The translations under genes were made by a program, and so were the position numbers. From Hypericibacter terrae (GTDB lineage Bacteria > Pseudomonadota > Alphaproteobacteria > Dongiales > Dongiaceae): a stretch of 64,000 nt of DNA. The notes under the pieces were generated by a model. That model was not told where the DNA came from, ran no database searches, and saw only the letters and a list, made by a program, of their open reading frames with translations. Location: assembly GCF_008728855.1 (NCBI RefSeq), contig NZ_CP042906.1, forward strand, positions 2,790,001-2,854,000. The letters are read 5' to 3'. This document shows, in pieces, positions 1 to 64,000 of this stretch. How positions within the stretch are numbered: the stretch's first letter is position 1; each line of letters begins with the position of its first letter.

Positions 1-1094
1 GCTTCGGTCTCGCGGAGATATTTCTCGAGCATGCGCTGGGCCCGCACATAATGCTCGGCCAGAATGAACTGCGCGAAGGCCAGGCCGCTGCGCACATCCT
101 CGCCATAGAGGGCCATCTTCTCCGGCAGATAGCGTCGGTGATAGGAAAGCACCTCCGGCATCTGCAGCAGCAGCGATACGGTGCGCGCCTGGGCCAGATC
201 CGGCAGCGTCACCGGCAGGAGCGTGGCGCCGCGCTCGGCGAGGCGGGCCAGGCAGCGGCGCGTGGCCGCCAGAATCTCGGGGTCGGCATGCTCGAAGAAA
301 TGACGCTCGGGAACGCCGATGCGCAAACCTTTTACGCCACGCGTCAAGGCTTTTGCGTAGTCGGGCACGACCCATTCGGCCGAACCGCTGTCGCGCGGGT
401 CGTGGCCGGCCAGTGACTGCAGAACCAGCGCCGCGTCGCCCACACAGCCGGCGATCAGCCCGACATGATCGAGCGACCAGCAATAGGGGATCATGCCATC
501 GCGGCTGACGCGGCCATAGGTCGGCTTCAATCCCACGAGGCCGCAGAGCGCGGCCGGCACGCGGGTCGAGCCGCCGGTGTCGCTGCCAAGCGCGAAACAG
601 GCGAGCCCCTGCGCCACCGCGACCGCCGAGCCGCTGCTGGAGCCGCCGGCCATGCGGCCCGGGCCCCAGGGGTTTGGCGGCGTGCCGAAGCGGGCATTCT
701 CGCCGGTCGTGCCATGCGCGAACTCATGCAGGTTGGCCTTGCCGATCAGGATGGCGCCGGCCGCATTAAGCCGCTCGATCGCGGCGGCATCACGATCGGA
801 CTGCCAGCCTTCGAGCACCCGCGAGCCCCCCGTGGTCGGCAGGCGGCGCGTCTCGAACAGATCCTTCGCGGCATAGGGCACGCCCGCCAGCGGCCCCGCG
901 ATCTCGCGCCGCTCGCATCGCCGCGCCGCATCGCGTGCACCCTCGCCATCGACCGAAATATAAGCCTTGGTCTTGTCGTTGAGGCGATCGATCCGGTCCA
1001 GCAGCCGATCGATCATGCCCGTGACCGAGGCCGTGCCTTCGCGGGCCGACGCCGCCAGCCGCGCCGCGGATTCCGTGAGGCAGGGCGCGGGCAT
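1..1094 (-). CDS. Amidase signature family hydrolase, 3' end cut by window edge
   Basis: This is the N-terminal 364 codons of an amidase-signature enzyme; the C-terminus lies beyond base 1. The Ser-cisSer-Lys triad reads as K77 (in GVPYAAKDLF), S152 (in GGSSSGSA) and S176 (in SDTGGSTRVP). The 99- and 24-residue spacings are those of the family (as in FAAH). The family hydrolyses carboxamides. The ATG overlaps the stop of the upstream small gene by one base (TGATG), so the two are translationally coupled, as GatC/GatA-like or AtzG/AtzE-like pairs often are. Third in a minus-strand operon after the M24 gene and the small subunit. The substrate cannot be told; the operon suggests an amide or ureido compound. 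A GatA of the tRNA amidotransferase is less likely because no gatB is beside it, though the downstream side is not visible. Confidence 0.92.
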   Translation of the reverse strand, partial: MPAPCLTESAARLAASAREGTASVTGMIDRLLDRIDRLNDKTKAYISVDGEGARDAARRCERREIAGPLAGVPYAAKDLFETRRLPTTGGSRVLEGWQSDRDAAAIERLNAAGAILIGKANLHEFAHGTTGENARFGTPPNPWGPGRMAGGSSSGSAVAVAQGLACFALGSDTGGSTRVPAALCGLVGLKPTYGRVSRDGMIPYCWSLDHVGLIAGCVGDAALVLQSLAGHDPRDSGSAEWVVPDYAKALTRGVKGLRIGVPERHFFEHADPEILAATRRCLARLAERGATLLPVTLPDLAQARTVSLLLQMPEVLSYHRRYLPEKMALYGEDVRSGLAFAQFILAEHYVRAQRMLEKYLRETE

Positions 1095-1309
1095 CAAGGC
1101 CTGCGCTTCTTGTCGGGGAGGCGTCCGGGCAAGCCGGTCGCGCCGAGGTCGAGGCGGCACAGCGCCTCGACCTCGGTCAGGAATTCCGGAAAACCGGTGA
1201 TGACACCGAATTGCGGTGCCACCAGACCGTCGAGTTCGGCATCGGGCCACCCGACGCTCGGCAGCTCCTCCACCATCCGGCGCAGGCTGTCGCGCGTGAC
1301 GCGTCGCAT
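1094..1309 (-). CDS. Small GatC/AtzG-like subunit of the amidase
   Basis: A 71-residue acidic-to-basic protein starting at an ATG behind a good GGAGGAG site. Its stop overlaps the amidase start (TGATG). Size, position directly before an amidase, and an N-terminal helical stretch followed by an extended LDLGATGLPGRLP tail resemble the small partners (GatC, AtzG) that wrap around amidase-signature subunits. Identity with a named family is not certain; the call rests mainly on context and length. It begins 31 bases after the stop of the M24 gene, so it belongs to the same operon. Confidence 0.65.
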   Translation of the reverse strand: MRRVTRDSLRRMVEELPSVGWPDAELDGLVAPQFGVITGFPEFLTEVEALCRLDLGATGLPGRLPDKKRRP

Positions 1310-1340
1310 GGAAGGCGCTCCTCCGGGCCGAGGCCCGGCG

Positions 1341-2495
1341 CTAGAGGACGGTCAGGCCGCGCGGGAACTCGGTCAGATAGTCGAAACCCTTCTCGGTCAC
1401 GATGATCGAATCGCCAATGCGGGTGCCGTAGCGCCCCTTGACCGTGATCCCGCCATCGACCGCGAAGGCCATGCCGGCCTGCAGCTTCGTCTTGTCGCCC
1501 TTCTTGAGCTGCGGGTCCTCGAGGAAGGAATAGCCGATGCCCCGCCCCGTCCGGTAGGAGAGGCCGAACCCGGCCGAGCGATAGACCTCCTCGGCGGCGG
1601 CATTGACGTCCTCGGCGACGGCGCCCGGTTTCACCAGCGCCAGGGCCGCCTGCTGCGCCTTGACCGTCGTCTCGTAGGTCTTGGCCTGCTCGTCCGTCAC
1701 GCTGCCGACGAAGAACTCGCGATCGAAGCCCAGCTTGAAATGGCGGAAATTCGCGATGCCGCAGAAGCAGAGATAGACCGGGTCGCCCTTGGCGATGCGC
1801 TTCACGGTCGAGCGGCGGTGGACCATGCAGGTATGCCGGCCCGACTGCATGATCTGCAGGTTGTAGATCGTCGGCGAGACATACTCGGCGGCATCGCTGT
1901 TCTGCAGCAGCTCGGCCGCCTTGCGCGTGCCGCCGGCGATGACCGCGAGCGCCACCTCATATTCGGGCACGCCCTCGGCGATGGCGGCCTTGCCGGCCTT
2001 GCCCATCGCGACCGCGACCTGCCCGGCCTGGCGCATGATGGCGATCTCTTCCGGCGACTTGATCATCCGCATCTTCGAGATCAGCTGGCTGCCCTCCACC
2101 AACTCGGCACCGCCGGCCGCATGGCGCAGGGCCTCCGTCACCTTGGGCGGCGTCTTGTGGTTCTCGAACATGATGCGGCGGCTCTTGTGGGTCGCGAAGA
2201 ACGCGTCCACATGCTTCATCCACTCGCCATCCACGCCGTCGACCCAGTCGCGGATGTCCTCGACCCAGGTCTGGTTGTGCATCAGCTCGGATTCCATCAG
2301 CGGGGTCACCAGGGTCGGCGCGCCCGAGCGCGGGACCAGCAGCAGAGTCGCGCGGTCCCACTCCATGCCCAGATAGCCGAAGCAGCCCGAGAAAAAGAAG
2401 ATCGAGTCCGGATCCGCCAGCAGAAAGGCATCGATCCTCTCGTCGGCCATCCGGCGCTGCAGCTCAGTCGTGCGCTGTTGAAAGACGTTGGTCAT
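1341..2495 (-). CDS. M24/creatinase-family protein without metal ligands
   Basis: A 384-residue two-domain protein. Residues 1-145 are the creatinase N-terminal domain; about 150-384 are the pita-bread M24 domain. The five metal ligands of M24 aminopeptidases (D, D, H, E, E) are not there. The first Asp position is C243 (GDPVYLCFCG), the second is not Asp, the His of GHGIG is R318 (GRGIGYSF), and the two Glu positions are D347 (AVDGG) and G361 (RIGDS). Creatinase itself is a metal-free member of this family, so a C-N hydrolase of the creatinase type is the best guess. The ATG at 2495 has a GGAAGGG site; a longer frame upstream has no support. First gene of the operon with the GatC-like subunit and the amidase. 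Its promoter region holds one GTATACCGGT half-site. Confidence 0.85.
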   Translation of the reverse strand: MTNVFQQRTTELQRRMADERIDAFLLADPDSIFFFSGCFGYLGMEWDRATLLLVPRSGAPTLVTPLMESELMHNQTWVEDIRDWVDGVDGEWMKHVDAFFATHKSRRIMFENHKTPPKVTEALRHAAGGAELVEGSQLISKMRMIKSPEEIAIMRQAGQVAVAMGKAGKAAIAEGVPEYEVALAVIAGGTRKAAELLQNSDAAEYVSPTIYNLQIMQSGRHTCMVHRRSTVKRIAKGDPVYLCFCGIANFRHFKLGFDREFFVGSVTDEQAKTYETTVKAQQAALALVKPGAVAEDVNAAAEEVYRSAGFGLSYRTGRGIGYSFLEDPQLKKGDKTKLQAGMAFAVDGGITVKGRYGTRIGDSIIVTEKGFDYLTEFPRGLTVL

Positions 2496-2536
2496 GGCGG
2501 ACCCTTCCGGTCGGTGGTGATGGGTTCTCCTGTTCT

Positions 2537-2546
2537 GTATACCGGT
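2537..2546 (+). promoter_or_regulatory. Candidate regulator half-site GTATACCGGT
   Basis: Ten bases, about 40 upstream of the M24 start codon. The sequence recurs, extended by a second arm, at 2762-2783 and (reverse strand) at 7271-7287. Probably recognised by the GntR-type regulator encoded at 4117-4821; this is inference from shared sequence and neighbourhood. Confidence 0.5.
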
Positions 2547-2761
2547 GGAGGCGCGTGGCCGCAAGTGAGCGCCGCGCCCTGAAGAGGCCTGATTTCCTAT
2601 CCGTTCGCCCTCAATATCGGCCCCGAGATATCCATTATTGTATTGTTTTTTATGTATTTTTTTGGCACGGGCTCCAGATCGCCGAGATCCAGCGGTTCGC
2701 CACGGCCGACATCGGCCTTATCGGCCGAAAGGAAAAGCGGTGGACCACAAAAGAAAATGTT

Positions 2762-2783
2762 GCATACCGGTCGCATACCGACC
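2762..2783 (+). promoter_or_regulatory. Candidate operator, duplicated GCATACCG upstream of ABC binding protein
   Basis: Two copies of GCATACCG start 11 bases apart (2762 and 2773), about 140 bases before the binding-protein ATG. The first copy reads ATACCGGT, matching the sites before the M24 operon and the MDR oxidoreductase. TTGCAT at 2760-2765 could be a -35 element, so a bound protein would cover the promoter. Confidence 0.55.
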
Positions 2784-2918
2784 GATTGTAGGCATTCACC
2801 AGCCATGTTACGGAATCACTGGAACCAAACCCCGAAACCCTTGCCCGCCCTCGCTCGTTATGGCCGTGACACGGCCGGTCCCGAGCGCGCCGGAAACCCA
2901 ATAAGGAAGGATCTCCAG

Positions 2919-3995
2919 ATGGCCCCACGGTTAAAGAACATCCTGCCCGCGATCGTCGCGGCGGGAAGCCTGCTGGCTGCCACGGCCGCCTACGCGGATT
3001 CAGTGACCGTGGTCTCCTATGGCGGCTCCTACACGGCGAGCCAGATCGAGGCCTATCACAAGCCCTTCACGGCCAAGACCGGCATCACGGTCAATTCCGC
3101 CGACTACAATGGCGGCGTCGCCGAGATCAAGGCCCAGGTCGAATCCGGCAATGTCACCTGGGACGTGGTCGATCTCGAGCTGCAGGATCTGCAGCGCGCC
3201 TGCCAGAACGGCTATCTCGAGCCGGTCGATGTCTCGACCATCACGCCCGCGCCCGACGGCACGCCGGCGACCGACGACTATCTCCCGGGCGCGCTCAACG
3301 AATGCGGCGTCGGCAACATCGCCTATTCCAACGTCATCGCTTATGACACCACGAAATTTCCCGGCGCCAAACCTACCTCGATCGCCGATTTCTTCGATAC
3401 GAAGAAGTTCCCCGGCAAGCGCGGCCTGCAGAAGCGCGGCGCGGCGGTGAGCATGGAATGGGCCCTTCTGGCGGACGGCGTGGCGCCGGCCGATGTCTAT
3501 AAGGTCCTCGGCACGGCCGCGGGCGTCGATCGCGCCTTCGCCAAGCTCGAGACCATCAAGAAGGACGTGATCTGGTACGACACCGGTGCCCAGGCGCCGC
3601 AGCTCCTGGCCGATGGCCAGGTCGTCATGACCAGCGCCTTCAACGGCCGCATCTACACGGCCATCACCGACAACAAGCAGCCCTTCGCCATCATCTGGAA
3701 CGACCAGATCTGGAACATAAATCTCTGGGGCATCATCAAGGGCACCAAGCATCTCGATGCGGCGCGTGCCTATGTGAAGTTCGCCACCGAGAGCCAGAAC
3801 ATCGCGAACCAGACCAAATACATCGCCTATGGCCCGCTGCGGAAATCCTCGCTGGCCCTGGCCGGCGACGCGGTGCGCCCCTGGCTGCCGACCTACGACA
3901 AGAATCTCGAGCATGCGCTGCAATACAACGCCGAGTTCTGGGCCGACCATGCCGACGAGCTCGACCAGCGCTTCAACGCCTGGCTCGCCAAGTAA
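2919..3995 (+). CDS. ABC importer periplasmic binding protein, PotD/spermidine-like family
   Basis: A 358-residue protein with a Sec signal peptide (MAPRLKNILPAIVAAGSLLA then cleavage near TAAYA-DS). The mature part has the start VTVVSYGGSYTASQIEAYHKPF and later NVTWDVVDLE typical of the polyamine/Fe-like extracellular solute-binding family 1. The ATG at 2919 follows an AAGGAAGGA ribosome site; the frame is open further upstream but the signal peptide fixes this start. It binds the substrate in the periplasm and delivers it to the permeases at 5111-7221. A hairpin terminator follows its stop, and it is separated from those permeases by the minus-strand regulator. Substrate unknown; homology to the second binding protein at 12263 is evident (YGGxxxxAQ, WDVVD, IKKDxxWY). 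Confidence 0.93.
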   Translation: MAPRLKNILPAIVAAGSLLAATAAYADSVTVVSYGGSYTASQIEAYHKPFTAKTGITVNSADYNGGVAEIKAQVESGNVTWDVVDLELQDLQRACQNGYLEPVDVSTITPAPDGTPATDDYLPGALNECGVGNIAYSNVIAYDTTKFPGAKPTSIADFFDTKKFPGKRGLQKRGAAVSMEWALLADGVAPADVYKVLGTAAGVDRAFAKLETIKKDVIWYDTGAQAPQLLADGQVVMTSAFNGRIYTAITDNKQPFAIIWNDQIWNINLWGIIKGTKHLDAARAYVKFATESQNIANQTKYIAYGPLRKSSLALAGDAVRPWLPTYDKNLEHALQYNAEFWADHADELDQRFNAWLAK

Positions 3996-4018
3996 GACGA
4001 CGGCACGACCAAGACGAA

Positions 4019-4060
4019 GAGCGGCGCGCAGGGCCTAAGGGCCTCGCGCGCCGCTCGCTT
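4019..4060 (+). terminator. Hairpin after the binding-protein gene
   Basis: GAGCGGCGCGC (4019-4029) pairs with GCGCGCCGCTC (4046-4056); the loop holds a nested AGGGCCT/AGGGCCT structure. Only a short T-poor tail (GCTTCATT) follows. It could reduce read-through from the binding protein toward the convergent regulator gene. Confidence 0.6.
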
Positions 4061-4116
4061 CATTGCCGATCGATGCGAAAGTCGGATGAACCCGCCCGCC
4101 GCCCGAGCGGGCGCCG

Positions 4117-4821
4117 CTATTGATGGCCCGAATGACCCAGAACGTAGTTGGTGATCCGGACCAGATTCATCGAGATATGATTGCGCCGGATATAGCCCAC
4201 CGCGCGCAGGTCGCTCGCCTGCAGCGCCCGGATGAACTCGCCGATCTCGGCGCGCAGCCAGCCGACCTCGGCCTCCCAATCCAGCTCCTGGACGATCCCG
4301 AAATAGACGCGGATGGTCTGATAGTAGAGCTGCTCGGTGATGCGGTGGAAGGAATCGTTGCCGGCGACCAAGCCCAACTCGTATTGGAGGTCGTTGTTGA
4401 TGCGGACGAACTCCTTGAAGTCGCGATGGCCGTCGAGCGCCTCGGCGCGGGCCAGCAGCGCCTTGAAGTTCGGCAACTTGGAATGGGAGCGCAGCGGCGC
4501 CGCGATGTCGCCCAGCGAAGCCGCCAGCACCATGCGCACCGCATAGACTTCACGGAGCGCCCGCAGCTCGACCGAGGTCACGATGGTGCCGACGCTTTGC
4601 TTGGTCTCGACCAGCCCCTGCGCCTCGAGGGACTGGAGCACCCGGCGGATCGGGGTGCGGCTGACATTGAACTCGGTGGCGAGCTCGCTTTCGCTCAGCG
4701 TCATGCCGGGCGGATAGACCAGCATGCAGATGCGCTCGCGAAGCAGGGCATGAAGCTCTTCATAGCGGATGCGGCCCGTGCTCTTCGGCGCCGCCGCTTC
4801 CCGCTCGACCTGTTTTGCCAT
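4117..4821 (-). CDS. GntR-family transcriptional regulator with FCD domain
   Basis: 234 residues from ATG 4821, which has a GGAAGTGAG site at proper distance; a second ATG at 4836 lacks one. Residues about 20-90 are the winged helix (LRERICMLVYPPGMTLSESELATEFNVSRTP core), followed by an all-helical FCD ligand domain with D/H residues such as NNDLQYELG and YIRRNHISMN. Members sense small acids or catabolites and repress uptake or degradation genes. It lies inside the transporter cluster, on the opposite strand between binding protein and permeases. No copy of the ATACCGGT element was found before its own start, so autoregulation is not evident. Confidence 0.92.
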   Translation of the reverse strand: MAKQVEREAAAPKSTGRIRYEELHALLRERICMLVYPPGMTLSESELATEFNVSRTPIRRVLQSLEAQGLVETKQSVGTIVTSVELRALREVYAVRMVLAASLGDIAAPLRSHSKLPNFKALLARAEALDGHRDFKEFVRINNDLQYELGLVAGNDSFHRITEQLYYQTIRVYFGIVQELDWEAEVGWLRAEIGEFIRALQASDLRAVGYIRRNHISMNLVRITNYVLGHSGHQ

Positions 4822-5110
4822 CTCACTTCCGGGCATCGTTTCGCTCTTGGGCTGCCGACTTGTCCTGCAACACAAGCCCTTGAGGTTTACCGCAGCGCAG
4901 GAGGCATAACAAGCCTCGCGCCCGGATTCACCATGGGGGCCGCAACCGGAACCTCCCGGCCGCCCCGTCATCGGCGGGGCCGGTCGCGATGACTCCGATC
5001 GGCTGGCAAATTGGCGTAACCTGGAACGCCGTGAGGCTAACGGGCCTCCGCGGCAGCATCCCGTTCGCCCCTTGCCACCCCGACCGCCGCGTCCCGACCG
5101 ACGAAACGCC

Positions 5111-6364
5111 ATGACCGCCGCCGCCCTGATCGAGAGCAACAGACCCGGCAACGAGCTGGCCCGGCGCTTGCGCCGCGCCGAACGGACGGCGAAGCTGCGG
5201 GCCTTCCTCCTGGTCCTGCCGCTCCTGCTGTTCGTGATCGTCGCCTTCGTGCTGCCGATCGGGCAGATGCTGTTGCGCAGCATCGACAACACCGCGCCCT
5301 GTCGCCTGATTCCACAAACTTGTCGGGCGCTGCAGGGCTGGGACGGCACCGGCACACCCGGCGAAGCCGTCTATGCCAGCTTCGCCCAGGAATTGACCCA
5401 GCTCTTCAAGGCCAAGACCGTCGACCAGCTCGGCACGCGGTTCAATTACGAGACCAGCGGCATGCTGAGCCTGGTCCGCTCGACGGCGCGCCAACTCAGC
5501 AAGGTAACGGAAGGCCCCTACCAGCCAGCCTTCGCCGCGATCGACCCGCTCTGGGCGGACCATGCGACCTGGGCGATGATCCGGCAGGCCGTGGTTCCCT
5601 ATACCAGCGCTTATTATCTCAACGCCCTCGACATGAAGCGCGATGCCGACGGCAACATCGTGGCGCAACCCGAAGATCAGCGGATCTACATCGCCATCTT
5701 CCTCCGGACCTTTTGGATCGGCCTGATCACGACGGGGATCTGCCTGCTGCTGGGATATCCCGTCGCCTATCTCCTGGCGCATGTCCCGACCTCGCTCAGC
5801 AACCGGCTGCTGATCCTGGTGCTGCTGCCCTTCTGGACCTCGCTCCTGGTCCGGACGACGTCATGGATCGTGCTGCTGCAGTCTAACGGCGTGGTGCTCG
5901 ATCTCCTGGTGCATCTGGGCATCGTCGCCGATAACGACCGTCCGACCCTGATCTACAACAAGGTCGGCACCTTCGTGGCGATGACGCATGTCCTGCTGCC
6001 TTTCATGATCCTGCCGCTCTACAGCGTGATGCGAACGATCTCGCCGCTCTACCAGCGCGCGGCGGAATCGCTGGGGGCGCATCCGGCAACCGCCTTCCTG
6101 CGCGTCTATCTGCCCCTGAGCCTGCCGGGGATCGGCGCCGGCGGCCTGCTCGTTTTCATCCTTTCGGTCGGCTACTACATCACCCCGGCCCTGGTCGGCG
6201 GACAGAGCGGGCAGCTCATCTCCAACCTGATCGCCTATCACATGCGGACCTCGCTGAACTGGGGGCTGGCCTCGGCCTTGAGCGCCATCCTGCTGGTCGC
6301 GGTCCTGCTGCTCTACTGGCTCTATAACCGCCTCGTCGGCCTCGACAACACGAAGCTGGGATAG
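5111..6364 (+). CDS. ABC importer permease, PotB-like, with long periplasmic loop
   Basis: A 417-residue inner-membrane permease. TM1 is at about 31-55; then about 135 residues of hydrophilic sequence precede the second segment at 193-223, far longer than the usual loop of this family. The remaining segments and the EAA loop (RAAESLGAHPATAFLRVYLP, 316-335) are standard for contact with an ATPase. The loop carries C64 and C71, possibly a disulphide. The ATG at 5111 was chosen from the hydrophobic profile and absence of other signals upstream. It is divergent from the GntR gene (289-base gap) and five bases before the next permease. Confidence 0.92.
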   Translation: MTAAALIESNRPGNELARRLRRAERTAKLRAFLLVLPLLLFVIVAFVLPIGQMLLRSIDNTAPCRLIPQTCRALQGWDGTGTPGEAVYASFAQELTQLFKAKTVDQLGTRFNYETSGMLSLVRSTARQLSKVTEGPYQPAFAAIDPLWADHATWAMIRQAVVPYTSAYYLNALDMKRDADGNIVAQPEDQRIYIAIFLRTFWIGLITTGICLLLGYPVAYLLAHVPTSLSNRLLILVLLPFWTSLLVRTTSWIVLLQSNGVVLDLLVHLGIVADNDRPTLIYNKVGTFVAMTHVLLPFMILPLYSVMRTISPLYQRAAESLGAHPATAFLRVYLPLSLPGIGAGGLLVFILSVGYYITPALVGGQSGQLISNLIAYHMRTSLNWGLASALSAILLVAVLLLYWLYNRLVGLDNTKLG

Positions 6365-6369
6365 GCGCC

Positions 6370-7221
6370 ATGGCAGCAACACCTCATCGCACCCGCTCGG
6401 GCCGCCTCTGGCATGGCGCCTATCTGACCTTCTGCGTGCTGGTCTTCGTCTTCCTGATCGCGCCCCTGATCGTGGTGGTGCCGCTCTCCTTCAACGCGCA
6501 GCCCTTCTTCACCTTCACCGAGGGCATGCTGCGCCTGGAGGCCGCCGCCTATTCGCTGCAATGGTATCGCGACATCCTCGCCAACGACCAATGGCTGCTG
6601 GCGATCCGCAACAGCGTGATCATCGCGAGCTGCGCCACCGCGCTCGCGACCGTGCTGGGCACGCTGGCCGCGGTCGGCCTCAGCCGGCCCACCATGCCGC
6701 TGCGCGGCCTGGTCATGACGATCCTGATCTCGCCGATGATCATCCCGATCATCATCGTCTCGGCCGGCATGTATTTCTTCTATTCGCAGGTCGGCCTCGC
6801 CCAGACCATGCTGGGCATCATCCTGGCGCATGCGGTGCTGGGCACGCCCTTCGTCGTCATCACCGTGACCGCGACCATGATGAATTTCGATTACAGCCTG
6901 ACCCGGGCGGCGGCCAGCCTGGGCGCGCCGCCGCTCCTGACTTTCTTCCGCGTGGTGCTGCCCCTGATCCTGCCGGGCGTCGTCTCGGGGGCGCTCTTTG
7001 CCTTTGCCGCCTCCTTCGACGAGGTTGTCGTGGTGCAATTCCTGGCCGCCTTCGACCAGCGCACCATCCCGCTCCAGATGTGGGCCGGCATCCGCGAGCA
7101 GATCAGCCCGACCATCCTGGCGGTGGCGACCCTGCTGATCGTCGTCTCGGCGCTGATCCTCACGGCGGTCGAGCTGCTGCGCGCCCGCGTCAATAATCAG
7201 CGCGGCGTCAAAACCATCTGA
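6370..7221 (+). CDS. ABC importer permease, PotC-like
   Basis: 283 residues with six predicted membrane segments beginning GAYLTFCVLVFVFLIAPLIV. The EAA loop is TRAAASLGAPPLLTFFRVVL near residues 177-196. It pairs with the permease just upstream to form the heterodimeric channel. The gene starts five bases after the previous stop. No ATPase gene follows; the next gene is an oxidoreductase with its own promoter. The ATPase may come from elsewhere, for example the homologous system at 9425. Confidence 0.93.
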   Translation: MAATPHRTRSGRLWHGAYLTFCVLVFVFLIAPLIVVVPLSFNAQPFFTFTEGMLRLEAAAYSLQWYRDILANDQWLLAIRNSVIIASCATALATVLGTLAAVGLSRPTMPLRGLVMTILISPMIIPIIIVSAGMYFFYSQVGLAQTMLGIILAHAVLGTPFVVITVTATMMNFDYSLTRAAASLGAPPLLTFFRVVLPLILPGVVSGALFAFAASFDEVVVVQFLAAFDQRTIPLQMWAGIREQISPTILAVATLLIVVSALILTAVELLRARVNNQRGVKTI

Positions 7222-7270
7222 TCCCTGCGGCAGCGTCACTAAATTGTCCCGGGACTCATGCCGCGATTGT

Positions 7271-7287
7271 GTATGCAACCGGTATAC
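7271..7287 (-). promoter_or_regulatory. Candidate operator GTATGCAACCGGTATAC before the MDR gene
   Basis: An imperfect inverted repeat: arms GTATGC and GTATAC around five bases. Read on the minus strand it is GTATACCGGTTGCATAC, i.e. the ATACCGGT-Y-GCATAC layout of the site at 2762. It lies 68-84 bases before the MDR start. The three sites tie the M24 operon, the binding protein and this gene into one likely regulon. Confidence 0.55.
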
Positions 7288-7354
7288 TGTATCTTCAGAA
7301 CAGCCAATGAGAGCCGCGCGATGCCGCGGCTCGATCCTTCGAGAGGAGTTCCCC

Positions 7355-8470
7355 ATGACGGCATCCGCGACCATTCCGAGAACCATGAAGGCCGTGGTGC
7401 TGACCGGCCATGGCGGGCTCGAGAAGCTCGTCTACAGGACCGACGTGAAGGTGCCGGTGCCCAACAAGGGCGAGGTGCTGATCGAGGTCTCGGCCTGCGG
7501 CATGAACAATACGGATGTGTGGGTGCGTCAGGCCGCCTACGGCACCGATGAGGATCCGAAGGCGCCCTCCTCCTGGCGGCGCGGCGGCACCACCCTCACC
7601 TTTCCCCGCATCCAGGGCACCGACAGCGTCGGGCGCATCGTCGCCGTGGGCGCCGGCGTCGATGCCAAGCGGATCGGCCAGCGCGTCATGGTCGATTTCA
7701 GCATCTACAACGCGGAGGACGACAGCCTCGCCGACTGCGACTACATCGGCCATGGCCGCGACGGGGGCTATGCCGAATATCTGACGGTGCCGGCCGAGAA
7801 CGCGCATGTCGTCCGCCGCCCCATGACCGACGCCGAACTCGCCACCTTCTGCTGCGCCTATCTGACCGGCGAGCATATGCTCGATCGTGCCCGCGTCGCC
7901 GCCGGCGAGCGGGTGCTAATCACCGGGGCCTCGGGCGGCGTGGGGTCGGGCCTGGTGCAGCTGGTGCGCGCCCGCGGCGGCATTCCCTATGCCGTGGCCG
8001 GCCCCGGGAAGGAAGACCAGGTCAAGGCGATCGGCGCGGAAGCCGTCGTCACACGCGGCAAGGGCGACCTCGTCGCCGAGGTGGCCAAGGCCACCGGCGG
8101 CAAGCCGATCGACGTGGTGGCGGATCTCGTCGGCGGCTCGATGTTCAACGATCTCCTGCGGATCCTGCGCGCGGAGGGCCGCTATGTGACGGCGGGCGCC
8201 ATCGGCGGCCCCGTGGTCGAGCTCGATCTCCGCACCCTCTATCTCAAGCATCTGGAGATGCATGGCTCGACCCAGGGCACGCGCGGCGCCTTCCGGCGCC
8301 TGGTCGGTTATATCGAGGACGGTAAGATCAACGCCATCCTGGCGGCCACCTACAAGCTCTCGGACTTCCACCGCGCTCAGACCGAGTTCATGAACAAGGG
8401 ATTCGTCGGCAAGCTGGTGGTGGTGCCGGATGCCAAATGGGACCTCGCCAGCAAGCGCCCCGCGGCCTAG
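7355..8470 (+). CDS. MDR-family NAD(P)H-dependent oxidoreductase (quinone-reductase type)
   Basis: 371 residues from ATG 7355 behind GAGAGGAG. Residues about 12-130 are the GroES-like alcohol-dehydrogenase domain; the nucleotide-binding fold carries TGASGGVGSGLVQLVRARG. The catalytic-zinc Cys of zinc alcohol dehydrogenases is not in its usual context (ACGMNNTDVWV), so a zinc-free quinone-oxidoreductase-like or enoyl-reductase-like role is likely. Regulated, by inference, through the operator at 7271. Transcription ends in the strong terminator at 8500. Substrate unknown; the regulon suggests it acts on a product of the imported amide. Confidence 0.9.
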   Translation: MTASATIPRTMKAVVLTGHGGLEKLVYRTDVKVPVPNKGEVLIEVSACGMNNTDVWVRQAAYGTDEDPKAPSSWRRGGTTLTFPRIQGTDSVGRIVAVGAGVDAKRIGQRVMVDFSIYNAEDDSLADCDYIGHGRDGGYAEYLTVPAENAHVVRRPMTDAELATFCCAYLTGEHMLDRARVAAGERVLITGASGGVGSGLVQLVRARGGIPYAVAGPGKEDQVKAIGAEAVVTRGKGDLVAEVAKATGGKPIDVVADLVGGSMFNDLLRILRAEGRYVTAGAIGGPVVELDLRTLYLKHLEMHGSTQGTRGAFRRLVGYIEDGKINAILAATYKLSDFHRAQTEFMNKGFVGKLVVVPDAKWDLASKRPAA

Positions 8471-8499
8471 CAACCGAAACCGACGTCGCGCTCATGAAG

Positions 8500-8537
8500 A
8501 AACCCCGGTCCGCTCGCGCGGGGCCGGGGTTTTTTTC
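8500..8537 (+). terminator. Rho-independent terminator
   Basis: AAACCCCGGTCC pairs with GGGCCGGGGTTT around a short CG-rich loop, followed by seven T residues. It ends the MDR transcription unit and separates it from the convergent DUF6356 gene. Confidence 0.93.
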
Positions 8538-8570
8538 AGGGCCGGAAACAACCCCGAGAGGAGACCGACG

Positions 8571-8831
8571 TCAGCGCGTCCCCGAATTCTGGAGGACGCC
8601 GCCCGGGTTTGTCCCGCCGTGGCGCCGGCGGTTGACCACCATCCGGTCATGGAGCTGCTCGATCGCCCGGCTGCCGGTGCGGACGAAGAGCCCCGGCAGG
8701 AAGGCGTGGATCATGCAGGCCAGCGAGGCGCCGAACAGCCGCAGGCCGAAGCCCATGGCCACGCCCCAATGCTCGCCATAGCTCTCGCCGACGCTCGCGG
8801 GATGCTCGGTAAAGGATCGCAACCAGGCCAT
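8571..8831 (-). CDS. DUF6356 family small membrane protein
   Basis: 86 residues. The pattern FTEHPASVGESYGEHWG followed by a single membrane segment (GLRLFGASLACMIHAFLPGLF) and a TGSRAIEQLHDRMV tail is characteristic of DUF6356 proteins. Function is not known. The gene is convergent with the MDR gene and divergent from the Lrp-type regulator, with about 140 bases to it. Confidence 0.8.
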   Translation of the reverse strand: MAWLRSFTEHPASVGESYGEHWGVAMGFGLRLFGASLACMIHAFLPGLFVRTGSRAIEQLHDRMVVNRRRHGGTNPGGVLQNSGTR

Positions 8832-8917
8832 GACGTCTCCCCGAAACTTTGGGTCAGGTTTTATGGTCCCAGAGGATGGCTCGGCCGCCGAGGAAGATTA
8901 TTTTGATTTGCGCTTAG

Positions 8918-8938
8918 ATTTGCTGAATAATAGCAAAT
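8918..8938 (+). promoter_or_regulatory. Palindrome before the Lrp/AsnC gene
   Basis: ATTTGCT (8918-8924) and AGCAAAT (8932-8938) form a perfect 7-base inverted repeat around GAATAAT, in an AT-rich patch about 40 bases before the regulator start. Lrp/AsnC proteins commonly bind such AT-rich palindromes and control their own genes; autoregulation is inferred. Confidence 0.6.
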
Positions 8939-8975
8939 TATTCTCCTAGTGAGGATTTCAGTAGAAACATACACT

Positions 8976-9437
8976 ATGGATGACACGGACCGCAAAATCC
9001 TGACGATCCTCCAGGCCGACGCCACCGTCGCGCTGGCGGACCTGGCCGAGCAGGTCAATCTCTCGACCACGCCCTGCTGGCGCCGGATCAAGGCGCTCGA
9101 GGAGAAGGGCGTCATCACCAAGCGGGTGGCCCTGCTCGATCCGGTGAAGATGAATGTCGGCCTCACCGTCTTCATCGCGATCCGCACCAGCCAGCATTCG
9201 CTCGACTGGCTGACGCGCTTCCAGCGCGCCATCGACGGCATCCCGGAGATCGTCGAGGTCTATCGCATGAGCGGGCAGATCGATTATCTGCTGCGCGCCG
9301 TGGTGCCGGACATCGCCGCCTATGACAGCGTCTATAAGCGGATCATCCAGCGCATCGAGCTTTCGGACGTGACCTCGATGATGGCCATGGAGGTAATCAA
9401 GGCCACCACGGTCCTGCCGGTTACCTACGCCGGGTAG
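8976..9437 (+). CDS. Lrp/AsnC-family transcriptional regulator
   Basis: 153 residues from ATG 8976 (MDDTDRKIL, the usual family start); a GTG at 8949 would add nine residues. No clear ribosome site is seen for either. Residues 1-60 form the helix-turn-helix (LADLAEQVNLSTTPCWRRIKAL) and 65-150 the RAM effector domain. Proteins of this group respond to amino acids or related compounds. The last 13 bases overlap the 3' end of the convergent ATPase gene. A decayed copy of this gene type is at 17890-18055. Confidence 0.94.
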   Translation: MDDTDRKILTILQADATVALADLAEQVNLSTTPCWRRIKALEEKGVITKRVALLDPVKMNVGLTVFIAIRTSQHSLDWLTRFQRAIDGIPEIVEVYRMSGQIDYLLRAVVPDIAAYDSVYKRIIQRIELSDVTSMMAMEVIKATTVLPVTYAG

Positions 9438-10540
9438 CCGCCCCCTGCCCGCTCTGCGTTCGCGAAGAACAGGATCGGGCCCTCGTCGGACAGCGTAACC
9501 CGGCAGCGGCTCGGGTCCTGGCCGCCGGGCTTGAACTCGGCGGGCGCGCAGCGGATCGACAATTCCTGACCCCAGGCGGTGACGGCCGCGATCTGCATCG
9601 TCTCGCCGAGATAAGTCGCATCGCGGATGGTCGCAGGGAAACCGGCACCTCCGCCGTTGCCGTCAAGCGGGCGGATGCGGAACTGCTCTGGCCGCGCCAG
9701 GAGCGCGCCCTCGACCCCGACCTTCAAGGCTTGGTTGGCCCGCACATTCCCGATCAGGGTTCCATCCGGCATCAGCGCCGTCGCGCGATCGCCCTCAACG
9801 CTCTTCAGCGTCGCGCGCAGGAAGTTCGAATTGCCGACGAATCCCGCCACGAACATGTTGGCGGGGTTGTCATAGAGCGATTTTCCCACCGCGATCTGCT
9901 CGATGCGGCCGTGGTTGAATACCGCGATGCGGTCCGAGAGCCGCAGGGCCTCTTCCTGGTCGTGCGTCACATAGATGATGGTGGCGCCGGTCTCCCGGTG
10001 GATGCGCCGGATCTCGAGCTGGAGATCCTCCTTGAGCCGCTTGTCGAGCGCCGCCAGCGGCTCGTCCATCAGCAGAATCTCGGGGTCGTAGGCGAGCGCC
10101 CGCGCCAGGGCCACACGCTGCTGCTGCCCGCCGGAAAGCTCCGTCGGCTTGCGCCTGGCGAACTTTTCCAGCCGCACCAGCTTCAGCATCTCCTCGAGCC
10201 GCTTCTCGATGCGCGCCCGCGACCAATGCCGCACCTTGAGGGGAAAGGTGATGTTGTCCCGGACATTCATATGCGGGATCAGGGTATAGCGCTGGAACAC
10301 CATCCCGATATTGCGCTTGTTGGGCGGCGTATCGAGCAGCGACTTTCCCGAAAGCGAGATGTCGCCCTGGGTCGCCTCATGCAGACCCGCGATCAGATAG
10401 AGCAGCGTCGATTTGCCCGAGCCCGACGGCCCGAGGAAGGTGACGAACTCGCCCTTCTCGATGTCCAGGCTCACATCGTTCACAGCCGCGGAGTCCTGGA
10501 ACCGCTTGCTGACGCCCCGGATCGAAAGGAACGCGCTCAC
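9425..10540 (-). CDS. ABC importer ATPase, PotA-like
   Basis: 371 residues from a GTG at 10540 that overlaps the upstream permease stop (GTGA). Walker A is GPSGSGKST (37-45), Q-loop VFQ, signature LSGGQQQR (135-142), Walker B LLMDE (156-160), H-loop THDQEEA. A C-terminal TOBE domain begins near residue 240 (FVGNSNFLRATL). It energises import by the two permeases just upstream. The frame stays open into the permease gene, but the GTG fits family length. It is the only such ATPase in the window, while two sets of binding protein plus permeases are present. Confidence 0.95.
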   Translation of the reverse strand: MSAFLSIRGVSKRFQDSAAVNDVSLDIEKGEFVTFLGPSGSGKSTLLYLIAGLHEATQGDISLSGKSLLDTPPNKRNIGMVFQRYTLIPHMNVRDNITFPLKVRHWSRARIEKRLEEMLKLVRLEKFARRKPTELSGGQQQRVALARALAYDPEILLMDEPLAALDKRLKEDLQLEIRRIHRETGATIIYVTHDQEEALRLSDRIAVFNHGRIEQIAVGKSLYDNPANMFVAGFVGNSNFLRATLKSVEGDRATALMPDGTLIGNVRANQALKVGVEGALLARPEQFRIRPLDGNGGGAGFPATIRDATYLGETMQIAAVTAWGQELSIRCAPAEFKPGGQDPSRCRVTLSDEGPILFFANAERAGGGYPA

Positions 10541-11334
10541 CCCCGCCTCCTCATGAGCAGAGCGCTGATCAGCAGCAGGACGATCGTCAGCAGCACCATC
10601 AGGCTCGAGGCGGCCGCGATCACGGGTGTCAGATCCTGGCGCAGCGTCGTCCATATCTTGACCGGGAATGTCTGCAAGGTGGGGCTTGCCATGAAGATGG
10701 CGATGACGATCTCGTCCCACGAGGCCAGGAACGAGAAGATGGCGGCGGTGAAGAGGCTGAAGCGAATTGCCGGGATGGTCACCCGGAGCTTCGCCTGCAG
10801 CGAGCTGGCGCCGCAGAGGATGGCGGCGTCCTCGATGGCCTTGTCGAAATTCAAGAGCGCATTGCCGATGACGATCACGGAGAACGGGAGCGCGATGACC
10901 AGATGGGCGAGGACGAAGCCTGCCAGCGTGCCGTTCAGCCCGACCCGCAGGAACAGCGAATAGATCCCGACCGCCAGCACGACCACCGGGAGCACCATGG
11001 GCATCAGCAGGAAGACCCGCAAGATCGACTTGCCGGGGAAGGTCCCCCGCGTGATCGCCAGGGCAGACCAGAAGCCGAGCACGACCGAGCAGACGGCGAC
11101 GAGGATCCCCACCTTGGCGCTCGCCAGGACCGACTGGATCCATTGCGGGTTGGCGAAGAACTCGCCGTACCATTTGAGCGTCCAAGCGGGCGGCGGGAAG
11201 ATCAGCCAGCGCGACGAGCCGAAGGACAGCAGGACGATGAAGACGATTGGCAGCAGCAGGAAGGCGCAGGCGAGCGTGCCGATCGCGCCGAGCAGCCAGC
11301 GCAGTCCGCCGAGCCGTTCGAAGTCGAGCAGCAT
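10537..11334 (-). CDS. ABC importer permease, PotC-like
   Basis: 265 residues, six predicted membrane segments. The EAA loop reads EDAAILCGASSLQAKLRVTI near residue 175. Its start lies four bases after the stop of the partner permease and its stop overlaps the ATPase GTG, so all are one operon. Inner membrane; forms the channel with the next upstream gene product. Confidence 0.94.
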   Translation of the reverse strand: MLLDFERLGGLRWLLGAIGTLACAFLLLPIVFIVLLSFGSSRWLIFPPPAWTLKWYGEFFANPQWIQSVLASAKVGILVAVCSVVLGFWSALAITRGTFPGKSILRVFLLMPMVLPVVVLAVGIYSLFLRVGLNGTLAGFVLAHLVIALPFSVIVIGNALLNFDKAIEDAAILCGASSLQAKLRVTIPAIRFSLFTAAIFSFLASWDEIVIAIFMASPTLQTFPVKIWTTLRQDLTPVIAAASSLMVLLTIVLLLISALLMRRRG

Positions 11335-11338
11335 CGCC

Positions 11339-12211
11339 TCAGCCCTTCCGCGCGTCGGTCAGGGGATCGAACAGGCGGATCTGCAGGGCATAGAGCGCCA
11401 GGGTCGCGGCGAAGAGGATGAAGGCCGCCGCCGCCCCCAGGCCCCAGTTCAGCATCGACTGGATCAGCTGCACGATCAGCTCGGCCAGCATCATGTAGGA
11501 GGGTCCGCCCAGCAGCACCGGCGTCACGAAATAGCCCAGCGACATGACGAAGACCATCAGGCAGCCGGCGACGATGCCGGACGCGCAGTTTGGCAGGAAG
11601 ACATGCAGGAAGCATTGCAGGCGCGAGGCGCCGCACAGCGAAGCCGCCCGCAGCACGGCGGGGTCCATCGCCTTCATCGTCGCGTAGAGCGGCAGCACGA
11701 TGAAGGGGAACATGATGTAGGTCATGCCGATCGTGACGCCGATCAGGTTGTTCGTCAGGGCCAGCGGCGTGTCGATCACACCCAGCGCGATCAGGGCCCG
11801 GTTGATGACGCCCGTCGACTGCAGGAGGATCATCCAGGCGAAGGTCCGTGTCAGGAGATTCGTCCACATCGACAGCAGGATCACCGCGAAGACCGCCATC
11901 GCCCAGAACCGGGAGACGACCGCCAGCAGCCAGGCCACGGGAAAGCCGACGGCGAGCGTCACCAGGGTCACCGTCGTCGAGACGATGAAGGTGTTGAACA
12001 GGATCGTGCGGTAGGACGACGAGCTCAGCAGCTCGGCATAGTTCTGGAGGCCGGGCTGCGGATCCAGGAAGCTCCGCGACAGCAGGATCAGGACCGGGAG
12101 GACGAACAGCGCCGACAGAAGCAGCAGGGCCGGCATCGCCAAGACCAGACCGCTGGCTCTGATATTGCGGATATAGGACCGCAAACCGAGAACGGAGGTC
12201 GGGTTTCCCAT
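11339..12211 (-). CDS. ABC importer permease, PotB-like
   Basis: 290 residues with six predicted membrane segments, the first about 18-42 (LVLAMPALLLLSALFVLPVL). The EAA loop LRAASLCGASRLQCFLHVFL lies near 185-205. The loop after TM1 is short, unlike the paralogue at 5111. It starts 51 bases after the binding-protein stop. Confidence 0.93.
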   Translation of the reverse strand: MGNPTSVLGLRSYIRNIRASGLVLAMPALLLLSALFVLPVLILLSRSFLDPQPGLQNYAELLSSSSYRTILFNTFIVSTTVTLVTLAVGFPVAWLLAVVSRFWAMAVFAVILLSMWTNLLTRTFAWMILLQSTGVINRALIALGVIDTPLALTNNLIGVTIGMTYIMFPFIVLPLYATMKAMDPAVLRAASLCGASRLQCFLHVFLPNCASGIVAGCLMVFVMSLGYFVTPVLLGGPSYMMLAELIVQLIQSMLNWGLGAAAAFILFAATLALYALQIRLFDPLTDARKG

Positions 12212-12262
12212 GGCGATGCCGGCAGCTCCCTCAAGCCGAATTGCCTTCAGGCAGGGCCAGAA

Positions 12263-13297
12263 TCAGCTGGCCTGCCACTCATACCAGCGCTTGCTGATGA
12301 CGTCCCGGTTTTCTGCCCAGTAATCGATATTCAGCGGGACGTTCTGGTCGGCATGCTGGCTCGGCTGGAATTCGTTGATATCCGAATTCAGCAGCGCCAG
12401 GGACTTCGTATTGACCGGGCCGTAGGCCGAGAGATTGGCCATCTCGGCCTGCCCCTTGGCGCTCACGGCGTAAGCCAGGAACTTCATGGCGGCGTCCTTG
12501 TTCGGCGAACCCTTGGGGATCACCAGCACGTCGGCCGCCACGAGGTTCTGGTTCCAGGACATGCCGACATTCTGTCCGTCCTTGATCAGGGAATAGAGCC
12601 GCCCGCTCCAGAACATGCCGAGCGTCGTCTCGCCGGAGGCCAGGAGCTGCTGCGATTCGGCGCCGCTGCTGTACCAGAGAATGTCCTTCTTGATCAAATC
12701 CATCTGCTTGAAGGCACGGTCGAGATCGAGCGGATAGAGTTCCTCGGGCTTGACGCCGGAGGCGAGCAGCGGCACTTCCAGCAGGCCCGGCCCGACCCAT
12801 TTGTAATAGGCGCGCTTGCCCGGATACTTCTTCATATCGAACAGATCCGGCCAGTGCTGCGGGGCCTTGTCGCCATACTTGCCCTTGTCGTAGCCCAGCA
12901 CATGGGTCGAGACATAGCTGCCGACCGCGTAGTCCGACACCCAGCGCGGATCCAGCTCGTCGCGATTGATGATCGAGAAGTCGAGCTTCTCCGTGAGCCC
13001 AGCCTTGCCGGCATAGAGCCCGAAATCATTCTCGACGTCGACCACGTCCCAAGTGACGTTGCCGGCATCGACCATGGCCTTGAGCTTGCCATAGTCCGAA
13101 GGGCCACCCTGGATCACCTGGATGCCGCTTTCGGCGCTGAACGGCACACCCCAGGCTTTTTCCTGTGCGTCCTGCGTGGTCCCGCCCCAACTGACGAAGT
13201 TCACCTGGCCCGCGCTCGAGAACGCCAGCCGGGGATTGGCCAGGGCCAGAACGGCGCCAGAACCCATACCCATAAGTAATTTGCGACGATCGATCAT
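12263..13297 (-). CDS. ABC importer binding protein with Tat-like signal
   Basis: 344 residues from ATG 13297; a GTG three codons earlier is possible, and GGTGAGG just before the ATG favours the ATG. The N-terminus MIDRRKLLMGMGSGAVLALA is a twin-arginine type signal, suggesting export of a folded protein. The mature part has NFVSWGGTTQDAQEKAW and NVTWDVVDVE, as in PotD/family-1 binding proteins and in the paralogue at 2919. Second gene after the M19 dipeptidase-like protein; the ligand is unknown. Confidence 0.92.
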   Translation of the reverse strand: MIDRRKLLMGMGSGAVLALANPRLAFSSAGQVNFVSWGGTTQDAQEKAWGVPFSAESGIQVIQGGPSDYGKLKAMVDAGNVTWDVVDVENDFGLYAGKAGLTEKLDFSIINRDELDPRWVSDYAVGSYVSTHVLGYDKGKYGDKAPQHWPDLFDMKKYPGKRAYYKWVGPGLLEVPLLASGVKPEELYPLDLDRAFKQMDLIKKDILWYSSGAESQQLLASGETTLGMFWSGRLYSLIKDGQNVGMSWNQNLVAADVLVIPKGSPNKDAAMKFLAYAVSAKGQAEMANLSAYGPVNTKSLALLNSDINEFQPSQHADQNVPLNIDYWAENRDVISKRWYEWQAS

Positions 13298-13339
13298 CTG
13301 CCTCACCGCCTTTTCCGGTTTTTCGTTGAACGTGAAACC

Positions 13340-14329
13340 CTAGCCAATCACCCGCTCGTAGAAGTCGAGCCAGTTCCTTCCCATATAGCCGTCGATATCG
13401 CTTTCCGACCATTTGCGCGCTGCCAGCTCGTCGGCGATCCGCGGGAAGTCTGCCGGCGTCTTCATCCAGTCGGGCCATTTCGGCGGCACGACCGACGCCC
13501 AATCGAAGGTGCCGCGCCCGGTGCGGACCTGCTTGATGTAGGACAAGGGCCGGCGCCAGACGAAGTCGGTGCCGAGCCCGAGATTCTTCGCGCCGACGAT
13601 GTTGGCTGTATGCTCGATCAGGTCGACGAAGCGCTTGAGCGTGCAGTTCATGCCGCCGGGCAGCATGGCGGGGAACAGCACCATGCCGAACATGCCGCCC
13701 TTCCTGACCAGCGCCTTCATAATCTCGTCCGACTTCAGCCGGTGCTTCAGCTCCACCTCGGAGGAGAAGCTGAGCGAGTTCGAATGGGTCACGGCGATGG
13801 GCGCGGTCGATTGCTCGATCGAGTCCATCGTCGTCTTGATGCCGCAATGCGAGGTGTCGACCACCATGCCGAGCCGGTTCATCTCGGCGATGATCTTCTT
13901 GCCGTAGAGCGACAGGCCGGTGTCGTTCGGCTCCAGGCAGCCGGAGCCGGCGAGCCCCTGGTGGTTGTAGGACATCTGGATCGCGCGGATGCCGAGATCG
14001 TAGAAGATCTCGACCAGCGCCAGGTCATCCTCGAGCGGGAGGGTGTTCTGGAACCCGAGAATGACCGCCGTCCTGCCCTCGGCCGCGATGGCGCGAACCT
14101 CCTTCGCGGTCGTGGCGGGACGGATCAGGTCGGCATGATTGCGAAAGGCGCGGCGCCAGCGCGACAAGGCGGACAGCGCCTCGCGCGTGTTGTCGAAGGT
14201 GTAGTTCATGCATGTCACATGCACACATGACACACCGCCCTTATGCCACTCCTCGAAGACCTCCAGATCGCATTCGTCCGCCTGCAGGCCGTCGATGATC
14301 ATACGGTTTTGATTCTTGCTGGCCGCCAC
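13340..14329 (-). CDS. M19 (renal-dipeptidase-like) protein with incomplete metal site
   Basis: 329 residues from GTG 14329 (GAGGG site upstream); ATG 14302 giving MIIDGLQ is an alternative start. The fold is the M19 TIM barrel: VVDTSHCG (H161), VTHSNS (H182) and GLGTDF (D255) are the usual His, His and Asp. The N-terminal HxD pair of the family (DGHND) is DGLQAD here, and the bridging Glu (GxEG) is Q94 in GFQN. A standard binuclear zinc dipeptidase is therefore unlikely; a related lactone, imide or N-acyl hydrolase is possible. It is first in the operon with the importer genes, so it probably acts on the imported compound. Confidence 0.85.
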   Translation of the reverse strand: MAASKNQNRMIIDGLQADECDLEVFEEWHKGGVSCVHVTCMNYTFDNTREALSALSRWRRAFRNHADLIRPATTAKEVRAIAAEGRTAVILGFQNTLPLEDDLALVEIFYDLGIRAIQMSYNHQGLAGSGCLEPNDTGLSLYGKKIIAEMNRLGMVVDTSHCGIKTTMDSIEQSTAPIAVTHSNSLSFSSEVELKHRLKSDEIMKALVRKGGMFGMVLFPAMLPGGMNCTLKRFVDLIEHTANIVGAKNLGLGTDFVWRRPLSYIKQVRTGRGTFDWASVVPPKWPDWMKTPADFPRIADELAARKWSESDIDGYMGRNWLDFYERVIG

Positions 14330-14557
14330 TGATGCGCCCTCCCGAAATATGGACTGCTGAGGGCACGCTAGTGACGGGCCGAGGTCAAATCCAATATGGA
14401 GTACGTATTCTCTAAGACGCCTGCCATATCAGCCGAGCGCCGGCGGCGTCCCAGAAGAAAAACTTGGCGCCCGGGAAAGCTTTCCTGCGCGCGCACGCGG
14501 AAAGACAGGCGGCGTGCGCCCTTGCGCCGCTCTGTCGCCTTGCGTCAAGCGCTCGAT

Positions 14558-15190
14558 TCAATAGTAGGGCGCCGTTATCCGCTCGATCGCGAGAGCGTCG
14601 AGGACCGATTGGCGGCTGCAAACCCGCTCCATGAGCCGGGAGAGATTCGGGAATGTCCGCGTCGGACGCGCGATATGCCGCGACCATCGTCCCAGCATGA
14701 AGAGATAGAAGTCGGCGATCGAGAGGCTGTCGCCCGCGAGACAGGCCCTGCCCTCCAGATGACGATCGAGCACCTCGAGATGCCGGGCGACATGACCCTG
14801 CATCACATCCTTGAAGGCGTCCCGCCGCTCCGGCTCCACATAGAATTCCGGGCGGAAATACTGCCAGAGATCGGCCTGCAGCGTGTTGGTGAGGAAGGTG
14901 AGCCATTGGTAAGTGTGTGAGCGGACGTCGCTGCCCAGTCCGGCAATCAGCTTCGCCTCGGGATGCCGGTCGGCCAGATGCAGGCAGATCGCCGCGGATT
15001 CGAACAGCGCGAAGCTTCCGTCCGTGAAGGTCGGGATCCGCCCGTTCGGGTTGATGGCGAGATAGTCGGCGGACTTGTGCTGGCCCAGCGTGCGGTCCAC
15101 CAGAACCAGCTCATGCGGGACGCCGATCTCCCGCAAGATGAAATGCGGCGCGAGGCTGGCCAGTCCCGGCGAATAATAGAGCTTGTACAT
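14558..15190 (-). CDS. Glutathione S-transferase family protein
   Basis: 210 residues. Residues 1-78 are the thioredoxin-like domain (KLYYSPGLASLAPHFILREIGVP, with NPNGRIPTF and the ESAAICLHLAD glutathione-binding motif); 85-205 are the helical domain with the SIADFYLFMLG N-capping region. The catalytic Ser/Tyr is probably S8 or Y6. The gene starts 27 bases after the amidohydrolase stop, hence same transcript. Role in the pathway unknown: conjugation, isomerisation or dehalogenation are all seen in relatives. The 228 bases after its stop, up to the M19 gene, show no gene. Confidence 0.93.
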   Translation of the reverse strand: MYKLYYSPGLASLAPHFILREIGVPHELVLVDRTLGQHKSADYLAINPNGRIPTFTDGSFALFESAAICLHLADRHPEAKLIAGLGSDVRSHTYQWLTFLTNTLQADLWQYFRPEFYVEPERRDAFKDVMQGHVARHLEVLDRHLEGRACLAGDSLSIADFYLFMLGRWSRHIARPTRTFPNLSRLMERVCSRQSVLDALAIERITAPYY

Positions 15191-15217
15191 GGAACGCTGC
15201 GCGCCTTTCTGAATTCG

Positions 15218-16615
15218 TCAGACCAGAAGCGGCCATTTGCCTTCGGGCGCGAGCGAGAGCTTCGCCCACATGCGCCGGCGCGAGCTCCGCGCCAGGTCAT
15301 AGATCATCGCCGCCTCCACGCGCGCGGGCTGCCCGCCCGACCACGCGATCTCGCCATTGACGATCACCGTCGCGATCGATTTGGAGCCGCAGCTATAGAC
15401 CAGCGCCTGAATGGGGTCGGTGATCGGCTGCGCCTCCGGAAGGTCCGTCGTGCGAATGACGAGATCGGCATATTTGCCGGGCTCGATCGATCCGATCTGG
15501 TCCAGCATGCCCACGGCCTGGGCCCCGCCCCGAGTCGCCAGCTCCAAAACATCCTCGGCGGAGAAGGCCAGCTTGTTCTCGCTCTTGGCACGGGATGACA
15601 GCAGCCCGACCAGGCCCTGCAGCCCGATATCGTAGCGGCATCCCGAAACCGCGCCATCGCTGGCGAGCGAGACATTCACGCCCGCCCGGAGCATCTCGAG
15701 ATGGCGGGCATGCTTCGCCGCACCGGCACCCAGGTTCATGGAGGTGACCGGGCACCAGACCACCGACATCCCGGCCTGGCGCACGATCTCGGCCTCATCC
15801 GCCGTGAGATCGTTCATATGGCTGAAGGTACAGTTCTCGCCCACCAGATCATGGTCGGCGTAATGACACATCGCCCGCTTCCCCAGGCGATGCTCGTCGG
15901 CCGAACCGTCATGCGTGTCGAACGACTGATGCTGCGAGAAGATCACCTGGTGGCTGTCGGACAGTTCCTTGGCCGCCTGCATGAGCTCGTCCGACGCGCT
16001 GCCCAGCCCGAACAGAACCACGCAGCCCCGGATCAAGGGCTCGCCCTTGTTGCGTTTGAGCTGGCCGCCCAGCAGCTTGAGGCTGCGGTTCCGGTCCCGC
16101 GGCGCCCGCGTCATCGCGTGCGTGCCGGCCGGGGTCGGAACATCCCAGAGAAAGGGATCGCCGATGAGGCCGCGAATGCCGGTCTCCGCCGCCGCCTCCG
16201 CCGCCAGGTCGGGAAACTGCAGCGTGCCCGCCTCGAGGAAGCAGGTGGTGCCGTTCGACAGCATCTCGATGCAGTTGAGAAGCGTCGCCGCGCGCTCGTC
16301 CTCTTCCTCGACGCTGTCCCACCAGCGCCGGAAGGTGTTCATCATGATCGAGGTGTCGGCGCTATCCGGGACCGCGCCGCGCACGGTGTTCATGAAATGA
16401 ACATGGGTGTCGACGAACCCCGGATGGATGACGCCCCCCTGGGCATCGATCGCACGCTTGGCTTTCACCGTCCCCGCGATATCGCGGTCGGTGCCGACGG
16501 CTACGATCTTGTTGCCCAGGATCGCCACGGCGCCGCGCTCAAGACACTCGCGGGCGTCGTTCATCGTGATGACGAAGCCGTTCCGGACGACGAGGTCAGC
16601 CTGGATTTCACTCAT
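15218..16615 (-). CDS. Metal-dependent amidohydrolase (TrzA/AtzB/guanine-deaminase-like)
   Basis: 465 residues. HVHF (GFVDTHVHF) supplies the first two metal His residues, FSQHQS and TFSHMND carry later His residues, and LASDG the metal Asp. The N- and C-terminal beta-sandwich (ADLVVRNG..., PGKYADLVI) frames the barrel. Family members deaminate or dechlorinate N-heterocycles and similar substrates. First gene after the LysR regulator, followed by the GST; a 146-base gap upstream contains an AT-rich promoter-like patch (16720-16755). With the importer and M19 protein it suggests breakdown of a cyclic amide or imide. Confidence 0.93.
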   Translation of the reverse strand: MSEIQADLVVRNGFVITMNDARECLERGAVAILGNKIVAVGTDRDIAGTVKAKRAIDAQGGVIHPGFVDTHVHFMNTVRGAVPDSADTSIMMNTFRRWWDSVEEEDERAATLLNCIEMLSNGTTCFLEAGTLQFPDLAAEAAAETGIRGLIGDPFLWDVPTPAGTHAMTRAPRDRNRSLKLLGGQLKRNKGEPLIRGCVVLFGLGSASDELMQAAKELSDSHQVIFSQHQSFDTHDGSADEHRLGKRAMCHYADHDLVGENCTFSHMNDLTADEAEIVRQAGMSVVWCPVTSMNLGAGAAKHARHLEMLRAGVNVSLASDGAVSGCRYDIGLQGLVGLLSSRAKSENKLAFSAEDVLELATRGGAQAVGMLDQIGSIEPGKYADLVIRTTDLPEAQPITDPIQALVYSCGSKSIATVIVNGEIAWSGGQPARVEAAMIYDLARSSRRRMWAKLSLAPEGKWPLLV

Positions 16616-16761
16616 TGCCGGCGATCCGCGTTCCGATGTTGGGGTGGCGAGGCGGCTGGCGCGATGCGGCGACCGGGCCGCGAAGGCAGAATCCTAGGGC
16701 CGCGTCCCGGCCGCAGCCAATATAAAGGTTGAATGCTGTGATATAGCGAGCGTATCAGACG

Positions 16762-17643
16762 TCATCCGCGCGACGGCGGCGCGCAGGCCCTGATGATCTT
16801 GACCAGGGACCTCGTCAGCTCGGCATCCTTCTTGTCCTGGGCGTAGGCCGCGACCAGCAGCGTGTCGCCGTCGAGATCCTTGGGGATGCGGGCCGTCACC
16901 CCCTTGGAGATCGCGGCCAGTTGCGACGGTACCAGGGAGAAGCCCTGGCCGGCCGCCACCAGATTGATGATCGTCAGCGTCGAGCCCGCGATCTGGTCCA
17001 GCTCCGGCGCGAGCCCCGCGCGATTGCAGGCCGCCATCACGGAGTCGAAATAGCCGGGCCCGAGTTCGCGGGGAAAGAACACAAAACGCTCATGGACGAG
17101 ATCCGCGAGCTTCAGCTTGGGGTCGTTGGCCCGCGGGTGATCGTTCGCCAGGATGATGGCGAGCTTGTCGCGCGCGACGATCTCGGAAATGAAACCCGGG
17201 CTCGCCCAGGGCGCCCGCAACAGCCCGACATCCAGCTCGCCGGCCCGGAGCATGTCGCCCTGCCGGCTGGTGCTCGCCTCGACCATGCGCAGATCCACCG
17301 AGGGATGCGCCTCGCGAAACCGATGCATGACCGGCGAGAGCAGCATGGCGGCCGAACTGACGAAGCCGAACTTGACCCGATCGGGGACCCCCTGCCGGGT
17401 CACGAGAATGGCGGAATCGACGGCCGCAAGAATGCGCTGGGCATAGGGGAGGAACCGCTTGCCGGCCGGCGTCAGGGAGACGCCCCGCTTGTTGCGCACG
17501 AAGAGGGGGACCTTCAGCTCTTCCTCGAGTTGGCGGATCTGTTGCGACAAAGGCGGCTGGGAGATATGAAGCGTCTCGGCCGCCTTGCGGAAGTGCAGCT
17601 CCTCGGCGACCGCGAGAAAATATTTGATGTGGCGAAGCTCCAT
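16762..17643 (-). CDS. LysR-family transcriptional regulator
   Basis: 293 residues from ATG 17643 (MELRHIKYFLAVAEELHF, the usual family start). Residues 1-60 are the helix-turn-helix (FRKAAETLHISQPPLSQQIRQLEEEL); 90-290 are the PBP2-type effector domain. It lies just upstream of and in the same direction as the amidohydrolase, and is the likely activator of that unit. A T-N11-A type patch (ATAGACCTATTGGGG) lies about 80 bases upstream of its own start. Confidence 0.95.
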   Translation of the reverse strand: MELRHIKYFLAVAEELHFRKAAETLHISQPPLSQQIRQLEEELKVPLFVRNKRGVSLTPAGKRFLPYAQRILAAVDSAILVTRQGVPDRVKFGFVSSAAMLLSPVMHRFREAHPSVDLRMVEASTSRQGDMLRAGELDVGLLRAPWASPGFISEIVARDKLAIILANDHPRANDPKLKLADLVHERFVFFPRELGPGYFDSVMAACNRAGLAPELDQIAGSTLTIINLVAAGQGFSLVPSQLAAISKGVTARIPKDLDGDTLLVAAYAQDKKDAELTRSLVKIIRACAPPSRG

Positions 17644-17889
17644 TCCCAAGCGCCTCCCCGCGCTTCTGCCGTCTTGTCCGATCCGCAAACCTCGGCTGGC
17701 AACTGAACGCCCGCCACTGCATACCCGGAAAATCATAGACCTATTGGGGCATGCCCGCTTCGGTTTGTCCGACGAGACATCGCCGGGCCGGCCGTAGTCC
17801 CTCAACCGCCCGGCAATATCCCGCTCTATACTTGCACGCAAGACAGGCTGGCCCCACGAGGCTCGGCAGGCGCAATCCTCCTAGCGAAA

Positions 17890-18055
17890 TGCGCCGCCGC
17901 CGAGAGAGATTATCTTGGCCTGAGCATAGATTTCCTCCGGCCCGCAAGACCGTTCCCGGTCGACGATCCTGCGCGCGCCGTTCGGCCCGACATCGGCGCC
18001 CATGACCGGATCGTTCAGCGGATCGAATTCCCGGACGTGATCTCGATGCTCAGGC
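17890..18055 (+). pseudogene. Decayed Lrp/AsnC gene remnant
   Basis: The plus strand at 17986-18054 reads PDIGAHDRIVQRIEFPDV-ISMLR without a stop. This matches the RAM-domain end of the window's own Lrp gene (PDIAAYDSVYKRIIQRIE..., with four residues missing). Directly upstream, 17890-17935 resembles the promoter region of that gene at 8884-8926 (GCCGCCGAG-AGATTAT, AGATTT). Between them only a trace of the coding start is left (CCGCAAGACCGTT versus CCGCAAAATCCTG). The reading is an Lrp-type gene that lost about 100 internal codons. It has no start codon or complete domain. The stop of the convergent adenylating enzyme lies inside it. Confidence 0.65.
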
Positions 18056-19717
18056 CTTCGGCGCGATGGGTCGGGCGCCCAACGTCTGAAGCGCCTTCCG
18101 ATCGATCTTGCCGGAGGGAAGCTGCGGAAATCGATTGAGGAGCATGATGCGGGCGGGTCTGGCGAAGACCGGCAACCGCTTGGCGCAGAGCGACTTCAGC
18201 GCAGCGCCGAGTTTGTCGTCCTTCTCGGCCAGCACGGCGGCAAAAACCCGTTCTTTGAACGGCCCGGCTTCAAGGACGATGGCCACGGCGTCGCGAACCG
18301 CCGGATGGCCCTTCAACGCGGCCTCGACTTCCCCCAGGTCGAAACGATGGCCGCGCAGCTTGATTCGATAGTCGGCCCGACCGACCAGATGGTAATTGCC
18401 GTCGTCGCCGAGGCGCGCTAGATCGCCGGTCCGGTAGGATTGCGCGGCCCCTTGAATGCGGCTGGCCTCCGTCAGCTCGGGCTTCTTCCAATAGCCCATC
18501 ATGACGGTGTCGCCGACCACGCAGATCTCGCCCACCTCGCCGTCGGGAACAGGCTGCCCTTCCGCATTGCGCAGCGTCAGGTCATAGGTCTCCGTCGGCC
18601 GTCCGAGAGGAATCATGTCGAGACCCTCCGGCAAGGGCCGGGGGGCGCGATAGAGCATGATCCGAAACGCCTCGGACGCGCCATAGGCATTTTCGAACAC
18701 GGCGTTCGGCATGACTTGCATGGCCGCCCTCAAGGCAGGCACCGGCAAGCGCTCTCCAAAGAAGATGACAAGGCGCATCCCATCGAGGCGGGTGCCTTTC
18801 AGCGGTTCGCTCTCGACCAGCAATCTCAGCGCGGTCGCCGCCGTGATCCAGACGGAAACGCGCTCCTGCTGCAGGATGGTGGCGATCCGGTCCGGGAACA
18901 TCGCCTCTTCATCCGTCACGAGCCGGAGGCTGCAGCCGCCGATCAGCGGACAGAAAATTTGAAGCGAGGCGGCATATTGCAGCGGAATGAGACTGATCAT
19001 GCGGTCGTTGCCGCTGACCGCGTCGCCGGCAGCAAGCGCCGCGACCGTGCCGGCCATGCCCCCGTAGGAGACCATGATGCCTTTGGGCTCCCCGGTCGAA
19101 CCGGACGTGAAATAGAGTGCCGCCAACGCTTTCGGATCCACGGGCGCCGGTCGTGGCAGCGGCGTGATTCCGCGAACCAGATCCGCCAGCCCGCGGCCCT
19201 CATCCGTCATCTCGATGCAGACGGTCGGAGGGAGCCTTGGCGCGCCGGCCTCCGCTTCGAGCTTTCGCTTCATCCTGCTCGTCGTGAGCAGGAGATGCGG
19301 TTCTATGCTGGCCAGCTGTCGATGAAGGCGATCGGGCGGGCCGTTGAACTGCAGCGGGGCAAAACAGGCGCCGGCAGCCAGAACGCCATAGAGGAGACAG
19401 AGGGTCTCGAGCGTCTTGGGAAGACAGACGGCAACGCGATGCCCGGCGGCGAGTGAATGCTCTTGCTGCAGCCAGGCGGCAACAGCGAGCATCCGCGCCC
19501 GGGCTTCGGAGTAACGGAGATCGCCCTTTGCTGTTTTATAGAGAATCCGGTCGTGCCACTCGGCCGGAACATCGCAGAGCTGTTGCGCAATCGGCCTTAT
19601 GTTCAATTGGCGGCCCCCGTCGACGCGATCCGACAGCGATGTTACCTGGGGCCATCCGGGTTGACCACAGGCCATGTCTCTGACCGAGGCCTGCGAATTG
19701 CCGGCGCTGCGGGTCAA
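18050..19717 (-). CDS. Stand-alone AMP-forming adenylating enzyme (acyl/amino-acid activating)
   Basis: Up to 555 residues. The ANL-superfamily motifs are A3 YFTSGSTGEPKG (202-213), A5 FENAYGASEA, A7/A8 YRTGDLA and RIKLRGHRFDLGEVE, and A10 QLPSGKIDRKAL with the catalytic Lys. The layout resembles NRPS adenylation domains or D-alanine-carrier ligases more than fatty acyl-CoA ligases. No carrier-protein or condensation gene is adjacent, so its partner is unknown. The start is unsure: ATG 19717, ATG 19675 or a TTG near 19603 with a G-rich site are possible. The stop overlaps the Lrp remnant. Confidence 0.88.
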   Translation of the reverse strand: MTRSAGNSQASVRDMACGQPGWPQVTSLSDRVDGGRQLNIRPIAQQLCDVPAEWHDRILYKTAKGDLRYSEARARMLAVAAWLQQEHSLAAGHRVAVCLPKTLETLCLLYGVLAAGACFAPLQFNGPPDRLHRQLASIEPHLLLTTSRMKRKLEAEAGAPRLPPTVCIEMTDEGRGLADLVRGITPLPRPAPVDPKALAALYFTSGSTGEPKGIMVSYGGMAGTVAALAAGDAVSGNDRMISLIPLQYAASLQIFCPLIGGCSLRLVTDEEAMFPDRIATILQQERVSVWITAATALRLLVESEPLKGTRLDGMRLVIFFGERLPVPALRAAMQVMPNAVFENAYGASEAFRIMLYRAPRPLPEGLDMIPLGRPTETYDLTLRNAEGQPVPDGEVGEICVVGDTVMMGYWKKPELTEASRIQGAAQSYRTGDLARLGDDGNYHLVGRADYRIKLRGHRFDLGEVEAALKGHPAVRDAVAIVLEAGPFKERVFAAVLAEKDDKLGAALKSLCAKRLPVFARPARIMLLNRFPQLPSGKIDRKALQTLGARPIAPKA

Positions 19718-19844
19718 ATCCTGACCTTATGGTCGCCAGAGCAAGGGCCGAATGGCGCCCAGCCGAAAACCCGGATTGCGGCGCGGTGGCAACTCGGACT
19801 TTCGCAGCCGCAGGCAGGATGCTAAGTGATGGCCCGCAGCAGAG

Positions 19845-19934
19845 GGATGGGTGGCCGAGCGGTTGAAGGCACCGGTCTTGAAAACCGGCATGGCGGCAAC
19901 GCCATCGTGGGTTCGAATCCCACCCCATCCGCCA
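19845..19934 (+). tRNA. tRNA-Ser, anticodon TGA
   Basis: Ninety bases including encoded CCA. The acceptor arm GGATGGG pairs with CCCATCC (discriminator G); the D arm starts TGGCCGAGCGGTTGAAGGC; the anticodon loop CTTGAAA at 19877-19883 has anticodon TGA at 19879-19881. A long variable arm (ATGGCGGCAACGCCAT) is typical of serine tRNAs. The T arm is GTGGG-TTCGAAT-CCCAC. It reads UCA and probably other UCN codons. No integrase or repeat of the 3' end is seen nearby. Confidence 0.97.
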
Positions 19935-19950
19935 CCCTGGTGCTTGGCGT

Positions 19951-20385
19951 TTAGCGAGCCTGCGCCGTCAACGCGTTCCAGGCGGCCAGAGAGTCCATGT
20001 AGTCTCTCCAGTGCGTGATCTTTCGGTCTTCGATCTTGACGATCGAGCAGAACCGATTGTCGTATTTCACGGCCGTCGCGAGGATCGTTCCATGGACCTC
20101 GTATTCGATGACGACGACACGGCCGTCGTCTGTCTTGTGGGCGATCAACTTATCCGCAGATTGAAGCGCGATATTGTCGACATAGCCCCTGAACGCGGCC
20201 ATCAGGCCGCTTCGCCCTTGGATGACGCGAGGCCAGCCCGGGACGTCATAGCGGACCTCGTAGATGACGTCATCGGCGAGGATGTCGAAGAAGTGATCGC
20301 CATCGACGAGCCCGCCCAGCGCCCCGTGGACCAGGTTGAAGTAAGGGTCGGCGGGCTCGTAGGCAGCGTATCTCGGATTCGGCAT
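19951..20385 (-). CDS. NTF2-like / SnoaL-type protein
   Basis: 144 residues, one alpha+beta cone domain: an N-terminal helix (PYFNLVHGALGGLVDGDHFFDILADDVIYEV), GRSGLMAAFRGYV, and a C-terminal strand set ending KITHWRDYMDSLAAW. These are typical of SnoaL/ketosteroid-isomerase-like proteins. Such small folds act as isomerases, hydrolases or binding proteins; no specific role can be read. It lies between the tRNA gene and the hemerythrin gene and is transcribed away from the latter. Confidence 0.85.
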   Translation of the reverse strand: MPNPRYAAYEPADPYFNLVHGALGGLVDGDHFFDILADDVIYEVRYDVPGWPRVIQGRSGLMAAFRGYVDNIALQSADKLIAHKTDDGRVVVIEYEVHGTILATAVKYDNRFCSIVKIEDRKITHWRDYMDSLAAWNALTAQAR

Positions 20386-20530
20386 CTGGCTCTCTCAGCA
20401 GGTCGAGATGTGGCTTGCGGAACAAGGGCTACATATAAACCGGTAGCTTGGTTCGAAGGAGAAGGCACTTTGAGATCAGCGACTTATGTCAAAGTAAGTT
20501 ATGCAAGAGCCGTCTCTGGCACCTTGAGGA

Positions 20531-20555
20531 GGAACCTCTCCCCGCGGGTGCCGTT
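20531..20555 (+). promoter_or_regulatory. EcfG-type general stress promoter
   Basis: GGAAC at 20531-20535 and CGTT at 20552-20555 are spaced by 16 bases, the consensus of the alphaproteobacterial general-stress sigma factor EcfG. It is 32 bases before the hemerythrin ATG. The match is direct; use by EcfG is inference. Confidence 0.65.
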
Positions 20556-20586
20556 GCGTTGCTGAAACGCAAACTCGTGAGAGACC

Positions 20587-21084
20587 ATGGCACGCGCCGC
20601 GCTGAACGCAATCGAGATCCTGAAGGCCGACCACCGGGAGGTCGAGGCGCTGTTCGAGAAGGTCAGGCAACGGACCTGCATCGGCAAGGAGCGGGAAGCG
20701 CTCGTCCGGGAGATCTGCCTGGCCCTGAGAGACCATGCCACGATCGAGGAAGAGGTCGCCTATCCGGCGTTTCGCGCGGCCGGGGTCGAGAGCCATATCC
20801 TCGACGAGGCGGAGGTCGAGCATGACTCGATCAAGCAGTTGATCGGGACCCTGCAATCCATGGGCGCGAACGACCCGCATTTCGACGCGCGGGTGACCGT
20901 GCTCGGCGAATATGTGAAGCACCATTTCGGCGAGGAGGAGCGGGAGATGTTCCCCCTGGCCCAGGCCGCCGACGCCGAGCTCGATGCCCTCGGCAGGGAT
21001 CTGATCGAGATGAAGCGCCAGCTCGGCGCCGGATGCATGCCGCGACGAACCCGGAACATGCTAGGCCTCGGTACCGCGATCTAG
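20587..21084 (+). CDS. Hemerythrin-domain protein
   Basis: 165 residues. Iron ligands of the four-helix bundle are seen: H16 (ILKADHREVE), H50 and E54 (LRDHATIEEE), H79 (EVEHDS), H112/H113 and E117 (YVKHHFGEEE). Family members bind O2 or NO or protect against iron and peroxide stress. A general-stress promoter precedes it, consistent with an oxidative or desiccation-stress role. The C-terminal 35 residues (MKRQLGAGCMPRRTRNMLGL) are an extension outside the bundle. Six bases separate its stop from that of the convergent porin gene. Confidence 0.94.
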   Translation: MARAALNAIEILKADHREVEALFEKVRQRTCIGKEREALVREICLALRDHATIEEEVAYPAFRAAGVESHILDEAEVEHDSIKQLIGTLQSMGANDPHFDARVTVLGEYVKHHFGEEEREMFPLAQAADAELDALGRDLIEMKRQLGAGCMPRRTRNMLGLGTAI

Positions 21085-21090
21085 CGGAGA

Positions 21091-22632
21091 TCAGAACGCG
21101 ATCTGGGTCCGCAGGGCGAGATCCTCGAAATTCTGCCCGACCTGCTGCGTCCCGCTGGTATCCTTGCGGTCCACATCGACATAGCTGAACTGGAGCTCGA
21201 ACCGCACGAAGTCGGTGGGATACCAGCTGATGCCGACGGAATAGACCTGCTGCAGGCCGCCAAAGACGCCGCCCGTGACGCTCTGCGCTTCGCCGTCGTT
21301 CGTATGCGAATTCAGGTCGGCGATGCTGTAGCGCATCGAGAGTTCCCAGGCGCCCCAGCCGCCGCCGTTCGTGAAGCTGAAGGGATCGGCCGGCGAGGGT
21401 CGCATATAGGCGGCTGCGCTCGGGTTATATTTGCGGCTTTCGCCGGTCATGACCCAGCTGCCTTCGATATATCCGCCCTGGAAGTGGAGCGTGGGCGATG
21501 GGCCGGTGGGCTGGTCCTGATCGACGTCGATGCGGATATATTCGGCCTGGACCAGGAAATTCTTCCAGTTGGCCGCGAGCTCGATGCCATAGGTATCCGC
21601 GCCATTGGCGGGGATCACGCCGGTATCGATCAGCCGGTTCTGATCGATGCGCAGCTCCGGCCGGTCGCGGAGCTGGATGGTCTGGTTGCTCCCCGCATTG
21701 GCGTCGTTCTCGTTGAGGTGGAACGCCTTCGAGGCCGAGATGCCGATATGCGTGTTCCAGTCCTCGCCCCGCAACGGCCTTGTCGCCACGCGCACCGTCC
21801 CGCCGGTCTGCTCGTCGTTCAGCAGGCCTGCGTTCTGCGCGCCGTAGGTGCCGCCGGTCAGGTAGAGCGCGGCGAAATAGTCGTCGCCGGAAGCCTTGGC
21901 ACCGACCGATGCGCGCGCGTCGCCGGCCGCCACGTTGCGCGCGATCTCGACGATGCTCGGCCGCTCCAGGAACAGGAAGTCGTTGGAGCTCATCGAATCC
22001 TGGAGCGTCAGCCAGGGCTTGAAATAGCCGATGGTGGCGGTGATCGGCTTGAAGCCGGTGTAGTTGAGGTTCGCCTCATAGAGCGTGGGCGAGCCGTCGG
22101 GCGAGCCGCCCCAATCGGGCGTGACGTTCAGCGTGAAGTCGCCCATCTTGGCGACAAAGAAGAGGCGACCGCGGCGCAGATTCTCGCCATTGTTGAGATC
22201 CTGCGCGCCCGTGGGTTGCGCATTGTTGCTTGATGAGTTCTGGAAATATCCACCCACATCGAACTGGATCTGGGTGCCGATCGCCAGCGAGTACTGGCCG
22301 TCCTGACTGGAGATCGTGGGCCGGCCGTTGGGGAAGCTGACCAGCGGCTTCTCCTTCTGAACAGCCTCCACCTGCGCCTGAACCTGCTTAGTCTGCTCCT
22401 GCGACTGCCGCAGTTGCTCGTCCTTGGCACTGAGGTCGGCCTTCACGCGCGAGAGCTCCTGCTGCAAGGCCTGGATCTGCTGCTCGATCGCCGTGATCCG
22501 GGAGTCCGTCGAGCTGCCGCTGTCGCTGGTCGCGGATTGCGCCAGGGCGGGATGGGGGAAGGAAGCCGCGAGCGCGAAAAGAACGAAGCCGCACAGTGCC
22601 GCGATCCGATCCGGACGAAACCCAGTTCCCAT
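21091..22632 (-). CDS. Phosphate-selective porin O/P-type outer-membrane protein
   Basis: 513 residues with a signal peptide (cleavage near PALAQ-SAT). Residues about 40-95 form a coiled coil (QIQALQQELSRVKADLSAKD) as in OprP/OprO trimer porins. The rest is a 16-strand-type barrel with many aromatic strand ends and a terminal Phe (LALRTQIAF), the usual outer-membrane assembly signal. It probably lets anions such as phosphate or polyphosphate pass. No Pho box was found in the 269 bases upstream, which hold no gene. Confidence 0.92.
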   Translation of the reverse strand: MGTGFRPDRIAALCGFVLFALAASFPHPALAQSATSDSGSSTDSRITAIEQQIQALQQELSRVKADLSAKDEQLRQSQEQTKQVQAQVEAVQKEKPLVSFPNGRPTISSQDGQYSLAIGTQIQFDVGGYFQNSSSNNAQPTGAQDLNNGENLRRGRLFFVAKMGDFTLNVTPDWGGSPDGSPTLYEANLNYTGFKPITATIGYFKPWLTLQDSMSSNDFLFLERPSIVEIARNVAAGDARASVGAKASGDDYFAALYLTGGTYGAQNAGLLNDEQTGGTVRVATRPLRGEDWNTHIGISASKAFHLNENDANAGSNQTIQLRDRPELRIDQNRLIDTGVIPANGADTYGIELAANWKNFLVQAEYIRIDVDQDQPTGPSPTLHFQGGYIEGSWVMTGESRKYNPSAAAYMRPSPADPFSFTNGGGWGAWELSMRYSIADLNSHTNDGEAQSVTGGVFGGLQQVYSVGISWYPTDFVRFELQFSYVDVDRKDTSGTQQVGQNFEDLALRTQIAF

Positions 22633-22901
22633 CTTCCCCTGCCCTTCCGACCTGCCCTCGCGAATTTCGATGAAAGCGGCAGATCCTTGATGCTAAAGCT
22701 ATCGATGGTCGCGGCCTTCCCGCGCCCGATCACGCAAAAGCCCGGAGGCTTCTTCGTGAAGGCTTCCTCAATGATCGTGACTAGGAAATCTGGAAGAGCA
22801 CCGACCGGGCTAGAACATTCCTGCTGCCACCGCACGGGCCCTGATGGCCGCCCCATATCTCTCACAAGTCACGCGCGGGAACGTCACACGGAGAACTCGG
22901 A

Positions 22902-23366
22902 ATGCGTTCGCTGATTGTCATAGTGGGCCTCGCCGTCGCGGCCTTGACCCAGACGATGGCGTCCGCGCATGCCGAAATCCTGTTCGGGCCCGCGACGGTG
23001 ATCGACGGGGCCACGCTCGAGATCGACGGCCAGACGGTGCGCCTGCTCGATATCGAGGCTCCGGCCCTGACCCAGCTCTGCAAGGACGGGACCGGGGCCG
23101 ACTATGCCTGCGGGCAACGGTCGAGCCAGAGCCTGGCCGAGCTTCTGAAGCAGCGAAAGGTGACCTGCGACTGGTCGAACCTGGACGCCCAGGGCCGCCG
23201 CCTCGCGCGCTGCGGCGTCGCCGGGCAGGACGCCGGATTATGGCTGGTCGGTCAGGGTTGGGCGGTGCCGGACCGCAACTGCAAATGCGAGACCTACCGC
23301 GCGGCCGCCGAGCACGCCAAGGCCCAGAAGCTGGGCCTCTGGGCCGGCGCCTTCGCCCTGCCCTGA
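22902..23366 (+). CDS. Secreted SNase-fold (thermonuclease-like) protein lacking catalytic Glu
   Basis: 154 residues with a signal peptide (cleavage near SAHA-EIL). The SNase-like OB fold shows VIDGATLEI (D35), VRLLDIEAPA (R47) and AQGRRLARCG (R99). The catalytic Glu that follows Pro in nucleases (TPE/APE) is A54 here. Nuclease activity is therefore doubtful; many such proteins bind ligands or act on the envelope. Six Cys residues suggest disulphides in the periplasm. Not clearly in an operon: 155 bases to the PAS gene. Confidence 0.85.
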   Translation: MRSLIVIVGLAVAALTQTMASAHAEILFGPATVIDGATLEIDGQTVRLLDIEAPALTQLCKDGTGADYACGQRSSQSLAELLKQRKVTCDWSNLDAQGRRLARCGVAGQDAGLWLVGQGWAVPDRNCKCETYRAAAEHAKAQKLGLWAGAFALP

Positions 23367-23521
23367 CCGCCCCTCCCGCCCCGCCCCCTATCCATTGGGC
23401 CAGATTGCAAAGCGGGTCGGCCCGGCCCACTCTGGCGCCCGCGCGCAAACGGGATTCGGAGACGGCGTCGAGCCCGCCGGCCGGTTTGAGCGATTGCCGC
23501 GACGACAAGCGGGGACGACGG

Positions 23522-24010
23522 ATGGCAAGCCTTTTCTGGGACGATCGCCTGGCGGATCTCTTTGCCTATTGGAGCGCGAAACGCGGCAACCGGCCGGCGC
23601 CGAGCCGTCGCGATCTCGATCCCCGGGACATCACCCGCCTCCTGCCCTTCCTCCATCTGATCGACGTGGAGCCCGAGCCGATGCGGTTCCGGCACCGGCT
23701 GGTGGGCAGCGAACTGGTCGACATGATGGGCCGGAACGTCTCGGGAAAGTATGTGACCGACGTGTTCTATGGCCGCGCCGCCGACGAGATCCTCGAGACG
23801 ATGCGGTCCCTGGCGACCGAGATCCGCCCGTTCCGCCGCCGCTCGCGCATGGAATGGCACCGTGCCGACTGGCTCACCATGGAATCGCTCGAGCTGCCGC
23901 TGATCGACGAGACCGGCCGGGTCAATATGATCCTCTGCGGCCGCAGCTTCACCATGACCGACCCGGCCTTCGGGTCGACGCTGAACTTCGACCCGCTGCC
24001 GCTACGCTGA
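23522..24010 (+). CDS. PAS_5 (PF07310) family protein
   Basis: 162 residues from ATG 23522 with GGGGACG upstream. The pattern LADLFAYWSAKRGNRPAPSR, DPRDITRLLPFLHLIDVE and FRHRLVGSELVDMMGRNVSGK is the signature of this alphaproteobacterial PAS-like family. Most such proteins are single-domain and of unknown function; a heme or small-ligand sensing role is possible. No output domain is fused. Confidence 0.9.
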   Translation: MASLFWDDRLADLFAYWSAKRGNRPAPSRRDLDPRDITRLLPFLHLIDVEPEPMRFRHRLVGSELVDMMGRNVSGKYVTDVFYGRAADEILETMRSLATEIRPFRRRSRMEWHRADWLTMESLELPLIDETGRVNMILCGRSFTMTDPAFGSTLNFDPLPLR

Positions 24011-24067
24011 CAGCCAGGGTGCACCGACCCGATTCTCCGCCGGCGCGAGCGATGCTTGCTTCAATTT

Positions 24068-24104
24068 TTGCCCAACGATCGAGCGCAATCAAAGTGTTGG
24101 GCAA
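24068..24104 (+). promoter_or_regulatory. Inverted repeat TTGCCCAAC / GTTGGGCAA
   Basis: Perfect 9-base arms at 24068-24076 and 24096-24104 with a 19-base loop, in the 211-base gap between the PAS gene and the first TPR gene. No T tract follows, so a terminator is less likely than an operator or an RNA stem in the TPR leader. Confidence 0.45.
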
Positions 24105-24221
24105 GGGGCGAGTCCGAAGCGACGAACTCCTGCGCGGTTTACGCCCTCTCAATGAATTGGATGTTCTCTGGTGCGGTGAACCCGCCCGCGGATTTTCAAC
24201 CTTTGAGATCGGACCCGGCTC

Positions 24222-25682
24222 ATGCACTTCATTCCCCCGCGCCCCCTCGCGGCAGTCCTCATCGGCCTCTTCCTGGTCGCATGCGGCGTCGGCTCCGCTC
24301 GCGCCGAAGAGCAGCCGTGGCTGGACCTTCTGAAGCAGCAGAAGTTCGAGGCATTGGAGGCCGAGCTGCAGAAGCTGCAGACGACCTTCGTGGAAGGCGA
24401 ATGCGCGGAGTGCTTGGCGAATGCGCCTTATGTCAAATTCGCGACATCCGACCCCCTGATCGGCGAACGGCTCGATGAATGGGTGGCGACACACCCTGAC
24501 TCGGCCGCCGCTCACCTCGCCCGCGGGCGGTATCTCAACCATATCGCCTGGCTGGCACGGGGAACCGGCACTGCGTCCCAGACTCGGCCCGAGCAGTTTG
24601 CCGAGATGGAGCGCCTGCAGACCGCGGCGGTCCAGGACCTGCTCTGGACAGTCCAGCATGAGCCGAGATCACCCCTGGCGTTTGCCGACCTGATCTATAT
24701 CTCCACGGCCCAGCGCGGCGAAATCGCTGCGGCGCAGATTTATGACTCCGCTCTCCAGGCCAATCCGGACTCGCCGGCGATCTATCGGGCCCGCGTCTGG
24801 TCGCTCTCTCCCTGGTGGCAGGGCGTATTGCCCTGGTCCGACGCCATGGAACGGCAAAGAGCCTATATCGCCGATTTACAGCAGAAATACTCCGACCGCC
24901 CCGGCTTCGAATGGCTGGAGGGATATGCCGACTATATGGAGGCCGAAGCTTTTCTTCGAACCGGGGACATCGATGCCGCTATCTCAAGCTTTACGAAGGC
25001 CTTGTCGGCGCGGGAACGGACTCCCTATCTCCTCGCCCGCGCCGAGGCCTATGGAGACCTCAAAAAGCTGGAACTGCGCGATGCCGATCTGAAGCGCGCA
25101 TTGGAACTCAGCCCCGATGACGAAGACGCCCTGTTTGAGAATGGGCGACTGAATTCCCGGATCTGCCGAAAAGCGCACTCAGACGGCACCGACGCGACGG
25201 ACGTCTGCAAAGCCGCGATCGAGCAGTTCGACGCCGCCGTCGCGGCGGATCCGCTGGCACCCAAACCTCTCCTGTATCGTAGCCTGCTCCTGGCCGCGAT
25301 TGGCCAGCACGAAGACGCCCGTCGCGATCTGCACAATGCGGATGTCTACGGAAAGTTCGATGCCTGGACCCAGGACATGATGGCGTCGATTTATCGAATC
25401 TTCGATCACGACGCGGCCAAAGTCGCATTCCAGAACGCTATCGCGCTTGGCCCAAATGATCCCTATTGGGTCGAGCACTATCTCCTCTTCCTCGCGCAAA
25501 CCGGGGACTGCGACTTTCTCAAGGTCCAAGCGAGCTATCGCGAGCGTTGCAGGCAGTCGAACCGGTGTCAGATGGTCGGCGATCTCGACGGCATGACGGA
25601 GAGTTTCCAGCAGACCCGACGCCAAAGCTGTGCGGGAAAGGAATGGCAGCAGCCGGAAACGTCGCTGGCAATGCCGGAGTGA
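24222..25682 (+). CDS. Exported TPR protein, paralogue A
   Basis: 486 residues. The N-terminus has a membrane segment with LVAC at 18-21, a lipobox that would make it a lipoprotein; a Sec cleavage after SARA is the alternative. Residues about 30-200 have a conserved KFATSDPLIGERLDEWVATHPDSAAAHLARG part; 210-430 are TPR helices. A C-terminal block has four Cys spaced C-x12-C-x5-C-x20-C. The next gene is a paralogue with the same layout and Cys spacing. Probable periplasmic scaffold; partners unknown. No strong ribosome site is seen before ATG 24222. Confidence 0.87.
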   Translation: MHFIPPRPLAAVLIGLFLVACGVGSARAEEQPWLDLLKQQKFEALEAELQKLQTTFVEGECAECLANAPYVKFATSDPLIGERLDEWVATHPDSAAAHLARGRYLNHIAWLARGTGTASQTRPEQFAEMERLQTAAVQDLLWTVQHEPRSPLAFADLIYISTAQRGEIAAAQIYDSALQANPDSPAIYRARVWSLSPWWQGVLPWSDAMERQRAYIADLQQKYSDRPGFEWLEGYADYMEAEAFLRTGDIDAAISSFTKALSARERTPYLLARAEAYGDLKKLELRDADLKRALELSPDDEDALFENGRLNSRICRKAHSDGTDATDVCKAAIEQFDAAVAADPLAPKPLLYRSLLLAAIGQHEDARRDLHNADVYGKFDAWTQDMMASIYRIFDHDAAKVAFQNAIALGPNDPYWVEHYLLFLAQTGDCDFLKVQASYRERCRQSNRCQMVGDLDGMTESFQQTRRQSCAGKEWQQPETSLAMPE

Positions 25683-25707
25683 ATGGCAAGAATTCGGGGG
25701 ATGAACC

Positions 25708-27090
25708 ATGACCGCCTTCAAGACCCTGGCCTTTGGCGCTCTGCTCTTTCTCAGTTTTGCTGGCATCCAGGCGCCGGCGCGCGGCGAAACGCTCGACCGG
25801 AGCGCCATTCTTCAAATGCTGGCTGGCGGGCAGTTCGACGAACTCGATAGTCGCCTCGAACGGATCGACGACGAAGCCAACGCTCAGAAACGTCCGGAGG
25901 GGGATCTGACGCGAGCCTTCCGCGCCTTCGCGACTTCTGATCCCGCCGTGGTGGCGCAGCTCGATCGCTGGGTCGCCGAGCGCCCCAACTCCGGCATGGC
26001 GTTGGTCGCACGCGGCGTCAACCGGTTCCACTTGATCCGTATCATGCGCTATGACGAGGCCTTCCGGGCAGCCAATGAGGCCTTCGCGCTCGATCTCAAG
26101 ATCAAGGAACGCGATGCCTTTGTGGATGCTCAGAAGGGCCTCGCCATCGAGGAGATGAACCCTGTGGGCTTTGTGTGGTCCTTGGAACTCTTCATCGATT
26201 GGGGCCAACCGCAGGAGGTCGAGAAGTGGTATCGGATCGCGGTAAACGATCTCCCCGCTTCGCCCGCGATCCATCGCACCTATCTCTCGGCCTATGCCCC
26301 CTGGCATCAAGCCGGCGCCTCTTGGCAGGAATCCCTGATTCGCTTGCAGGAAATCACGGCAAGTCTCGAGAAGGGCTTTGGCAAGGATCCCGACTTTGCC
26401 TGGCTGGCCGGCTATCTCGAATATGTGAAGGGTGAAACCTATCGGCTCGACGGCCAGCCAGAGTCCGCGATCGCCCACTTCGATACAGCCCTCGCGGCAA
26501 GCGACGATCCTGAATACCGGCTCGGCCGTGGCCGCGCGGAGCTGGCCATGGGCGCGCATCAGAAGGCCCTGAATGATTTCGTCCAGATCCTATCGGACGA
26601 CCCCGATTTCGGGCCCGCTGTTCATGGTCAGGCCCTCGCCAAGGAGGCACTTGGCCAGACCGCCGAGGCGCTGGCCGATCTCGACCGTGCGATTGCCCTC
26701 GACCCGATGAATCCGCTCTACCTCACCGACCGCGCCCGGCTCTTGCGGAAATCGAAGCGCATCGACGAGGCGCGCCGCGATATCGACAACGCATTGCCGC
26801 TCGGAGAGCACGATCCCTGGGTTCAGGTCTGGCGTGGCACCATCTACGAGCCCATCGATACAAAGACGGCCGCCGGCGCGTTCCAGCAGGCGGCCGCCCT
26901 GGCACCATCGAACCCGCTATACCTGAAGCGTTACGCGGATTTCCTCCTGCGCCACGAGGATTGTGAAGCCATTGCTGCGATCGAACTCTACGACGAGGCC
27001 TGTCGGACCGGAAATAGCTGTGGAGACAAGGCGCGTGAATTGGAAACGGCGGCGACCGCCTTGAAGACGAAGATGTCCTGCCCCGGGTGA
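25708..27090 (+). CDS. Exported TPR protein, paralogue B
   Basis: 460 residues with a Sec signal (cleavage near APARG-ETL). It shares FATSDPAVVAQLDRWV and the following helices with paralogue A. TPR units between about 235 and 420 are regular (AIAHFDTALAASDDPEYRLG, EALADLDRAIALDPMNPLY). The C-terminal Cys block is C-x12-C-x5-C-x19-C. It starts 25 bases after paralogue A, so the pair is an operon from a tandem duplication, now well diverged. Function unknown. Confidence 0.9.
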   Translation: MTAFKTLAFGALLFLSFAGIQAPARGETLDRSAILQMLAGGQFDELDSRLERIDDEANAQKRPEGDLTRAFRAFATSDPAVVAQLDRWVAERPNSGMALVARGVNRFHLIRIMRYDEAFRAANEAFALDLKIKERDAFVDAQKGLAIEEMNPVGFVWSLELFIDWGQPQEVEKWYRIAVNDLPASPAIHRTYLSAYAPWHQAGASWQESLIRLQEITASLEKGFGKDPDFAWLAGYLEYVKGETYRLDGQPESAIAHFDTALAASDDPEYRLGRGRAELAMGAHQKALNDFVQILSDDPDFGPAVHGQALAKEALGQTAEALADLDRAIALDPMNPLYLTDRARLLRKSKRIDEARRDIDNALPLGEHDPWVQVWRGTIYEPIDTKTAAGAFQQAAALAPSNPLYLKRYADFLLRHEDCEAIAAIELYDEACRTGNSCGDKARELETAATALKTKMSCPG

Positions 27091-27130
27091 GGACTGGCAG
27101 CTGCCGGCCGCCCATAAGGTCGCATCGGCC

Positions 27131-28192
27131 TCAGGGAATGATGCGCCGCTGCCGCAGCTCCGCGAACAGATCGAAGAAAGAGTCATCCGTCGCCTGATAA
27201 TCGAGGAAGCCCAGCTTGCGGCTCTTCGACATGTCGGTCACGACCTCGACGATGCGGCCCAGATCCGCATCGCTGTGCCAGGGCGAGACCAGCCGCCCCA
27301 GGTCGGGCTCCACCAGTCCGCGCTTGCGGGCGATCGCCGTCCAGAGCGGCCCGGCACCGGCCAGTTGGCGCTCGAGCGGCTCGCCCTCGCCGGAAAAGGG
27401 CGCCGCCTCGAGACCGAACCAGAAGGCGAGGCGGCCCCACATCCAGCTCCAGCGGAAGACATCGCCATTGACGATGTTGAAGGCCTGGTTCCGCGCGGCG
27501 GGTTCGGTCGCCGCCCATTCCAGATGCGAGGCCAGCAATCGCGCGTCGGTCATGTCGGTCAGGCCGTTCCATTGCACCGCGTGGCCGGGGAACTTCATTG
27601 GCTGCCCGCGCTCGCGCTGGATCTCGGCATAGACCGCGAGGGTCACGCCCATGTTCATGGCGTTGCCGATGGCAAAGCCGATGATCGTGTGCGGCCGGTG
27701 GACGCTCCAGCCGAACCCGTCCCGCGCGGCGGCGGCGAAGAGCTCGTCCTCCTGCGCATAGTAGAAATTCTCGACATCGAGACGGGCCTGGCTTTCCCGG
27801 AAGGGCGTCGCCGGCAGGTTGCCCTTCCCATAGTTCTCGAACGGGCCGAGATAATGCTTGAGCCCCGTCACCAGGGCGGTGTGCTCGACGGAGCCCGCGC
27901 GAGCGAGAACATCGAGCAGATTGCGGACCATCGCGCTGTTGACGCGGATATTCTCGGCTTCGCTCGCCTGCCGCAGCCAGCTGCAGAAGAACACATGGGA
28001 GGGCTTGAGCCCCGCCAGCGCCGTCCCGAGCGACGCCGGGTCGAGCAGGTCGGCGGCGACCGGCGTCACGCCCTCGATCGCGGTCGGCCTTCGCGCGAGC
28101 CCCTGCACCTTCCAGCCCCGTCCGGCCAATCGGCGGGCGAGATTGTTGCCCACGATGCCGCTGGCCCCAACCACGAGCGCTGTCCGCGTCAT
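27131..28192 (-). CDS. PRISE-type short-chain reductase (progesterone 5-beta-reductase/iridoid-synthase-like)
   Basis: 353 residues from ATG 28192. The Rossmann fold has VVGASGIVGNNLARRL and the NADPH-selecting LARRP. TGLKHYLGPFENYGKG and NFYYAQEDELF are the distinctive motifs of the PRISE group of atypical SDRs. These reduce C=C bonds of enones or related carbonyls; the substrate here is unknown. The frame is open 21 codons further upstream, but the Rossmann start favours 28192. Alone on its strand, convergent with paralogue B and divergent from uppP. Confidence 0.92.
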   Translation of the reverse strand: MTRTALVVGASGIVGNNLARRLAGRGWKVQGLARRPTAIEGVTPVAADLLDPASLGTALAGLKPSHVFFCSWLRQASEAENIRVNSAMVRNLLDVLARAGSVEHTALVTGLKHYLGPFENYGKGNLPATPFRESQARLDVENFYYAQEDELFAAAARDGFGWSVHRPHTIIGFAIGNAMNMGVTLAVYAEIQRERGQPMKFPGHAVQWNGLTDMTDARLLASHLEWAATEPAARNQAFNIVNGDVFRWSWMWGRLAFWFGLEAAPFSGEGEPLERQLAGAGPLWTAIARKRGLVEPDLGRLVSPWHSDADLGRIVEVVTDMSKSRKLGFLDYQATDDSFFDLFAELRQRRIIP

Positions 28193-28411
28193 GCTTCGTC
28201 TCCCTTGCCGCCGAATGATGAGGCGCAAAGTAACTGGCGCCGGCGGCGACGCCAAGCTATGCCGTCCTGCTCCGGATCTTGCGAGAAGGCTCCGACCGTT
28301 CGGAGTCGGCGTCGCGGCGTCCCATCAATGTCACGCTGCCGGAGCATTCGACGGTTTAGGTTCACGGCCCCGCCGACGCTTCTCCTACGATCGATATATT
28401 GAGGATTCGTC

Positions 28412-29263
28412 ATGTCCTGGCTGCAAGCTCTCCTCATCGCCGTCCTGCAGGGCGCGAGCGAACTCTTTCCCGTGAGCAGCCTGGGGCATGCGGTCATCCT
28501 GCCCGCCCTGCTGGGCTGGGACCTGGACCAGAACGGCCCCTCCTTCCTGCCTTTCCTGGTGGTGCTGCATGTCGGAACCGCAGCGGCGCTGCTGCTCTAT
28601 TTCTGGCGCGACTGGACGCGCCTCGCCTCGACGCTCATGGGATTCGGTTCGCCGGAAGAATGCGCCGCCGGTCGCCGCCTGACCGGCCTGATCCTGCTGG
28701 CCACGCTGCCTGCAGTCATATTCGGCTTTGCCCTGGAGAAGCCGCTGCGCCACCTCTTCGGCACGCCGGTGATCGCCGCGGTCTTCCTGATCGTGAACGG
28801 CCTCGTCCTCTTCTTCGGCGATCGGCTGCGCCGCGCCGCCGTCGATCGGGCCGACGGGAACGATCTGGGGCAAATGAGTTGGCGGGACGCGTTGATCGTC
28901 GGCTTCTGTCAATGCGGAGCGCTGATCCCCGGCATATCGCGCTCCGGCGCCACCATGGTGGGCGGCCTGCTGCGCGGCCTCCATCACGAGGCGGCGGCGC
29001 ACTTCTCGTTTCTGATCGCGACACCGATCATCATCGGCGCCGCCATCCTCGAAATCCCCAAGATGCTGCGCCAGCCGGGAGGCGGCAGCATCACCGAAAT
29101 CGCCCTGCTGTCTGGCCTCGTGGCCGGCATCGTTGCCTTCGTCTCGGTCTGGTTCCTGATGCGCTATTTCAGGAAGCACGACTTTCAGGCCCTCAACCCC
29201 TTCGCTTATTACTGCTGGGCCGTCGGCATTCTGGCGCTGGGGGTCTTCGCGCTGGAGCGCTGA
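28412..29263 (+). CDS. uppP: Undecaprenyl-diphosphatase UppP/BacA
   Basis: 283 residues, about eight membrane segments. The motif (E/Q)xxxE is QGASE (Q13, E17), followed by FPVSSLGH (H26); the second is PGISRSGATM near residues 170-180. The enzyme dephosphorylates undecaprenyl diphosphate to recycle the carrier of cell-wall synthesis and can give bacitracin resistance. A TATATTG patch just before the ATG region and the 219-base gap suggest its own promoter. Confidence 0.96.
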   Translation: MSWLQALLIAVLQGASELFPVSSLGHAVILPALLGWDLDQNGPSFLPFLVVLHVGTAAALLLYFWRDWTRLASTLMGFGSPEECAAGRRLTGLILLATLPAVIFGFALEKPLRHLFGTPVIAAVFLIVNGLVLFFGDRLRRAAVDRADGNDLGQMSWRDALIVGFCQCGALIPGISRSGATMVGGLLRGLHHEAAAHFSFLIATPIIIGAAILEIPKMLRQPGGGSITEIALLSGLVAGIVAFVSVWFLMRYFRKHDFQALNPFAYYCWAVGILALGVFALER

Positions 29264-29359
29264 CCGAGTTCCCCGGCACGGCGCCGCGGGGAATGGCCAG
29301 GGCGCCCGGACCGATGAGGGCCGCGCCCTCGGCATCGTTGGCCATCCTCGCCAATGGGG

Positions 29360-29773
29360 TCAGGGCGCGGCAGGCCTGCCGATGCGGCTGTAATCCACCG
29401 ACAGATAACCGTCGGCGAGCGGAACCACCGCATCGGGATGGACCCTCGCCACCTCCTGCGCCATCACGCCCATCTGCGTGACGTCGTCGCCCTTGTAGCG
29501 AAAGGTGTAGACATTCAGCCCGTCGAAGGTTCGCCCGACCAGGCGGATATCCTCCTTGGCCCGCATGTCCGAGACCATGTTGTGGTGCGGCGGAACGAAG
29601 GGCTGATCCAGATGGGTTTTCTTATCGCATATGGAATAGCTGTTGTCGGTGGCGGCGCCGTTGCACTTGTACATCTCGCTCAATTGCGGATCGGCATGCT
29701 GTCCGGTGGAACAGGCGCCGAGTGCGAACAGGACAGCCAGGGGCAGCAGGAGACGCGGGGTGGTGCTGAACAT
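29360..29773 (-). CDS. Small lipoprotein with peptidase-S74-type chaperone domain
   Basis: 137 residues. The signal ends in a lipobox LGAC (C21). Residues 66-137 match the intramolecular chaperone (tail-fibre/endosialidase, peptidase S74) domain: SDMRAKEDIRLVG, then VYTFRYKGDDV, GVMAQEVARVHPDAV and GYLSVDYSRIG. S68 and K73 sit five apart, as the Ser/Lys dyad of self-cleaving S74 domains. Such domains normally trimerise phage tail spikes; here only about 45 residues precede it. Whether it cleaves itself is unknown. No phage genes are nearby. Convergent with uppP. Confidence 0.85.
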   Translation of the reverse strand: MFSTTPRLLLPLAVLFALGACSTGQHADPQLSEMYKCNGAATDNSYSICDKKTHLDQPFVPPHHNMVSDMRAKEDIRLVGRTFDGLNVYTFRYKGDDVTQMGVMAQEVARVHPDAVVPLADGYLSVDYSRIGRPAAP

Positions 29774-30057
29774 CGAAGACCTTTGACGTTGCTGAAGGAC
29801 CCTCCCGGAACAGGCCCGATCGCGATCGGCAAGCTGCCGAAGGCGCGACCGGGTTGCGGTCCGGATCCATGATGGGAATTATGCCGAATGCGCCCTGCCG
29901 CCATTCACACGCCCGTGTTGTGTCCAAGAATTCACGCCGGCTCCGGCAAGCCGGCGGTAACGATCGCGCCGTCTCTGCCGCGCAGCCGCGAAAGCGCCGG
30001 TTGCGCCCGGGGGTGGGGGCGTGATTGCATGACCTGACGTTCATCCTTGAAGGCCCG

Positions 30058-32025
30058 ATGATGCCCTCCTCGCCCAGCTTTCGCCTGGCCTCCGCCCTGT
30101 CCGCGGCGCTGGTCCTGCTGTTCCTGACCGCGTCGACCCCGCCAAAGAGTACCTCCAGTCTCAGCTCCAACAAGCTGGAAGCGGCGCTCGACAAGCTGGG
30201 CGCGCATCAGTGCAAGGACAGCAAGCTCACCTGCGTCACCCTCACCATGCCGCTCGATCAGCTGGGCAACGATCCCAAGGGCCATGTCGACATCGACTTC
30301 GCTGTGCATTTCTCGGAGAAACCGAGCAAAGGCCTGTTGATCTATCTCGTGGGCGGTCCGGGCAGCAGCGGCCTCGAAGCCGCGGAGGATTCGCTGTCGG
30401 ACCACAATTCCCGGCTGGGCCAGGAGATGGACATCGTCTTTCTCGATCAGCGCGGCACCGGCGACCGCAACGCGATGGATTGCCCGAAGGCCAGCGCCGT
30501 CTACGACATGGCCACGATCGATCTCGACAAGCCGGACGAGGCCGTCGATCTCACCAAGACCTTCGTCGCCGGCTGCATCAAGGAGATGAAGCACACCGAG
30601 CTCCTGCCCTATCTCGGCACCGACCAGGCGATCCGCGATCTGGAGACCTTCCGCCAGGCGATCGGCGCGCCCAAGGTCTGGCTCTATGGCGAGAGCTACG
30701 GCACCCAGTTCGCCCAGCAATATGCGGTCGCATTTCCCGACGCGATCGCAGGCGTCATCCTCGACGGCGTCATCGACACCAATCTCGACGCCGAGGGTTA
30801 CGCGGCGGAAGACGGCCGCGCCGCCGAAAGCATCCTCGCCCGCCTCTTCGCCGCCTGCGACGACAAGTCGAACTGCCATGCCGACATGTCGGCACCGGCA
30901 GCGACGGTCTATGACGCGCTCGCCGCCCGGCTCGCCAAGGCCCCGATCGCAGTCGATTATCCCCTGCCGGACGGGTCGGCCCGCCGCCAGCTCACCCGCG
31001 GGATGCTCGAAGGAGCCGCCTTCAGCGCGCTCTATGGACCCGGCGACCGGCGCGATTTCATCCGCGCGCTGGCGGCTGCGGGGCATGAGGATCTCGTGCC
31101 GCTGCTCCGCCTCGCCTATTACAACCTCGCCCTGGATCCCCTGACGCTCGAGGCGCTGGGCTATAGCGGTTTCTATCTCGGCGCCTATTACGGCATCAGC
31201 TGCCAGGACTATGCCGAGCCGGGCGCCGATCCGACCGCGCTCGCCAAGTCGATCCTGGCCGAGGCGAAGACCCGGTCGACGGCGTTCCCCCATTTCCCGC
31301 AACTCTATGTCTCGGACCGGCTGCCTTGCGCCTTCTGGCCGGCGAAGGGCAAGGTCGGGCGGCCCAAGGCTTTCACGGGCGGCAGCTACCCGACCGTGAT
31401 CCTCAATTCGGACGCCGACCCCGCGACGCCGATCTCCAACGGCTATGCCGTGTTCGACCGCGTCAAGAATGGCTACATGATCACCATGCAGGGCGGGCCC
31501 CACGTCATCATGGGCCGCGACGACGCCTGCCCCGACAAGGTCGTTCTGGGACTGATGCTCGACGACCAGATCCCGATCGCCCATGAGCAGATCTGCGACA
31601 CGGCCCTGACGCGCAGCTACGTCCCCCTGACCCTGACCGATCCCGCGGACGCCAAGGACCCGCTCAAGGTCGCCCGCGGCGTCGAGGTCGAGCTCGAACG
31701 GTTCCCGGAGTTCTATTGGGACCTCGGATCCGATCCGGTCTCCATCGGCTGCGACCATGGCGGGAAGATCGAGGCGCGCGAGACCAAGACCGGCCGCGAA
31801 TACCGCTTCCGCAATTGCGGCCTATGGCCGGAGCTGCGGATCTCGGGCACCGCTTCCGCTCATCAGGAGGGCGACAACAGCGACGACATCACGCTCGCGA
31901 TCGACGTCGCCGGCGCCCATCAGGGGCATCTGAACTACCACCATGACTGGATCACCGAGGCGACCAGCCTGGGCGGCGAGTATGACGGCAAGGACCTGGC
32001 CACGCCGCGGCCGCCCTTGCGCTGA
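30058..32025 (+). CDS. Alpha/beta hydrolase of the S33 / tripeptidyl-aminopeptidase type
   Basis: 655 residues from ATG 30058 (AAGG site), with an N-terminal signal/anchor (ASALSAALVLLFLTAST). The oxyanion motif VGGPGSSG, nucleophile elbow GESYGTQFA, acid NSDADPATP and His in GGPHVIM give a complete triad in S33/TAP order. A C-terminal beta-rich part (about 540-655) is extra. It should be a secreted or periplasmic aminopeptidase or esterase. It stands alone, with 284 bases before it that contain no gene. Confidence 0.9.
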   Translation: MMPSSPSFRLASALSAALVLLFLTASTPPKSTSSLSSNKLEAALDKLGAHQCKDSKLTCVTLTMPLDQLGNDPKGHVDIDFAVHFSEKPSKGLLIYLVGGPGSSGLEAAEDSLSDHNSRLGQEMDIVFLDQRGTGDRNAMDCPKASAVYDMATIDLDKPDEAVDLTKTFVAGCIKEMKHTELLPYLGTDQAIRDLETFRQAIGAPKVWLYGESYGTQFAQQYAVAFPDAIAGVILDGVIDTNLDAEGYAAEDGRAAESILARLFAACDDKSNCHADMSAPAATVYDALAARLAKAPIAVDYPLPDGSARRQLTRGMLEGAAFSALYGPGDRRDFIRALAAAGHEDLVPLLRLAYYNLALDPLTLEALGYSGFYLGAYYGISCQDYAEPGADPTALAKSILAEAKTRSTAFPHFPQLYVSDRLPCAFWPAKGKVGRPKAFTGGSYPTVILNSDADPATPISNGYAVFDRVKNGYMITMQGGPHVIMGRDDACPDKVVLGLMLDDQIPIAHEQICDTALTRSYVPLTLTDPADAKDPLKVARGVEVELERFPEFYWDLGSDPVSIGCDHGGKIEARETKTGREYRFRNCGLWPELRISGTASAHQEGDNSDDITLAIDVAGAHQGHLNYHHDWITEATSLGGEYDGKDLATPRPPLR

Positions 32026-32061
32026 GGTCCGCGCCGCCCATCCGCGATCCCGAAAAAAAAT

Positions 32062-32090
32062 GGCGTCGATGGCTTTGGCCACCGACGCCT
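32062..32090. terminator. Bidirectional-looking hairpin after the S33 gene
   Basis: GGCGTCGATGGC pairs with GCCACCGACGCC around TTTG. On the plus strand it is followed by TTTAAGG; on the minus strand by eight T residues, which makes it the better terminator in that direction. It probably ends S33 transcription and blocks antisense reading. Confidence 0.7.
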
Positions 32091-32253
32091 TTAAGGAGGA
32101 ACGCACAGCAGAGGCTGATCGTGAAACCGCTCCACGATCTGAATCGACGCTACCGCTAAATCCCGACTTAATGAATAGAGATTAACTGAGCGCAGGCTTA
32201 AGTTTTTCTTTCGCCATGCCCGCAAGCCCCGAACGCTTTAGCATCCAGCTCTT

Positions 32254-33255
32254 ATGATCCCCACCCTCGATATCTCGCCCCTGTTCGGTGCCGACGTCGA
32301 GCACCGAGACAGCGTCGACCGGGCGCTGGCCGCGGCGGCAACGGGGCCCGGCTTCGTGATCGTCACCCGTCTGGCGGGCGACTGCCCGCTCGACGAGCGG
32401 AGCCGCGCCGACCTCGCGGCGATATTCGCCCTGCCCGAAGCCGAGAAGCGCCGCCTGTGGCGGCAGAAATTCGCGCCCCGGAACGCCAACGTCTATCGCG
32501 GCTATTTCCCGGTGCAGAATGGCGCCGCCACCTACAAGGAGGGCATCGATCTCGGGCCCGATCTGGCCCACGGGCCGCGCATCCAGGCCGACGACGATCC
32601 GCTGTTGGAACCCACGCCGCTTCCCGACGAGCGCAGCCTGCCTGGCTGGCGCGAGGCGGCGGCGCGCTATTACCGCGCAATGGAGCAGATCGCCGCCCTG
32701 CTGATGGCCTCGCTCGCGCGCGGCCTCGCGATCGACGAAGCCGTCTTCGCGGCGCCCTTCGCGCAAGGCATCTCCACCCTGCGGATGATCCATTATCCGC
32801 TGCGTCCGCCGGAATCCTTCCGCGGCGCCGAGCCCGCGATCGCCGTCGAGCATGAGGGCGAGGTGCGCCAGCTGGTGGGAGCGCCTCATACCGATTCCGG
32901 AATCCTGACCCTGTTGAACCAGGACTCGACCGGCGGGTTGCAGGCGCGCGGACGCGATGGACGCTGGCTCGACGTGCCGCCGCAACCAGCCTCGCTCGTC
33001 GTCAATTTCGGGAAGCTGCTGGAGCTCTGGACCGAGGGCCGGGTGCGCGCGACCGAGCATCGCGTGCTCGCCGCGGCGAGCCCTCGCCTCTCGATCCCGT
33101 TCTTCTACGAGCCGGGCGCGGAGGCGCTGATCCAGCCGCTCGCGACGTCGGGACAGCCACCGCTGGCGCCCTTCCGCTATGGCGATTATCTCTGGAAACG
33201 GATGGTCAAGTTCGTCGAGTTTCGGGGGCTCGAACGGCGGACGGTGGCGCGTTAA
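32254..33255 (+). CDS. 2-oxoglutarate/Fe(II) oxygenase, isopenicillin-N-synthase family
   Basis: 333 residues. The N-terminal DIOX_N part starts IPTLDISPLFG; the catalytic double-stranded beta helix has PHTDSG (His-x-Asp), TEHRVL (second His) and RLSIPFFYEP (Arg for 2-oxoglutarate). It oxidises an unknown small molecule in the cytoplasm. Its stop overlaps the stop of the convergent cyclase by three bases; the 228 bases upstream hold the hairpin described above but no gene. Confidence 0.95.
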   Translation: MIPTLDISPLFGADVEHRDSVDRALAAAATGPGFVIVTRLAGDCPLDERSRADLAAIFALPEAEKRRLWRQKFAPRNANVYRGYFPVQNGAATYKEGIDLGPDLAHGPRIQADDDPLLEPTPLPDERSLPGWREAAARYYRAMEQIAALLMASLARGLAIDEAVFAAPFAQGISTLRMIHYPLRPPESFRGAEPAIAVEHEGEVRQLVGAPHTDSGILTLLNQDSTGGLQARGRDGRWLDVPPQPASLVVNFGKLLELWTEGRVRATEHRVLAAASPRLSIPFFYEPGAEALIQPLATSGQPPLAPFRYGDYLWKRMVKFVEFRGLERRTVAR

Positions 33256-35204
33256 GCGCCCGCGGCGTCGAGCAGCGCCGCCATCGGCGCGACCCACACG
33301 GTGATGCGGCCCTCCCGGCCTGGGATCGGCTGATCGGCCAGGACCGTGAAACCCGCCAGAAGGTCTTCGCGCCCGGCGGCGGCGACCGCCCGCATGGCGG
33401 CATCCGACGCCGCGATCGCCGCCCCCTTCGTCTTGGCGAAGGCTTCGAGGCGGCTCGCGACATTGACGATATCGCCGGCCGCCGCGAGCTGCGACTGCGC
33501 AGCACCGCCCAGCCGCGCCATCGCCACCGGACCGAAATGCAGACCGCCGCGCGGCCTGAGCTCCGGATGCCAGCGCGCCAGCGCCGCGATCAGCGACCGC
33601 GTGCAGGCCAGCGCCGAGACCGGATCCTCCGGCTTCGGCTGCGGCAGACCGAAGATCACCATGGCGCCGTCGCCGGCGAACTGCTCGATCACACCGCCAT
33701 GGGCCAGCACGACCGCCTCGAGCCGGCCGTGGAACGCCTTGAGGAAGTCCGCCGTCTCGCCGGGCGAGCGCCGTTCGCTCAACCGCGTGAAGCCGGCGAG
33801 ATCGACAAAGAGAATGGCCGCGAGCTGCTCGCGCTCGTAGAAGCCGGGCTGTTCCTGCGACGCCATCTGCTCGGCCATGGAGGGCGGCATATAGCGGGCG
33901 AGATTACCGCGCTGGCGTTCGGCCTCCCGCCGCAACCGCAGCTCCTGGCCGACCCGACCCAGCAACACGATGGCCGCGGTCATGACCGCGGCAAAGGTCG
34001 GCACCGCCATGTTGAGCCACAGATTGAACTGCGTGAATGCGAACGTCGTCACGATCGGCCAGATCAGCGCCACCCCCAGGGTGGCGATCAGCGCCAGGCG
34101 CGGGTTGCGCAGGTTGGCGGTGATCCATGTCATGCCCGCCAGCAGCAGGATGGCGGCGAACTCCCAGGCGCGAAGCGCACCCGTTCTCAGCAACCTCGGG
34201 CCATGCAGCAGATTGGCCGTGATCGTCGCCAGAACCTCGACCCCGGGCAGTTCGCGCGCGAAGGGTGTGATGCTGCGATCGCCCAGGCCGAGCGCCGTAC
34301 CGCCGAGCAGCACCGCGCGGCCCGCGATCGCGTCGGCCGGGACCTTGCCCGCCATGAGGTCGGCGAGCGACACGGTGGCGATGCTGCCGGCCGGGCCATA
34401 ATAATCGATCGGCATGCTGAGATCGTTGTCGAGCGGGATTCGCCGGTCGCCCAGCTGCAATTGCCCGTCCAGCGACAGGGCGATCTCGTTCTCGCCGAGA
34501 CCCATTTGCAGCCGTGCCAGTTGCACCGCGAAGGCCGGGATGAGCACATCGCCGATGGCGATCGCCGGCTGGAAGCTGCGCTGCGCGCCCGTCCGGTCCG
34601 GTGCGAGATTCACATGGCCGACGATGGCGGCGTGGCGGAAGGGTTCGATCGGCAGCAGCGCGCCGGGCGCGCGCGGCGGCTCGAAACCGCCACTGGCAGG
34701 GCGCGACACCACGCGATAACCCAGCGTCGCAAGGTCGTCCAACGTCTTTTGGCCGGCCGTGGCTGAGAGCTCCAGCAAAGCCGCCATCGCCAGCACGGCG
34801 CGTCCCTGGCGCATCAGGGAATCGCGCAGCGCCAGGTCGCCGACTGACAGGGTGATACCGTCGCTGGCCCCTTCGCGTTCACTCAGCAGCAGGTCGAGCC
34901 CGACACTGCGGGCGCCCAGCTGCTGCAGCTTGTCGACCGCTGCCGCGATCTGGGCGCGGGGCAAGGGCCATCGACCGACCTCGGCCAATGTGCGCTCGTC
35001 GACAGCGACGATCACCACGTCGGTCGGCGCCGGCAAGGTCCCGCGGAGCTTGAAGCGCGCATCGAGCGTCGTGCCCTCGATGCCGTCGAACAGCGGCAAT
35101 CCGAACCGATGGATCAGCACCAGGACGATGAGGGCCGCGATCGCGACCAGGGCGGTCCACCGGAGCCGGTGCTTCTCCGGCCGGCTCGCCCCCGATGCCG
35201 TCAC
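33252..35204 (-). CDS. CHASE2-domain class III adenylate/guanylate cyclase
   Basis: 650 residues. One membrane segment (about 15-32), an extracytoplasmic CHASE2 domain (35-340), then three membrane segments (345-425), and a class III cyclase catalytic domain (about 470-640). Metal Asp residues are in FVDLAGFTRL and FAGDGAMVIFG. It probably makes cAMP or cGMP in response to a periplasmic signal. It starts four bases after the stop of the FecR protein gene; FecR/CHASE2-cyclase pairs recur in bacteria, so a joint sensory unit is likely. Confidence 0.95.
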   Translation of the reverse strand: MTASGASRPEKHRLRWTALVAIAALIVLVLIHRFGLPLFDGIEGTTLDARFKLRGTLPAPTDVVIVAVDERTLAEVGRWPLPRAQIAAAVDKLQQLGARSVGLDLLLSEREGASDGITLSVGDLALRDSLMRQGRAVLAMAALLELSATAGQKTLDDLATLGYRVVSRPASGGFEPPRAPGALLPIEPFRHAAIVGHVNLAPDRTGAQRSFQPAIAIGDVLIPAFAVQLARLQMGLGENEIALSLDGQLQLGDRRIPLDNDLSMPIDYYGPAGSIATVSLADLMAGKVPADAIAGRAVLLGGTALGLGDRSITPFARELPGVEVLATITANLLHGPRLLRTGALRAWEFAAILLLAGMTWITANLRNPRLALIATLGVALIWPIVTTFAFTQFNLWLNMAVPTFAAVMTAAIVLLGRVGQELRLRREAERQRGNLARYMPPSMAEQMASQEQPGFYEREQLAAILFVDLAGFTRLSERRSPGETADFLKAFHGRLEAVVLAHGGVIEQFAGDGAMVIFGLPQPKPEDPVSALACTRSLIAALARWHPELRPRGGLHFGPVAMARLGGAAQSQLAAAGDIVNVASRLEAFAKTKGAAIAASDAAMRAVAAAGREDLLAGFTVLADQPIPGREGRITVWVAPMAALLDAAGA

Positions 35205-35208
35205 GCGC

Positions 35209-35835
35209 TCACCAGGTCACGCGCGCGAGGGCCTTCTGGCGCCGGGCCGCACCCCAGATCTTGGGCGGCGTGGGCGCGGCGCCGGCTTTGATGTCGGTGC
35301 CCTGGCCGGGGCCCAGCTTGAAGACCGGGCCGGCGGCGCGGCCCGCGACCTCGACGGTCCCGCTCAAGACCAGGACCGCGCTCGTATCCTTGCCCGCTTC
35401 GACCAGCCATTCGGTGCCGCGGACCGCCGCGACCGCCGTTTCGGTCTGAACCGCGAAGCGGCCCCAACGCGTGCCGTCATTGACGATCAGCTTGATGATG
35501 CCGCTGAGAAGCGACAGCAGCGCCTCGCCCCCGCCGCCTGCCTTCGGCGCAAAGCGCGCGACCTCGACCCGGCTCGAGGGCCCGACCGTCAGCAGCGAGC
35601 CGTCGGCGAAACGCAAATCGACCTTGCCGTTCTCGCCGGTGACGATGCTGTCGCCCAGGGCGACCTTGTCCCCCAGGCCCAGTGCCGTCTCGCCGCTGCC
35701 CCGGGTCTTGGCGACATGACCCTGGAGCCGCACCACCTCGCCGACCGCGTCCTGTGCGGCCAGCCGTCGCGTGAGACCGCCCAGCGCGATCGCCGCGAGC
35801 ATCGCGCGCAACCAGACTCGCCGATCGATCCGCAT
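35209..35835 (-). CDS. FecR-domain periplasmic protein
   Basis: 208 residues; the N-terminus MRIDRRVWLRAMLAAIALGG has a twin-arginine-like signal. Residues 30-150 are the FecR domain (GEVVRLQGHVAKTRG, LGLGDKVALGDSIVTGENGKV, TAVAAVRGTEWLV). Located upstream of the CHASE2 cyclase in one operon; it may be the ligand-binding or contact partner of CHASE2. No sigma factor or TonB receptor is adjacent, unlike classical FecR. Confidence 0.93.
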   Translation of the reverse strand: MRIDRRVWLRAMLAAIALGGLTRRLAAQDAVGEVVRLQGHVAKTRGSGETALGLGDKVALGDSIVTGENGKVDLRFADGSLLTVGPSSRVEVARFAPKAGGGGEALLSLLSGIIKLIVNDGTRWGRFAVQTETAVAAVRGTEWLVEAGKDTSAVLVLSGTVEVAGRAAGPVFKLGPGQGTDIKAGAAPTPPKIWGAARRQKALARVTW

Positions 35836-36022
35836 GGCCTGCTCTCCGGTTCCCCATCACCCGTTCGAAGGCTATCGCCTGGGGCCGGGCTCTCACAAGG
35901 TCCGGAGGCTCTGCCTGCCGCTGGCACAAATTGATCATGGTCGAGGCCGGTGGCAGGTGGCCCGGCGGCCCCACCGCGAGCCGATCGCCGCGGTGGGGCT
36001 CCGGAATCGACGGCAGCCTGGA

Positions 36023-36463
36023 TCAGGCGGCCTGCGATCCGTTCTCCTGCAGGCCCAGCAGCGCCGACAGCAGGCTCTGCTGGGTCGACGCGTCCAACCC
36101 GGACTTCGACGAATTGTCGGAGGAGGTCAGCGTGTCGAGCAGCTGCTGCGTGATGCTTGATGCGGAATCGGCGGCGGACGCTCCGGAACCGGAGACGTCC
36201 TGGGATCCCAACAACACGCTCTTCATCGCAGAGCTCATCTTCTCGAAGCCGGTCGCCAATTCGGATTGGGTCATCTGTCCATCGCCATCGGTATCGAAGG
36301 CTTTGAACATCTGGTCCGCCTTGGCGGCCGCCGACGGCGAGGGAGAGCCAGCATCGAACTCCGCCTGGCTCACGACACCGTCCTGGTTTGTATCCAGCCG
36401 CGAGAACATCTTGTTCAGCGTGGTCGCGTCGATCGCTGACGCGCCACCCACTCCGGAAATCAT
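36023..36463 (-). CDS. Small EF-hand calcium-binding protein
   Basis: 146 residues from ATG 36463 behind AGAAGGAG. Two EF-hand loops are visible: DTNQDGVVSQAEF (about 23-35) and DTDGDGQMTQSEL (about 57-69). A Ser/Ala-rich tail follows (residues 75-146) with LLSALLGLQENG at the end. No signal peptide is seen. Similar small proteins bind Ca2+ as buffers or are exported by non-Sec routes. Isolated: 187 bases to FecR, 557 bases to the next gene. Confidence 0.9.
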   Translation of the reverse strand: MISGVGGASAIDATTLNKMFSRLDTNQDGVVSQAEFDAGSPSPSAAAKADQMFKAFDTDGDGQMTQSELATGFEKMSSAMKSVLLGSQDVSGSGASAADSASSITQQLLDTLTSSDNSSKSGLDASTQQSLLSALLGLQENGSQAA

Positions 36464-37020
36464 GGTGGATTCTCCTTCTTCTTCTGATTTTCCGCAGTCA
36501 GGCCGGGCCAGCCGGCGTCCCGTCCCGGCACGCGAAGCCGCGCCGGGGCACCGATCGGCCCACGCCATCGGCACGCAAAGATGGCGCCAAATTCAGCCAG
36601 TAAATCCGATGCGTTAGAGCTGCGGCGCGCCTGGGAAGAGAGCGCGGGTGCGACCCGGAGGACCGGTTCCGCACGGCAAAACCAACCCAGGAAACCGGCA
36701 ACTGCTGCCGCGTTCGCGCGATCCTGTCCCTTCCCCCTCGCGGGGGAAGGCTAGGAAGGGGGCGAACTCGGTTTCGACATCTCGCCGTCCCCCTCCCGCT
36801 CGCTCTCGCTCGCGACCTCCCCCGCAAGGGGGGAGATGACAAACCCTCCACGCCCCACAATCCCTTGATTTCGCACGGCAATGGCTCGATTGTCGGGGCC
36901 GCCGCGTTCGCGCTCTTTACGATGTTCCTTTACGGTTCCGCATCAAATGCCTGCAATGATTGATGAATTCCCGCACAAGGCCAACCGGCGCCGGTCCGCT
37001 GACCGGTCGAGGAGATCGCC
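36464..37020. other. Gene-free stretch with a dispersed repeat
   Basis: No credible gene in these 557 bases. The open frames present have no family-like composition. The part 36724-36838 is a GC-rich dispersed repeat described separately. The rest shows nothing I recognise, apart from GAGGAG just before the glycosyltransferase start. Confidence 0.7.
36724..36838 (+). repeat. Dispersed GC-rich palindromic repeat, copy 1
   Basis: Starts with CCTTCCCCCTCGCGGGGGAAGG, continues GCTAGGAAGGGGG, and ends CCTCCCCCGCAAGGGGGGAG. It has the same block order as the copy interrupted by the insertion element at 48182-50634. Such CCCTCCCCC/GGGGGAGGG intergenic repeats are common in alphaproteobacterial genomes. 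Confidence 0.75.
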
Positions 37021-38751
37021 ATGGAGGAGCCCGGCCCGATGACGGCACGCGCCACCGAGACGGAGACCCTGGACGCCGCCGACAAGCGGCGGCCCAACGC
37101 CGCGATCATGTTCGCGGCCGAGGGCTACGACACCTCGCGGCCAAAGCTGATGGGGCGCCATGCGGCCGGCGAAGGTTTCCTGAAGGGCTTCGCCCGCCAT
37201 GCCGGCGTCGAGCGTTTCTGGGGCCTGGTCCCGACCGAAAACGACGGCCGCCATTTCTCCGAGACCCTGCACCAGTTGAAGCCGGGGACGCCCGTGTCGG
37301 TCGCGGTCTATTCGCGGCTCGAAATGCTGAAGGAGCCGGGCTCGCTGTTCCTGCCGGGGCCCGGCATCGCCGACCATGCCTGGATGCGCCGCTCCAAATG
37401 CAACCAGCGCGATTTCTCGATCTCCGGCATCACCCACACCACCGCCTCCTTCGGCGCGATGGATTCGATCGCGGGCCTGGTCACGGGGCCGGTGCAGCGC
37501 TGGGATGCGCTGATCTGCAGCTCGGTCTCGGTGCGCAAGACCGTCGACCGCGTGGTCGATGCGCAGATGGAATTCTTCCGCGACCGTCTCGGCGCGACCG
37601 GCAAGCCGACCCTGCCCGAGCTGCCGGTGATCCCGCTCGGCGTCGATTGCGACGCCTTCAAGCTCGGCGGCGGGGTGCGCAGGACCTGGCGCGACCGGCT
37701 GCATATCGACGAGCGCGACCTGGTGCTGCTGTTCATGGGCCGGCTCTCCTTCCACGCCAAGGCCCATCCGCTGCCGATGTATCTCGCGGCCGAGGCCGCG
37801 GCCAAGGCAATCAAGGGCAAGGTGCATCTGATCCAGGCCGGCTGGTTCGCGAACGACGCGATCGAGCAGGCCTTCCGCAGCGGGGCGCGCGAATTCTGCC
37901 CCTCGGTCAATGCGATCTTTCTCGATGGCCGCAAGAAGGATGTCCGCAACGAGATCTGGGCTGCGGCCGACGTGTTCGTCTCCTTCTCCGACAACATCCA
38001 GGAGACCTTCGGCCTGACGCCGATCGAGGCCATGGCGGCGGGGCTGCCCTGCCTCGTCAGCGACTGGGACGGTTATATGGACACGGTGCGCGACGGCGAG
38101 GACGGATTCCGCGTCCGCACCTGGCAGCCCCCGGCCCCGCTGGGCGAGGATCTGATCTATCGCCAGACCTCCGGCGCCGACAGCTATGACCGCTATTGCG
38201 GCAATGCCTGCCAGTTCGTCTCGGTCGATCCGCAGGATGCCGCCGAGGCGCTGGTGCGGCTCGCCAAGAATGGCGACCTGCGCGAGAAACTGGGCAGCCA
38301 GGCGCGCCAGCGCGCGCGCGAGGTCTTCGACTGGAAGGTCGTGATCGGCCAGTATCAGCAGCTCTGGGGCGAGCTCGACCGGATCCGCAAGAATGCGAAG
38401 GAGTCGGCACCGCGCGGCAAGGGCCCGGCCTGGCCCGCGCGTCTCGATCCGTTCGACGCCTTCGCGCATTACCCGACCAACCAGCTGGCGCCCGATACGA
38501 AGGTCGCCGCGGTCGCCGGCGCGGATGTGAAGCGTCTCGACGCGATGCGGCGCCAGCCCGCGAGTTCGTATGCGTCCAGCATCTTCCCCGACCGGAACGA
38601 CTGCATGGCAGTGCTGGCCCATCTGGCGACGGCCAAAACCGCCAGCGCCGACGATCTCGCGGCGCTGGCGCCAGCCGAACGGCAGGACAGCCTGCGCCGC
38701 GGGCTGGCCTGGCTGGCGAAGCATGGGCTGGTGCGGCTGCTGCCGGAGTAG
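37021..38751 (+). CDS. GT4-type glycosyltransferase
   Basis: 576 residues from ATG 37021 with GAGGAG six bases upstream. The C-terminal Rossmann domain has LLFMGRLSFHAKAHP and the ENx/ExxE-like nucleotide-sugar motif QETFGLTPIEAMAAGLP (about 315-331). The N-terminal part (HTTASFGAMDSIAGL) is the acceptor domain. A further 110-residue C-terminal extension follows the GT fold. Acceptor unknown; no capsule or LPS cluster adjoins. The next gene starts 116 bases later. Confidence 0.9.
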   Translation: MEEPGPMTARATETETLDAADKRRPNAAIMFAAEGYDTSRPKLMGRHAAGEGFLKGFARHAGVERFWGLVPTENDGRHFSETLHQLKPGTPVSVAVYSRLEMLKEPGSLFLPGPGIADHAWMRRSKCNQRDFSISGITHTTASFGAMDSIAGLVTGPVQRWDALICSSVSVRKTVDRVVDAQMEFFRDRLGATGKPTLPELPVIPLGVDCDAFKLGGGVRRTWRDRLHIDERDLVLLFMGRLSFHAKAHPLPMYLAAEAAAKAIKGKVHLIQAGWFANDAIEQAFRSGAREFCPSVNAIFLDGRKKDVRNEIWAAADVFVSFSDNIQETFGLTPIEAMAAGLPCLVSDWDGYMDTVRDGEDGFRVRTWQPPAPLGEDLIYRQTSGADSYDRYCGNACQFVSVDPQDAAEALVRLAKNGDLREKLGSQARQRAREVFDWKVVIGQYQQLWGELDRIRKNAKESAPRGKGPAWPARLDPFDAFAHYPTNQLAPDTKVAAVAGADVKRLDAMRRQPASSYASSIFPDRNDCMAVLAHLATAKTASADDLAALAPAERQDSLRRGLAWLAKHGLVRLLPE

Positions 38752-38867
38752 ACCCCCAAGAAGCCCCCCGAGCCCAGGGCATTTCCGGGCTGTCTTCGCC
38801 GCCTGTTGACGGAACCGCCGCGCTGAGCCAGACAGGGGCACCTTTGCCCTCGAAGATCTGGAATCTC

Positions 38868-40883
38868 ATGCGCTACATCGACGTCACCCCGCGCGAAGTC
38901 CGCGAAATCGAGAATCTCTGGATCCCGATGTCGGACGGGGTGCGGCTCGCGGCCCGCGTCTGGCTGCCGGCCGACGTCGAGACCACGCCGGTCCCGGCGA
39001 TCGTCGAATATCTCCCGTACCGCAAGCGCGACGGCACAGCGCCGCGCGACGAGATCATGCATCCCTGGTTCGCACGCCAGGGCTACGCCGTGCTGCGCAT
39101 CGACATCCGCGGCACGGGTGAGTCAGACGGACGCTTCGTCGACGAATATATCAAGCAGGAGCAGGACGACGCGCTGGAAGCGCTGCGCTGGATCGCAAGC
39201 CAGCCCTGGTGCACCGGCAAGATCGGCATGATGGGCATCTCCTGGGGCGGCTTCAACGCGCTCCAGATCGCGGCACGCCGCCCGCCCGAGCTCAAAGCCA
39301 TCATCCCGGCCTGCTTCACCGACGACCGCTATGCCGACGACGTCCATTACATGGGCGGTTGCCTGCTGAGCGACAATTCGACCTGGGCCTCGGCCATGAC
39401 CTGCTATGCCTCGCCGCCGCCGGACCCGGCGATCGTGGGCGAGCGCTGGCGCTCGATGTGGCTCGACCGGCTCGAAAACATGCCGCTCCTCGCCGTCAAC
39501 TGGATGGAGCATCCGCGCCGCGACGCCTTCTGGCAGCAGGGCTCGGTCTGCGAGAATTATGCCGACATCGAATGTCCGGTCTTCGCGGTCGGCGGCTGGA
39601 TCGATGCCTACAGCAACGCGGTGCCACGGCTCCTCGCCAATCTCAAGGTTCCCTGCAAGGGCCTGGTCGGGCCCTGGGCCCATACCTGGCCGCACAATGC
39701 GCGACCCTTGCCCGCGATCGGTTTCCTCCAGGAATGCCTGGCCTGGTGGGACCAGTGGCTCAAGGGCATCGATCGCGGCGCCATGGAAGGCCCGCGCTAT
39801 CGCGTCTGGGTCATGGACCGCGTGGTGCCGCGTGCCTATCAGGAGGAGTGGCCCGGCCGTTGGATCGGCGAGCCGAGCTGGCCCTCGCCCCATACCGAGA
39901 CTCGCATCCTGCATCTGAACGAGAACGGCCTCGGCGCGAAACCGGCGCCCGAGCGCGCGCTGCTGCACCGCTCGCCGCAATATGTCGGCTCGGCCGCGGG
40001 CTTCTGGTGCCCCTATGGCAATGGCGTCGATATCGCCTTCGACCAGCGCGAGGACGATGCGCGCTCGCTCTGCTTCGACACCGAGCCGCTGCCGGCTGCC
40101 TTCGACATCGTCGGCGCGCCGGCGCTGGAGCTGGAGCTCTCTTCCGACAAGCCGCAGACCCAGATCGCGGTGCGGCTCTGCGCCGTCGATGCCAACGGCT
40201 CCTCTTTGCGCGTCAGCTATGGCGTGCTCAATCTCTCGCACCGCGACAGCCATGTGAATCCCACCGCGCTCACGCCGGGCCAGCGCTATCGCGTCCGCGT
40301 CCAGCTCAACGATGTCGGCTACCGCTTCCTCTCCGGCCATCGCCTGCGCGTGGCGATCTCCACGGCCTATTGGCCCACCATCTGGCCGCAGGCCGAGGCC
40401 GCGACCATCACGGTCCATACCGGCAGCAGCCGGCTCGCCCTGCCCGCGCGCCCGCGCCGGGCCGAGGACAACCAGCTGCCGGAGTTTGCGCCGGCCGAGG
40501 GCGCCATGCCCGGCCCCGTCGCCTGGATCCGCAAGCATGACGCGCGATTGAATCTGAGCTACGACCCCGCGCAGGACGAGGCGACCTATGCGGTCGACAA
40601 GGACGAGGGCGTCTACCGGCTCGAGGCGATCGGGCTCGAGACCGGCGCGCATCTGACCGAGCGCTATCGCATCAGGGGCGACGATCCCCTCAGCGCGCGG
40701 GCCGACTATGCCTGGGTCGCCTCGCTCGGGCGCAGCGACTGGCACACCCGCACCAAAGGCCGCAGCTCCTTCACGGCCGACGCAAAGAACTTCCACGTCA
40801 CCATCGAGCTCGACGGCTTCGAAGGCGACAAGCCGGTCTTCAACAAGCGCTGGGAACGGAAGATCCCACGGGATCTGGCGTAG
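38868..40883 (+). CDS. CocE/NonD-family S15 hydrolase
   Basis: 671 residues from ATG 38868; a TTG thirteen bases further upstream region is also open. Catalytic Ser125 is in MMGISWGGFNA, Asp in AVGGWIDAYSN, His in VGPWAHTWP. The C-terminal jelly-roll (X-Pro dipeptidyl-peptidase C-terminal domain) starts near residue 340. A further beta-rich extension lies after 555. Family members are cocaine-esterase-like acyl hydrolases or X-Pro peptidases. No signal peptide; cytoplasmic. Confidence 0.93.
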   Translation: MRYIDVTPREVREIENLWIPMSDGVRLAARVWLPADVETTPVPAIVEYLPYRKRDGTAPRDEIMHPWFARQGYAVLRIDIRGTGESDGRFVDEYIKQEQDDALEALRWIASQPWCTGKIGMMGISWGGFNALQIAARRPPELKAIIPACFTDDRYADDVHYMGGCLLSDNSTWASAMTCYASPPPDPAIVGERWRSMWLDRLENMPLLAVNWMEHPRRDAFWQQGSVCENYADIECPVFAVGGWIDAYSNAVPRLLANLKVPCKGLVGPWAHTWPHNARPLPAIGFLQECLAWWDQWLKGIDRGAMEGPRYRVWVMDRVVPRAYQEEWPGRWIGEPSWPSPHTETRILHLNENGLGAKPAPERALLHRSPQYVGSAAGFWCPYGNGVDIAFDQREDDARSLCFDTEPLPAAFDIVGAPALELELSSDKPQTQIAVRLCAVDANGSSLRVSYGVLNLSHRDSHVNPTALTPGQRYRVRVQLNDVGYRFLSGHRLRVAISTAYWPTIWPQAEAATITVHTGSSRLALPARPRRAEDNQLPEFAPAEGAMPGPVAWIRKHDARLNLSYDPAQDEATYAVDKDEGVYRLEAIGLETGAHLTERYRIRGDDPLSARADYAWVASLGRSDWHTRTKGRSSFTADAKNFHVTIELDGFEGDKPVFNKRWERKIPRDLA

Positions 40884-41062
40884 AAAGCCGTCAGGATCGA
40901 CGCTGCCGCCTGCCCCTGGGCTGTATCGGACAGGATGCTCCGACCCTAACCTTCCGGGTGCGGCACCGGCCCTTGTTGTTATATGGATCCGCCGCCCCAC
41001 TTCTCCTGGTGATGTCGTGACGACTCCTTTCACGCTCACGGCCGACACACAGGGAGAATGTG

Positions 41063-42100
41063 ATGAAAGCGCTCGTGTACCGTGGACCCGGCCGCAAGGC
41101 GCTCGAGGACTGTCCCAAGCCCGAAATCAAGGCGCCGGGCGACGCGATCGTGAAGATCGTGAAGACGACGATCTGCGGCACCGACCTGCATATTCTCAAG
41201 GGCGATGTCCCGACCTGCACGCCCGGGCGGATCCTCGGCCATGAAGGCGTCGGTATCGTCGATACCGTGGGCGCCGGCGTCACCACCTTTCGCCCCGGCG
41301 ATCGCGTTCTCATTTCCTGTATTTCATCCTGCGGCAAGTGCGATTATTGCCGGCGCGGGATGTATTCGCACTGCACCACGGGCGGCTGGATTCTCGGCAA
41401 CGAGATCGACGGAACCCAGGCAGAATATGTGCGCACCCCGCATGCCGACACCAGCCTCTATCGGATCCCCGAGGGCGCCGACGAAGAGGCCCTGGTGATG
41501 CTCAGCGATATCCTCCCCACGGGCTTCGAATGCGGCGTGCTCAACGGCAAGGTCGCGCCCGGCTCGACGGTGGCCATCGTCGGCGCGGGGCCGATCGGAC
41601 TTGCCACCCTGCTGACGGCGCAGTTCTACTCGCCGGCCGAAATCATCATGATCGATCTGGACGACAACCGCCTGGGGCTGGCCCGGCAGTTCGGCGCCAC
41701 ACGGACGATCAACAGCGCGGACGGAAAGGCGGCCGAAACCGTCAAGAAGCTGACCGACGGCCGCGGCGTCGATACGGCGATCGAGGCGGTCGGCATCCCC
41801 GGCACCTTCCTGCTCTGCCAGGATCTGGTCGCGCCCGGGGGCATCATCGCCAATATCGGCGTTCACGGCTCCAAGGTCGATCTCCACCTCGAGCGGCTCT
41901 GGTCGCAGAACATCGCGATCACGACGCGGCTGGTCGACACCGTCACCACGCCCATGCTGCTGAAGACCGTGCAATCGAAGAAGATCGACCCGACCCGCCT
42001 GATCACCCATCGATTCAAGCTCGATAAGATTCTCGATGCCTACGACACCTTCGGCCGCGCGGCGGACACCCACGCCTTGAAGGTCATCATAGCCGCGTAA
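41063..42100 (+). CDS. Zinc-dependent alcohol dehydrogenase
   Basis: 345 residues from ATG 41063 with AGGGAGA upstream (GTG one codon earlier is also possible). Catalytic zinc residues are in TICGTDLH and GHEGVG; the structural zinc Cys set is CGKCDYCRRGMYSHC. NAD(P) binding: VAIVGAGPIGLATLL. It oxidises secondary or primary alcohols or formaldehyde-type substrates in the cytoplasm. The 179-base gap upstream has TTGTTGTTATATGG as a possible promoter part. Convergent with the next operon. Confidence 0.95.
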   Translation: MKALVYRGPGRKALEDCPKPEIKAPGDAIVKIVKTTICGTDLHILKGDVPTCTPGRILGHEGVGIVDTVGAGVTTFRPGDRVLISCISSCGKCDYCRRGMYSHCTTGGWILGNEIDGTQAEYVRTPHADTSLYRIPEGADEEALVMLSDILPTGFECGVLNGKVAPGSTVAIVGAGPIGLATLLTAQFYSPAEIIMIDLDDNRLGLARQFGATRTINSADGKAAETVKKLTDGRGVDTAIEAVGIPGTFLLCQDLVAPGGIIANIGVHGSKVDLHLERLWSQNIAITTRLVDTVTTPMLLKTVQSKKIDPTRLITHRFKLDKILDAYDTFGRAADTHALKVIIAA

Positions 42101-42129
42101 AATCGGGCCCGGCGCGAAGAACCGACATC

Positions 42130-42618
42130 TCAGCCGTCGTCGCTCAGGCCCTGCCGGTACCAGGGAATGATATGCGTCTCGAGCATGTTCAAGCGGCCCT
42201 CGAGATCGGCCGCGTTCTCCAGCGTCGGTGGGGCGTTGACGGGAATCGCGTCTGACAAATCCCCGCCTGCCTTCACCGCCGCCACCCAGTGGCGCATCTG
42301 GGAGATGTAGGCCTCGAGCGCGATATCCGGCTCCGGCGCCTCGTCGGTGACGAGATAAGCCGGCGGCAGGTCGCCCACGACGACCCATAGGACCGGATCG
42401 ACATCGGGCTTTGCCGGTTCGAGTTCGAAGAGGAACACGCCCACGACACCGCCGATCCCCATCCCGAACAGGACGCGCTTGATCGCGCCGCTCCATCGGA
42501 ACGAACCGATATAACGGACAGCCTCGTCATGGAGCTTTTTCAGCTCCTGGGCTTCTTCCTCGTCCCCATCGCCCAAAGCATCGATATCGAAGAGCTTTGA
42601 ATAGTCGACGGCGGTCAT
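42130..42618 (-). CDS. Conserved-looking protein of unknown function, MarR operon
   Basis: 162 residues that I do not recognise by name. A hydrophobic stretch (VLFGMGIGGVVGVFLFEL, about 50-67) is followed by WVVVGDLPPAYLV and a helical part (AYISQMRHWVAAVKAG). The ending RLNMLETHIIPWYRQG looks like a conserved helix. Acidic N-terminus, no signal peptide. It starts nine bases after the MarR stop, so it is cotranscribed with the regulator. Confidence 0.8.
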   Translation of the reverse strand: MTAVDYSKLFDIDALGDGDEEEAQELKKLHDEAVRYIGSFRWSGAIKRVLFGMGIGGVVGVFLFELEPAKPDVDPVLWVVVGDLPPAYLVTDEAPEPDIALEAYISQMRHWVAAVKAGGDLSDAIPVNAPPTLENAADLEGRLNMLETHIIPWYRQGLSDDG

Positions 42619-42627
42619 CTGAATTTC

Positions 42628-43089
42628 CTATAGCTGCCCTTCTGCACTCGTCGCATCGATCAAGGTCTCCAGCGCCCCACTGAGACGCTCGATCTCTTCC
42701 GCCTTCAGCCGGCTCGCGAAATGGCGGCCGATCGCGGCCTCGTAGACCGGCCACATCTTCCGACGCAGGGTGCGGCCTTTCTCGGTGATGGCGATATCTG
42801 CCCCCCGCGCATCCTCGGGCGACGGCTCACGGCGCACCAGCCCCTCGCCTTCCATCCGGTCGATCAGCCGCGAAAGATTGTACTTCGCCAGCAACAGCCG
42901 CGGATGAAGCTCGCGATGCCGGAGGCGGCCATTCTCGGCGCGATCGAGCTCCAGCAACACGTCATACCATTCGAGCGCCGGCAGGTGGGCCGCCTTGAGG
43001 TCCTGCTCGACCTTCTGCAACAGCAGTTGCTGCGCCCGCAACAGCCTGGCCCAGGCGCGAACCGCTTCTTTCGACGGTACTTTTTTCAT
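42628..43089 (-). CDS. MarR-family transcriptional regulator
   Basis: 153 residues from ATG 43089 (GAAGGCG site); upstream in-frame starts at 43119 (ATG) and 43128 (TTG) would run into the operator repeats. The winged helix spans about 35-100 (LEWYDVLLELDRAENGRL, LAKYNLSRLIDRMEGEGLV, DARGADIAITEKGR). It probably represses the divergent DoxX/GST genes and its own operon through the tandem sites at 43113-43156, with release by a phenolic or oxidant ligand. Confidence 0.93.
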   Translation of the reverse strand: MKKVPSKEAVRAWARLLRAQQLLLQKVEQDLKAAHLPALEWYDVLLELDRAENGRLRHRELHPRLLLAKYNLSRLIDRMEGEGLVRREPSPEDARGADIAITEKGRTLRRKMWPVYEAAIGRHFASRLKAEEIERLSGALETLIDATSAEGQL

Positions 43090-43112
43090 CGCCTTCAACT
43101 TTCCGTGATTTT

Positions 43113-43156
43113 GTTGCATTTGCACCAATTATACCATATCGTTGCGTTTACACCAA
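43113..43156 (+). promoter_or_regulatory. Tandem operator in MarR/DoxX divergent promoter
   Basis: GTTGCATTTGCACCAA (43113-43128) and GTTGCGTTTACACCAA (43141-43156) are direct repeats starting 28 bases apart, i.e. near three helical turns. TATACCATAT between them is AT-rich and could be a -10 element. Best read as binding sites of the adjacent MarR protein. Confidence 0.7.
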
Positions 43157-43176
43157 CTAGCCCGCTGGAGGCCGTC

Positions 43177-43623
43177 ATGACTGTCCCGAAGCTCGCCCCT
43201 TACGCCACCCTTCTCCTGCGCCTGGCGCTCGGCATCATGTTCCTGACCCATAGCATCGTCCTGAAATGGTTGACCTACGGCCTGCCCGGTACGGCGCAAT
43301 TCTTCGTCTCGGTCGGGCTGCCGGGATGGCTCGCCTATGCCGTGTTCGCGGCCGAAATCGCCGGTGGCGCCATGCTGATCCTGGGTGTCCAGGTCCGTTG
43401 GGCTGCGGCCGCGATGACGCCGATCCTGTTGGGTGCGGTCTGGGTCCATGCCGGCAACGGCTGGGTCTTTACCGCCGCCAATGGCGGTTGGGAGTATCCC
43501 GCTTATCTCACGGTCCTCTGCATCGTCCAGGCGCTGCTGGGCGAGGGTGCCTGGGCCCTTTCCCCCTCCCGCCTGCCCGCCTTCGCCCCCCGTGCCCTCG
43601 TCCGCGCGGTGGTCGAGGCCTGA
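43177..43623 (+). CDS. DoxX family membrane protein
   Basis: 148 residues from ATG 43177 with CTGGAGG upstream. Four predicted membrane segments (LLLRLALGIMFLTHSIVLKW, WLAYAVFAAEIAGGAMLILG, AAAAMTPILLGAVWVHAG, YLTVLCIVQALLGEGAWAL) fit DoxX/YphA. Members are linked to thiol and redox stress. Divergent from MarR and followed after 32 bases by a GST, so a detoxification operon. Confidence 0.9.
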   Translation: MTVPKLAPYATLLLRLALGIMFLTHSIVLKWLTYGLPGTAQFFVSVGLPGWLAYAVFAAEIAGGAMLILGVQVRWAAAAMTPILLGAVWVHAGNGWVFTAANGGWEYPAYLTVLCIVQALLGEGAWALSPSRLPAFAPRALVRAVVEA

Positions 43624-43655
43624 GCCACCCCTGATCCTCCGACAGGAAAACCCTC

Positions 43656-44354
43656 ATGATTCCGCCCAGCCGCCTCACGCTCGTCAGCCACCATCTCTGC
43701 CCCTATGTGCAGCGTGCCGCCATCGCGCTCGCCGAGAAGGCGGTTCCCTTCGAGCGGGTCTATGTCGATCTCGCTCACAAGCCTGACTGGTTCCTGGCGA
43801 TCTCGCCGCTGGGCAAGACGCCCGTCCTTCAGGTCGGCGACCGAGCGATCTTCGAATCGGCCGTCATCCTGGAATATCTGGAGGAGACCCAGGCCCATCC
43901 GCTCCACCCCGAAGATCCGTTGACGCGCGCCGAACATCGGGCCTGGATCGAGTTCGGCTCGGCCATGCTGAACGACATCTGGGGCTTCTATGTCGCGCCC
44001 GATGCGGAGGCTTTCGCCACGAAGTCGAAAGCGATCGCCGAGAAGTTCCAACGCCTGGAAGGCGTCCTCGCCGACGGCCCCTATTTCAGCGGCGAACGCT
44101 TCACCCTGGTCGACGCTGCCTTCGGTCCCGTCTTCCGCTATTTCAACGTCTTCGATCGGATCTGCGCGCTCGGCCTGTTCGACGGCCGCCCGAAGCTCGC
44201 AGCCTGGCGCAAGGCGCTCGGCGCTCGTCCTTCCGTGCACGATGCCGTCACTGCCGATTACGACGCCCGCCTCTGGGCATTTCTCAAAGCCCGCAGCTCG
44301 CATCTATCGGGATTGATGACTGGGCCCTCGCCGGAAGCGCTGGCTGCCGAATAG
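43656..44354 (+). CDS. Glutathione S-transferase, omega/dehydroascorbate-reductase-like
   Basis: 232 residues. The thioredoxin-fold part holds HHLCPYVQRAAIALAEK with the active-site Cys (CPYVQR) of omega/zeta-like or glutathionyl reductase types, and SPLGKTPVLQ, ESAVILEYLEE for glutathione. The C-terminal helical domain spans about 95-225. Operon partner of DoxX under MarR control; likely detoxifies an electrophile. Confidence 0.94.
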   Translation: MIPPSRLTLVSHHLCPYVQRAAIALAEKAVPFERVYVDLAHKPDWFLAISPLGKTPVLQVGDRAIFESAVILEYLEETQAHPLHPEDPLTRAEHRAWIEFGSAMLNDIWGFYVAPDAEAFATKSKAIAEKFQRLEGVLADGPYFSGERFTLVDAAFGPVFRYFNVFDRICALGLFDGRPKLAAWRKALGARPSVHDAVTADYDARLWAFLKARSSHLSGLMTGPSPEALAAE

Positions 44355-44359
44355 GCCGT

Positions 44360-44869
44360 CTATTGCGTCGGATAGGTGACCTCGGCCGAGATCAGCGGGC
44401 TCCGGCAGGCCACGGCGCCCTCGCCGCTGCCCGCCACCGCGTCGATCCGGAACATCGAATCCGCGGTCTCGGCATAGCTCTCGTCGACCGAGAACTGGTC
44501 GATCTGCGCGAAGTTCAGCAGCGCGGCATAGTCCGAGGCCGGGTTGTCGGCGTAGCCGGTCTTGGGATCGACGCCGCCGGCCTTCTTCACCCGGTCGATC
44601 AGCTTCTTGCATTCGGCTTTGGTCGCTTTGCCCGCCGGCTCGTAGACATACATGACGATGCTGTCGGACTCGGTGCCGACGAAGGTGTTGATCCCGTCGC
44701 CGCCGGCCCAGCTGGACAGGGCCGATTCCACGCGAACGAGCGACAGGTCCCAGAGAGTGGCCGGCGTCTCGCTCAGCTTCTTCTTGATGGCGGCACTGTC
44801 GGCATTGGCAGCCATGGGCAACAGAACCACGGCCATCAGCGCGGCCGCGGCGATCGAACGACGAAACAT
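44360..44869 (-). CDS. Periplasmic protein of unknown function
   Basis: 169 residues from ATG 44869 behind GGGGGAAG. Signal peptide MFRRSIAAAALMAVVLLPMA with cleavage near ANA-DSA. The mature domain is not recognised: LSETPATLWDLSLVRVESAL, then SIVMYVYEP, a Cys near 98 (KAECKKL) and a late Cys (GAVACRSP) that could pair. It ends five bases after the convergent GST gene and lies 28 bases after the SDR gene stop, possibly in its transcript. Confidence 0.85.
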   Translation of the reverse strand: MFRRSIAAAALMAVVLLPMAANADSAAIKKKLSETPATLWDLSLVRVESALSSWAGGDGINTFVGTESDSIVMYVYEPAGKATKAECKKLIDRVKKAGGVDPKTGYADNPASDYAALLNFAQIDQFSVDESYAETADSMFRIDAVAGSGEGAVACRSPLISAEVTYPTQ

Positions 44870-44897
44870 GAAATCTTCCCCCTGTTGATGCGAAGTC

Positions 44898-45686
44898 CTA
44901 GGCCTGCTGCAGCACCTCGCCGCCATCGACGAGGACCGAGCTGCCGGTCATGAAGCTCGATGCGTCGGACGCCAGCAGGAGCAGGAGTCCGTCCAGCTCC
45001 TCGGCCTTCCCCACCCGGCGCATCGGGATCGCCTTGATCGCCGCCTGACCCTGCGGCGTCGACAGATAGTTTTCCGTCATCTCCGTCTCGAAATAACCCG
45101 GACAGATCGCATTCACGCGGATGCGATGTTTGGCCAGCTCCAGTGCCATGGTCTTGGTGAGCGAGATCACGCCCGCCTTGGAGGCGCTGTAGGCCGCCGA
45201 GCCCTTGGCCACGACGATCCCCAGCATCGAGGCGATGTTGACGATGCTGCCGCCCTGCCCGTTCGCCGCCATGCGCCGTGCGACCTCCTGGGCGACCAGG
45301 AAGGCGCCTTTGAGATTGGTGTCGAGGGTACGGTCCCAATCCTCTTCGCTGTGATCGAGGAAGGCACTCGCCGGCGCCACGCCGGAATTGTTCACCAGGA
45401 TGCGCAACGGCCCGAGCGCGGCCTCGACCGCGGCGACCGCGGCCTTGATGCCGGGCGGATGGGTGACGTCGAGCGCGATCGGCAGGACCGTGCCACCGCG
45501 CGACGTGATGCCCTCCGCCAGCGCCTCGAGCCGATCGGTGCGCCGCGCCGCGATCGCGACTTTGGCGCCGGCCTCGGCCAGAACCTCGGCGAAGCGCCAG
45601 CCCAGGCCCGAGGATGCGCCGGTCACCAGCGCCGTGCGGCCGGTGAGATCGAAGCGCGCGGCGATGCCGACGAGAGATTCCGTCAT
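44898..45686 (-). CDS. Short-chain dehydrogenase/reductase
   Basis: 262 residues, classical SDR: TGASSGLGWRFAEVL (cofactor), NNSGVAPAS, catalytic Ser in NIASMLG, YSASK (Tyr/Lys) and CPGYFETEM. The AIAARRTDR end of strand two suggests NADP(H). Follows the acyl-CoA synthetase by nine bases, so likely acts on a hydroxyacyl- or ketoacyl intermediate of the same route. Confidence 0.95.
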   Translation of the reverse strand: MTESLVGIAARFDLTGRTALVTGASSGLGWRFAEVLAEAGAKVAIAARRTDRLEALAEGITSRGGTVLPIALDVTHPPGIKAAVAAVEAALGPLRILVNNSGVAPASAFLDHSEEDWDRTLDTNLKGAFLVAQEVARRMAANGQGGSIVNIASMLGIVVAKGSAAYSASKAGVISLTKTMALELAKHRIRVNAICPGYFETEMTENYLSTPQGQAAIKAIPMRRVGKAEELDGLLLLLASDASSFMTGSSVLVDGGEVLQQA

Positions 45687-45695
45687 GATGGCCGT

Positions 45696-47357
45696 TCAGC
45701 CCCCCAGCTCTTTGGCGCGCTCGCGCAACACATATTTCTGGATCTTCCCGGTCGAGGTCTTGGGCAAGGGGCCGAAGCGCACCGTGCGCGGGATCTTGAA
45801 GTTCGCCATATGGCTGCGACACCAGTTGATGATATCGCGCTCGTCGGGTTCCGCCCCCTCGCGCAAGGTGACGAAGGCACAGGGCGTCTCGCCCCATTTC
45901 TCGTCGGGCCGTGCCACGACCGCCGCTTCCAGCACCTTGGGATGGCGATAGAGCACCTCCTCCACCTCGAGGCTCGAGATGTTCTCGCCGCCCGAGATGA
46001 TGATGTCCTTGGCCCGGTCCTTGATCTCGGCATAGCCGTCGGGATGCCAGACCGCCAGATCGCCGGAATGGAACCAGCCGCCGCGGAAGGCCTCCTGCGT
46101 CGCCTTGGCGTTCTTCAGATAGCCCTTCATCACGGTGTTGCCGCGCAGCATCAGCTCGCCGATGGTCATGCCGTCCTGGGGCACCGGCTCCATGGTGTCG
46201 GGATCGGCGACGAGGATCGCCTCGAGGGTCGCGTCCGGCACGCCCTGGCGCGCCATGGCCCGGGCCCGGCCCTCCAGATCGAGCTGGTCCCAACTGTCCT
46301 GGGGCGCGCAGATCGTCGCCGGCCCATAGGTCTCGGTCAGGCCGTAGAGATGCGTCACATGGAAACCGTTGCGCTCCATCGCCTCGATGATGGCCGAGGG
46401 CGGTGCGGCGCCGCCCGTGACCACCTCGATCACGCGCTCGAACTTGACCTTGGCGCTGTCGGGCGCGTTGGCGAGCAGGTTGAGCACGATCGGCGCGCCG
46501 CAGAGGATCGTCACGCCATGCTGCTTGATCAGCCGATAAACCGCCGCCGCCTCGACCTTGCGCAGGCAGACATGGGTGCCGCAGGCCGCGGTCACGGCCC
46601 AGGTGAAGCACCAGCCGTTGCAATGGAACATCGGCAGCGTCCAGAGATAGACGCAGTGGGCGTCGATCCCCGTCGAGACGATATCGCCCAGCGCATTCAG
46701 ATAGGCGCCGCGATGGTGATAGACCACGCCTTTCGGATTGCCGGTGGTGCCCGAGGTGTAGTTGAGCGCGATCGCGTCCCATTCGTTGTCGGGCCAGCGC
46801 CCCTCGAAGCCGGGATCGCCCTCGGCGAGGAAGGCCTCAAACTCCAGTTGGCCGAGCCGCCGGCCGCCGCCGCTCGCGGCATAGTCAGCCTCGCTGTCGT
46901 CGATCTCGACCAGCAGCGGCTTGTTGGCGGATTGCGCCAGCGCCTTCTCCGTCACCTCGGCGAATTCGCAATCGGCGATCAGCACCTTGGCGCCGCCATG
47001 ATCGAGGATGAAGGCCACCGTGTCGGCGTCGAGCCGGATATTGATGCTGTTGAGCACGGCGCCCAGCATCGGCACCGCGTAATGGGCCTCGAGCATGGCC
47101 GGGATGTTGGGTGCCAGCAGCGCCACGGTATCGCCCTTGCCGACACCCCGGGCCGCGAGCGCCGAGGCGAACCGCCGGCAGCGCTCGGCGAATTCGGCAT
47201 AGGTGATGCGCCGGCGCCCATGGATGACCGCGACCTTGTCGGGATGGACGGAAGCCGCCCGCCGCAGGAAGGAGAGCGGCGTCAGCGGCACATAATTGGC
47301 CGGATTCGGCGCCAGATCCTGTTCCCAGACGCTGCCCGCGTCGCGTCCCGTCGCCAT
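45696..47357 (-). CDS. Acyl-CoA synthetase (AMP-forming)
   Basis: 553 residues from ATG 47357 with AGGGAGA upstream (an ATG at 47390 is less supported). Motifs: NYTSGTTGNPKGV, YGLTETYGPATIC, SGDLAVWHPDGYAEIKDRAKD and TSTGKIQKYVLRERA with the catalytic Lys. Close in type to medium-chain or methylthiopropionate-type CoA ligases. Activates a carboxylic acid to its CoA ester; the downstream SDR shares its transcript. Divergent from the DsbA-like gene. Confidence 0.95.
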   Translation of the reverse strand: MATGRDAGSVWEQDLAPNPANYVPLTPLSFLRRAASVHPDKVAVIHGRRRITYAEFAERCRRFASALAARGVGKGDTVALLAPNIPAMLEAHYAVPMLGAVLNSINIRLDADTVAFILDHGGAKVLIADCEFAEVTEKALAQSANKPLLVEIDDSEADYAASGGGRRLGQLEFEAFLAEGDPGFEGRWPDNEWDAIALNYTSGTTGNPKGVVYHHRGAYLNALGDIVSTGIDAHCVYLWTLPMFHCNGWCFTWAVTAACGTHVCLRKVEAAAVYRLIKQHGVTILCGAPIVLNLLANAPDSAKVKFERVIEVVTGGAAPPSAIIEAMERNGFHVTHLYGLTETYGPATICAPQDSWDQLDLEGRARAMARQGVPDATLEAILVADPDTMEPVPQDGMTIGELMLRGNTVMKGYLKNAKATQEAFRGGWFHSGDLAVWHPDGYAEIKDRAKDIIISGGENISSLEVEEVLYRHPKVLEAAVVARPDEKWGETPCAFVTLREGAEPDERDIINWCRSHMANFKIPRTVRFGPLPKTSTGKIQKYVLRERAKELGG

Positions 47358-47512
47358 GCCTCGGTCTCCCTGGAGCGCCCCGGCGCTCATGCCCCTCGGG
47401 CTGTTCGCGCCATCTTGTTTTGCGCTATGGTCGAGGCCAACTGGACAAACGTCAAGTCGGGCAACGCCCGAAACCCATTAGATTTTCTCCCAGGGTCTGG
47501 GGAGGTTCCTCG

Positions 47513-48169
47513 ATGCAGCTCGATATCTTCTCCGACACCATCTGCCCCTGGTGCTATGTCGGCAAGCGCCGGCTGGAGCGGGCCCTGAAGACGCGGCCCC
47601 AGAGCGACATCGCGATCGCCTGGCGGGCCTTCCAGCTGAACCCGACCATGCCCGCCGAGGGCATGGATCGGCGCAGCTACATGGAATCGAAGTTCGGCAC
47701 GCCCGAGCGGGCCCGGCGCATCCATGAGGCGGTGGCAACCGCCGGGGCCGGCGAAGGCATCGCCTTCGCCTTCGACCGCATCAAGCGGACCCCGAACACG
47801 GTGATGTCGCACCGGCTGCTGCGCTTCGCTCATCGATACGATCTGCAGAGCCCGGTGCTGGACGGGCTGTTCCAGGCCTATTTCGAGGACGGGCTGGACA
47901 CCGGCGATGCCGACGTCCTGACCGCCATCGGCGGCGCAGCCGGACTTCCCGAGGAGGAGGCCCGCCGGTTCCTGTTGAGCGGCGACGAGCGCGACATGGT
48001 GCTGGCGGAGGATCAGCTGGCCCGGCGGCAGGGAATCAATGGCGTGCCCTGCTTCATCTTCAACGGCCGCTTCGCGCTCTCCGGCGCCCAGGAACCCGAG
48101 GCGCTGTTCCAGCTCTTCGACCTCGCCCGCGAGGATGACACCGAGCGCCGGCAGGCGAGTTATAATTGA
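47513..48169 (+). CDS. DsbA-family oxidoreductase (FrnE-like)
   Basis: 218 residues from ATG 47513 with GGGGAGG upstream. The thioredoxin-fold active site is CPWCYVGKRRLE (about residues 12-23); the helical insertion and the late GVPCFIFNGRFALSGAQ are as in FrnE. No signal peptide: a cytoplasmic thiol-disulphide enzyme or isomerase. The following 90 bases are the dispersed repeat. Confidence 0.94.
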   Translation: MQLDIFSDTICPWCYVGKRRLERALKTRPQSDIAIAWRAFQLNPTMPAEGMDRRSYMESKFGTPERARRIHEAVATAGAGEGIAFAFDRIKRTPNTVMSHRLLRFAHRYDLQSPVLDGLFQAYFEDGLDTGDADVLTAIGGAAGLPEEEARRFLLSGDERDMVLAEDQLARRQGINGVPCFIFNGRFALSGAQEPEALFQLFDLAREDDTERRQASYN

Positions 48170-48181
48170 ATGCGACCGATG

Positions 48182-48262
48182 TCCCCTCCCCCGGAACGGG
48201 GGAGGGCTAGGGAGGGGGCTGCTCCGACCGAGGCTTCCCCCTCCCTAACCCTCCCCCTCAAG
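48182..48262 (+). repeat. Dispersed GC-rich repeat, copy 2 (left part, split by the IS)
   Basis: CCCTCCCCCGGAACGGGGGAGGG is followed by CTAGGGAGGGGG, and then by CCCCCTCCCTAACCCTCCCCC. It breaks at the target duplication CCCTCAAG. The missing end (GGGGGGGAGGGAAC) continues at 50621-50634 beyond the insertion. Confidence 0.8.
48255..48262 (+). repeat. 8-bp target-site duplication, left copy
   Basis: CCCTCAAG directly before the left terminal repeat; the identical right copy is at 50615-50622. Eight bases is the size typical of IS1595-family insertion. Confidence 0.9.
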
Positions 48263-48285
48263 GGCAATTATATACTTGAGGGAAC

Positions 48286-48483
48286 ATGGACTCGGGAGTA
48301 TCTAAGCCGCGACAGGCCGGCGCTATTGAGATTACCCCGGAGATGATCGCTGCGGGCGAAGACGTCTTATGGGATCTCGGGTCGGCGGAGGAGATTGCCT
48401 CCGCTGACTATGGGACCATTGTTCGATCTGTTTTTTCAGCAATGCTTTCCGCTGGGCCAACACATCGCGCCGAAGTTGGTTGA
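48286..48483 (+). CDS. Small IS passenger protein (ITPEMIAAG type)
   Basis: 65 residues, MDSGVSKPRQAGAIEITPEM then IAAGEDVLWDL and IVRSVFSAMLSA. The ITPEMIxAG pattern occurs in small proteins of mobile elements and prophages; function unknown. It overlaps the 3' end of the convergent 206-residue ORF, so at least one of the two may not be translated. Confidence 0.5.
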   Translation: MDSGVSKPRQAGAIEITPEMIAAGEDVLWDLGSAEEIASADYGTIVRSVFSAMLSAGPTHRAEVG

Positions 48484-48952
48484 CTTCGCTAAGGGCTATC
48501 TCGATTCCGCGCAGGAACGTCCTGAAATCCTCGGGCCTAATTTCCATGCCGCCCGGGGTTATTTTGGCTTTTCGCCCAGGCGGCCAATCCGGGTTTCTGA
48601 AGGCGCCAGAGGTAATCTGAAGAACTGGATATTTCGTGCCGGTATGTCTTACCCATACCCCATGGGCCACAGCGTCTCGAAAGTTCTCAATCTTTTTGCA
48701 TTCATTCCCGAATGTCTTGAGATTGAGGGGCGATTTCAGATTTAGGACCGACAAAATATCGTCGATCATCTGGCATTTCTCTTGAATTCTGGGATCTCGG
48801 ACTGCAAGACGCCCGAGTTTTTGATCGACGGCCAAGAGAATGTAGACGACGCGTCGGAGGCGGGTTTCAAGGAGCGCGAAGCGAGACACAACCCGCCCGA
48901 TGTTTGTGCTGTACGATGTGGGAAGTCTGGACCGAGTAGGATAAGTAGGCAT
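48332..48952 (-). CDS. IS passenger protein with HEPN-like RDxxxH motif
   Basis: Up to 206 residues. Helical, with RFALLETRLRRVVYILLAVD and later ENFRDAVAHGVW, an R-x4-H motif as in HEPN ribonucleases or nucleotidyl-binding proteins. The C-terminal 30 residues are Arg/Pro/Ser-rich and overlap the plus-strand ORF. The start ATG shares the bases CATG with the divergent ORF at 48951, so one start is possibly wrong. Function unknown. Confidence 0.55.
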   Translation of the reverse strand: MPTYPTRSRLPTSYSTNIGRVVSRFALLETRLRRVVYILLAVDQKLGRLAVRDPRIQEKCQMIDDILSVLNLKSPLNLKTFGNECKKIENFRDAVAHGVWVRHTGTKYPVLQITSGAFRNPDWPPGRKAKITPGGMEIRPEDFRTFLRGIEIALSEVNQLRRDVLAQRKALLKKQIEQWSHSQRRQSPPPTRDPIRRLRPQRSSPG

Positions 48953-49094
48953 GGCAAAGCCCCCCGCAAAGACCGAAGAAGATCAGCGCCGCGATGCGTT
49001 GCTAAAGCGGATGCTCGAAACACCGCCGAAGCCGCATAAGCCGGTGAAGTCGGAGCCAAAGACGAAGCAGAAGGCAAAGAAGCCCGCCAAATAA
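48951..49094 (+). CDS. Very small Lys-rich IS passenger protein
   Basis: 47 residues: AKPPAKTEEDQRRDALLKRM, then a proline/lysine tail ending KAKKPAK. The DALLKRMLETPPKPHKP pattern recalls small proteins repeatedly found in IS1595-type elements. Followed after five bases by a GC-rich hairpin. Function unknown. Confidence 0.55.
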   Translation: MAKPPAKTEEDQRRDALLKRMLETPPKPHKPVKSEPKTKQKAKKPAK

Positions 49095-49099
49095 TGGAA

Positions 49100-49120
49100 C
49101 GGGGGCACGAGGCCCCCGTC
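49100..49120 (+). terminator. Hairpin after the 47-residue ORF
   Basis: CGGGGGC and GGCCCCCG around ACGA, followed by TCTGACTGTTT. A likely terminator for the plus-strand passenger genes. Confidence 0.55.
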
Positions 49121-49127
49121 TGACTGT

Positions 49128-49217
49128 TTAGGTCGCCAGCATAACGATCAAGAAGACAAGCCACCGAACGATGGCTGCTACATTGATCGAGACTTCCACC
49201 TTTACTTCGGTTTTCAT
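49128..49217 (-). CDS. Possible 29-residue single-pass membrane peptide
   Basis: MKTEVKVEVSINVAAIVRWL followed by VFLIVMLAT: a charged start and one membrane helix. It is complete with ATG and TAA inside the IS. Too short for certainty; its reading frame is separate from any other gene. Confidence 0.35.
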   Translation of the reverse strand: MKTEVKVEVSINVAAIVRWLVFLIVMLAT

Positions 49218-49615
49218 TGCGCATGAGCCCAATGGAACCGAGGCGCGCCCCGGTGTTAATGGGGCATTTGTATCGCGCCATGCCGGGCGCTAGTTGCTTC
49301 GGGTTACGATCCCTGGGCAACGGCGGACAGGTTACCCGTGTCGGGATTCAGGCTGGGAGAGGCACCCTAGCGATTGGGTGTCGCACCTCCTTTCAGCCGA
49401 AACGGACCCGCCCTTTAGCCACCCTTCGCAGGGGTGACATAGGGGTTGCGAAGCCCCTAGCCGCCTTCCTCGGTTGCCCAACCACATGGTTGGGTCGCAT
49501 ACGGCGACTAGGGGCATTATCTCGCAGGGGTTGCGGGAGTCCAGATGGTTACTTGGGACGCTTCTTGCGCCACTTCTTGCCCCTGCGGTGCTGTTTGAAT
49601 GCCTGATGCCAGCTC

Positions 49616-50553
49616 TTAGGCTTGGTCAGCCCGCCGATAGGTGAGGCGCTTGCCTTCGATGCCCTTAAGGGCCTTCACGACGCGCTCGTCATCGCTGACA
49701 CCGAGGCCAGAGCGCTCGTTGTAGCGGAAGTCAAACTCGGCCAGATAGCGCTTCAAGTGCTGCTGGCTGACATGGTGATAGGTTCCGGTAATCCCGCGCT
49801 TGAGGATCGAGAAGTAGTTCTCGACCGTGTTTGAGTGCGCTTCGCCGCGAACGTACTCGCCAGCGCCGTGATTGACCGTCTCGTGCTTCGCAAACTCTTT
49901 GCCGGGGTGATATAATACTGGCCCGCTTCGTCGGTCATCAGGAACGACTTGCGGTCGATCTGAGCCACGAGGATCGGGCGCAGGGTCTTGGCGTTGACCT
50001 CTGGAACGTGGTGCGAGCGGACAGATCCGCCGCGCTCGACCAGCGAGAAGACAATCTCCTTGCCCTTGCCGCCGATGTTGCCGGCTTTGCGCTTGCTCTT
50101 GTGCTTGTTCTTCTCTTTGCCTCCAACATAAGTCTCGTCGGCTTCGACGGTTTTGCCTTCGCCACCGAGGGGACCGGATGGCCTGCCCTCGCGCATGGCT
50201 TCGCGCAGGCGATGGGCCATGAACCACGCGGACTTGTAGGTAATGCCGAGCATGCGGTGGAGCTGATGGGCGCTGATGCCCTTCTTGCTGGCCGACATGA
50301 GATGGGCCGCCAACAGCCACTTGTGCAAGGCGATATGGGAGCGCTCGAAAACGGTCCCGACCGTCACCGAGAACTTCTTGCGGCATGAGCGGCAATAATG
50401 GAGGCCCGGGGCATGGCTCTGGCCTTCCATCCGATGGACGTTCTCCAACTCGCCGCAATGGGGGCAAAACGCGCCATCGGGCCAGCGGATGGCCTCCAGA
50501 TGGGCGCGGGCCGCGTCGTCATTGGAATAGATCGGGTTTGAAAGGTTCGTCAT
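49616..50553 (-). pseudogene. IS1595-family transposase, frameshifted
   Basis: Starts at ATG 50553 with AAGGAGATAC. The N-terminus has a zinc finger (CPHCGELENVH, YCRSCRKKF); the catalytic part has VEADETYVGGKEKNK (first Asp) and FLMTDEAGQYY (second Asp). Near 49908-49916 the sequence TATTATATCACC carries two extra bases compared with the expected YYHPGKEF. After this the frame changes: the remainder KHETVNHGAGEYVRG, HSNTVENYFSILKRG (with the last acidic residue) and YNERSGLG is in another frame, ending at 49616. As written, no full DDE enzyme can be made. Confidence 0.88.
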
Positions 50554-50614
50554 GACGTATCTCCTTGAACCCAATATGAGGATTCGAGGGTGTTCCGTCA
50601 AGTATATAATTGCC

Positions 50615-50622
50615 CCCTCAAG
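50615..50622 (+). repeat. 8-bp target-site duplication, right copy
   Basis: CCCTCAAG after the right terminal repeat, then GGGGGGGAGGGAAC, the rest of the split dispersed repeat. Confidence 0.9.
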
Positions 50623-50676
50623 GGGGGGAGGGAACAGATTACTCAATCCTCGCCCCCCATTTTCTCGCGCCGCCCC

Positions 50677-50967
50677 CTACTCCGCTCCATCGATGATGAT
50701 AAGGCTGCCGCGGCTGGCCTTGAGGCGCAGGGGCACGAGCTTCTGATAGGCCGGCGAATGGTACCAGCCCTCGGCCGCCTCGCGTGACGCGAACTCGACC
50801 ACGACGACGCGGCCATAGGGCATGTCGCCTTCGACCTTCGTGAATCTGCCGCCGCGAACGATGAACTTGCCGCCGAAGGGCGCCAGTGTCGGCATGACCT
50901 CCTTGCGGTAGGCATCGAAGCCGGCCGGGTCGGTGATGTCTTCCTGAAAGATGCAATAGGCCTTCAT
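50677..50967 (-). CDS. DUF1330 family protein, copy 1
   Basis: 96 residues, ferredoxin-like dimeric alpha/beta-barrel type: MKAYCIFQEDITDPAGFDAY, GGKFIVRGGRFTKVEG, VVVEFASREAAEGWYHSPAY, LRLKASRG. Function of DUF1330 is unknown; relatives resemble monooxygenase or dimeric stress proteins. It is a tandem duplicate of the next gene and lies 54 bases from the IS target site. Confidence 0.93.
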   Translation of the reverse strand: MKAYCIFQEDITDPAGFDAYRKEVMPTLAPFGGKFIVRGGRFTKVEGDMPYGRVVVVEFASREAAEGWYHSPAYQKLVPLRLKASRGSLIIIDGAE

Positions 50968-50999
50968 TTGCGCTGCTCCGTGCGTTTCGGCCGCAGACC

Positions 51000-51290
51000 C
51001 TACTCGGCGCCGTCGACGATGATGAAATTCCCGCGGCTGGCCTTGAGGCGCAGCGGCAGGATCTTCTGATAGGCCGGGGAGTGGTACCAGCCCTCGGCCG
51101 CCTCGCGCGACGGGAACTCGATCACGACCGTGCGGGGGAAGGGCCAGTCGCCCTCGAGCTTCGTCACCTTCCCGCCCCGCACCAGGAAACGCCCGCCGAA
51201 CGCCGCGATCGTCGCCAGCACATCCTTGCGATAGGCCTCGTAGGGGACCGGATCGGTGACCTCGAGCTGCGTGATGGTATAGGCCTTCAT
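51000..51290 (-). CDS. DUF1330 family protein, copy 2
   Basis: 96 residues and the same layout as its neighbour: MKAYTITQLEVTDPVPYEAY, GGRFLVRGGKVTKLEG, VVIEFPSREAAEGWYHSPAY, LRLKASRG. The two are clearly recent tandem paralogues 32 bases apart and collinear with the methyltransferase upstream. Function unknown. Confidence 0.93.
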   Translation of the reverse strand: MKAYTITQLEVTDPVPYEAYRKDVLATIAAFGGRFLVRGGKVTKLEGDWPFPRTVVIEFPSREAAEGWYHSPAYQKILPLRLKASRGNFIIVDGAE

Positions 51291-51325
51291 CCGTTGTCTC
51301 CTTCTCTGACACGGGGTCGCTGGGA

Positions 51326-52156
51326 TCAGCCGCGCTTTCGGCCGACGATCTCGACGGGAGCGATGCGACCGGCCTTCAGATTGACCAGGATGTTCGCGAC
51401 CTTCTGCGGCGCGGTCTCGCCCATCAGGATATGCAGGCCCAAGGGCGGCGGCCCGCCGGCAGCGGCCTTCTCCTGCATCTGACGGAAGAACTCGATCGCG
51501 AAATCGCGCCGGTTGCGCTCACGCTCGACCGCAAACCCGGCTTCGCTCAGACAGGTTCGATATCGCTCGGCGCTGTCCACGAAGCTGAAGGCGGGATCGG
51601 ACGCCCAGGGCAGCGGAAAAACCAGATCGCCGTCGGCCTCCCGCATCACGTCATAGATGCCGAAGACGCCGCCCGGCTTGAGGACGCGCGCCACGCCCGC
51701 CATCAGGCGGCGCTTGTCCGCGATGTTCATGCCGACATGGAGCATATAGGCCCGGTCGAAGGTGCCCACCTCGAACGGCAGATCGACCGCGCTCGCCTGG
51801 CGATAGGAGACGCTCTCCGAGAGCCCGACTCGCTTGGCCAGCAGGGCAGCGACCTCGACATACTCCGCGGTCAGATCGATGCCCTCGACCTGGCAGCCAT
51901 AGGTCTGCGCCACATGGCGCGAGGCGCCGCCGATGCCGCAGCCGATATCGAGCACGCGCATATCCGGCTCGATACCAAGCTGCGCCATGAACTCGACCGT
52001 CGCCGGCCGGCCGCCGATATGGAACTCGTCGATCGGTGCCAGATCGGCGGGCGTCAGCTGGGCCGGATCCTTGCCCGAGGCTTCCAGCGCCAACAGGATC
52101 GCCCGCTCGAGCGAGCCATGACGGTAATGCTGCGCAACACTGGTCTCGACAGTCAT
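51326..52156 (-). CDS. SAM-dependent class I methyltransferase
   Basis: 276 residues from ATG 52156. SAM-binding motif I is MRVLDIGCGIGGASRHVA (about 67-84), followed by GCQVEGIDLTAEYVEVA and YMLHVGMNIADKRRLM, as in UbiE/sterol or small-molecule methyltransferases. Substrate unknown. Collinear with the DUF1330 pair (35 bases) and with the flavin reductase gene upstream (20 bases), so an operon. Confidence 0.93.
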   Translation of the reverse strand: MTVETSVAQHYRHGSLERAILLALEASGKDPAQLTPADLAPIDEFHIGGRPATVEFMAQLGIEPDMRVLDIGCGIGGASRHVAQTYGCQVEGIDLTAEYVEVAALLAKRVGLSESVSYRQASAVDLPFEVGTFDRAYMLHVGMNIADKRRLMAGVARVLKPGGVFGIYDVMREADGDLVFPLPWASDPAFSFVDSAERYRTCLSEAGFAVERERNRRDFAIEFFRQMQEKAAAGGPPPLGLHILMGETAPQKVANILVNLKAGRIAPVEIVGRKRG

Positions 52157-52176
52157 GGCCTCTCTCCTCGACTGAA

Positions 52177-52806
52177 TCACTCCGGACGGCGCATGCGGAA
52201 GGCTTCGGTGACCACGGCATATTCCGAATAGCCCAGCCGTGCGATCGGCTTGGCCGAAGCGATATCGACGCGGCCGTCGCGGATGAGGGAATCGTCGATA
52301 TGGACGCCCAGCACCTCGCCCAGGATCATCACATAGGATTCGTGCGGATCGCGGCTCGGCAACGGGACCGTCTTCCAATAGCGGCATTCGAGATGGACCG
52401 GCGCTTCGGCCACGCGCGGCGGCTTCACCAGCCGCGAGGGCGCCGGCGTCAGCCTGGCGAAGGCGAACTCGTCGGTATCGGCCGGCAACCGGGCCGAGGT
52501 CGCGTTCATCGCCTCGCGCGTATCCCAGGTCGTGAGATTGCAGACGAATTCCTTGGTCGCCTCGACATTGAAATGCGTGTCCTTGATCGCCCGGTCGGCC
52601 TTCGAGCCGCCGGGGCAGAACATGACCATGTCGGGATCTTCGGAGATGGCATTGAAGAAGCTGAAGGGCGCGAGGTTGGGAACGCCGCCGGGGCTGACCG
52701 TGCTGATCCAGCCGATCGGCCGCGGCACCACCAGGGCCTTGAACGGGCTTCGGCCCAGGCCAAGCTCGGCCTTCTTCTCCTCGAAATGCGCGGTCTCGTA
52801 GAACAT
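52177..52806 (-). CDS. Flavin reductase family protein
   Basis: 209 residues from ATG 52806 with GGGGAGAGG upstream. FMN-binding split-barrel motifs: PRPIGWISTVSPGGVPNLAP, FSFFNAISEDPDMVMF and DTREAMNATSA. Members reduce flavin or act with monooxygenases. Located between mfd and the methyltransferase. Confidence 0.93.
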   Translation of the reverse strand: MFYETAHFEEKKAELGLGRSPFKALVVPRPIGWISTVSPGGVPNLAPFSFFNAISEDPDMVMFCPGGSKADRAIKDTHFNVEATKEFVCNLTTWDTREAMNATSARLPADTDEFAFARLTPAPSRLVKPPRVAEAPVHLECRYWKTVPLPSRDPHESYVMILGEVLGVHIDDSLIRDGRVDIASAKPIARLGYSEYAVVTEAFRMRRPE

Positions 52807-52825
52807 CGCCTCTCCCCGCCTCGCC

Positions 52826-55800
52826 TTACGCCGCCATCTTGGCCAAATGGGCGAGCAGGCCCTGTACGCCCTGGACCCGCCGGTTCGGATCCTTCCATTC
52901 CTGGCGCCAGACCAGCTTATGGTCGGGCCGCACCGAAACCTCGTCCTGCTTGCGATTGATGAAGGCGATGAGCTCGGCCGGCTTGGCGAAGCGGTTGTTG
53001 CGGAAGGAGAGCACCACGCCCTTGGGGCCGGCATCGACCTTCTCGATCCCCGCCTGGCGGCAGAGCTGCTTGATGGCGATGATGCCCAGGAGATTCTCGA
53101 CCTCGGGCGGCAGCGGCCCGAAGCGGTCGATGAGCTCGGCGCCGAAGGCGTCGATCTCGGTCTTGTCCACCAGCGTCGCGATGCGGCGATAGAGCCCCAG
53201 CCGCACGCCGAGATCGGCGACGTAGTTCTCCGGGATCAGCACCGGCATGCCGATGCTGATCTGCGGGGTCCATTCCTGCGCCGCCTTGGCCTGGCCGCGG
53301 GCTTCCTTGACGGCATCTTCCAGCATCTGCTGATAGAGCTCGACGCCGACCTCGCGGATATGGCCGGACTGCTCGTCGCCCAGCAGATTGCCGGCGCCGC
53401 GGATATCGAGATCGTGGCTGGCGAGCGTGAAGCCCGCGCCCAGCGTATCGAGCGTCTGCATCACCTGGAGCCGCTTGGCGGCGGTCGGGTTGAGCACGCG
53501 GCCCGGCGGCAGGGTCAGATAGGCATATCCCCGCTGCTTCGAGCGCCCGATGCGGCCGCGCAGCTGATAGAGCTGCGCCAGGCCGAACATATCGGAGCGG
53601 TGGATCACCATCGTGTTGGCGGTCGGGATGTCCAGCCCGCTCTCGATGATGTTGGTCGCGAGCAGCATGTCGTATTGCCGGTCGTAGAAGGCCGTCATCG
53701 CCTTCTCGAGGTGGGTTGGCGCCATGCGCCCATGCGCCATCACGAACTTGATCTCCGGCACCAGGTTGCGCAGCCGCTCGGCGACCTTGTCCAGATCCTC
53801 GATCCGCGGCACCACATAGAAGCTCTGCCCGCCGCGGAAATGCTCGCGCAGGATGGCCTCGCGGATCACCACCGGATCATAGGGCAGCACGAAGGTCCGC
53901 ACCGCCAGCCGGTCGACCGGCGGGGTCGCGATCAGGCTCATCTCGCGCACGCCGGAGAGGGCGAGCTGCAAGGTGCGCGGGATCGGCGTCGCCGTCAGAG
54001 TCAGCACATGGACATCGGCGCGCAGTTCCTTGAGGCGCTCTTTCTGCGCCACGCCGAAATGCTGCTCCTCGTCGACGATCATCAGGCCCAGATTGGCGAA
54101 CTCGACGCTCTTGGCCAGGAGCGAATGGGTCCCGACCACGATATCGACCTTGCCGGCCTTGATGTCGGCCTTGGTCTGGTTCGCATCCTTGGGCGTGACC
54201 AGGCGCGAGAGCTGCGCCACGCGCAGCGGCAGGCCGGCGAAGCGCTCGGTGAAGGTCTTGGTATGCTGCCGGCAGAGCAGCGTCGTCGGCGTCACTACCG
54301 CGACCTGATAGCCCGAGGCGGCGGCGATGAAGGCGGCGCGCAAGGCGACCTCGGTCTTGCCGAAGCCGACATCGCCGCAGACCAGGCGGTCCATCGGCCG
54401 GCCCGAGGCCAGATCGAGCGTGACTTCGTCGATCGCGCGCTGCTGGTCCTCGGTTTCCGCATAGGGGAAGCGGGCCGCGAACTCGTCATAGAGCCCCTCG
54501 GGCGGCGACAGGGTCACGCCCGGATGGACGGCGCGCGCGGCGGCCGTCTTGATGAGCTGGGCCGCGATCTCGCGCAGGCGCTGCTTGACCCGCGCCTTCC
54601 GGGCCTGCCAGCCGGCCCCGCCCAGCTTGTCGAGCGGCACCGGCAGATCCTCGGAGCCGAAGCGCGACAGCACGTCGATGTTCTCGACCGGCACATAAAG
54701 CTTGTCGCCGCCGTCATAGATGACCTTGAGGCAGTCATGAGGGGCGCCACCGATCTCGAGCGTCTCGATCCCTTCATAGCGGCCGACGCCATGCTCGACA
54801 TGCACGACCAGGTCGCCATGCGAGAAATTGGCGAGCTCGGTCAGGAACTGGTCGGTCTTCTTGCGCCGCTGGGTCGGGCGCACCAGCCGGTCGCCGAGGA
54901 TGTCCTGCTCGGCCAGCACCACCAGGTCCGGGGTCTCGAACCCATGCTCGAGACCCAGCACGGCGAAGGCGACGCGGTCGCGCGGCAGGCGGCGAACGCC
55001 GGCGAGATCGGCCACGCGCTCATGCTTCTCGAGGCCATGCTCGGCCAGCAGATGCTCCAGCCGGTCGCGGCTGCCTTCGCTCATGGCGGCGACCGCCACA
55101 TGGCGGCGCGGCAGGCGCGCCTGTGCCAGATGCTCGACCACGGCGGCGAACAGCGTCGCGGGCGCGCTCGTGCGCACATCGGCGAAATCGCGGCCGGCCT
55201 TGCCGCCGGCATCCTGCCAGCCGGCCGCATCCTCCGGCATGGCGAAAGGCGTGAAGGCCGCGACCGGGCGGCTCTCCATCCAATCGTCCCAGTCGCTGGC
55301 ATTGATGTAGAGGCGATCGGGCGGCAGCGGACGATAGGGCACGCCACCGGTTTCCTCGGCGCGCTCGAGCTGCCGGCGCGCCTGGTAGAAGTCGCGGATC
55401 ATGTCGAGGCGGGCGTCGCGCGCCTCCTCGGCCTGGTGATCCAGTGTGATCAGGGCCTCGGGCAGGTAATCCGGCAGGGTCTCCATCGCGGGCAGGAACA
55501 GCGGCAGCCAATGCTCCATGCCGGCATAGAGGCGCCCGGCGCTGATCGCCTCATAGAGCGGATCGTCGCCGGCGACGCCGCCGAAGGCCGCGCGAAAGCC
55601 GGTGCGGAAACGTTCGATCGCCGCAGCATCGAGACGGGCCTCGCCGATCGGCTTGATCTCGAAGCTGGCAAGCTTGTCCTGGCTGCGCTGATTCAGGGGA
55701 TCGAAGGCGCGCAGGCTCTCGATCGTGTCGCCGAAGAAATCCACGCGCAGAGGGGCTGGCGAAGCCGGCGGGAAGAGGTCGATGATGCCGCCGCGCACGG

Positions 55801-56308
55801 CGAACTCGCCGACCTCGTTGACCGTCTCGGCACGCAGATAGCCACGCGCGACCAGGAACTCGGTCAGGGCCTTGGGCTCCAGCGTGGCCCCCGGCTCCAG
55901 CCGCAGGGTCTGGCCCTCGAAGCTGCTGCGCGGCGGCAGGCGCTGCAGCAGGGCCGCCACCGTCGTCACCACCACGCGCGCCGGCGCGTCGGCGGCTCGC
56001 GGCAGGCGCAGCCGCGTCAGCGCATCGACGCGCCTGCCGACGATGTCGCGATGGGGCGAGACGCGGTCATAGGGCAGGCAGTCCCAGGCCGGGAAATCGA
56101 CGATCTCGATCTCGGGATCGGCAAAGCGCAGCGCGTCGATCAGCCGGGCCATGCGCGCATCGTCGCGCGCGACATGCAGCAGCTCGCCGCCCGGCCTGGC
56201 GGCGCCCTTGCGCGCGCGTCGGGCCAAATCGGCGATGATGAGGGCGTCGAACCCCTCAGGCGCCCCGCCGACCGGGACCAGCCCTGCATGCTCCAATGAA
56301 ATCGGCAT
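52826..56308 (-). CDS. mfd: Transcription-repair coupling factor Mfd
   Basis: 1160 residues from an ATG that overlaps the sdhE stop (TGATG). Order of domains: UvrB-homology region (about 20-340), RNA-polymerase-interaction CarD-like domain (LVVHVEHGVGRYEGIETL, about 510), then the RecG-like translocase (GDVGFGKTEVALRAAF Walker A, DEEQHFGVAQKE box II, TATPIPRTLQLALSG) and the C-terminal TRCF domain. It removes RNA polymerase stalled at lesions and recruits UvrA. Length is normal. Confidence 0.98.
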   Translation of the reverse strand: MPISLEHAGLVPVGGAPEGFDALIIADLARRARKGAARPGGELLHVARDDARMARLIDALRFADPEIEIVDFPAWDCLPYDRVSPHRDIVGRRVDALTRLRLPRAADAPARVVVTTVAALLQRLPPRSSFEGQTLRLEPGATLEPKALTEFLVARGYLRAETVNEVGEFAVRGGIIDLFPPASPAPLRVDFFGDTIESLRAFDPLNQRSQDKLASFEIKPIGEARLDAAAIERFRTGFRAAFGGVAGDDPLYEAISAGRLYAGMEHWLPLFLPAMETLPDYLPEALITLDHQAEEARDARLDMIRDFYQARRQLERAEETGGVPYRPLPPDRLYINASDWDDWMESRPVAAFTPFAMPEDAAGWQDAGGKAGRDFADVRTSAPATLFAAVVEHLAQARLPRRHVAVAAMSEGSRDRLEHLLAEHGLEKHERVADLAGVRRLPRDRVAFAVLGLEHGFETPDLVVLAEQDILGDRLVRPTQRRKKTDQFLTELANFSHGDLVVHVEHGVGRYEGIETLEIGGAPHDCLKVIYDGGDKLYVPVENIDVLSRFGSEDLPVPLDKLGGAGWQARKARVKQRLREIAAQLIKTAAARAVHPGVTLSPPEGLYDEFAARFPYAETEDQQRAIDEVTLDLASGRPMDRLVCGDVGFGKTEVALRAAFIAAASGYQVAVVTPTTLLCRQHTKTFTERFAGLPLRVAQLSRLVTPKDANQTKADIKAGKVDIVVGTHSLLAKSVEFANLGLMIVDEEQHFGVAQKERLKELRADVHVLTLTATPIPRTLQLALSGVREMSLIATPPVDRLAVRTFVLPYDPVVIREAILREHFRGGQSFYVVPRIEDLDKVAERLRNLVPEIKFVMAHGRMAPTHLEKAMTAFYDRQYDMLLATNIIESGLDIPTANTMVIHRSDMFGLAQLYQLRGRIGRSKQRGYAYLTLPPGRVLNPTAAKRLQVMQTLDTLGAGFTLASHDLDIRGAGNLLGDEQSGHIREVGVELYQQMLEDAVKEARGQAKAAQEWTPQISIGMPVLIPENYVADLGVRLGLYRRIATLVDKTEIDAFGAELIDRFGPLPPEVENLLGIIAIKQLCRQAGIEKVDAGPKGVVLSFRNNRFAKPAELIAFINRKQDEVSVRPDHKLVWRQEWKDPNRRVQGVQGLLAHLAKMAA

Positions 56309-56616
56309 CAATAGGTCTTGCGCTGTCCGGCAGCGGCGGCGCTGCCTTGTTCGATCCCGTCGGCCGCCCGGCGCAGGACGGCGCGCAGATCGGTATCCAT
56401 GTCGGGAGGCGGTTCGGCTTGCCCGGTCAACCAGATCATCAAATTGGGGTCGCTCTCGTCGAGGAGCCGTTCATAGGCTGCCAGTTCGGTCTCGTTCATC
56501 GCGGCCAGATGGCGATCGGCGAAGGGGCCCAGCATCAGGTCCATCTCGCGCGTGCCCCGGCGCCAGCTGCGATAGCGCAACCGGCTTAAGCGCTGCGCTC
56601 GATCCTGATCGGACAT
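56308..56616 (-). CDS. sdhE: FAD assembly factor SdhE
   Basis: 102 residues. The RxxxRG motif is YRSWRRGTREMD (about 15-26) and LMLGPFADRHL follows, as in SdhE/Sdh5 proteins that add FAD to succinate dehydrogenase. Coupled to mfd by a one-base overlap, an arrangement seen in other alphaproteobacteria. A good sigma70-type promoter lies at 56672-56700. Confidence 0.95.
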   Translation of the reverse strand: MSDQDRAQRLSRLRYRSWRRGTREMDLMLGPFADRHLAAMNETELAAYERLLDESDPNLMIWLTGQAEPPPDMDTDLRAVLRRAADGIEQGSAAAAGQRKTY

Positions 56617-56671
56617 TATTGTCTACTCCTCGGCTCGGGGCCGGCTACTCGTCCGGGTCGCGCGACGCTAG

Positions 56672-56700
56672 GATATAGCGAGCGAATCTCCTCCTGTCAG
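56672..56700 (-). promoter_or_regulatory. Sigma70-type promoter for sdhE-mfd
   Basis: On the minus strand CTGACA (56700-56695) and TATATC (56677-56672) are 17 bases apart. The -10 is 55 bases before the sdhE ATG. The recG gene begins on the other side of the same 165-base gap. Confidence 0.6.
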
Positions 56701-56781
56701 CCCGCAGAACCCGCCAAAATCGCCGCACAACCCGGCCCCGTGGGGCCGGCCCGGCAATAGCCACAAATCCACCGAGGACAA

Positions 56782-58863
56782 TTGCGCCCCGAAATCCTCT
56801 TTCCCCTGTTCGCCCCGGTCACATCCCTGCCGGGCGTGGGCCCACGGATCGGCAAGCTGATCGAGCAGCTGGCCGGGCCCCGGGTGGTGGATCTCTGCTG
56901 GCATCTGCCGAGCGGACTGGTGGATCGGCGCTTCTCGCCGGCCCTCGCCGAGGCGCCCGAGGGCGCCATCATCACCGTGGCGGTGACCGTGGACCGGCAT
57001 GAGAAGCCGCGCACCCCGCGCCTGCCCTACCGGGTCCGCTGCCATGACGCGACCGGCAGCCTGACCCTGGTCTTCTTCAACGCCAAGTCCGACTGGCTGG
57101 AAAAGACCCTGCCGATCGGCGAAACCCGGGTGGTGAGCGGCCGGGTCGAGCGGTACCAGGGCGAGCTGCAGATGGCCCATCCGGACCATGTGGTGCCCGA
57201 AGCGGAGGCCGAGACCGTGCGGCGGGTCGAGCCAGTCTATCCGCTGACGGCGGGGCTGACGCCGCGGCTCCTGGCCAAGGCAATCCGCGCCGCGGTCGAT
57301 CGCGCGCCCGAGCTCCCCGAATGGATTGACGCCGACTATCTGAAGCGGCAGGGCTGGGCCAGTTGGCGCAGCAGCCTGACCACGGCCCACAGCCCGGGGG
57401 AGCTGGCCGATCTCGAGCCGTCGACCCTGGCTCGCCAGCGGCTCGCCTTCGACGAGCTGCTGGCGAGCCAGCTCGCCCTGGCGTTGGTGCGCGCACGGCA
57501 ACGAAAACTCGTCGGCCGGCGGCTCAAGGGCGACGGTGCCATCCGCGCCCGGATCGCGAAGGCACTCCCCTTCTCCCTCACCGGATCGCAGAAGACGGCG
57601 ATCCAGGAAATCGAAGCCGACATGGCGGGGCCGGCGCCGATGCTGCGGCTGCTCCAAGGCGATGTCGGCAGCGGCAAGACCGTCGTGGCGCTGATGGCGA
57701 TGGCGATCGCCGTCGAAGCGGGCGCGCAAGCCGCGCTCCTGGCGCCGACCGAGATCCTCGCGCGCCAGCATCTGGCCACCATTTCGCCGCTGGCCGAAGC
57801 CGCAGGGCTGCGCGTCGGGCTGCTGACGGGTCGCGACCGTGCCAAGGCACGCGCCGACACGCTGGCGGGTCTTGCCGACGGTTCGATCCCGATCGTGGTC
57901 GGCACCCATGCGCTGGTCCAGGAGGATGTCGAGTTCCGCGACCTGGGCCTGGCGGTGATCGACGAGCAGCATCGCTTCGGCGTGCATCAAAGGCTGCTGC
58001 TGGCCGAAAAAGGCAAAGGCGCGGACGTGCTGGTGATGACGGCGACACCGATCCCGCGCACGCTGATGCTGACCGCCTATGGCGATCTCGATGTCTCGCG
58101 CTTGACCGAGAAGCCGGCGGGGCGCCAGCCGATCGACACACGCGCCGTGCCGCTCGACCGCATCGAGGAGGTGGTGGCCGCGGTCGGGCGCGGCATCGCC
58201 GACGGCGCGCGGGCCTATTGGATCTGTCCGCTGGTCGAAGAATCCGAGGCGGTCGATCTCGCCAATGCCGAGGCGCGCTTCGCCGATCTGTCACAACGGT
58301 TGCCGGTGCGGGTCGGGCTGGTGCATGGCCAGCAAAAGACCGCCGAGCGCGACGCCGCCATGACGGCTTTCTCGCGCGGCGACATCGACATTCTTGTGGC
58401 CACCACCGTGGTCGAGGTCGGCGTCGACGTGCCGGCCGCGACCATCATGGTGATCGAGCATGCGGAGCGGTTCGGCCTGGCGCAGCTTCATCAGCTGCGC
58501 GGGCGCATCGGCCGCGGCGCCAAGCGCTCGACCTGTCTCCTGCTCTACCAGGCGCCGCTGGGCGAGACGGCCAAGGCGCGCCTCAAGATCCTCCGCGAAA
58601 CCGACGACGGCTTCCGCATTGCGGAGGAGGATCTGCGGCTGCGCGGTGCCGGCGAATTGTTGGGCACGCGGCAGAGCGGCCTGCCCGACTTCAAGCTGGC
58701 GAACATCGCCCAGCATGGTGAGCTCCTCGCCGCCGCGCGCGACGATGCGCGCCTCATCCTCGAACGCGACCCCGACCTCGCCGCCGCGCGCGGCCAGGCC
58801 CTGCGGGTGCTGCTCTATCTCTTCGAGCGCGACGCGGTGGTGAAGACGGTGCGCTCGGGCTAA
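56782..58863 (+). CDS. recG: ATP-dependent DNA helicase RecG
   Basis: 693 residues from a TTG start at 56782 with CCGAGGA upstream; no ATG upstream fits. The N-terminal wedge/OB domain spans about 45-140, with the helicase core after (GDVGSGKTVVALMAMAI Walker A, DEQHRFGVHQR box, TATPIPRTLMLTAYGD, then VEVGVDVP and QLRGRIGRG). It drives reversal and rescue of stalled replication forks. Its stop overlaps the stop of the convergent EamA gene by four bases. Confidence 0.98.
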   Translation: MRPEILFPLFAPVTSLPGVGPRIGKLIEQLAGPRVVDLCWHLPSGLVDRRFSPALAEAPEGAIITVAVTVDRHEKPRTPRLPYRVRCHDATGSLTLVFFNAKSDWLEKTLPIGETRVVSGRVERYQGELQMAHPDHVVPEAEAETVRRVEPVYPLTAGLTPRLLAKAIRAAVDRAPELPEWIDADYLKRQGWASWRSSLTTAHSPGELADLEPSTLARQRLAFDELLASQLALALVRARQRKLVGRRLKGDGAIRARIAKALPFSLTGSQKTAIQEIEADMAGPAPMLRLLQGDVGSGKTVVALMAMAIAVEAGAQAALLAPTEILARQHLATISPLAEAAGLRVGLLTGRDRAKARADTLAGLADGSIPIVVGTHALVQEDVEFRDLGLAVIDEQHRFGVHQRLLLAEKGKGADVLVMTATPIPRTLMLTAYGDLDVSRLTEKPAGRQPIDTRAVPLDRIEEVVAAVGRGIADGARAYWICPLVEESEAVDLANAEARFADLSQRLPVRVGLVHGQQKTAERDAAMTAFSRGDIDILVATTVVEVGVDVPAATIMVIEHAERFGLAQLHQLRGRIGRGAKRSTCLLLYQAPLGETAKARLKILRETDDGFRIAEEDLRLRGAGELLGTRQSGLPDFKLANIAQHGELLAAARDDARLILERDPDLAAARGQALRVLLYLFERDAVVKTVRSG

Positions 58864-59783
58864 GGCGAGTCCGTTTGTGCCAAGACGGCAGAGCGCCGGT
58901 CGCCCAACAGATGGCCCAGCACCGCCAGCATCACGATGGCGCCGCCCATCAATGTCAGGGTCGGCGGGATCTCGTTGAAAGCGAGCCAGACCCAGACCGG
59001 GGCCAGCGGCGCATCGAGCGCGCCGATGAGGGCGCCCTGGGCCGCTGGCAGCATCTTCGTGCCCCAGGTGATGAGCAGCAGCCCGATCCCGTTCTGCAGC
59101 ACGCCGAAGAGCGCCAGATGCCAAATGTCGATGGAGCCGACCCCGCCTGGCGTCGCGAAGGGCAGCACCAGCAAGGCCGTCAGCAAAGGTGACAGGCCTG
59201 CCGCGGCGGTCATCGGGCGATCCCCATGGCGGCGCAGCACGACCATCATCAGGGACAGCGACAGCGTCATCGCCAGGGCGAACAGATCGCCCAGCATGTT
59301 GCCCAACCGGAAGGCGCCCCCCATCATGACGACGACCCCGACGAAGGCAATGGCGCTGGCGATCAAGGTGCCGCGCGACGGCCGCTCTCGCAGCCAGAGC
59401 CAGGCGATGCCGGCGGTCACGAAGGGTGCAGCCGCATAGACGATGGCGACATCGGCGACGCTGGTATGGCGGAAGGCATGGATGAAGAAGATCATGCCGC
59501 TGCTCGACAGCGCGGTGACGGAAAGGCCCGGGAGCCCCATCGCCGGGATCGACCGCCAGGCGTCGGCGCCATGCTGCCAGACCAGCACGCCCATGACGAA
59601 GAGCCCGGCGAAAATCCCGCGCCAGAATAGCAGGGTCCAGACATCGACGGGGATCAGGCGGGTGAAATAGCCGGCGGTGCTGAACGCCACCGCCGAGCCC
59701 ACCAGCAGCAGGATTCCCAGCCCCTCCTGGCCCCGGCGGGTCTCGCCCATGACGTCGGTCCTCTGCGCTTCTGCGACTCTCAT
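58860..59783 (-). CDS. EamA/DMT-family exporter
   Basis: 307 residues with ten predicted membrane segments in two EamA halves, the first starting LLLVGSAVAFSTAGYFTRL. Exports small metabolites or amino acids; substrate unknown. It is divergent from the WYL regulator, with a perfect palindrome in the 89-base gap, so probably controlled by it. Confidence 0.93.
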   Translation of the reverse strand: MRVAEAQRTDVMGETRRGQEGLGILLLVGSAVAFSTAGYFTRLIPVDVWTLLFWRGIFAGLFVMGVLVWQHGADAWRSIPAMGLPGLSVTALSSSGMIFFIHAFRHTSVADVAIVYAAAPFVTAGIAWLWLRERPSRGTLIASAIAFVGVVVMMGGAFRLGNMLGDLFALAMTLSLSLMMVVLRRHGDRPMTAAAGLSPLLTALLVLPFATPGGVGSIDIWHLALFGVLQNGIGLLLITWGTKMLPAAQGALIGALDAPLAPVWVWLAFNEIPPTLTLMGGAIVMLAVLGHLLGDRRSAVLAQTDSP

Positions 59784-59803
59784 GGTGAGAACCTAGCGGC
59801 CGC

Positions 59804-59827
59804 CTCCTGACAGCGTGCTGTCAGGAG
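59804..59827 (+). promoter_or_regulatory. Perfect palindrome in EamA/WYL-regulator promoter
   Basis: CTCCTGACAGC and GCTGTCAGGAG, 11-base arms around GT. A related shorter palindrome (GACAGG-TT-CCTGTC) is at 60576. Both contain the TGACAG/CTGTCA type of motif; the neighbouring WYL regulator is the likely binder. Confidence 0.7.
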
Positions 59828-59872
59828 CATTCGCGGTAGAATGAGTGCGAGGCCAGAGGGAGGGGCCTTGCG

Positions 59873-60562
59873 ATGCGGCGCGCCGACCGGCTGTTCGACA
59901 TCATCCAGGCATTGCGCGGGGCCAAGGGCCCGATGACCGCTTCCGATCTGGCGGAGCGGCTGGAAGTGACGCCGCGCACGGTCTATCGCGACATCGCCAC
60001 GCTGCAGGCACGCCAGGTGCCGATCGAGGGCGCGGCGGGGCTGGGCTATCTGCTGCGCCAGGGCTACGACCTGCCGCCCCTGATGTTCACGGCCGAAGAA
60101 ATCGAGGCGATCCTGGTGGGAGCGCTCCTGACAAGGCGCACCGGGGATCCGGGCCTCAAAGCGGCGGCTGACAGCGTGCTCTCGAAAATCACGGCGGTGC
60201 TGCCGTCCGCCCTGCAGGATCAGATGGCCTCGCCCAGCTTCTTCGTCTCCGAGCATGGCGCCAGCGCGCCCGCCATCGCGGACATGGCCCTGATCCGCCG
60301 CGCCATCCGCAATCGCAACAAGCTGCAGATCGACTATCTCGACCGCGAGGGCGAGCCGACGACGCGCCGGATCTGGCCGATCGCGGTCGCCTATTTCGTC
60401 GAGGTCACGCTGGTCTGCGCCTGGTGCGAGCTGCGCCAGGACTACCGCCATTTCCGCGCCGACCGGATCCAGTCGCTCAAGGTCAGCGAGGAAACCTTCT
60501 CGACCGACGGCGGCCGGCTGCTGAAGGATTGGCCGGAATGGTTCCGGGTGACGAAGGGCTGA
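59873..60562 (+). CDS. YafY-type HTH/WYL transcriptional regulator
   Basis: 229 residues. HTH_11 at 1-60 (RRADRLFDIIQALRGAKG, TPRTVYRDIATLQ), then the WYL domain (about 130-210) and WCX-like end. It senses an unknown ligand. Flanked by palindromes at 59804 and 60576, i.e. before itself, the EamA exporter and the cytochrome genes, so it may govern all of them. Confidence 0.93.
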   Translation: MRRADRLFDIIQALRGAKGPMTASDLAERLEVTPRTVYRDIATLQARQVPIEGAAGLGYLLRQGYDLPPLMFTAEEIEAILVGALLTRRTGDPGLKAAADSVLSKITAVLPSALQDQMASPSFFVSEHGASAPAIADMALIRRAIRNRNKLQIDYLDREGEPTTRRIWPIAVAYFVEVTLVCAWCELRQDYRHFRADRIQSLKVSEETFSTDGGRLLKDWPEWFRVTKG

Positions 60563-60575
60563 AGCGGGAGCTTTC

Positions 60576-60589
60576 GACAGGTTCCTGTC
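60576..60589 (+). promoter_or_regulatory. Palindrome before the cytochrome cluster
   Basis: GACAGG-TT-CCTGTC, 14 bases, 63 bases before the cytochrome b start. Same core as the site at 59804; possible operator. Confidence 0.55.
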
Positions 60590-60651
60590 AGGTGCCGGCC
60601 GCTAGGGTTGTCGCGCCACCGCCTTGATAGGAGAGGCAGCGAAGCAGCGGA

Positions 60652-61809
60652 ATGACCTCGGTTTCAAACGAGAGCCCGATCGCCGACGGATCGCGTGAGC
60701 CCGCCCGGGTCATCGTCTGGGACCCCTTCATCCGGCTGTTTCATTGGCTTCTGGTGGCCGCCGTCGCGATGGCGATCATCACGAGCCTGATCCTGCCGAT
60801 CACCTGGCTGGGCTGGCATCTGGCCGCCGGCATTGCCGCCCTGGTCCTGGTGGCGGCGAGAATCGTCTGGGGCTTGCTGGGCTCGACCTTCGCCCGCTTC
60901 TCCAGCTTCGTGGCGGCGCCAGGCGACTTGCTCCACCATCTGCGCGAATTGCAGCAGGGCGTCGCCCGTCGCCACCGCGGGCACAATCCGCTGGGCGGGG
61001 CCATGATCCTTGCCTTGATCGCGATCATCGTCGCGATCGGCGTCACCGGGACGATCGCGCTGGGTGGCGCCCTGAAGATCGGTCCCCTTGCCTTCGCCGT
61101 CGATTACACCGGGGGTCGGACCGCATGGGTGGTCCATCAATGGCTGGCCTATGGCCTGCTCGGCTTGATCGCCCTCCATATCGGCGGCGCCCTCTATGAG
61201 AGTCGCCGGACCCGGGAGAATCTCGTGCGCGCGATGATCGACGGCCGCAAGGAGGTGCGGCGTGCCGACATCGCGGCACCTCCGCGCGAGTCCAGCCCCG
61301 GCCTCGCGACCGTCATCGTCGCGATCCTCTTTGTCGGCATCGTGCCCGCCGTCATCGTCATGATGCGGTGGCCGGCGGCCGGAGTTCCCGAGCACCCCCT
61401 CGACAAGGTCTACGCGCAGGAATGCGGCGCCTGCCATGTCGCCTATCACCCGAGCCTGCTGCCCGCGGCGACCTGGAACGCGATCATGGACGGGCTGGCG
61501 CGGCATTTCGGCGAGGATGCCGAGCTCGATCCCGCGAAGGCACAAGCGATCCGCACCTATCTTCTCGCCAACGCGGCCGAGCATTACGACACGCTGGCGG
61601 CCCATGTCTTTACGCAACCCGACCCTGCCGACCCGCTGCGAATAACGGCAACAGCCTTCTGGACGCGCCGTCATGCCTCTCTGCCGCCGCAGGTCTTTTC
61701 CTCCAAACCGGTCGGCGGCAGAGGCCAATGCGACGCCTGCCACCAGGACGCGGCGTCGGGGCGTTTCAATCCCCTCGCGATCCTCGTCCCCCAGCAACCC
61801 CCGCCGTGA
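60652..61809 (+). CDS. Cytochrome b561-type membrane protein fused to diheme cytochrome c (DHC) domain
   Basis: 385 residues. Residues 20-240 form a b561-like membrane domain; heme b ligands are probably H31 (RLFHW), H56 (GWH), H162 (VVHQW) and H176 (LIALHIGG). A fifth membrane segment (218-238) leads to a periplasmic DHC domain with heme sites CGACH (258-262) and CDACH (360-364). The DHC part (CGACHVAYHPSLLPAATW) is a paralogue of the separate DHC gene at 62279. It probably passes electrons from the quinone pool to SHP. Confidence 0.92.
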   Translation: MTSVSNESPIADGSREPARVIVWDPFIRLFHWLLVAAVAMAIITSLILPITWLGWHLAAGIAALVLVAARIVWGLLGSTFARFSSFVAAPGDLLHHLRELQQGVARRHRGHNPLGGAMILALIAIIVAIGVTGTIALGGALKIGPLAFAVDYTGGRTAWVVHQWLAYGLLGLIALHIGGALYESRRTRENLVRAMIDGRKEVRRADIAAPPRESSPGLATVIVAILFVGIVPAVIVMMRWPAAGVPEHPLDKVYAQECGACHVAYHPSLLPAATWNAIMDGLARHFGEDAELDPAKAQAIRTYLLANAAEHYDTLAAHVFTQPDPADPLRITATAFWTRRHASLPPQVFSSKPVGGRGQCDACHQDAASGRFNPLAILVPQQPPP

Positions 61810-61814
61810 GGCCC

Positions 61815-62243
61815 ATGAAACCGTTCTTCTCTCTCGCCTTGAGCGTGATCGCCGTTTCCCTCCTGTCGACCCTCGGCGCCATCGCCGCCGTCGGCCCGGG
61901 ACAGCAGGCCGTGATCGACCACTATGCCGCTGCCGCCAAGGCAAGCGACCCCGCCTTCAAGGGATTCTCCGCCGATCGCGGCAAGGCCTTCTTCCTGGCC
62001 AAGCACAGCGCCAACCCCGATACGCCCTCCTGCTCCACCTGCCATACCACCGACCCGAAGCAGATGGGGCAGACGCGCGTCGGCAAGGCCATCGATCCGA
62101 TGGCGGTGTCGGTCAGCCCGCAGCGTTTCACCGATCTCGACAAGGTCGAGCTCTGGTTCCGGCGCAACTGCAACACCGTCCTGGGTCGGGAATGCACCGC
62201 GCAGGAGAAAGGCGACTACGTCACCTTCCTGGCGACCCAATGA
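61815..62243 (+). CDS. SHP-type cytochrome c (DUF1924)
   Basis: 142 residues with a signal peptide (cleavage near AIAA-VGP). One heme site CSTCH (73-77), then VGKAIDPMAVSVSPQRFTD and RNCNTVLGREC with two Cys likely disulphide-linked. This is the sphaeroides-heme-protein family, which binds O2 or NO through an Asn ligand. It begins five bases after the b561-DHC stop and precedes a diheme cytochrome, the natural partners. Confidence 0.95.
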   Translation: MKPFFSLALSVIAVSLLSTLGAIAAVGPGQQAVIDHYAAAAKASDPAFKGFSADRGKAFFLAKHSANPDTPSCSTCHTTDPKQMGQTRVGKAIDPMAVSVSPQRFTDLDKVELWFRRNCNTVLGRECTAQEKGDYVTFLATQ

Positions 62244-62278
62244 GAGCGCAGCGACACCGAGCGACAGGGAGACGGCCC

Positions 62279-62755
62279 ATGGTCCGGCATTTGTTTCTGG
62301 GTACGACGCTGGCGGCACTCGTCGCGGCGGTCGCGCTCGCCAGCGCCTGGGCCGACAGCGCCGGCGGTATCGTGCCGATCGCCGTCTCGGCCAGCGCCCA
62401 GGAGACCTTCAACAAGCAGTGCGGCGCTTGCCACATGGCTTATCCGCCGGTGTTCCTGCCCGCCCGGTCCTGGAAAGCCATCACCAGCGATCTCGCGCAT
62501 CATTTCGGCGAGGATGCCAGCCTCGACAAGGCGACGACGAAGATCATCGCCGACTACCTCATGGCGAATGCGGCCGACCGCGCGCCGGGCGTACCGGCCG
62601 GGGTGCTCCGCGGGATCCGGCCCGACGACGTGCCCCTGCGAATTACCGACACGCCCTTTTGGAACAGCGTGCATGGGAACATTCCCGCGGCGGTGATCGC
62701 GCGCCCCGAGGTCAAGACCAAGAGCAACTGCCTCGGCTGCCATTCGGGCAACTGA
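62279..62755 (+). CDS. Diheme cytochrome c (DHC)
   Basis: 158 residues from ATG 62279 with GACAGGGAGA upstream. Signal peptide to about ASAWA-DSA; hemes at CGACH (48-52) and CLGCH (151-155). Its sequence CGACHMAYPPVFLPARSWKA is close to the DHC domain fused to the b561 protein. Probably reduces SHP in the periplasm. Confidence 0.94.
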   Translation: MVRHLFLGTTLAALVAAVALASAWADSAGGIVPIAVSASAQETFNKQCGACHMAYPPVFLPARSWKAITSDLAHHFGEDASLDKATTKIIADYLMANAADRAPGVPAGVLRGIRPDDVPLRITDTPFWNSVHGNIPAAVIARPEVKTKSNCLGCHSGN

Positions 62756-62805
62756 GCCCGATCGCAGGATGGAGGGCCTGGGCGGACGACCCGGGAGAGG
62801 TTCCG

Positions 62806-63549
62806 TCAGCGGCCGCCGAAGCCGCGCGAGCCCGCCACGGCTTGAACCTTGGTGAGGTCGGGCACGCGCCGGTCCGGCGGCGAGACGATGCCGCCCGAGA
62901 CGACCATCTTGATCCCTTCCTCGACCGTCATGCCGAGGCGAACGAGCTCGCGATCCGGCAGGAACAGCAGGAAGCCGCTGGTCGGGTTGGGCGTGGTCGG
63001 CACGAAAACGCTGGCGAGCGCGCCGCCGCCCAGATCCTGGATCTCGCCCTCGGGCGTCCCGGTGATGAAGCCCAGCGCCCAGACCCCTTTGCGCGGATAC
63101 TCCACCAGCACCACCTCGCGGAAGGCCTGCGATTTCTGCGACAGCACGGTCTCGAAGATCTGCTTCAGCGCGTTATAGACGCCGCGCACCACTGGCGTGC
63201 GGTTGAGGAGCCGGTCGGAGCCGCGAACCAGCATGCGGCCGACCAGGTTCGCGGTCAGCGCGCCGATCAGCGTCAGCCCGACCAGCAGGATGAGCAGGCC
63301 GATGCCGGGAACGCTGAAGGGGAGATAATTCTCCGGATTGTAAGTGGCGGGGATCAGCGGAATGACCGCGCCATCCACCCAATGGATCAGGGCCCAGGCC
63401 AGATAGACGGTGATGCTGATCGGCGCCGTGATCAGGATTCCGGCGAAGAAATAAGCGCGCAGGCGCAGGATCAGACCGCCGACGATCGAAACCCGGGCGG
63501 GTCTTGTCCTGCTTTGCTCGCTGTTGTTCAGGTCTGCCACATTCACCAC
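62806..63549 (-). CDS. DUF502 family membrane protein
   Basis: 247 residues from a GTG (63549 or 63546). Two membrane segments near 28-60 and 82-105, then RTPVVRGVYNALKQIFETVL and FVPTTPNPTSGFLLFLP, the DUF502 signature. Function unknown. It is usually found beside recG in related genomes; here the EamA, WYL and cytochrome genes are in between. Confidence 0.93.
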   Translation of the reverse strand: MVNVADLNNSEQSRTRPARVSIVGGLILRLRAYFFAGILITAPISITVYLAWALIHWVDGAVIPLIPATYNPENYLPFSVPGIGLLILLVGLTLIGALTANLVGRMLVRGSDRLLNRTPVVRGVYNALKQIFETVLSQKSQAFREVVLVEYPRKGVWALGFITGTPEGEIQDLGGGALASVFVPTTPNPTSGFLLFLPDRELVRLGMTVEEGIKMVVSGGIVSPPDRRVPDLTKVQAVAGSRGFGGR

Positions 63550-63848
63550 CGGCGCTTTGCCGCATGGCCGTCACGCACATGGCGGGCCGGCCATCGGTCC
63601 CTCGGCGTCATCGTCTTTCAACGCCAGAATTCCTTACCAATCCGTACGACGTTCCCGGAAAAGTGATCGGCTGTTGATTTGCCGCCTTCCCGCGCGGCGT
63701 CCAACTCTCGGATATCGTCCGCGCTCCTTCACATGCCCTTGATTCGGCATGGCCCGCAGCGCCGGCCTCGCACCTCAAAGGCCCTCCCTTGGAACTTGCA
63801 CCTCCGCGTACCTTCATCCGGCCGCAGCCGTTCGCCCAATCGAGCCCC

Positions 63849-64000
63849 GTGCCGCCCGTCGCACGCTTGCGCGGCCTCACCACCGCCGTGCCGTCCCACG
63901 CGCTGCCGCAGGAGGATGTCATGGCGGCGGCCGGCCATTTGTTCGACCGGCCGCCCGCCGAGCTGGATCGGCTGATGCCGGCCTATAGCAATGCGGGCAT
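63849..64000 (+). CDS. Type III polyketide synthase, 5' part only
   Basis: From a GTG at 63849 (TTG at 63789 is an in-frame alternative) to the window edge. VARLRGLTTAVPSHALPQED and DRLMPAYSNAGI are the N-terminal landmarks of chalcone-synthase-like enzymes. The catalytic Cys is outside the window. It would make alkylresorcinols, pyrones or similar from acyl-CoA and malonyl-CoA. The 300 bases upstream contain no other gene. Confidence 0.75.
   Translation, partial: MPPVARLRGLTTAVPSHALPQEDVMAAAGHLFDRPPAELDRLMPAYSNAG

Follow-up and report, generated by a model that had tools for sequence, protein, structure and literature searches.

Three elements shared by the promoter regions of a catabolic locus in Hypericibacter terrae go beyond chance likeness, and they are very probably the operators through which the GntR/FCD regulator encoded at 4117-4821 represses the genes around it. 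The best reading of the sequence is that the locally repressed set would comprise the operon for an M24 hydrolase, an amidase and a PhzF-like protein, the binding protein (SBP) of an ABC importer, and an MDR enzyme, and a comparison across bacteria suggests that the shared site is the switch used by the cluster's own regulator. This type of control is well known, and the locus is a new example of it; taken by itself, the window, by which we mean the whole 64-kb stretch of DNA analysed here, is a case of ordinary local catabolic control.

Table 1. Position and annotation of the features of the locus (window coordinates).
Feature	Position	Strand	Remarks
Amidase signature family gene, 5' part	1..1094	-	PF01425, E 6.8e-113 on full gene from L045
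Small ORF between M24 and amidase	1094..1309	-	71 aa
M24 family hydrolase (creatinase/prolidase fold)	1341..2495	-	PF00557, PF01321
M24-operon operator (predicted)	2534..2545	none	TCTGTATACCGG, core GTATAC 2537-2542
Putative M24-operon promoter	2536..2564	-	TTGCGG-N17-TATACA
SBP operator (predicted), first core	2759..2770	none	GCATAC 2762-2767; matrix rank 9
SBP operator (predicted), second, weaker core	2770..2781		GCATAC 2773-2778; 11 bp downstream of first; score 1.4, rank 140
Periplasmic binding protein (SBP), polyamine/opine-type ABC importer	2919..3995	+	PF13416
GntR/FCD regulator, VanR-like fold	4117..4821	-	PF00392, PF07729
ABC importer permease 1	5111..6364	+	PF00528
ABC importer permease 2	6370..7221	+	PF00528
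MDR operator (predicted), first core	7268..7279	none	GTATGC 7271-7276; matrix rank 2
MDR operator (predicted), second, weaker core	7279..7290		GTATAC 7282-7287; 11 bp from first; score 2.65, rank 75
MDR enzyme (zinc-binding alcohol dehydrogenase superfamily)	7355..8470	+	PF08240, PF00107

Shared elements in the promoter regions

An earlier note on this DNA had placed the elements at 2537, at 2762-2783 and at 7271-7287(-), and all of these positions were confirmed. GTATACCGGT occurs exactly at 2537-2546(+) and 7278-7287(-), the latter match containing the second MDR core; GCATACCG is found in tandem at 2762 and 2773, 11 bp apart; GTATACCGGTTGCATAC lies at 7271-7287(-); and 2762-2771, reading GCATACCGGT, is GTATACCGGT with one mismatch. 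With at most one mismatch, GTATACCGGT has three matches in the 64 kb against 0.52 expected, a number reached in one of 100 shuffles. GCATACCG alone is no more frequent in the window than chance predicts (2 matches, 1.55 expected; 49 of 100 shuffles reach 2), and it gains weight only from where it lies, from the tandem spacing of 11 bp and from being conserved. Measured to the start codons, the M24 site lies 39-50 bp, the SBP sites 138-160 bp and the MDR sites 65-87 bp upstream of the respective gene. The cores agree with the palindromic GT and AC boxes, 2-3 nt apart, of FCD-subfamily operators (PMC4494728): both boxes are present in GTATAC (2537, 7282), and one is changed to GC in GCATAC (2762, 2773) and in GTATGC (7271). 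The -10 hexamer of the putative M24 promoter is located inside the operator, and the hexamers and their spacing, as read by eye, are the same in the same-genus genome G001, with a diverged spacer; a consensus promoter scan of both intergenic regions returned nothing at its thresholds, this promoter included.

Conservation within the genus and rarity across genomes

Between the window and G001 the sites form identical blocks of 10-24 bp in intergenic DNA that is otherwise 51-62% identical. The M24 operator resides in a block of 14 bp, the first SBP core in one of 24 bp and the second in one of 10 bp, and both MDR cores share a 22-bp block (7266-7287) in an intergenic region of 51% identity. Without mismatch, the tandem GYATACCGGNNGYATAC has two copies in the window's genome (G000), both at this locus, and two in G001, both at the matching locus; it is absent from four other compared genomes and from 384 other genomes of the class, across which the reversed control has five matches. 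With up to two mismatches the counts stay below those of the control (10 against 20 in G000, 7 against 12 in G001); only the exact form discriminates. The broader YTGYATACMS (16 against 27 for the reversed control in G000, 18 against 9 in G001) has no steady genome-wide enrichment. The exact 10-mer GTATACCGGT has three copies in the 5.9-Mb genome, compared to seven for the reversed control, and two of the three are at this locus. The third was rejected as a regulon member since it lies within a coding sequence, likewise in G001, of a gene which we take, from its translation alone, to be sucD-like; a CTGCATACAG match at G000:C1:5813037 was also rejected, lying within an open frame that, again by translation alone, presumably encodes an acyltransferase.

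The proposed operator core in other bacteria

A scoring matrix was derived from 13 sites at seven M24/GntR loci of other bacteria (Burkholderiaceae, Phyllobacteriaceae, Rhodovibrionaceae), with the consensus CTGYATACAG, the initial consensus having been chosen by eye from loci that also feed the matrix. In a scan of the 64-kb window with this matrix, the M24, MDR and SBP sites took ranks 1, 2 and 9. The earlier note had proposed to look for the motif near the GntR gene in related bacteria, a test that was passed: among the loci left out of the matrix, a score of at least 12 in the 300 bp preceding M24 was reached by 14 of the 19 whose GntR gene is no more than 3 kb away, by none of the five with a more distant GntR gene and by one of the 45 lacking GntR (L140), the thresholds having been fixed after the locus scores had been seen. 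Thresholds of 9-13 gave similar results (12-15 of the 19, one of the 45), exclusion of the previously viewed L084 left 13 of 18 at threshold 12, and column-permuted matrices (200 trials) recovered on average 0.26 and at most 4 of the 19 GntR-linked loci. It counts against the operator reading that five of these 19 fall below 12, four of them below 10. None of L071-L078, in which M24 is 59-67% identical and a search at E 1e-8 gave no GntR, reaches 12 in the same 300-bp stretch, indicating that the site tracks the regulator and not the enzyme. The matrix ranks together with the locus counts point to the GYATAC core of an FCD-type GntR operator as the shared element. Thus, the earlier proposal that one operator links these promoters to the local regulator gains comparative support, with the amendment that the operator, as predicted from these loci, is a pseudo-palindrome around GYATAC and not ATACCGGT as such.

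The 'CGGT' flank was found in the window's genus, and among the loci examined the tandem with its CGG flank is kept only there, G008 having one CTGTATACCGG. A further point against is the low scoring of the second cores (1.4 for SBP, 2.7 for MDR); by score the SBP site is itself unremarkable (7.3; for 423-bp stretches drawn at random from the window, the best matches have their 95th percentile at 8.1). A restriction of the core to M24 loci was rejected: four of 14 other GntR homologues score at least 10 somewhere in the 500 bp preceding the regulator gene (random stretches of that length have their 95th percentile at 9.3), the outer bases being different (GCTATATACAGC, GCTGTATATAGC, GTTGTACACAAC), and at a distance of 3-4 kb some of the 14 have sites that resemble GTTGTATACATC, so that the core extends beyond the M24-linked group. 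Next to M24 catabolic genes, CTGYATACAG occurs in alpha- and betaproteobacteria and in at least one gammaproteobacterial assembly (L108). Matches that fall inside GntR genes, at 4719 and at the corresponding place in G001, overlie conserved RICxL codons and were left uncounted.

The GntR/FCD regulator

The regulator consists of an N-terminal GntR winged helix (67.1 bits, cut-off 27) and a C-terminal FCD domain (30.0 bits, cut-off 24.3), as is characteristic of the FCD subfamily. Its structural model (pLDDT 91.5) has six long C-terminal helices and one of five residues, and is matched over residues 16-232 by FCD structures, with fold scores of Z 20.9 for McbR, 20.5 for AlkR (VanR), 19.3 for PmiR and 16.7 for Atu1419 (VanR), and of 12.6 and below for FadR. 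The six-helix FCD domain and the closest folds would place the modelled protein in the VanR group, a label that among the fold matches only AlkR and Atu1419 carry. Among the named NCBIfam regulators (PhnR_burk, NanR, UxuR, PdhR, LldR) the best match was PhnR_burk, at 71.4 bits against a cut-off of 271.5. Residues R55, T56 and R59, which align with Arg45, Thr46 and Arg49 of Atu1419, are invariant across 36 regulators including that of the window. The compared regulators had been regarded as orthologous; they are homologues at 29-45% identity, and the tree does not establish strict orthology outside the genus. Two points speak against the proposed assignment: under midpoint rooting the window's regulator forms a long branch outside the M24-linked regulator clades, and its genome contains seven other matches to it, eight counting itself.

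Self-regulation is usual for such regulators. Here it was rejected, as the regulator gene lacks an upstream site: in 4822-5110, upstream of both the permeases and the regulator gene, the best matrix score is -1.3, which also speaks against the proposed assignment. Of the earlier claim that the importer shares the operator, the part concerning the binding-protein gene stands and that concerning the permeases falls.

Comparison with known systems

Atu1419 (PDB 6z74, 6za3) has the same fold class and the same R-T-x-x-R DNA-contact residues as the window's regulator, at 18-21% identity. According to the report on it (PMC7797058), Atu1419 binds a 10-bp palindrome, ATGTATACAT, with a GTATAC core; the palindrome lies over a -10 box, resembling the M24 site, two sites are 190 bp apart in one divergent region, like the pair in the window, and the pathway, that of hydroxycinnamic acids, is a different one. 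The outer operator bases are AT...AT in Atu1419 and CT...AG or CT...CG here, and its Zn-binding histidines are, as read from the alignment, seemingly not all kept in the window's protein. Atu1419 forms a looping tetramer; in the window, two predicted sites (2534 and 2759) make up a pair. NanR of E. coli has a (GGTATA)3 operator to which three dimers bind cooperatively (PMC8012715). Like these direct repeats, the SBP tandem has the form GGTATG...GGTATG when the minus strand is read, but it has two cores, 11 bp apart, instead of three repeats, the loci of other bacteria have single palindromes, and the fold score is lower on the NanR side (6on4, Z 13.4 over 127 residues). The catalogue of FadR-subfamily operators by Suvorova et al. 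2015 (PMC4494728), in its accessible portion, describes GT/AC-box palindromes with boxes 2 nt apart, as here, in the GntR, HpxS, HypR, MdcY, PrpR and UxuR groups, additional, weaker boxes at a distance of 7-12 nt, similar to those of the window, and some divergons with double sites at roughly constant distance; an M24-adjacent regulator is not named in that portion. In literature mostly outside subscription journals, no earlier description of the regulon was found, searches for the motifs CTGTATACAG, GGTATACC and TGCATACA included.

Proposed mechanism and alternative explanations

We infer that the product of 4117-4821 binds these sites and acts as a repressor. A dimer of the regulator would bind the GYATAC pseudo-palindrome; at the M24 promoter the probable -10 hexamer falls within this site, and the bound regulator would therefore block RNA polymerase, and at the SBP and MDR promoters the second, weaker core one helical turn (11 bp) away may strengthen binding. 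The M24 and SBP sites, separated by 225 bp, might in addition be joined by looping. An inducer would bind to the FCD domain; it is probably the amide-like compound that is imported, or something formed from it during breakdown. The inducer-bound regulator would release the DNA, whereupon the operon that begins with M24 and the genes of the binding protein and of the MDR enzyme would be switched on together.

The regulator might instead bind and activate, or repress some of the promoters and activate others, as the distance of the SBP sites from the start codon is compatible with a location upstream of the promoter. We consider this unlikely: in two species the M24 site and the probable -10 hexamer overlap, an arrangement typical of repression, and the characterised regulators Atu1419 and NanR are repressors (PMC7797058; PMC8012715). 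Alternatively, the sites could be true FCD-GntR operators that are read by another FCD regulator, such as the 43% identical paralogue at G000:C1:84812, with the local one serving other sites. The seven further regulator matches in the genome, the missing site at the local regulator gene and the GTATAC core of Atu1419, a different FCD regulator, would fit such a scenario; it is nevertheless rather improbable, as exact tandem sites occur only around the local regulator gene and, elsewhere, sites accompany GntR genes adjoining M24. The paralogue has no such site within 500 bp upstream (best score 1.9), the best score in its 18-kb stretch being 10.5, 3.4 kb away. That the elements merely resemble one another by chance, being promoter elements such as -10 hexamers (TATAC) which something other than a shared regulator has preserved, might be argued from the modest enrichment of the 10-mer when the window alone is considered and from the chance-level frequency of GCATACCG. 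This is very improbable in view of the identical blocks of 14-24 bp around the main cores, the rarity of the tandem across genomes, and the high ranks obtained with a matrix derived from other bacteria.

Geometry of the predicted operators

Operator pairs 62-63 bp apart were observed at 17 other loci, 16 of them with the regulator placed in the tree, in one clade; another clade has pairs 93-104 or 236-239 bp apart, and the window's genus has the 11-bp tandem cores and the 225-bp pair (2534 and 2759). It might be speculated, although on balance we doubt it, that the M24-linked regulators are a broad group with one 10-bp core and a geometry changing by clade, in which the pairs reflect cooperative or looping binding, and with an undescribed pathway for amide-like compounds. 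If so, cooperative or looping (tetrameric) binding at fixed pairs would be a general feature of the group, which would control uptake and breakdown of such a compound by M24, amidase, PhzF-like and MDR enzymes. The motif first recognised by eye has become a defined and transferable operator, CTGYATACAG, for regulators adjoining M24 catabolic genes, with which one can predict further members of the regulon and look for the substrate. The 62-63 bp pairs offer a simple system to ask how widespread tetrameric looping is within the FCD regulators.

Genes of the locus

The MDR enzyme, whose closest PDB chain is 4j6f (E 1e-174), has relatives at 69-70% identity: in L092 and L094 they adjoin genes for M24 and PhzF, and in L076 the relative lies near an SBP. 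This ties the enzyme to the pathway independently of the motif; against this, an MDR at that identity is near M24 in only three of 80 loci. PDB relatives of the SBP include spermidine/putrescine, GABA-sensor, agropine and mannopine binding proteins. The M24 hydrolase, 91% identical in G001, is the first gene of the M24-small-amidase-PhzF operon. It matches the DoeA, DddP and prolidase models only at scores far below their cut-offs, and no name was assigned to the pathway. The remainder of the amidase gene is located to the left of the window. The small ORF has no Pfam or NCBIfam match; its counterpart in G001 is 77% identical over 62 residues, with weaker counterparts (30-42%) at further loci.

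Operator-like sites of the M24 locus

The match positions for a shared operator in the promoter regions of the M24 hydrolase, the importer binding protein (SBP) and the MDR enzyme, which an earlier note had tied to the local GntR/FCD regulator, were all recovered when the window was re-scanned. Within the 64 kb the 10-mer shows a modest excess (three matches with at most one mismatch against 0.52 expected; at least three in 1 of 100 shuffles), and GCATACCG alone occurs at chance level. The weight of the motif evidence comes from features such as its genome-wide rarity, not from enrichment in the window. The whole 5.9-Mb genome has three copies of GTATACCGGT, of which the one outside the locus lies within a gene read as sucD and was set aside, and only two mismatch-free copies of the tandem form GYATACCGGNNGYATAC. 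Exactly two tandem copies, at matching places, are also found in the same-genus genome G001; none was present in four other family genomes searched, and a search of 385 class genomes (G001 not included) returned the window's own genome only, the reversed control giving 5 hits.

The same locus is found in G001 (GntR 95% and M24 91% identical). The M24-SBP intergenic regions share 62% identity over ungapped columns and include the identical blocks TCTGTATACCGGTG (14 bp), CAAAAGAAAATGTTGCATACCGGT (24 bp) and GCATACCGAC (10 bp), while the DNA before MDR is 51% identical, yet retains ATTGTGTATGCAACCGGTATAC (22 bp) unchanged. Further identical blocks occur in the M24-SBP region (e.g. ACCAGCCATGTTACGGA, 17 bp), so not every conserved block is an operator.

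The M24 protein was scanned against one genome per species, and the best 80 of 184 loci were used. Nine of these had their nearest GntR-homologue match at about 40-45%: L081-L083 (Paraburkholderia, Trinickia) and L085 (Mesorhizobium plasmid) with GntR, amidase and a whole importer; L087, L089 and L093 with GntR and a whole importer; L097 (Chelativorans) with GntR and amidase; and L084, which has only M24 and GntR. By inspection, palindromes CTGYATACAG are present in the intergenic regions of all nine; with at most one mismatch, the eight loci without L084 hold 14 sites in 3125 chosen bases, compared with 27 across all 165,934 bases. Thirteen of these sites, from seven loci and with the window's family excluded, were used for a symmetric 12-bp matrix. 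Its ranking of all window positions (Table) gives each promoter one good core, and SBP and MDR each a second, weak core 11 bp off. The ATACCGGT of the earlier note does not stand as an element of its own; it contains the right half of a core, the remainder being flank between two cores.

Features of the locus and of related loci (window coordinates unless a locus is named; L045 reaches left of the window)
Feature	Coordinates	Strand	Remark
Small ORF	1094-1309		between M24 and amidase; no family match
M24 hydrolase	1341-2495	-	
Core before M24	2534		rank 1, TCTGTATACCGG
Core before SBP	2759		rank 9, GTTGCATACCGG
Tandem form	2762-2778		
Second core before SBP	2773		rank 140
SBP	2919-3995	+	
GntR/FCD regulator	4117-4821	-	
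Segment lacking the importer ATPase gene	4886-5110		leader and first codons alone align
Permease 1	5111-6364	+	
Permease 2	6370-7221	+	
Core before MDR	7268		rank 2, TGTGTATGCAAC
Tandem form	7271-7287		
Second core before MDR	7282		rank 75
MDR	7355-8470	+	
Lrp/AsnC regulator gene	within 8949-12211		next to the locus
Apparent further ABC importer set	within 8949-12211	-	ATPase, two permeases; judged from translations alone
Second importer	L045:3454-6568		faces M24 operon
Apparent continuation of M24 operon	L045:6522-9160		via PhzF, C15 pyroglutamyl peptidase, ABC ATPase
Importer ATPase gene, G001	L031:8350-9540		between GntR and permease 1; also in importers of related loci
Second M24 locus, G001	L035:8486-16199		M24 56%; importer genes, own GntR; sites at 14645, 14795, 15001
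Arylmalonate-decarboxylase-family gene (Pfam Amdase)	L085:9056-9883		Mesorhizobium; adjoins GntR
Arylmalonate-decarboxylase-family gene (Pfam Amdase)	L081:8086-8835		Paraburkholderia; adjoins GntR

The check proposed earlier, a search for the motif next to related GntR genes, was run with the core matrix on 69 test loci (the 80 minus the seven matrix loci, L087, identical with locus L041 from the window's family, and three with less than 300 bp upstream). A best score of at least 12 within 300 bp upstream of M24 was found in 14 of the 19 loci with a GntR match at most 3 kb away, five falling short, in 0/5 where the match was more than 3 kb off and in 1/45 without detected GntR (Fisher p about 3e-9 without correction for relatedness); the operator-like site therefore follows the regulator gene. 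The cut-offs were chosen after the score listing had been viewed; between 9 and 13 they give 12-15 of the 19 against 1/45, and at 8, 15/19 against 4/45. Without L084, which had been inspected beforehand, cut-off 12 gives 13/18. Across 200 column-permuted matrices, the mean was 0.26 and the maximum 4 of the 19 GntR-linked loci.

Proposed control by the GntR/FCD regulator

Taken together, the elements are very probably operators of the local GntR/FCD regulator, real and well conserved. The M24 site covers the TATACA of a putative promoter, TTGCGG-N17-TATACA, whose hexamers and spacing are, by eye, the same in G001 with a diverged spacer, and which falls below the promoter-scan threshold; a regulator bound there would block transcription. 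According to an excerpt of one study, GntR-family palindromes can be accompanied by weak extra boxes at a distance of 7-12 nt (PMC4494728), and part of another describes cooperative binding of NanR to tandem GGTATA repeats (PMC8012715); the 11-bp second cores are consistent with both. The best SBP core does not exceed the background of equally long stretches (7.3, 95th percentile 8.1), and the matrix scan gave no site upstream of the regulator gene or permease 1. Four of 14 further GntR homologues, from the family and the class, have an upstream score of at least 10 with different outer bases; the core therefore belongs to a wider group, and paralogues may cross-recognise the window's sites.

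The proposed regulator has GntR and FCD domains, and its structure model is confident (mean pLDDT 91.5). The nearest solved folds are all FCD proteins, namely McbR (Z 20.9), AlkR(VanR) (20.5), PmiR (19.3) and Atu1419(VanR) (16.7), with FadR at Z 12.6 and below. Residues R55, T56, P57 and R59, invariant across 36 aligned regulators, correspond in a profile alignment to R45, T46, P47 and R49 of Atu1419, of which Arg45, Thr46 and Arg49 touch DNA according to the part of PMC7797058 consulted. The same part gives the target ATGTATACAT, with two sites 190 bp apart, and a tetramer with proposed looping. The metal-binding histidines of Atu1419 are, in alignments read by eye, apparently not all kept in the FCD domain, hinting at a metal-free effector site.

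Neighbouring genes and possible pathway

The operon comprises M24, the small ORF, the amidase and a PhzF-like enzyme gene, each of which G001 also has. In the window's genome a pyroglutamyl-peptidase-like and an ABC ATPase gene come next; neither was found behind PhzF in the stretch of G001 compared. The small ORF has counterparts in other M24/amidase loci, at 77% identity in G001 and roughly 40-42% in L129, L133, L135, L139, L144 and L150, and it may resemble the small GatC-like proteins that partner amidases. SBP shows similarity to binding proteins of the polyamine, GABA-sensor, agropine and mannopine types. That the pathway takes up and hydrolyses an amide-like compound is no more than a reasonable guess; the arylmalonate-decarboxylase-family gene beside GntR in the Mesorhizobium and Paraburkholderia loci offers a clue to it. 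In L092 and L094 an MDR gene of 69-70% identity lies next to M24 and PhzF, but only 3 of the best 80 loci have one near M24 at this level. The closest relative of the missing importer ATPase in the window's genome is 59% identical and located elsewhere; no M24 resembling that of the second G001 locus was found in this genome.

Site spacing in related loci

The most interesting by-product is the spacing of site pairs in relatives. Among 49 pairs (score at least 9, 13-350 bp apart, 84 loci, L041/L087 being one locus counted twice), 62 bp occurs in 14 and 63 bp in three, and every other distance at most three times. These 62/63-bp pairs (L100, L108, L122, L123, L125, L131, L132, L134, L136, L137, L139, L140, L143, L146, L148, L149, L150) are mostly from alphaproteobacteria and in most loci lie upstream of M24 or GntR genes, those of L131, L137, L139 and L146 not directly upstream of M24. 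Spacings elsewhere are 236-239 bp (L081-L083), 104 bp (L085) and 93 bp (L097); in the window, 225 bp separate the M24 and SBP sites and 11 bp the tandem cores. With midpoint rooting, a tree of 52 regulators places those of the window and G001 on a long branch (1.06), apart from the M24-linked clades, and these two are therefore termed homologues rather than orthologues. GntR was detected in 16 of the 17 loci with 62-63 bp pairs, and these 16 regulators and one other row form a single clade of 17 (support 98/84).
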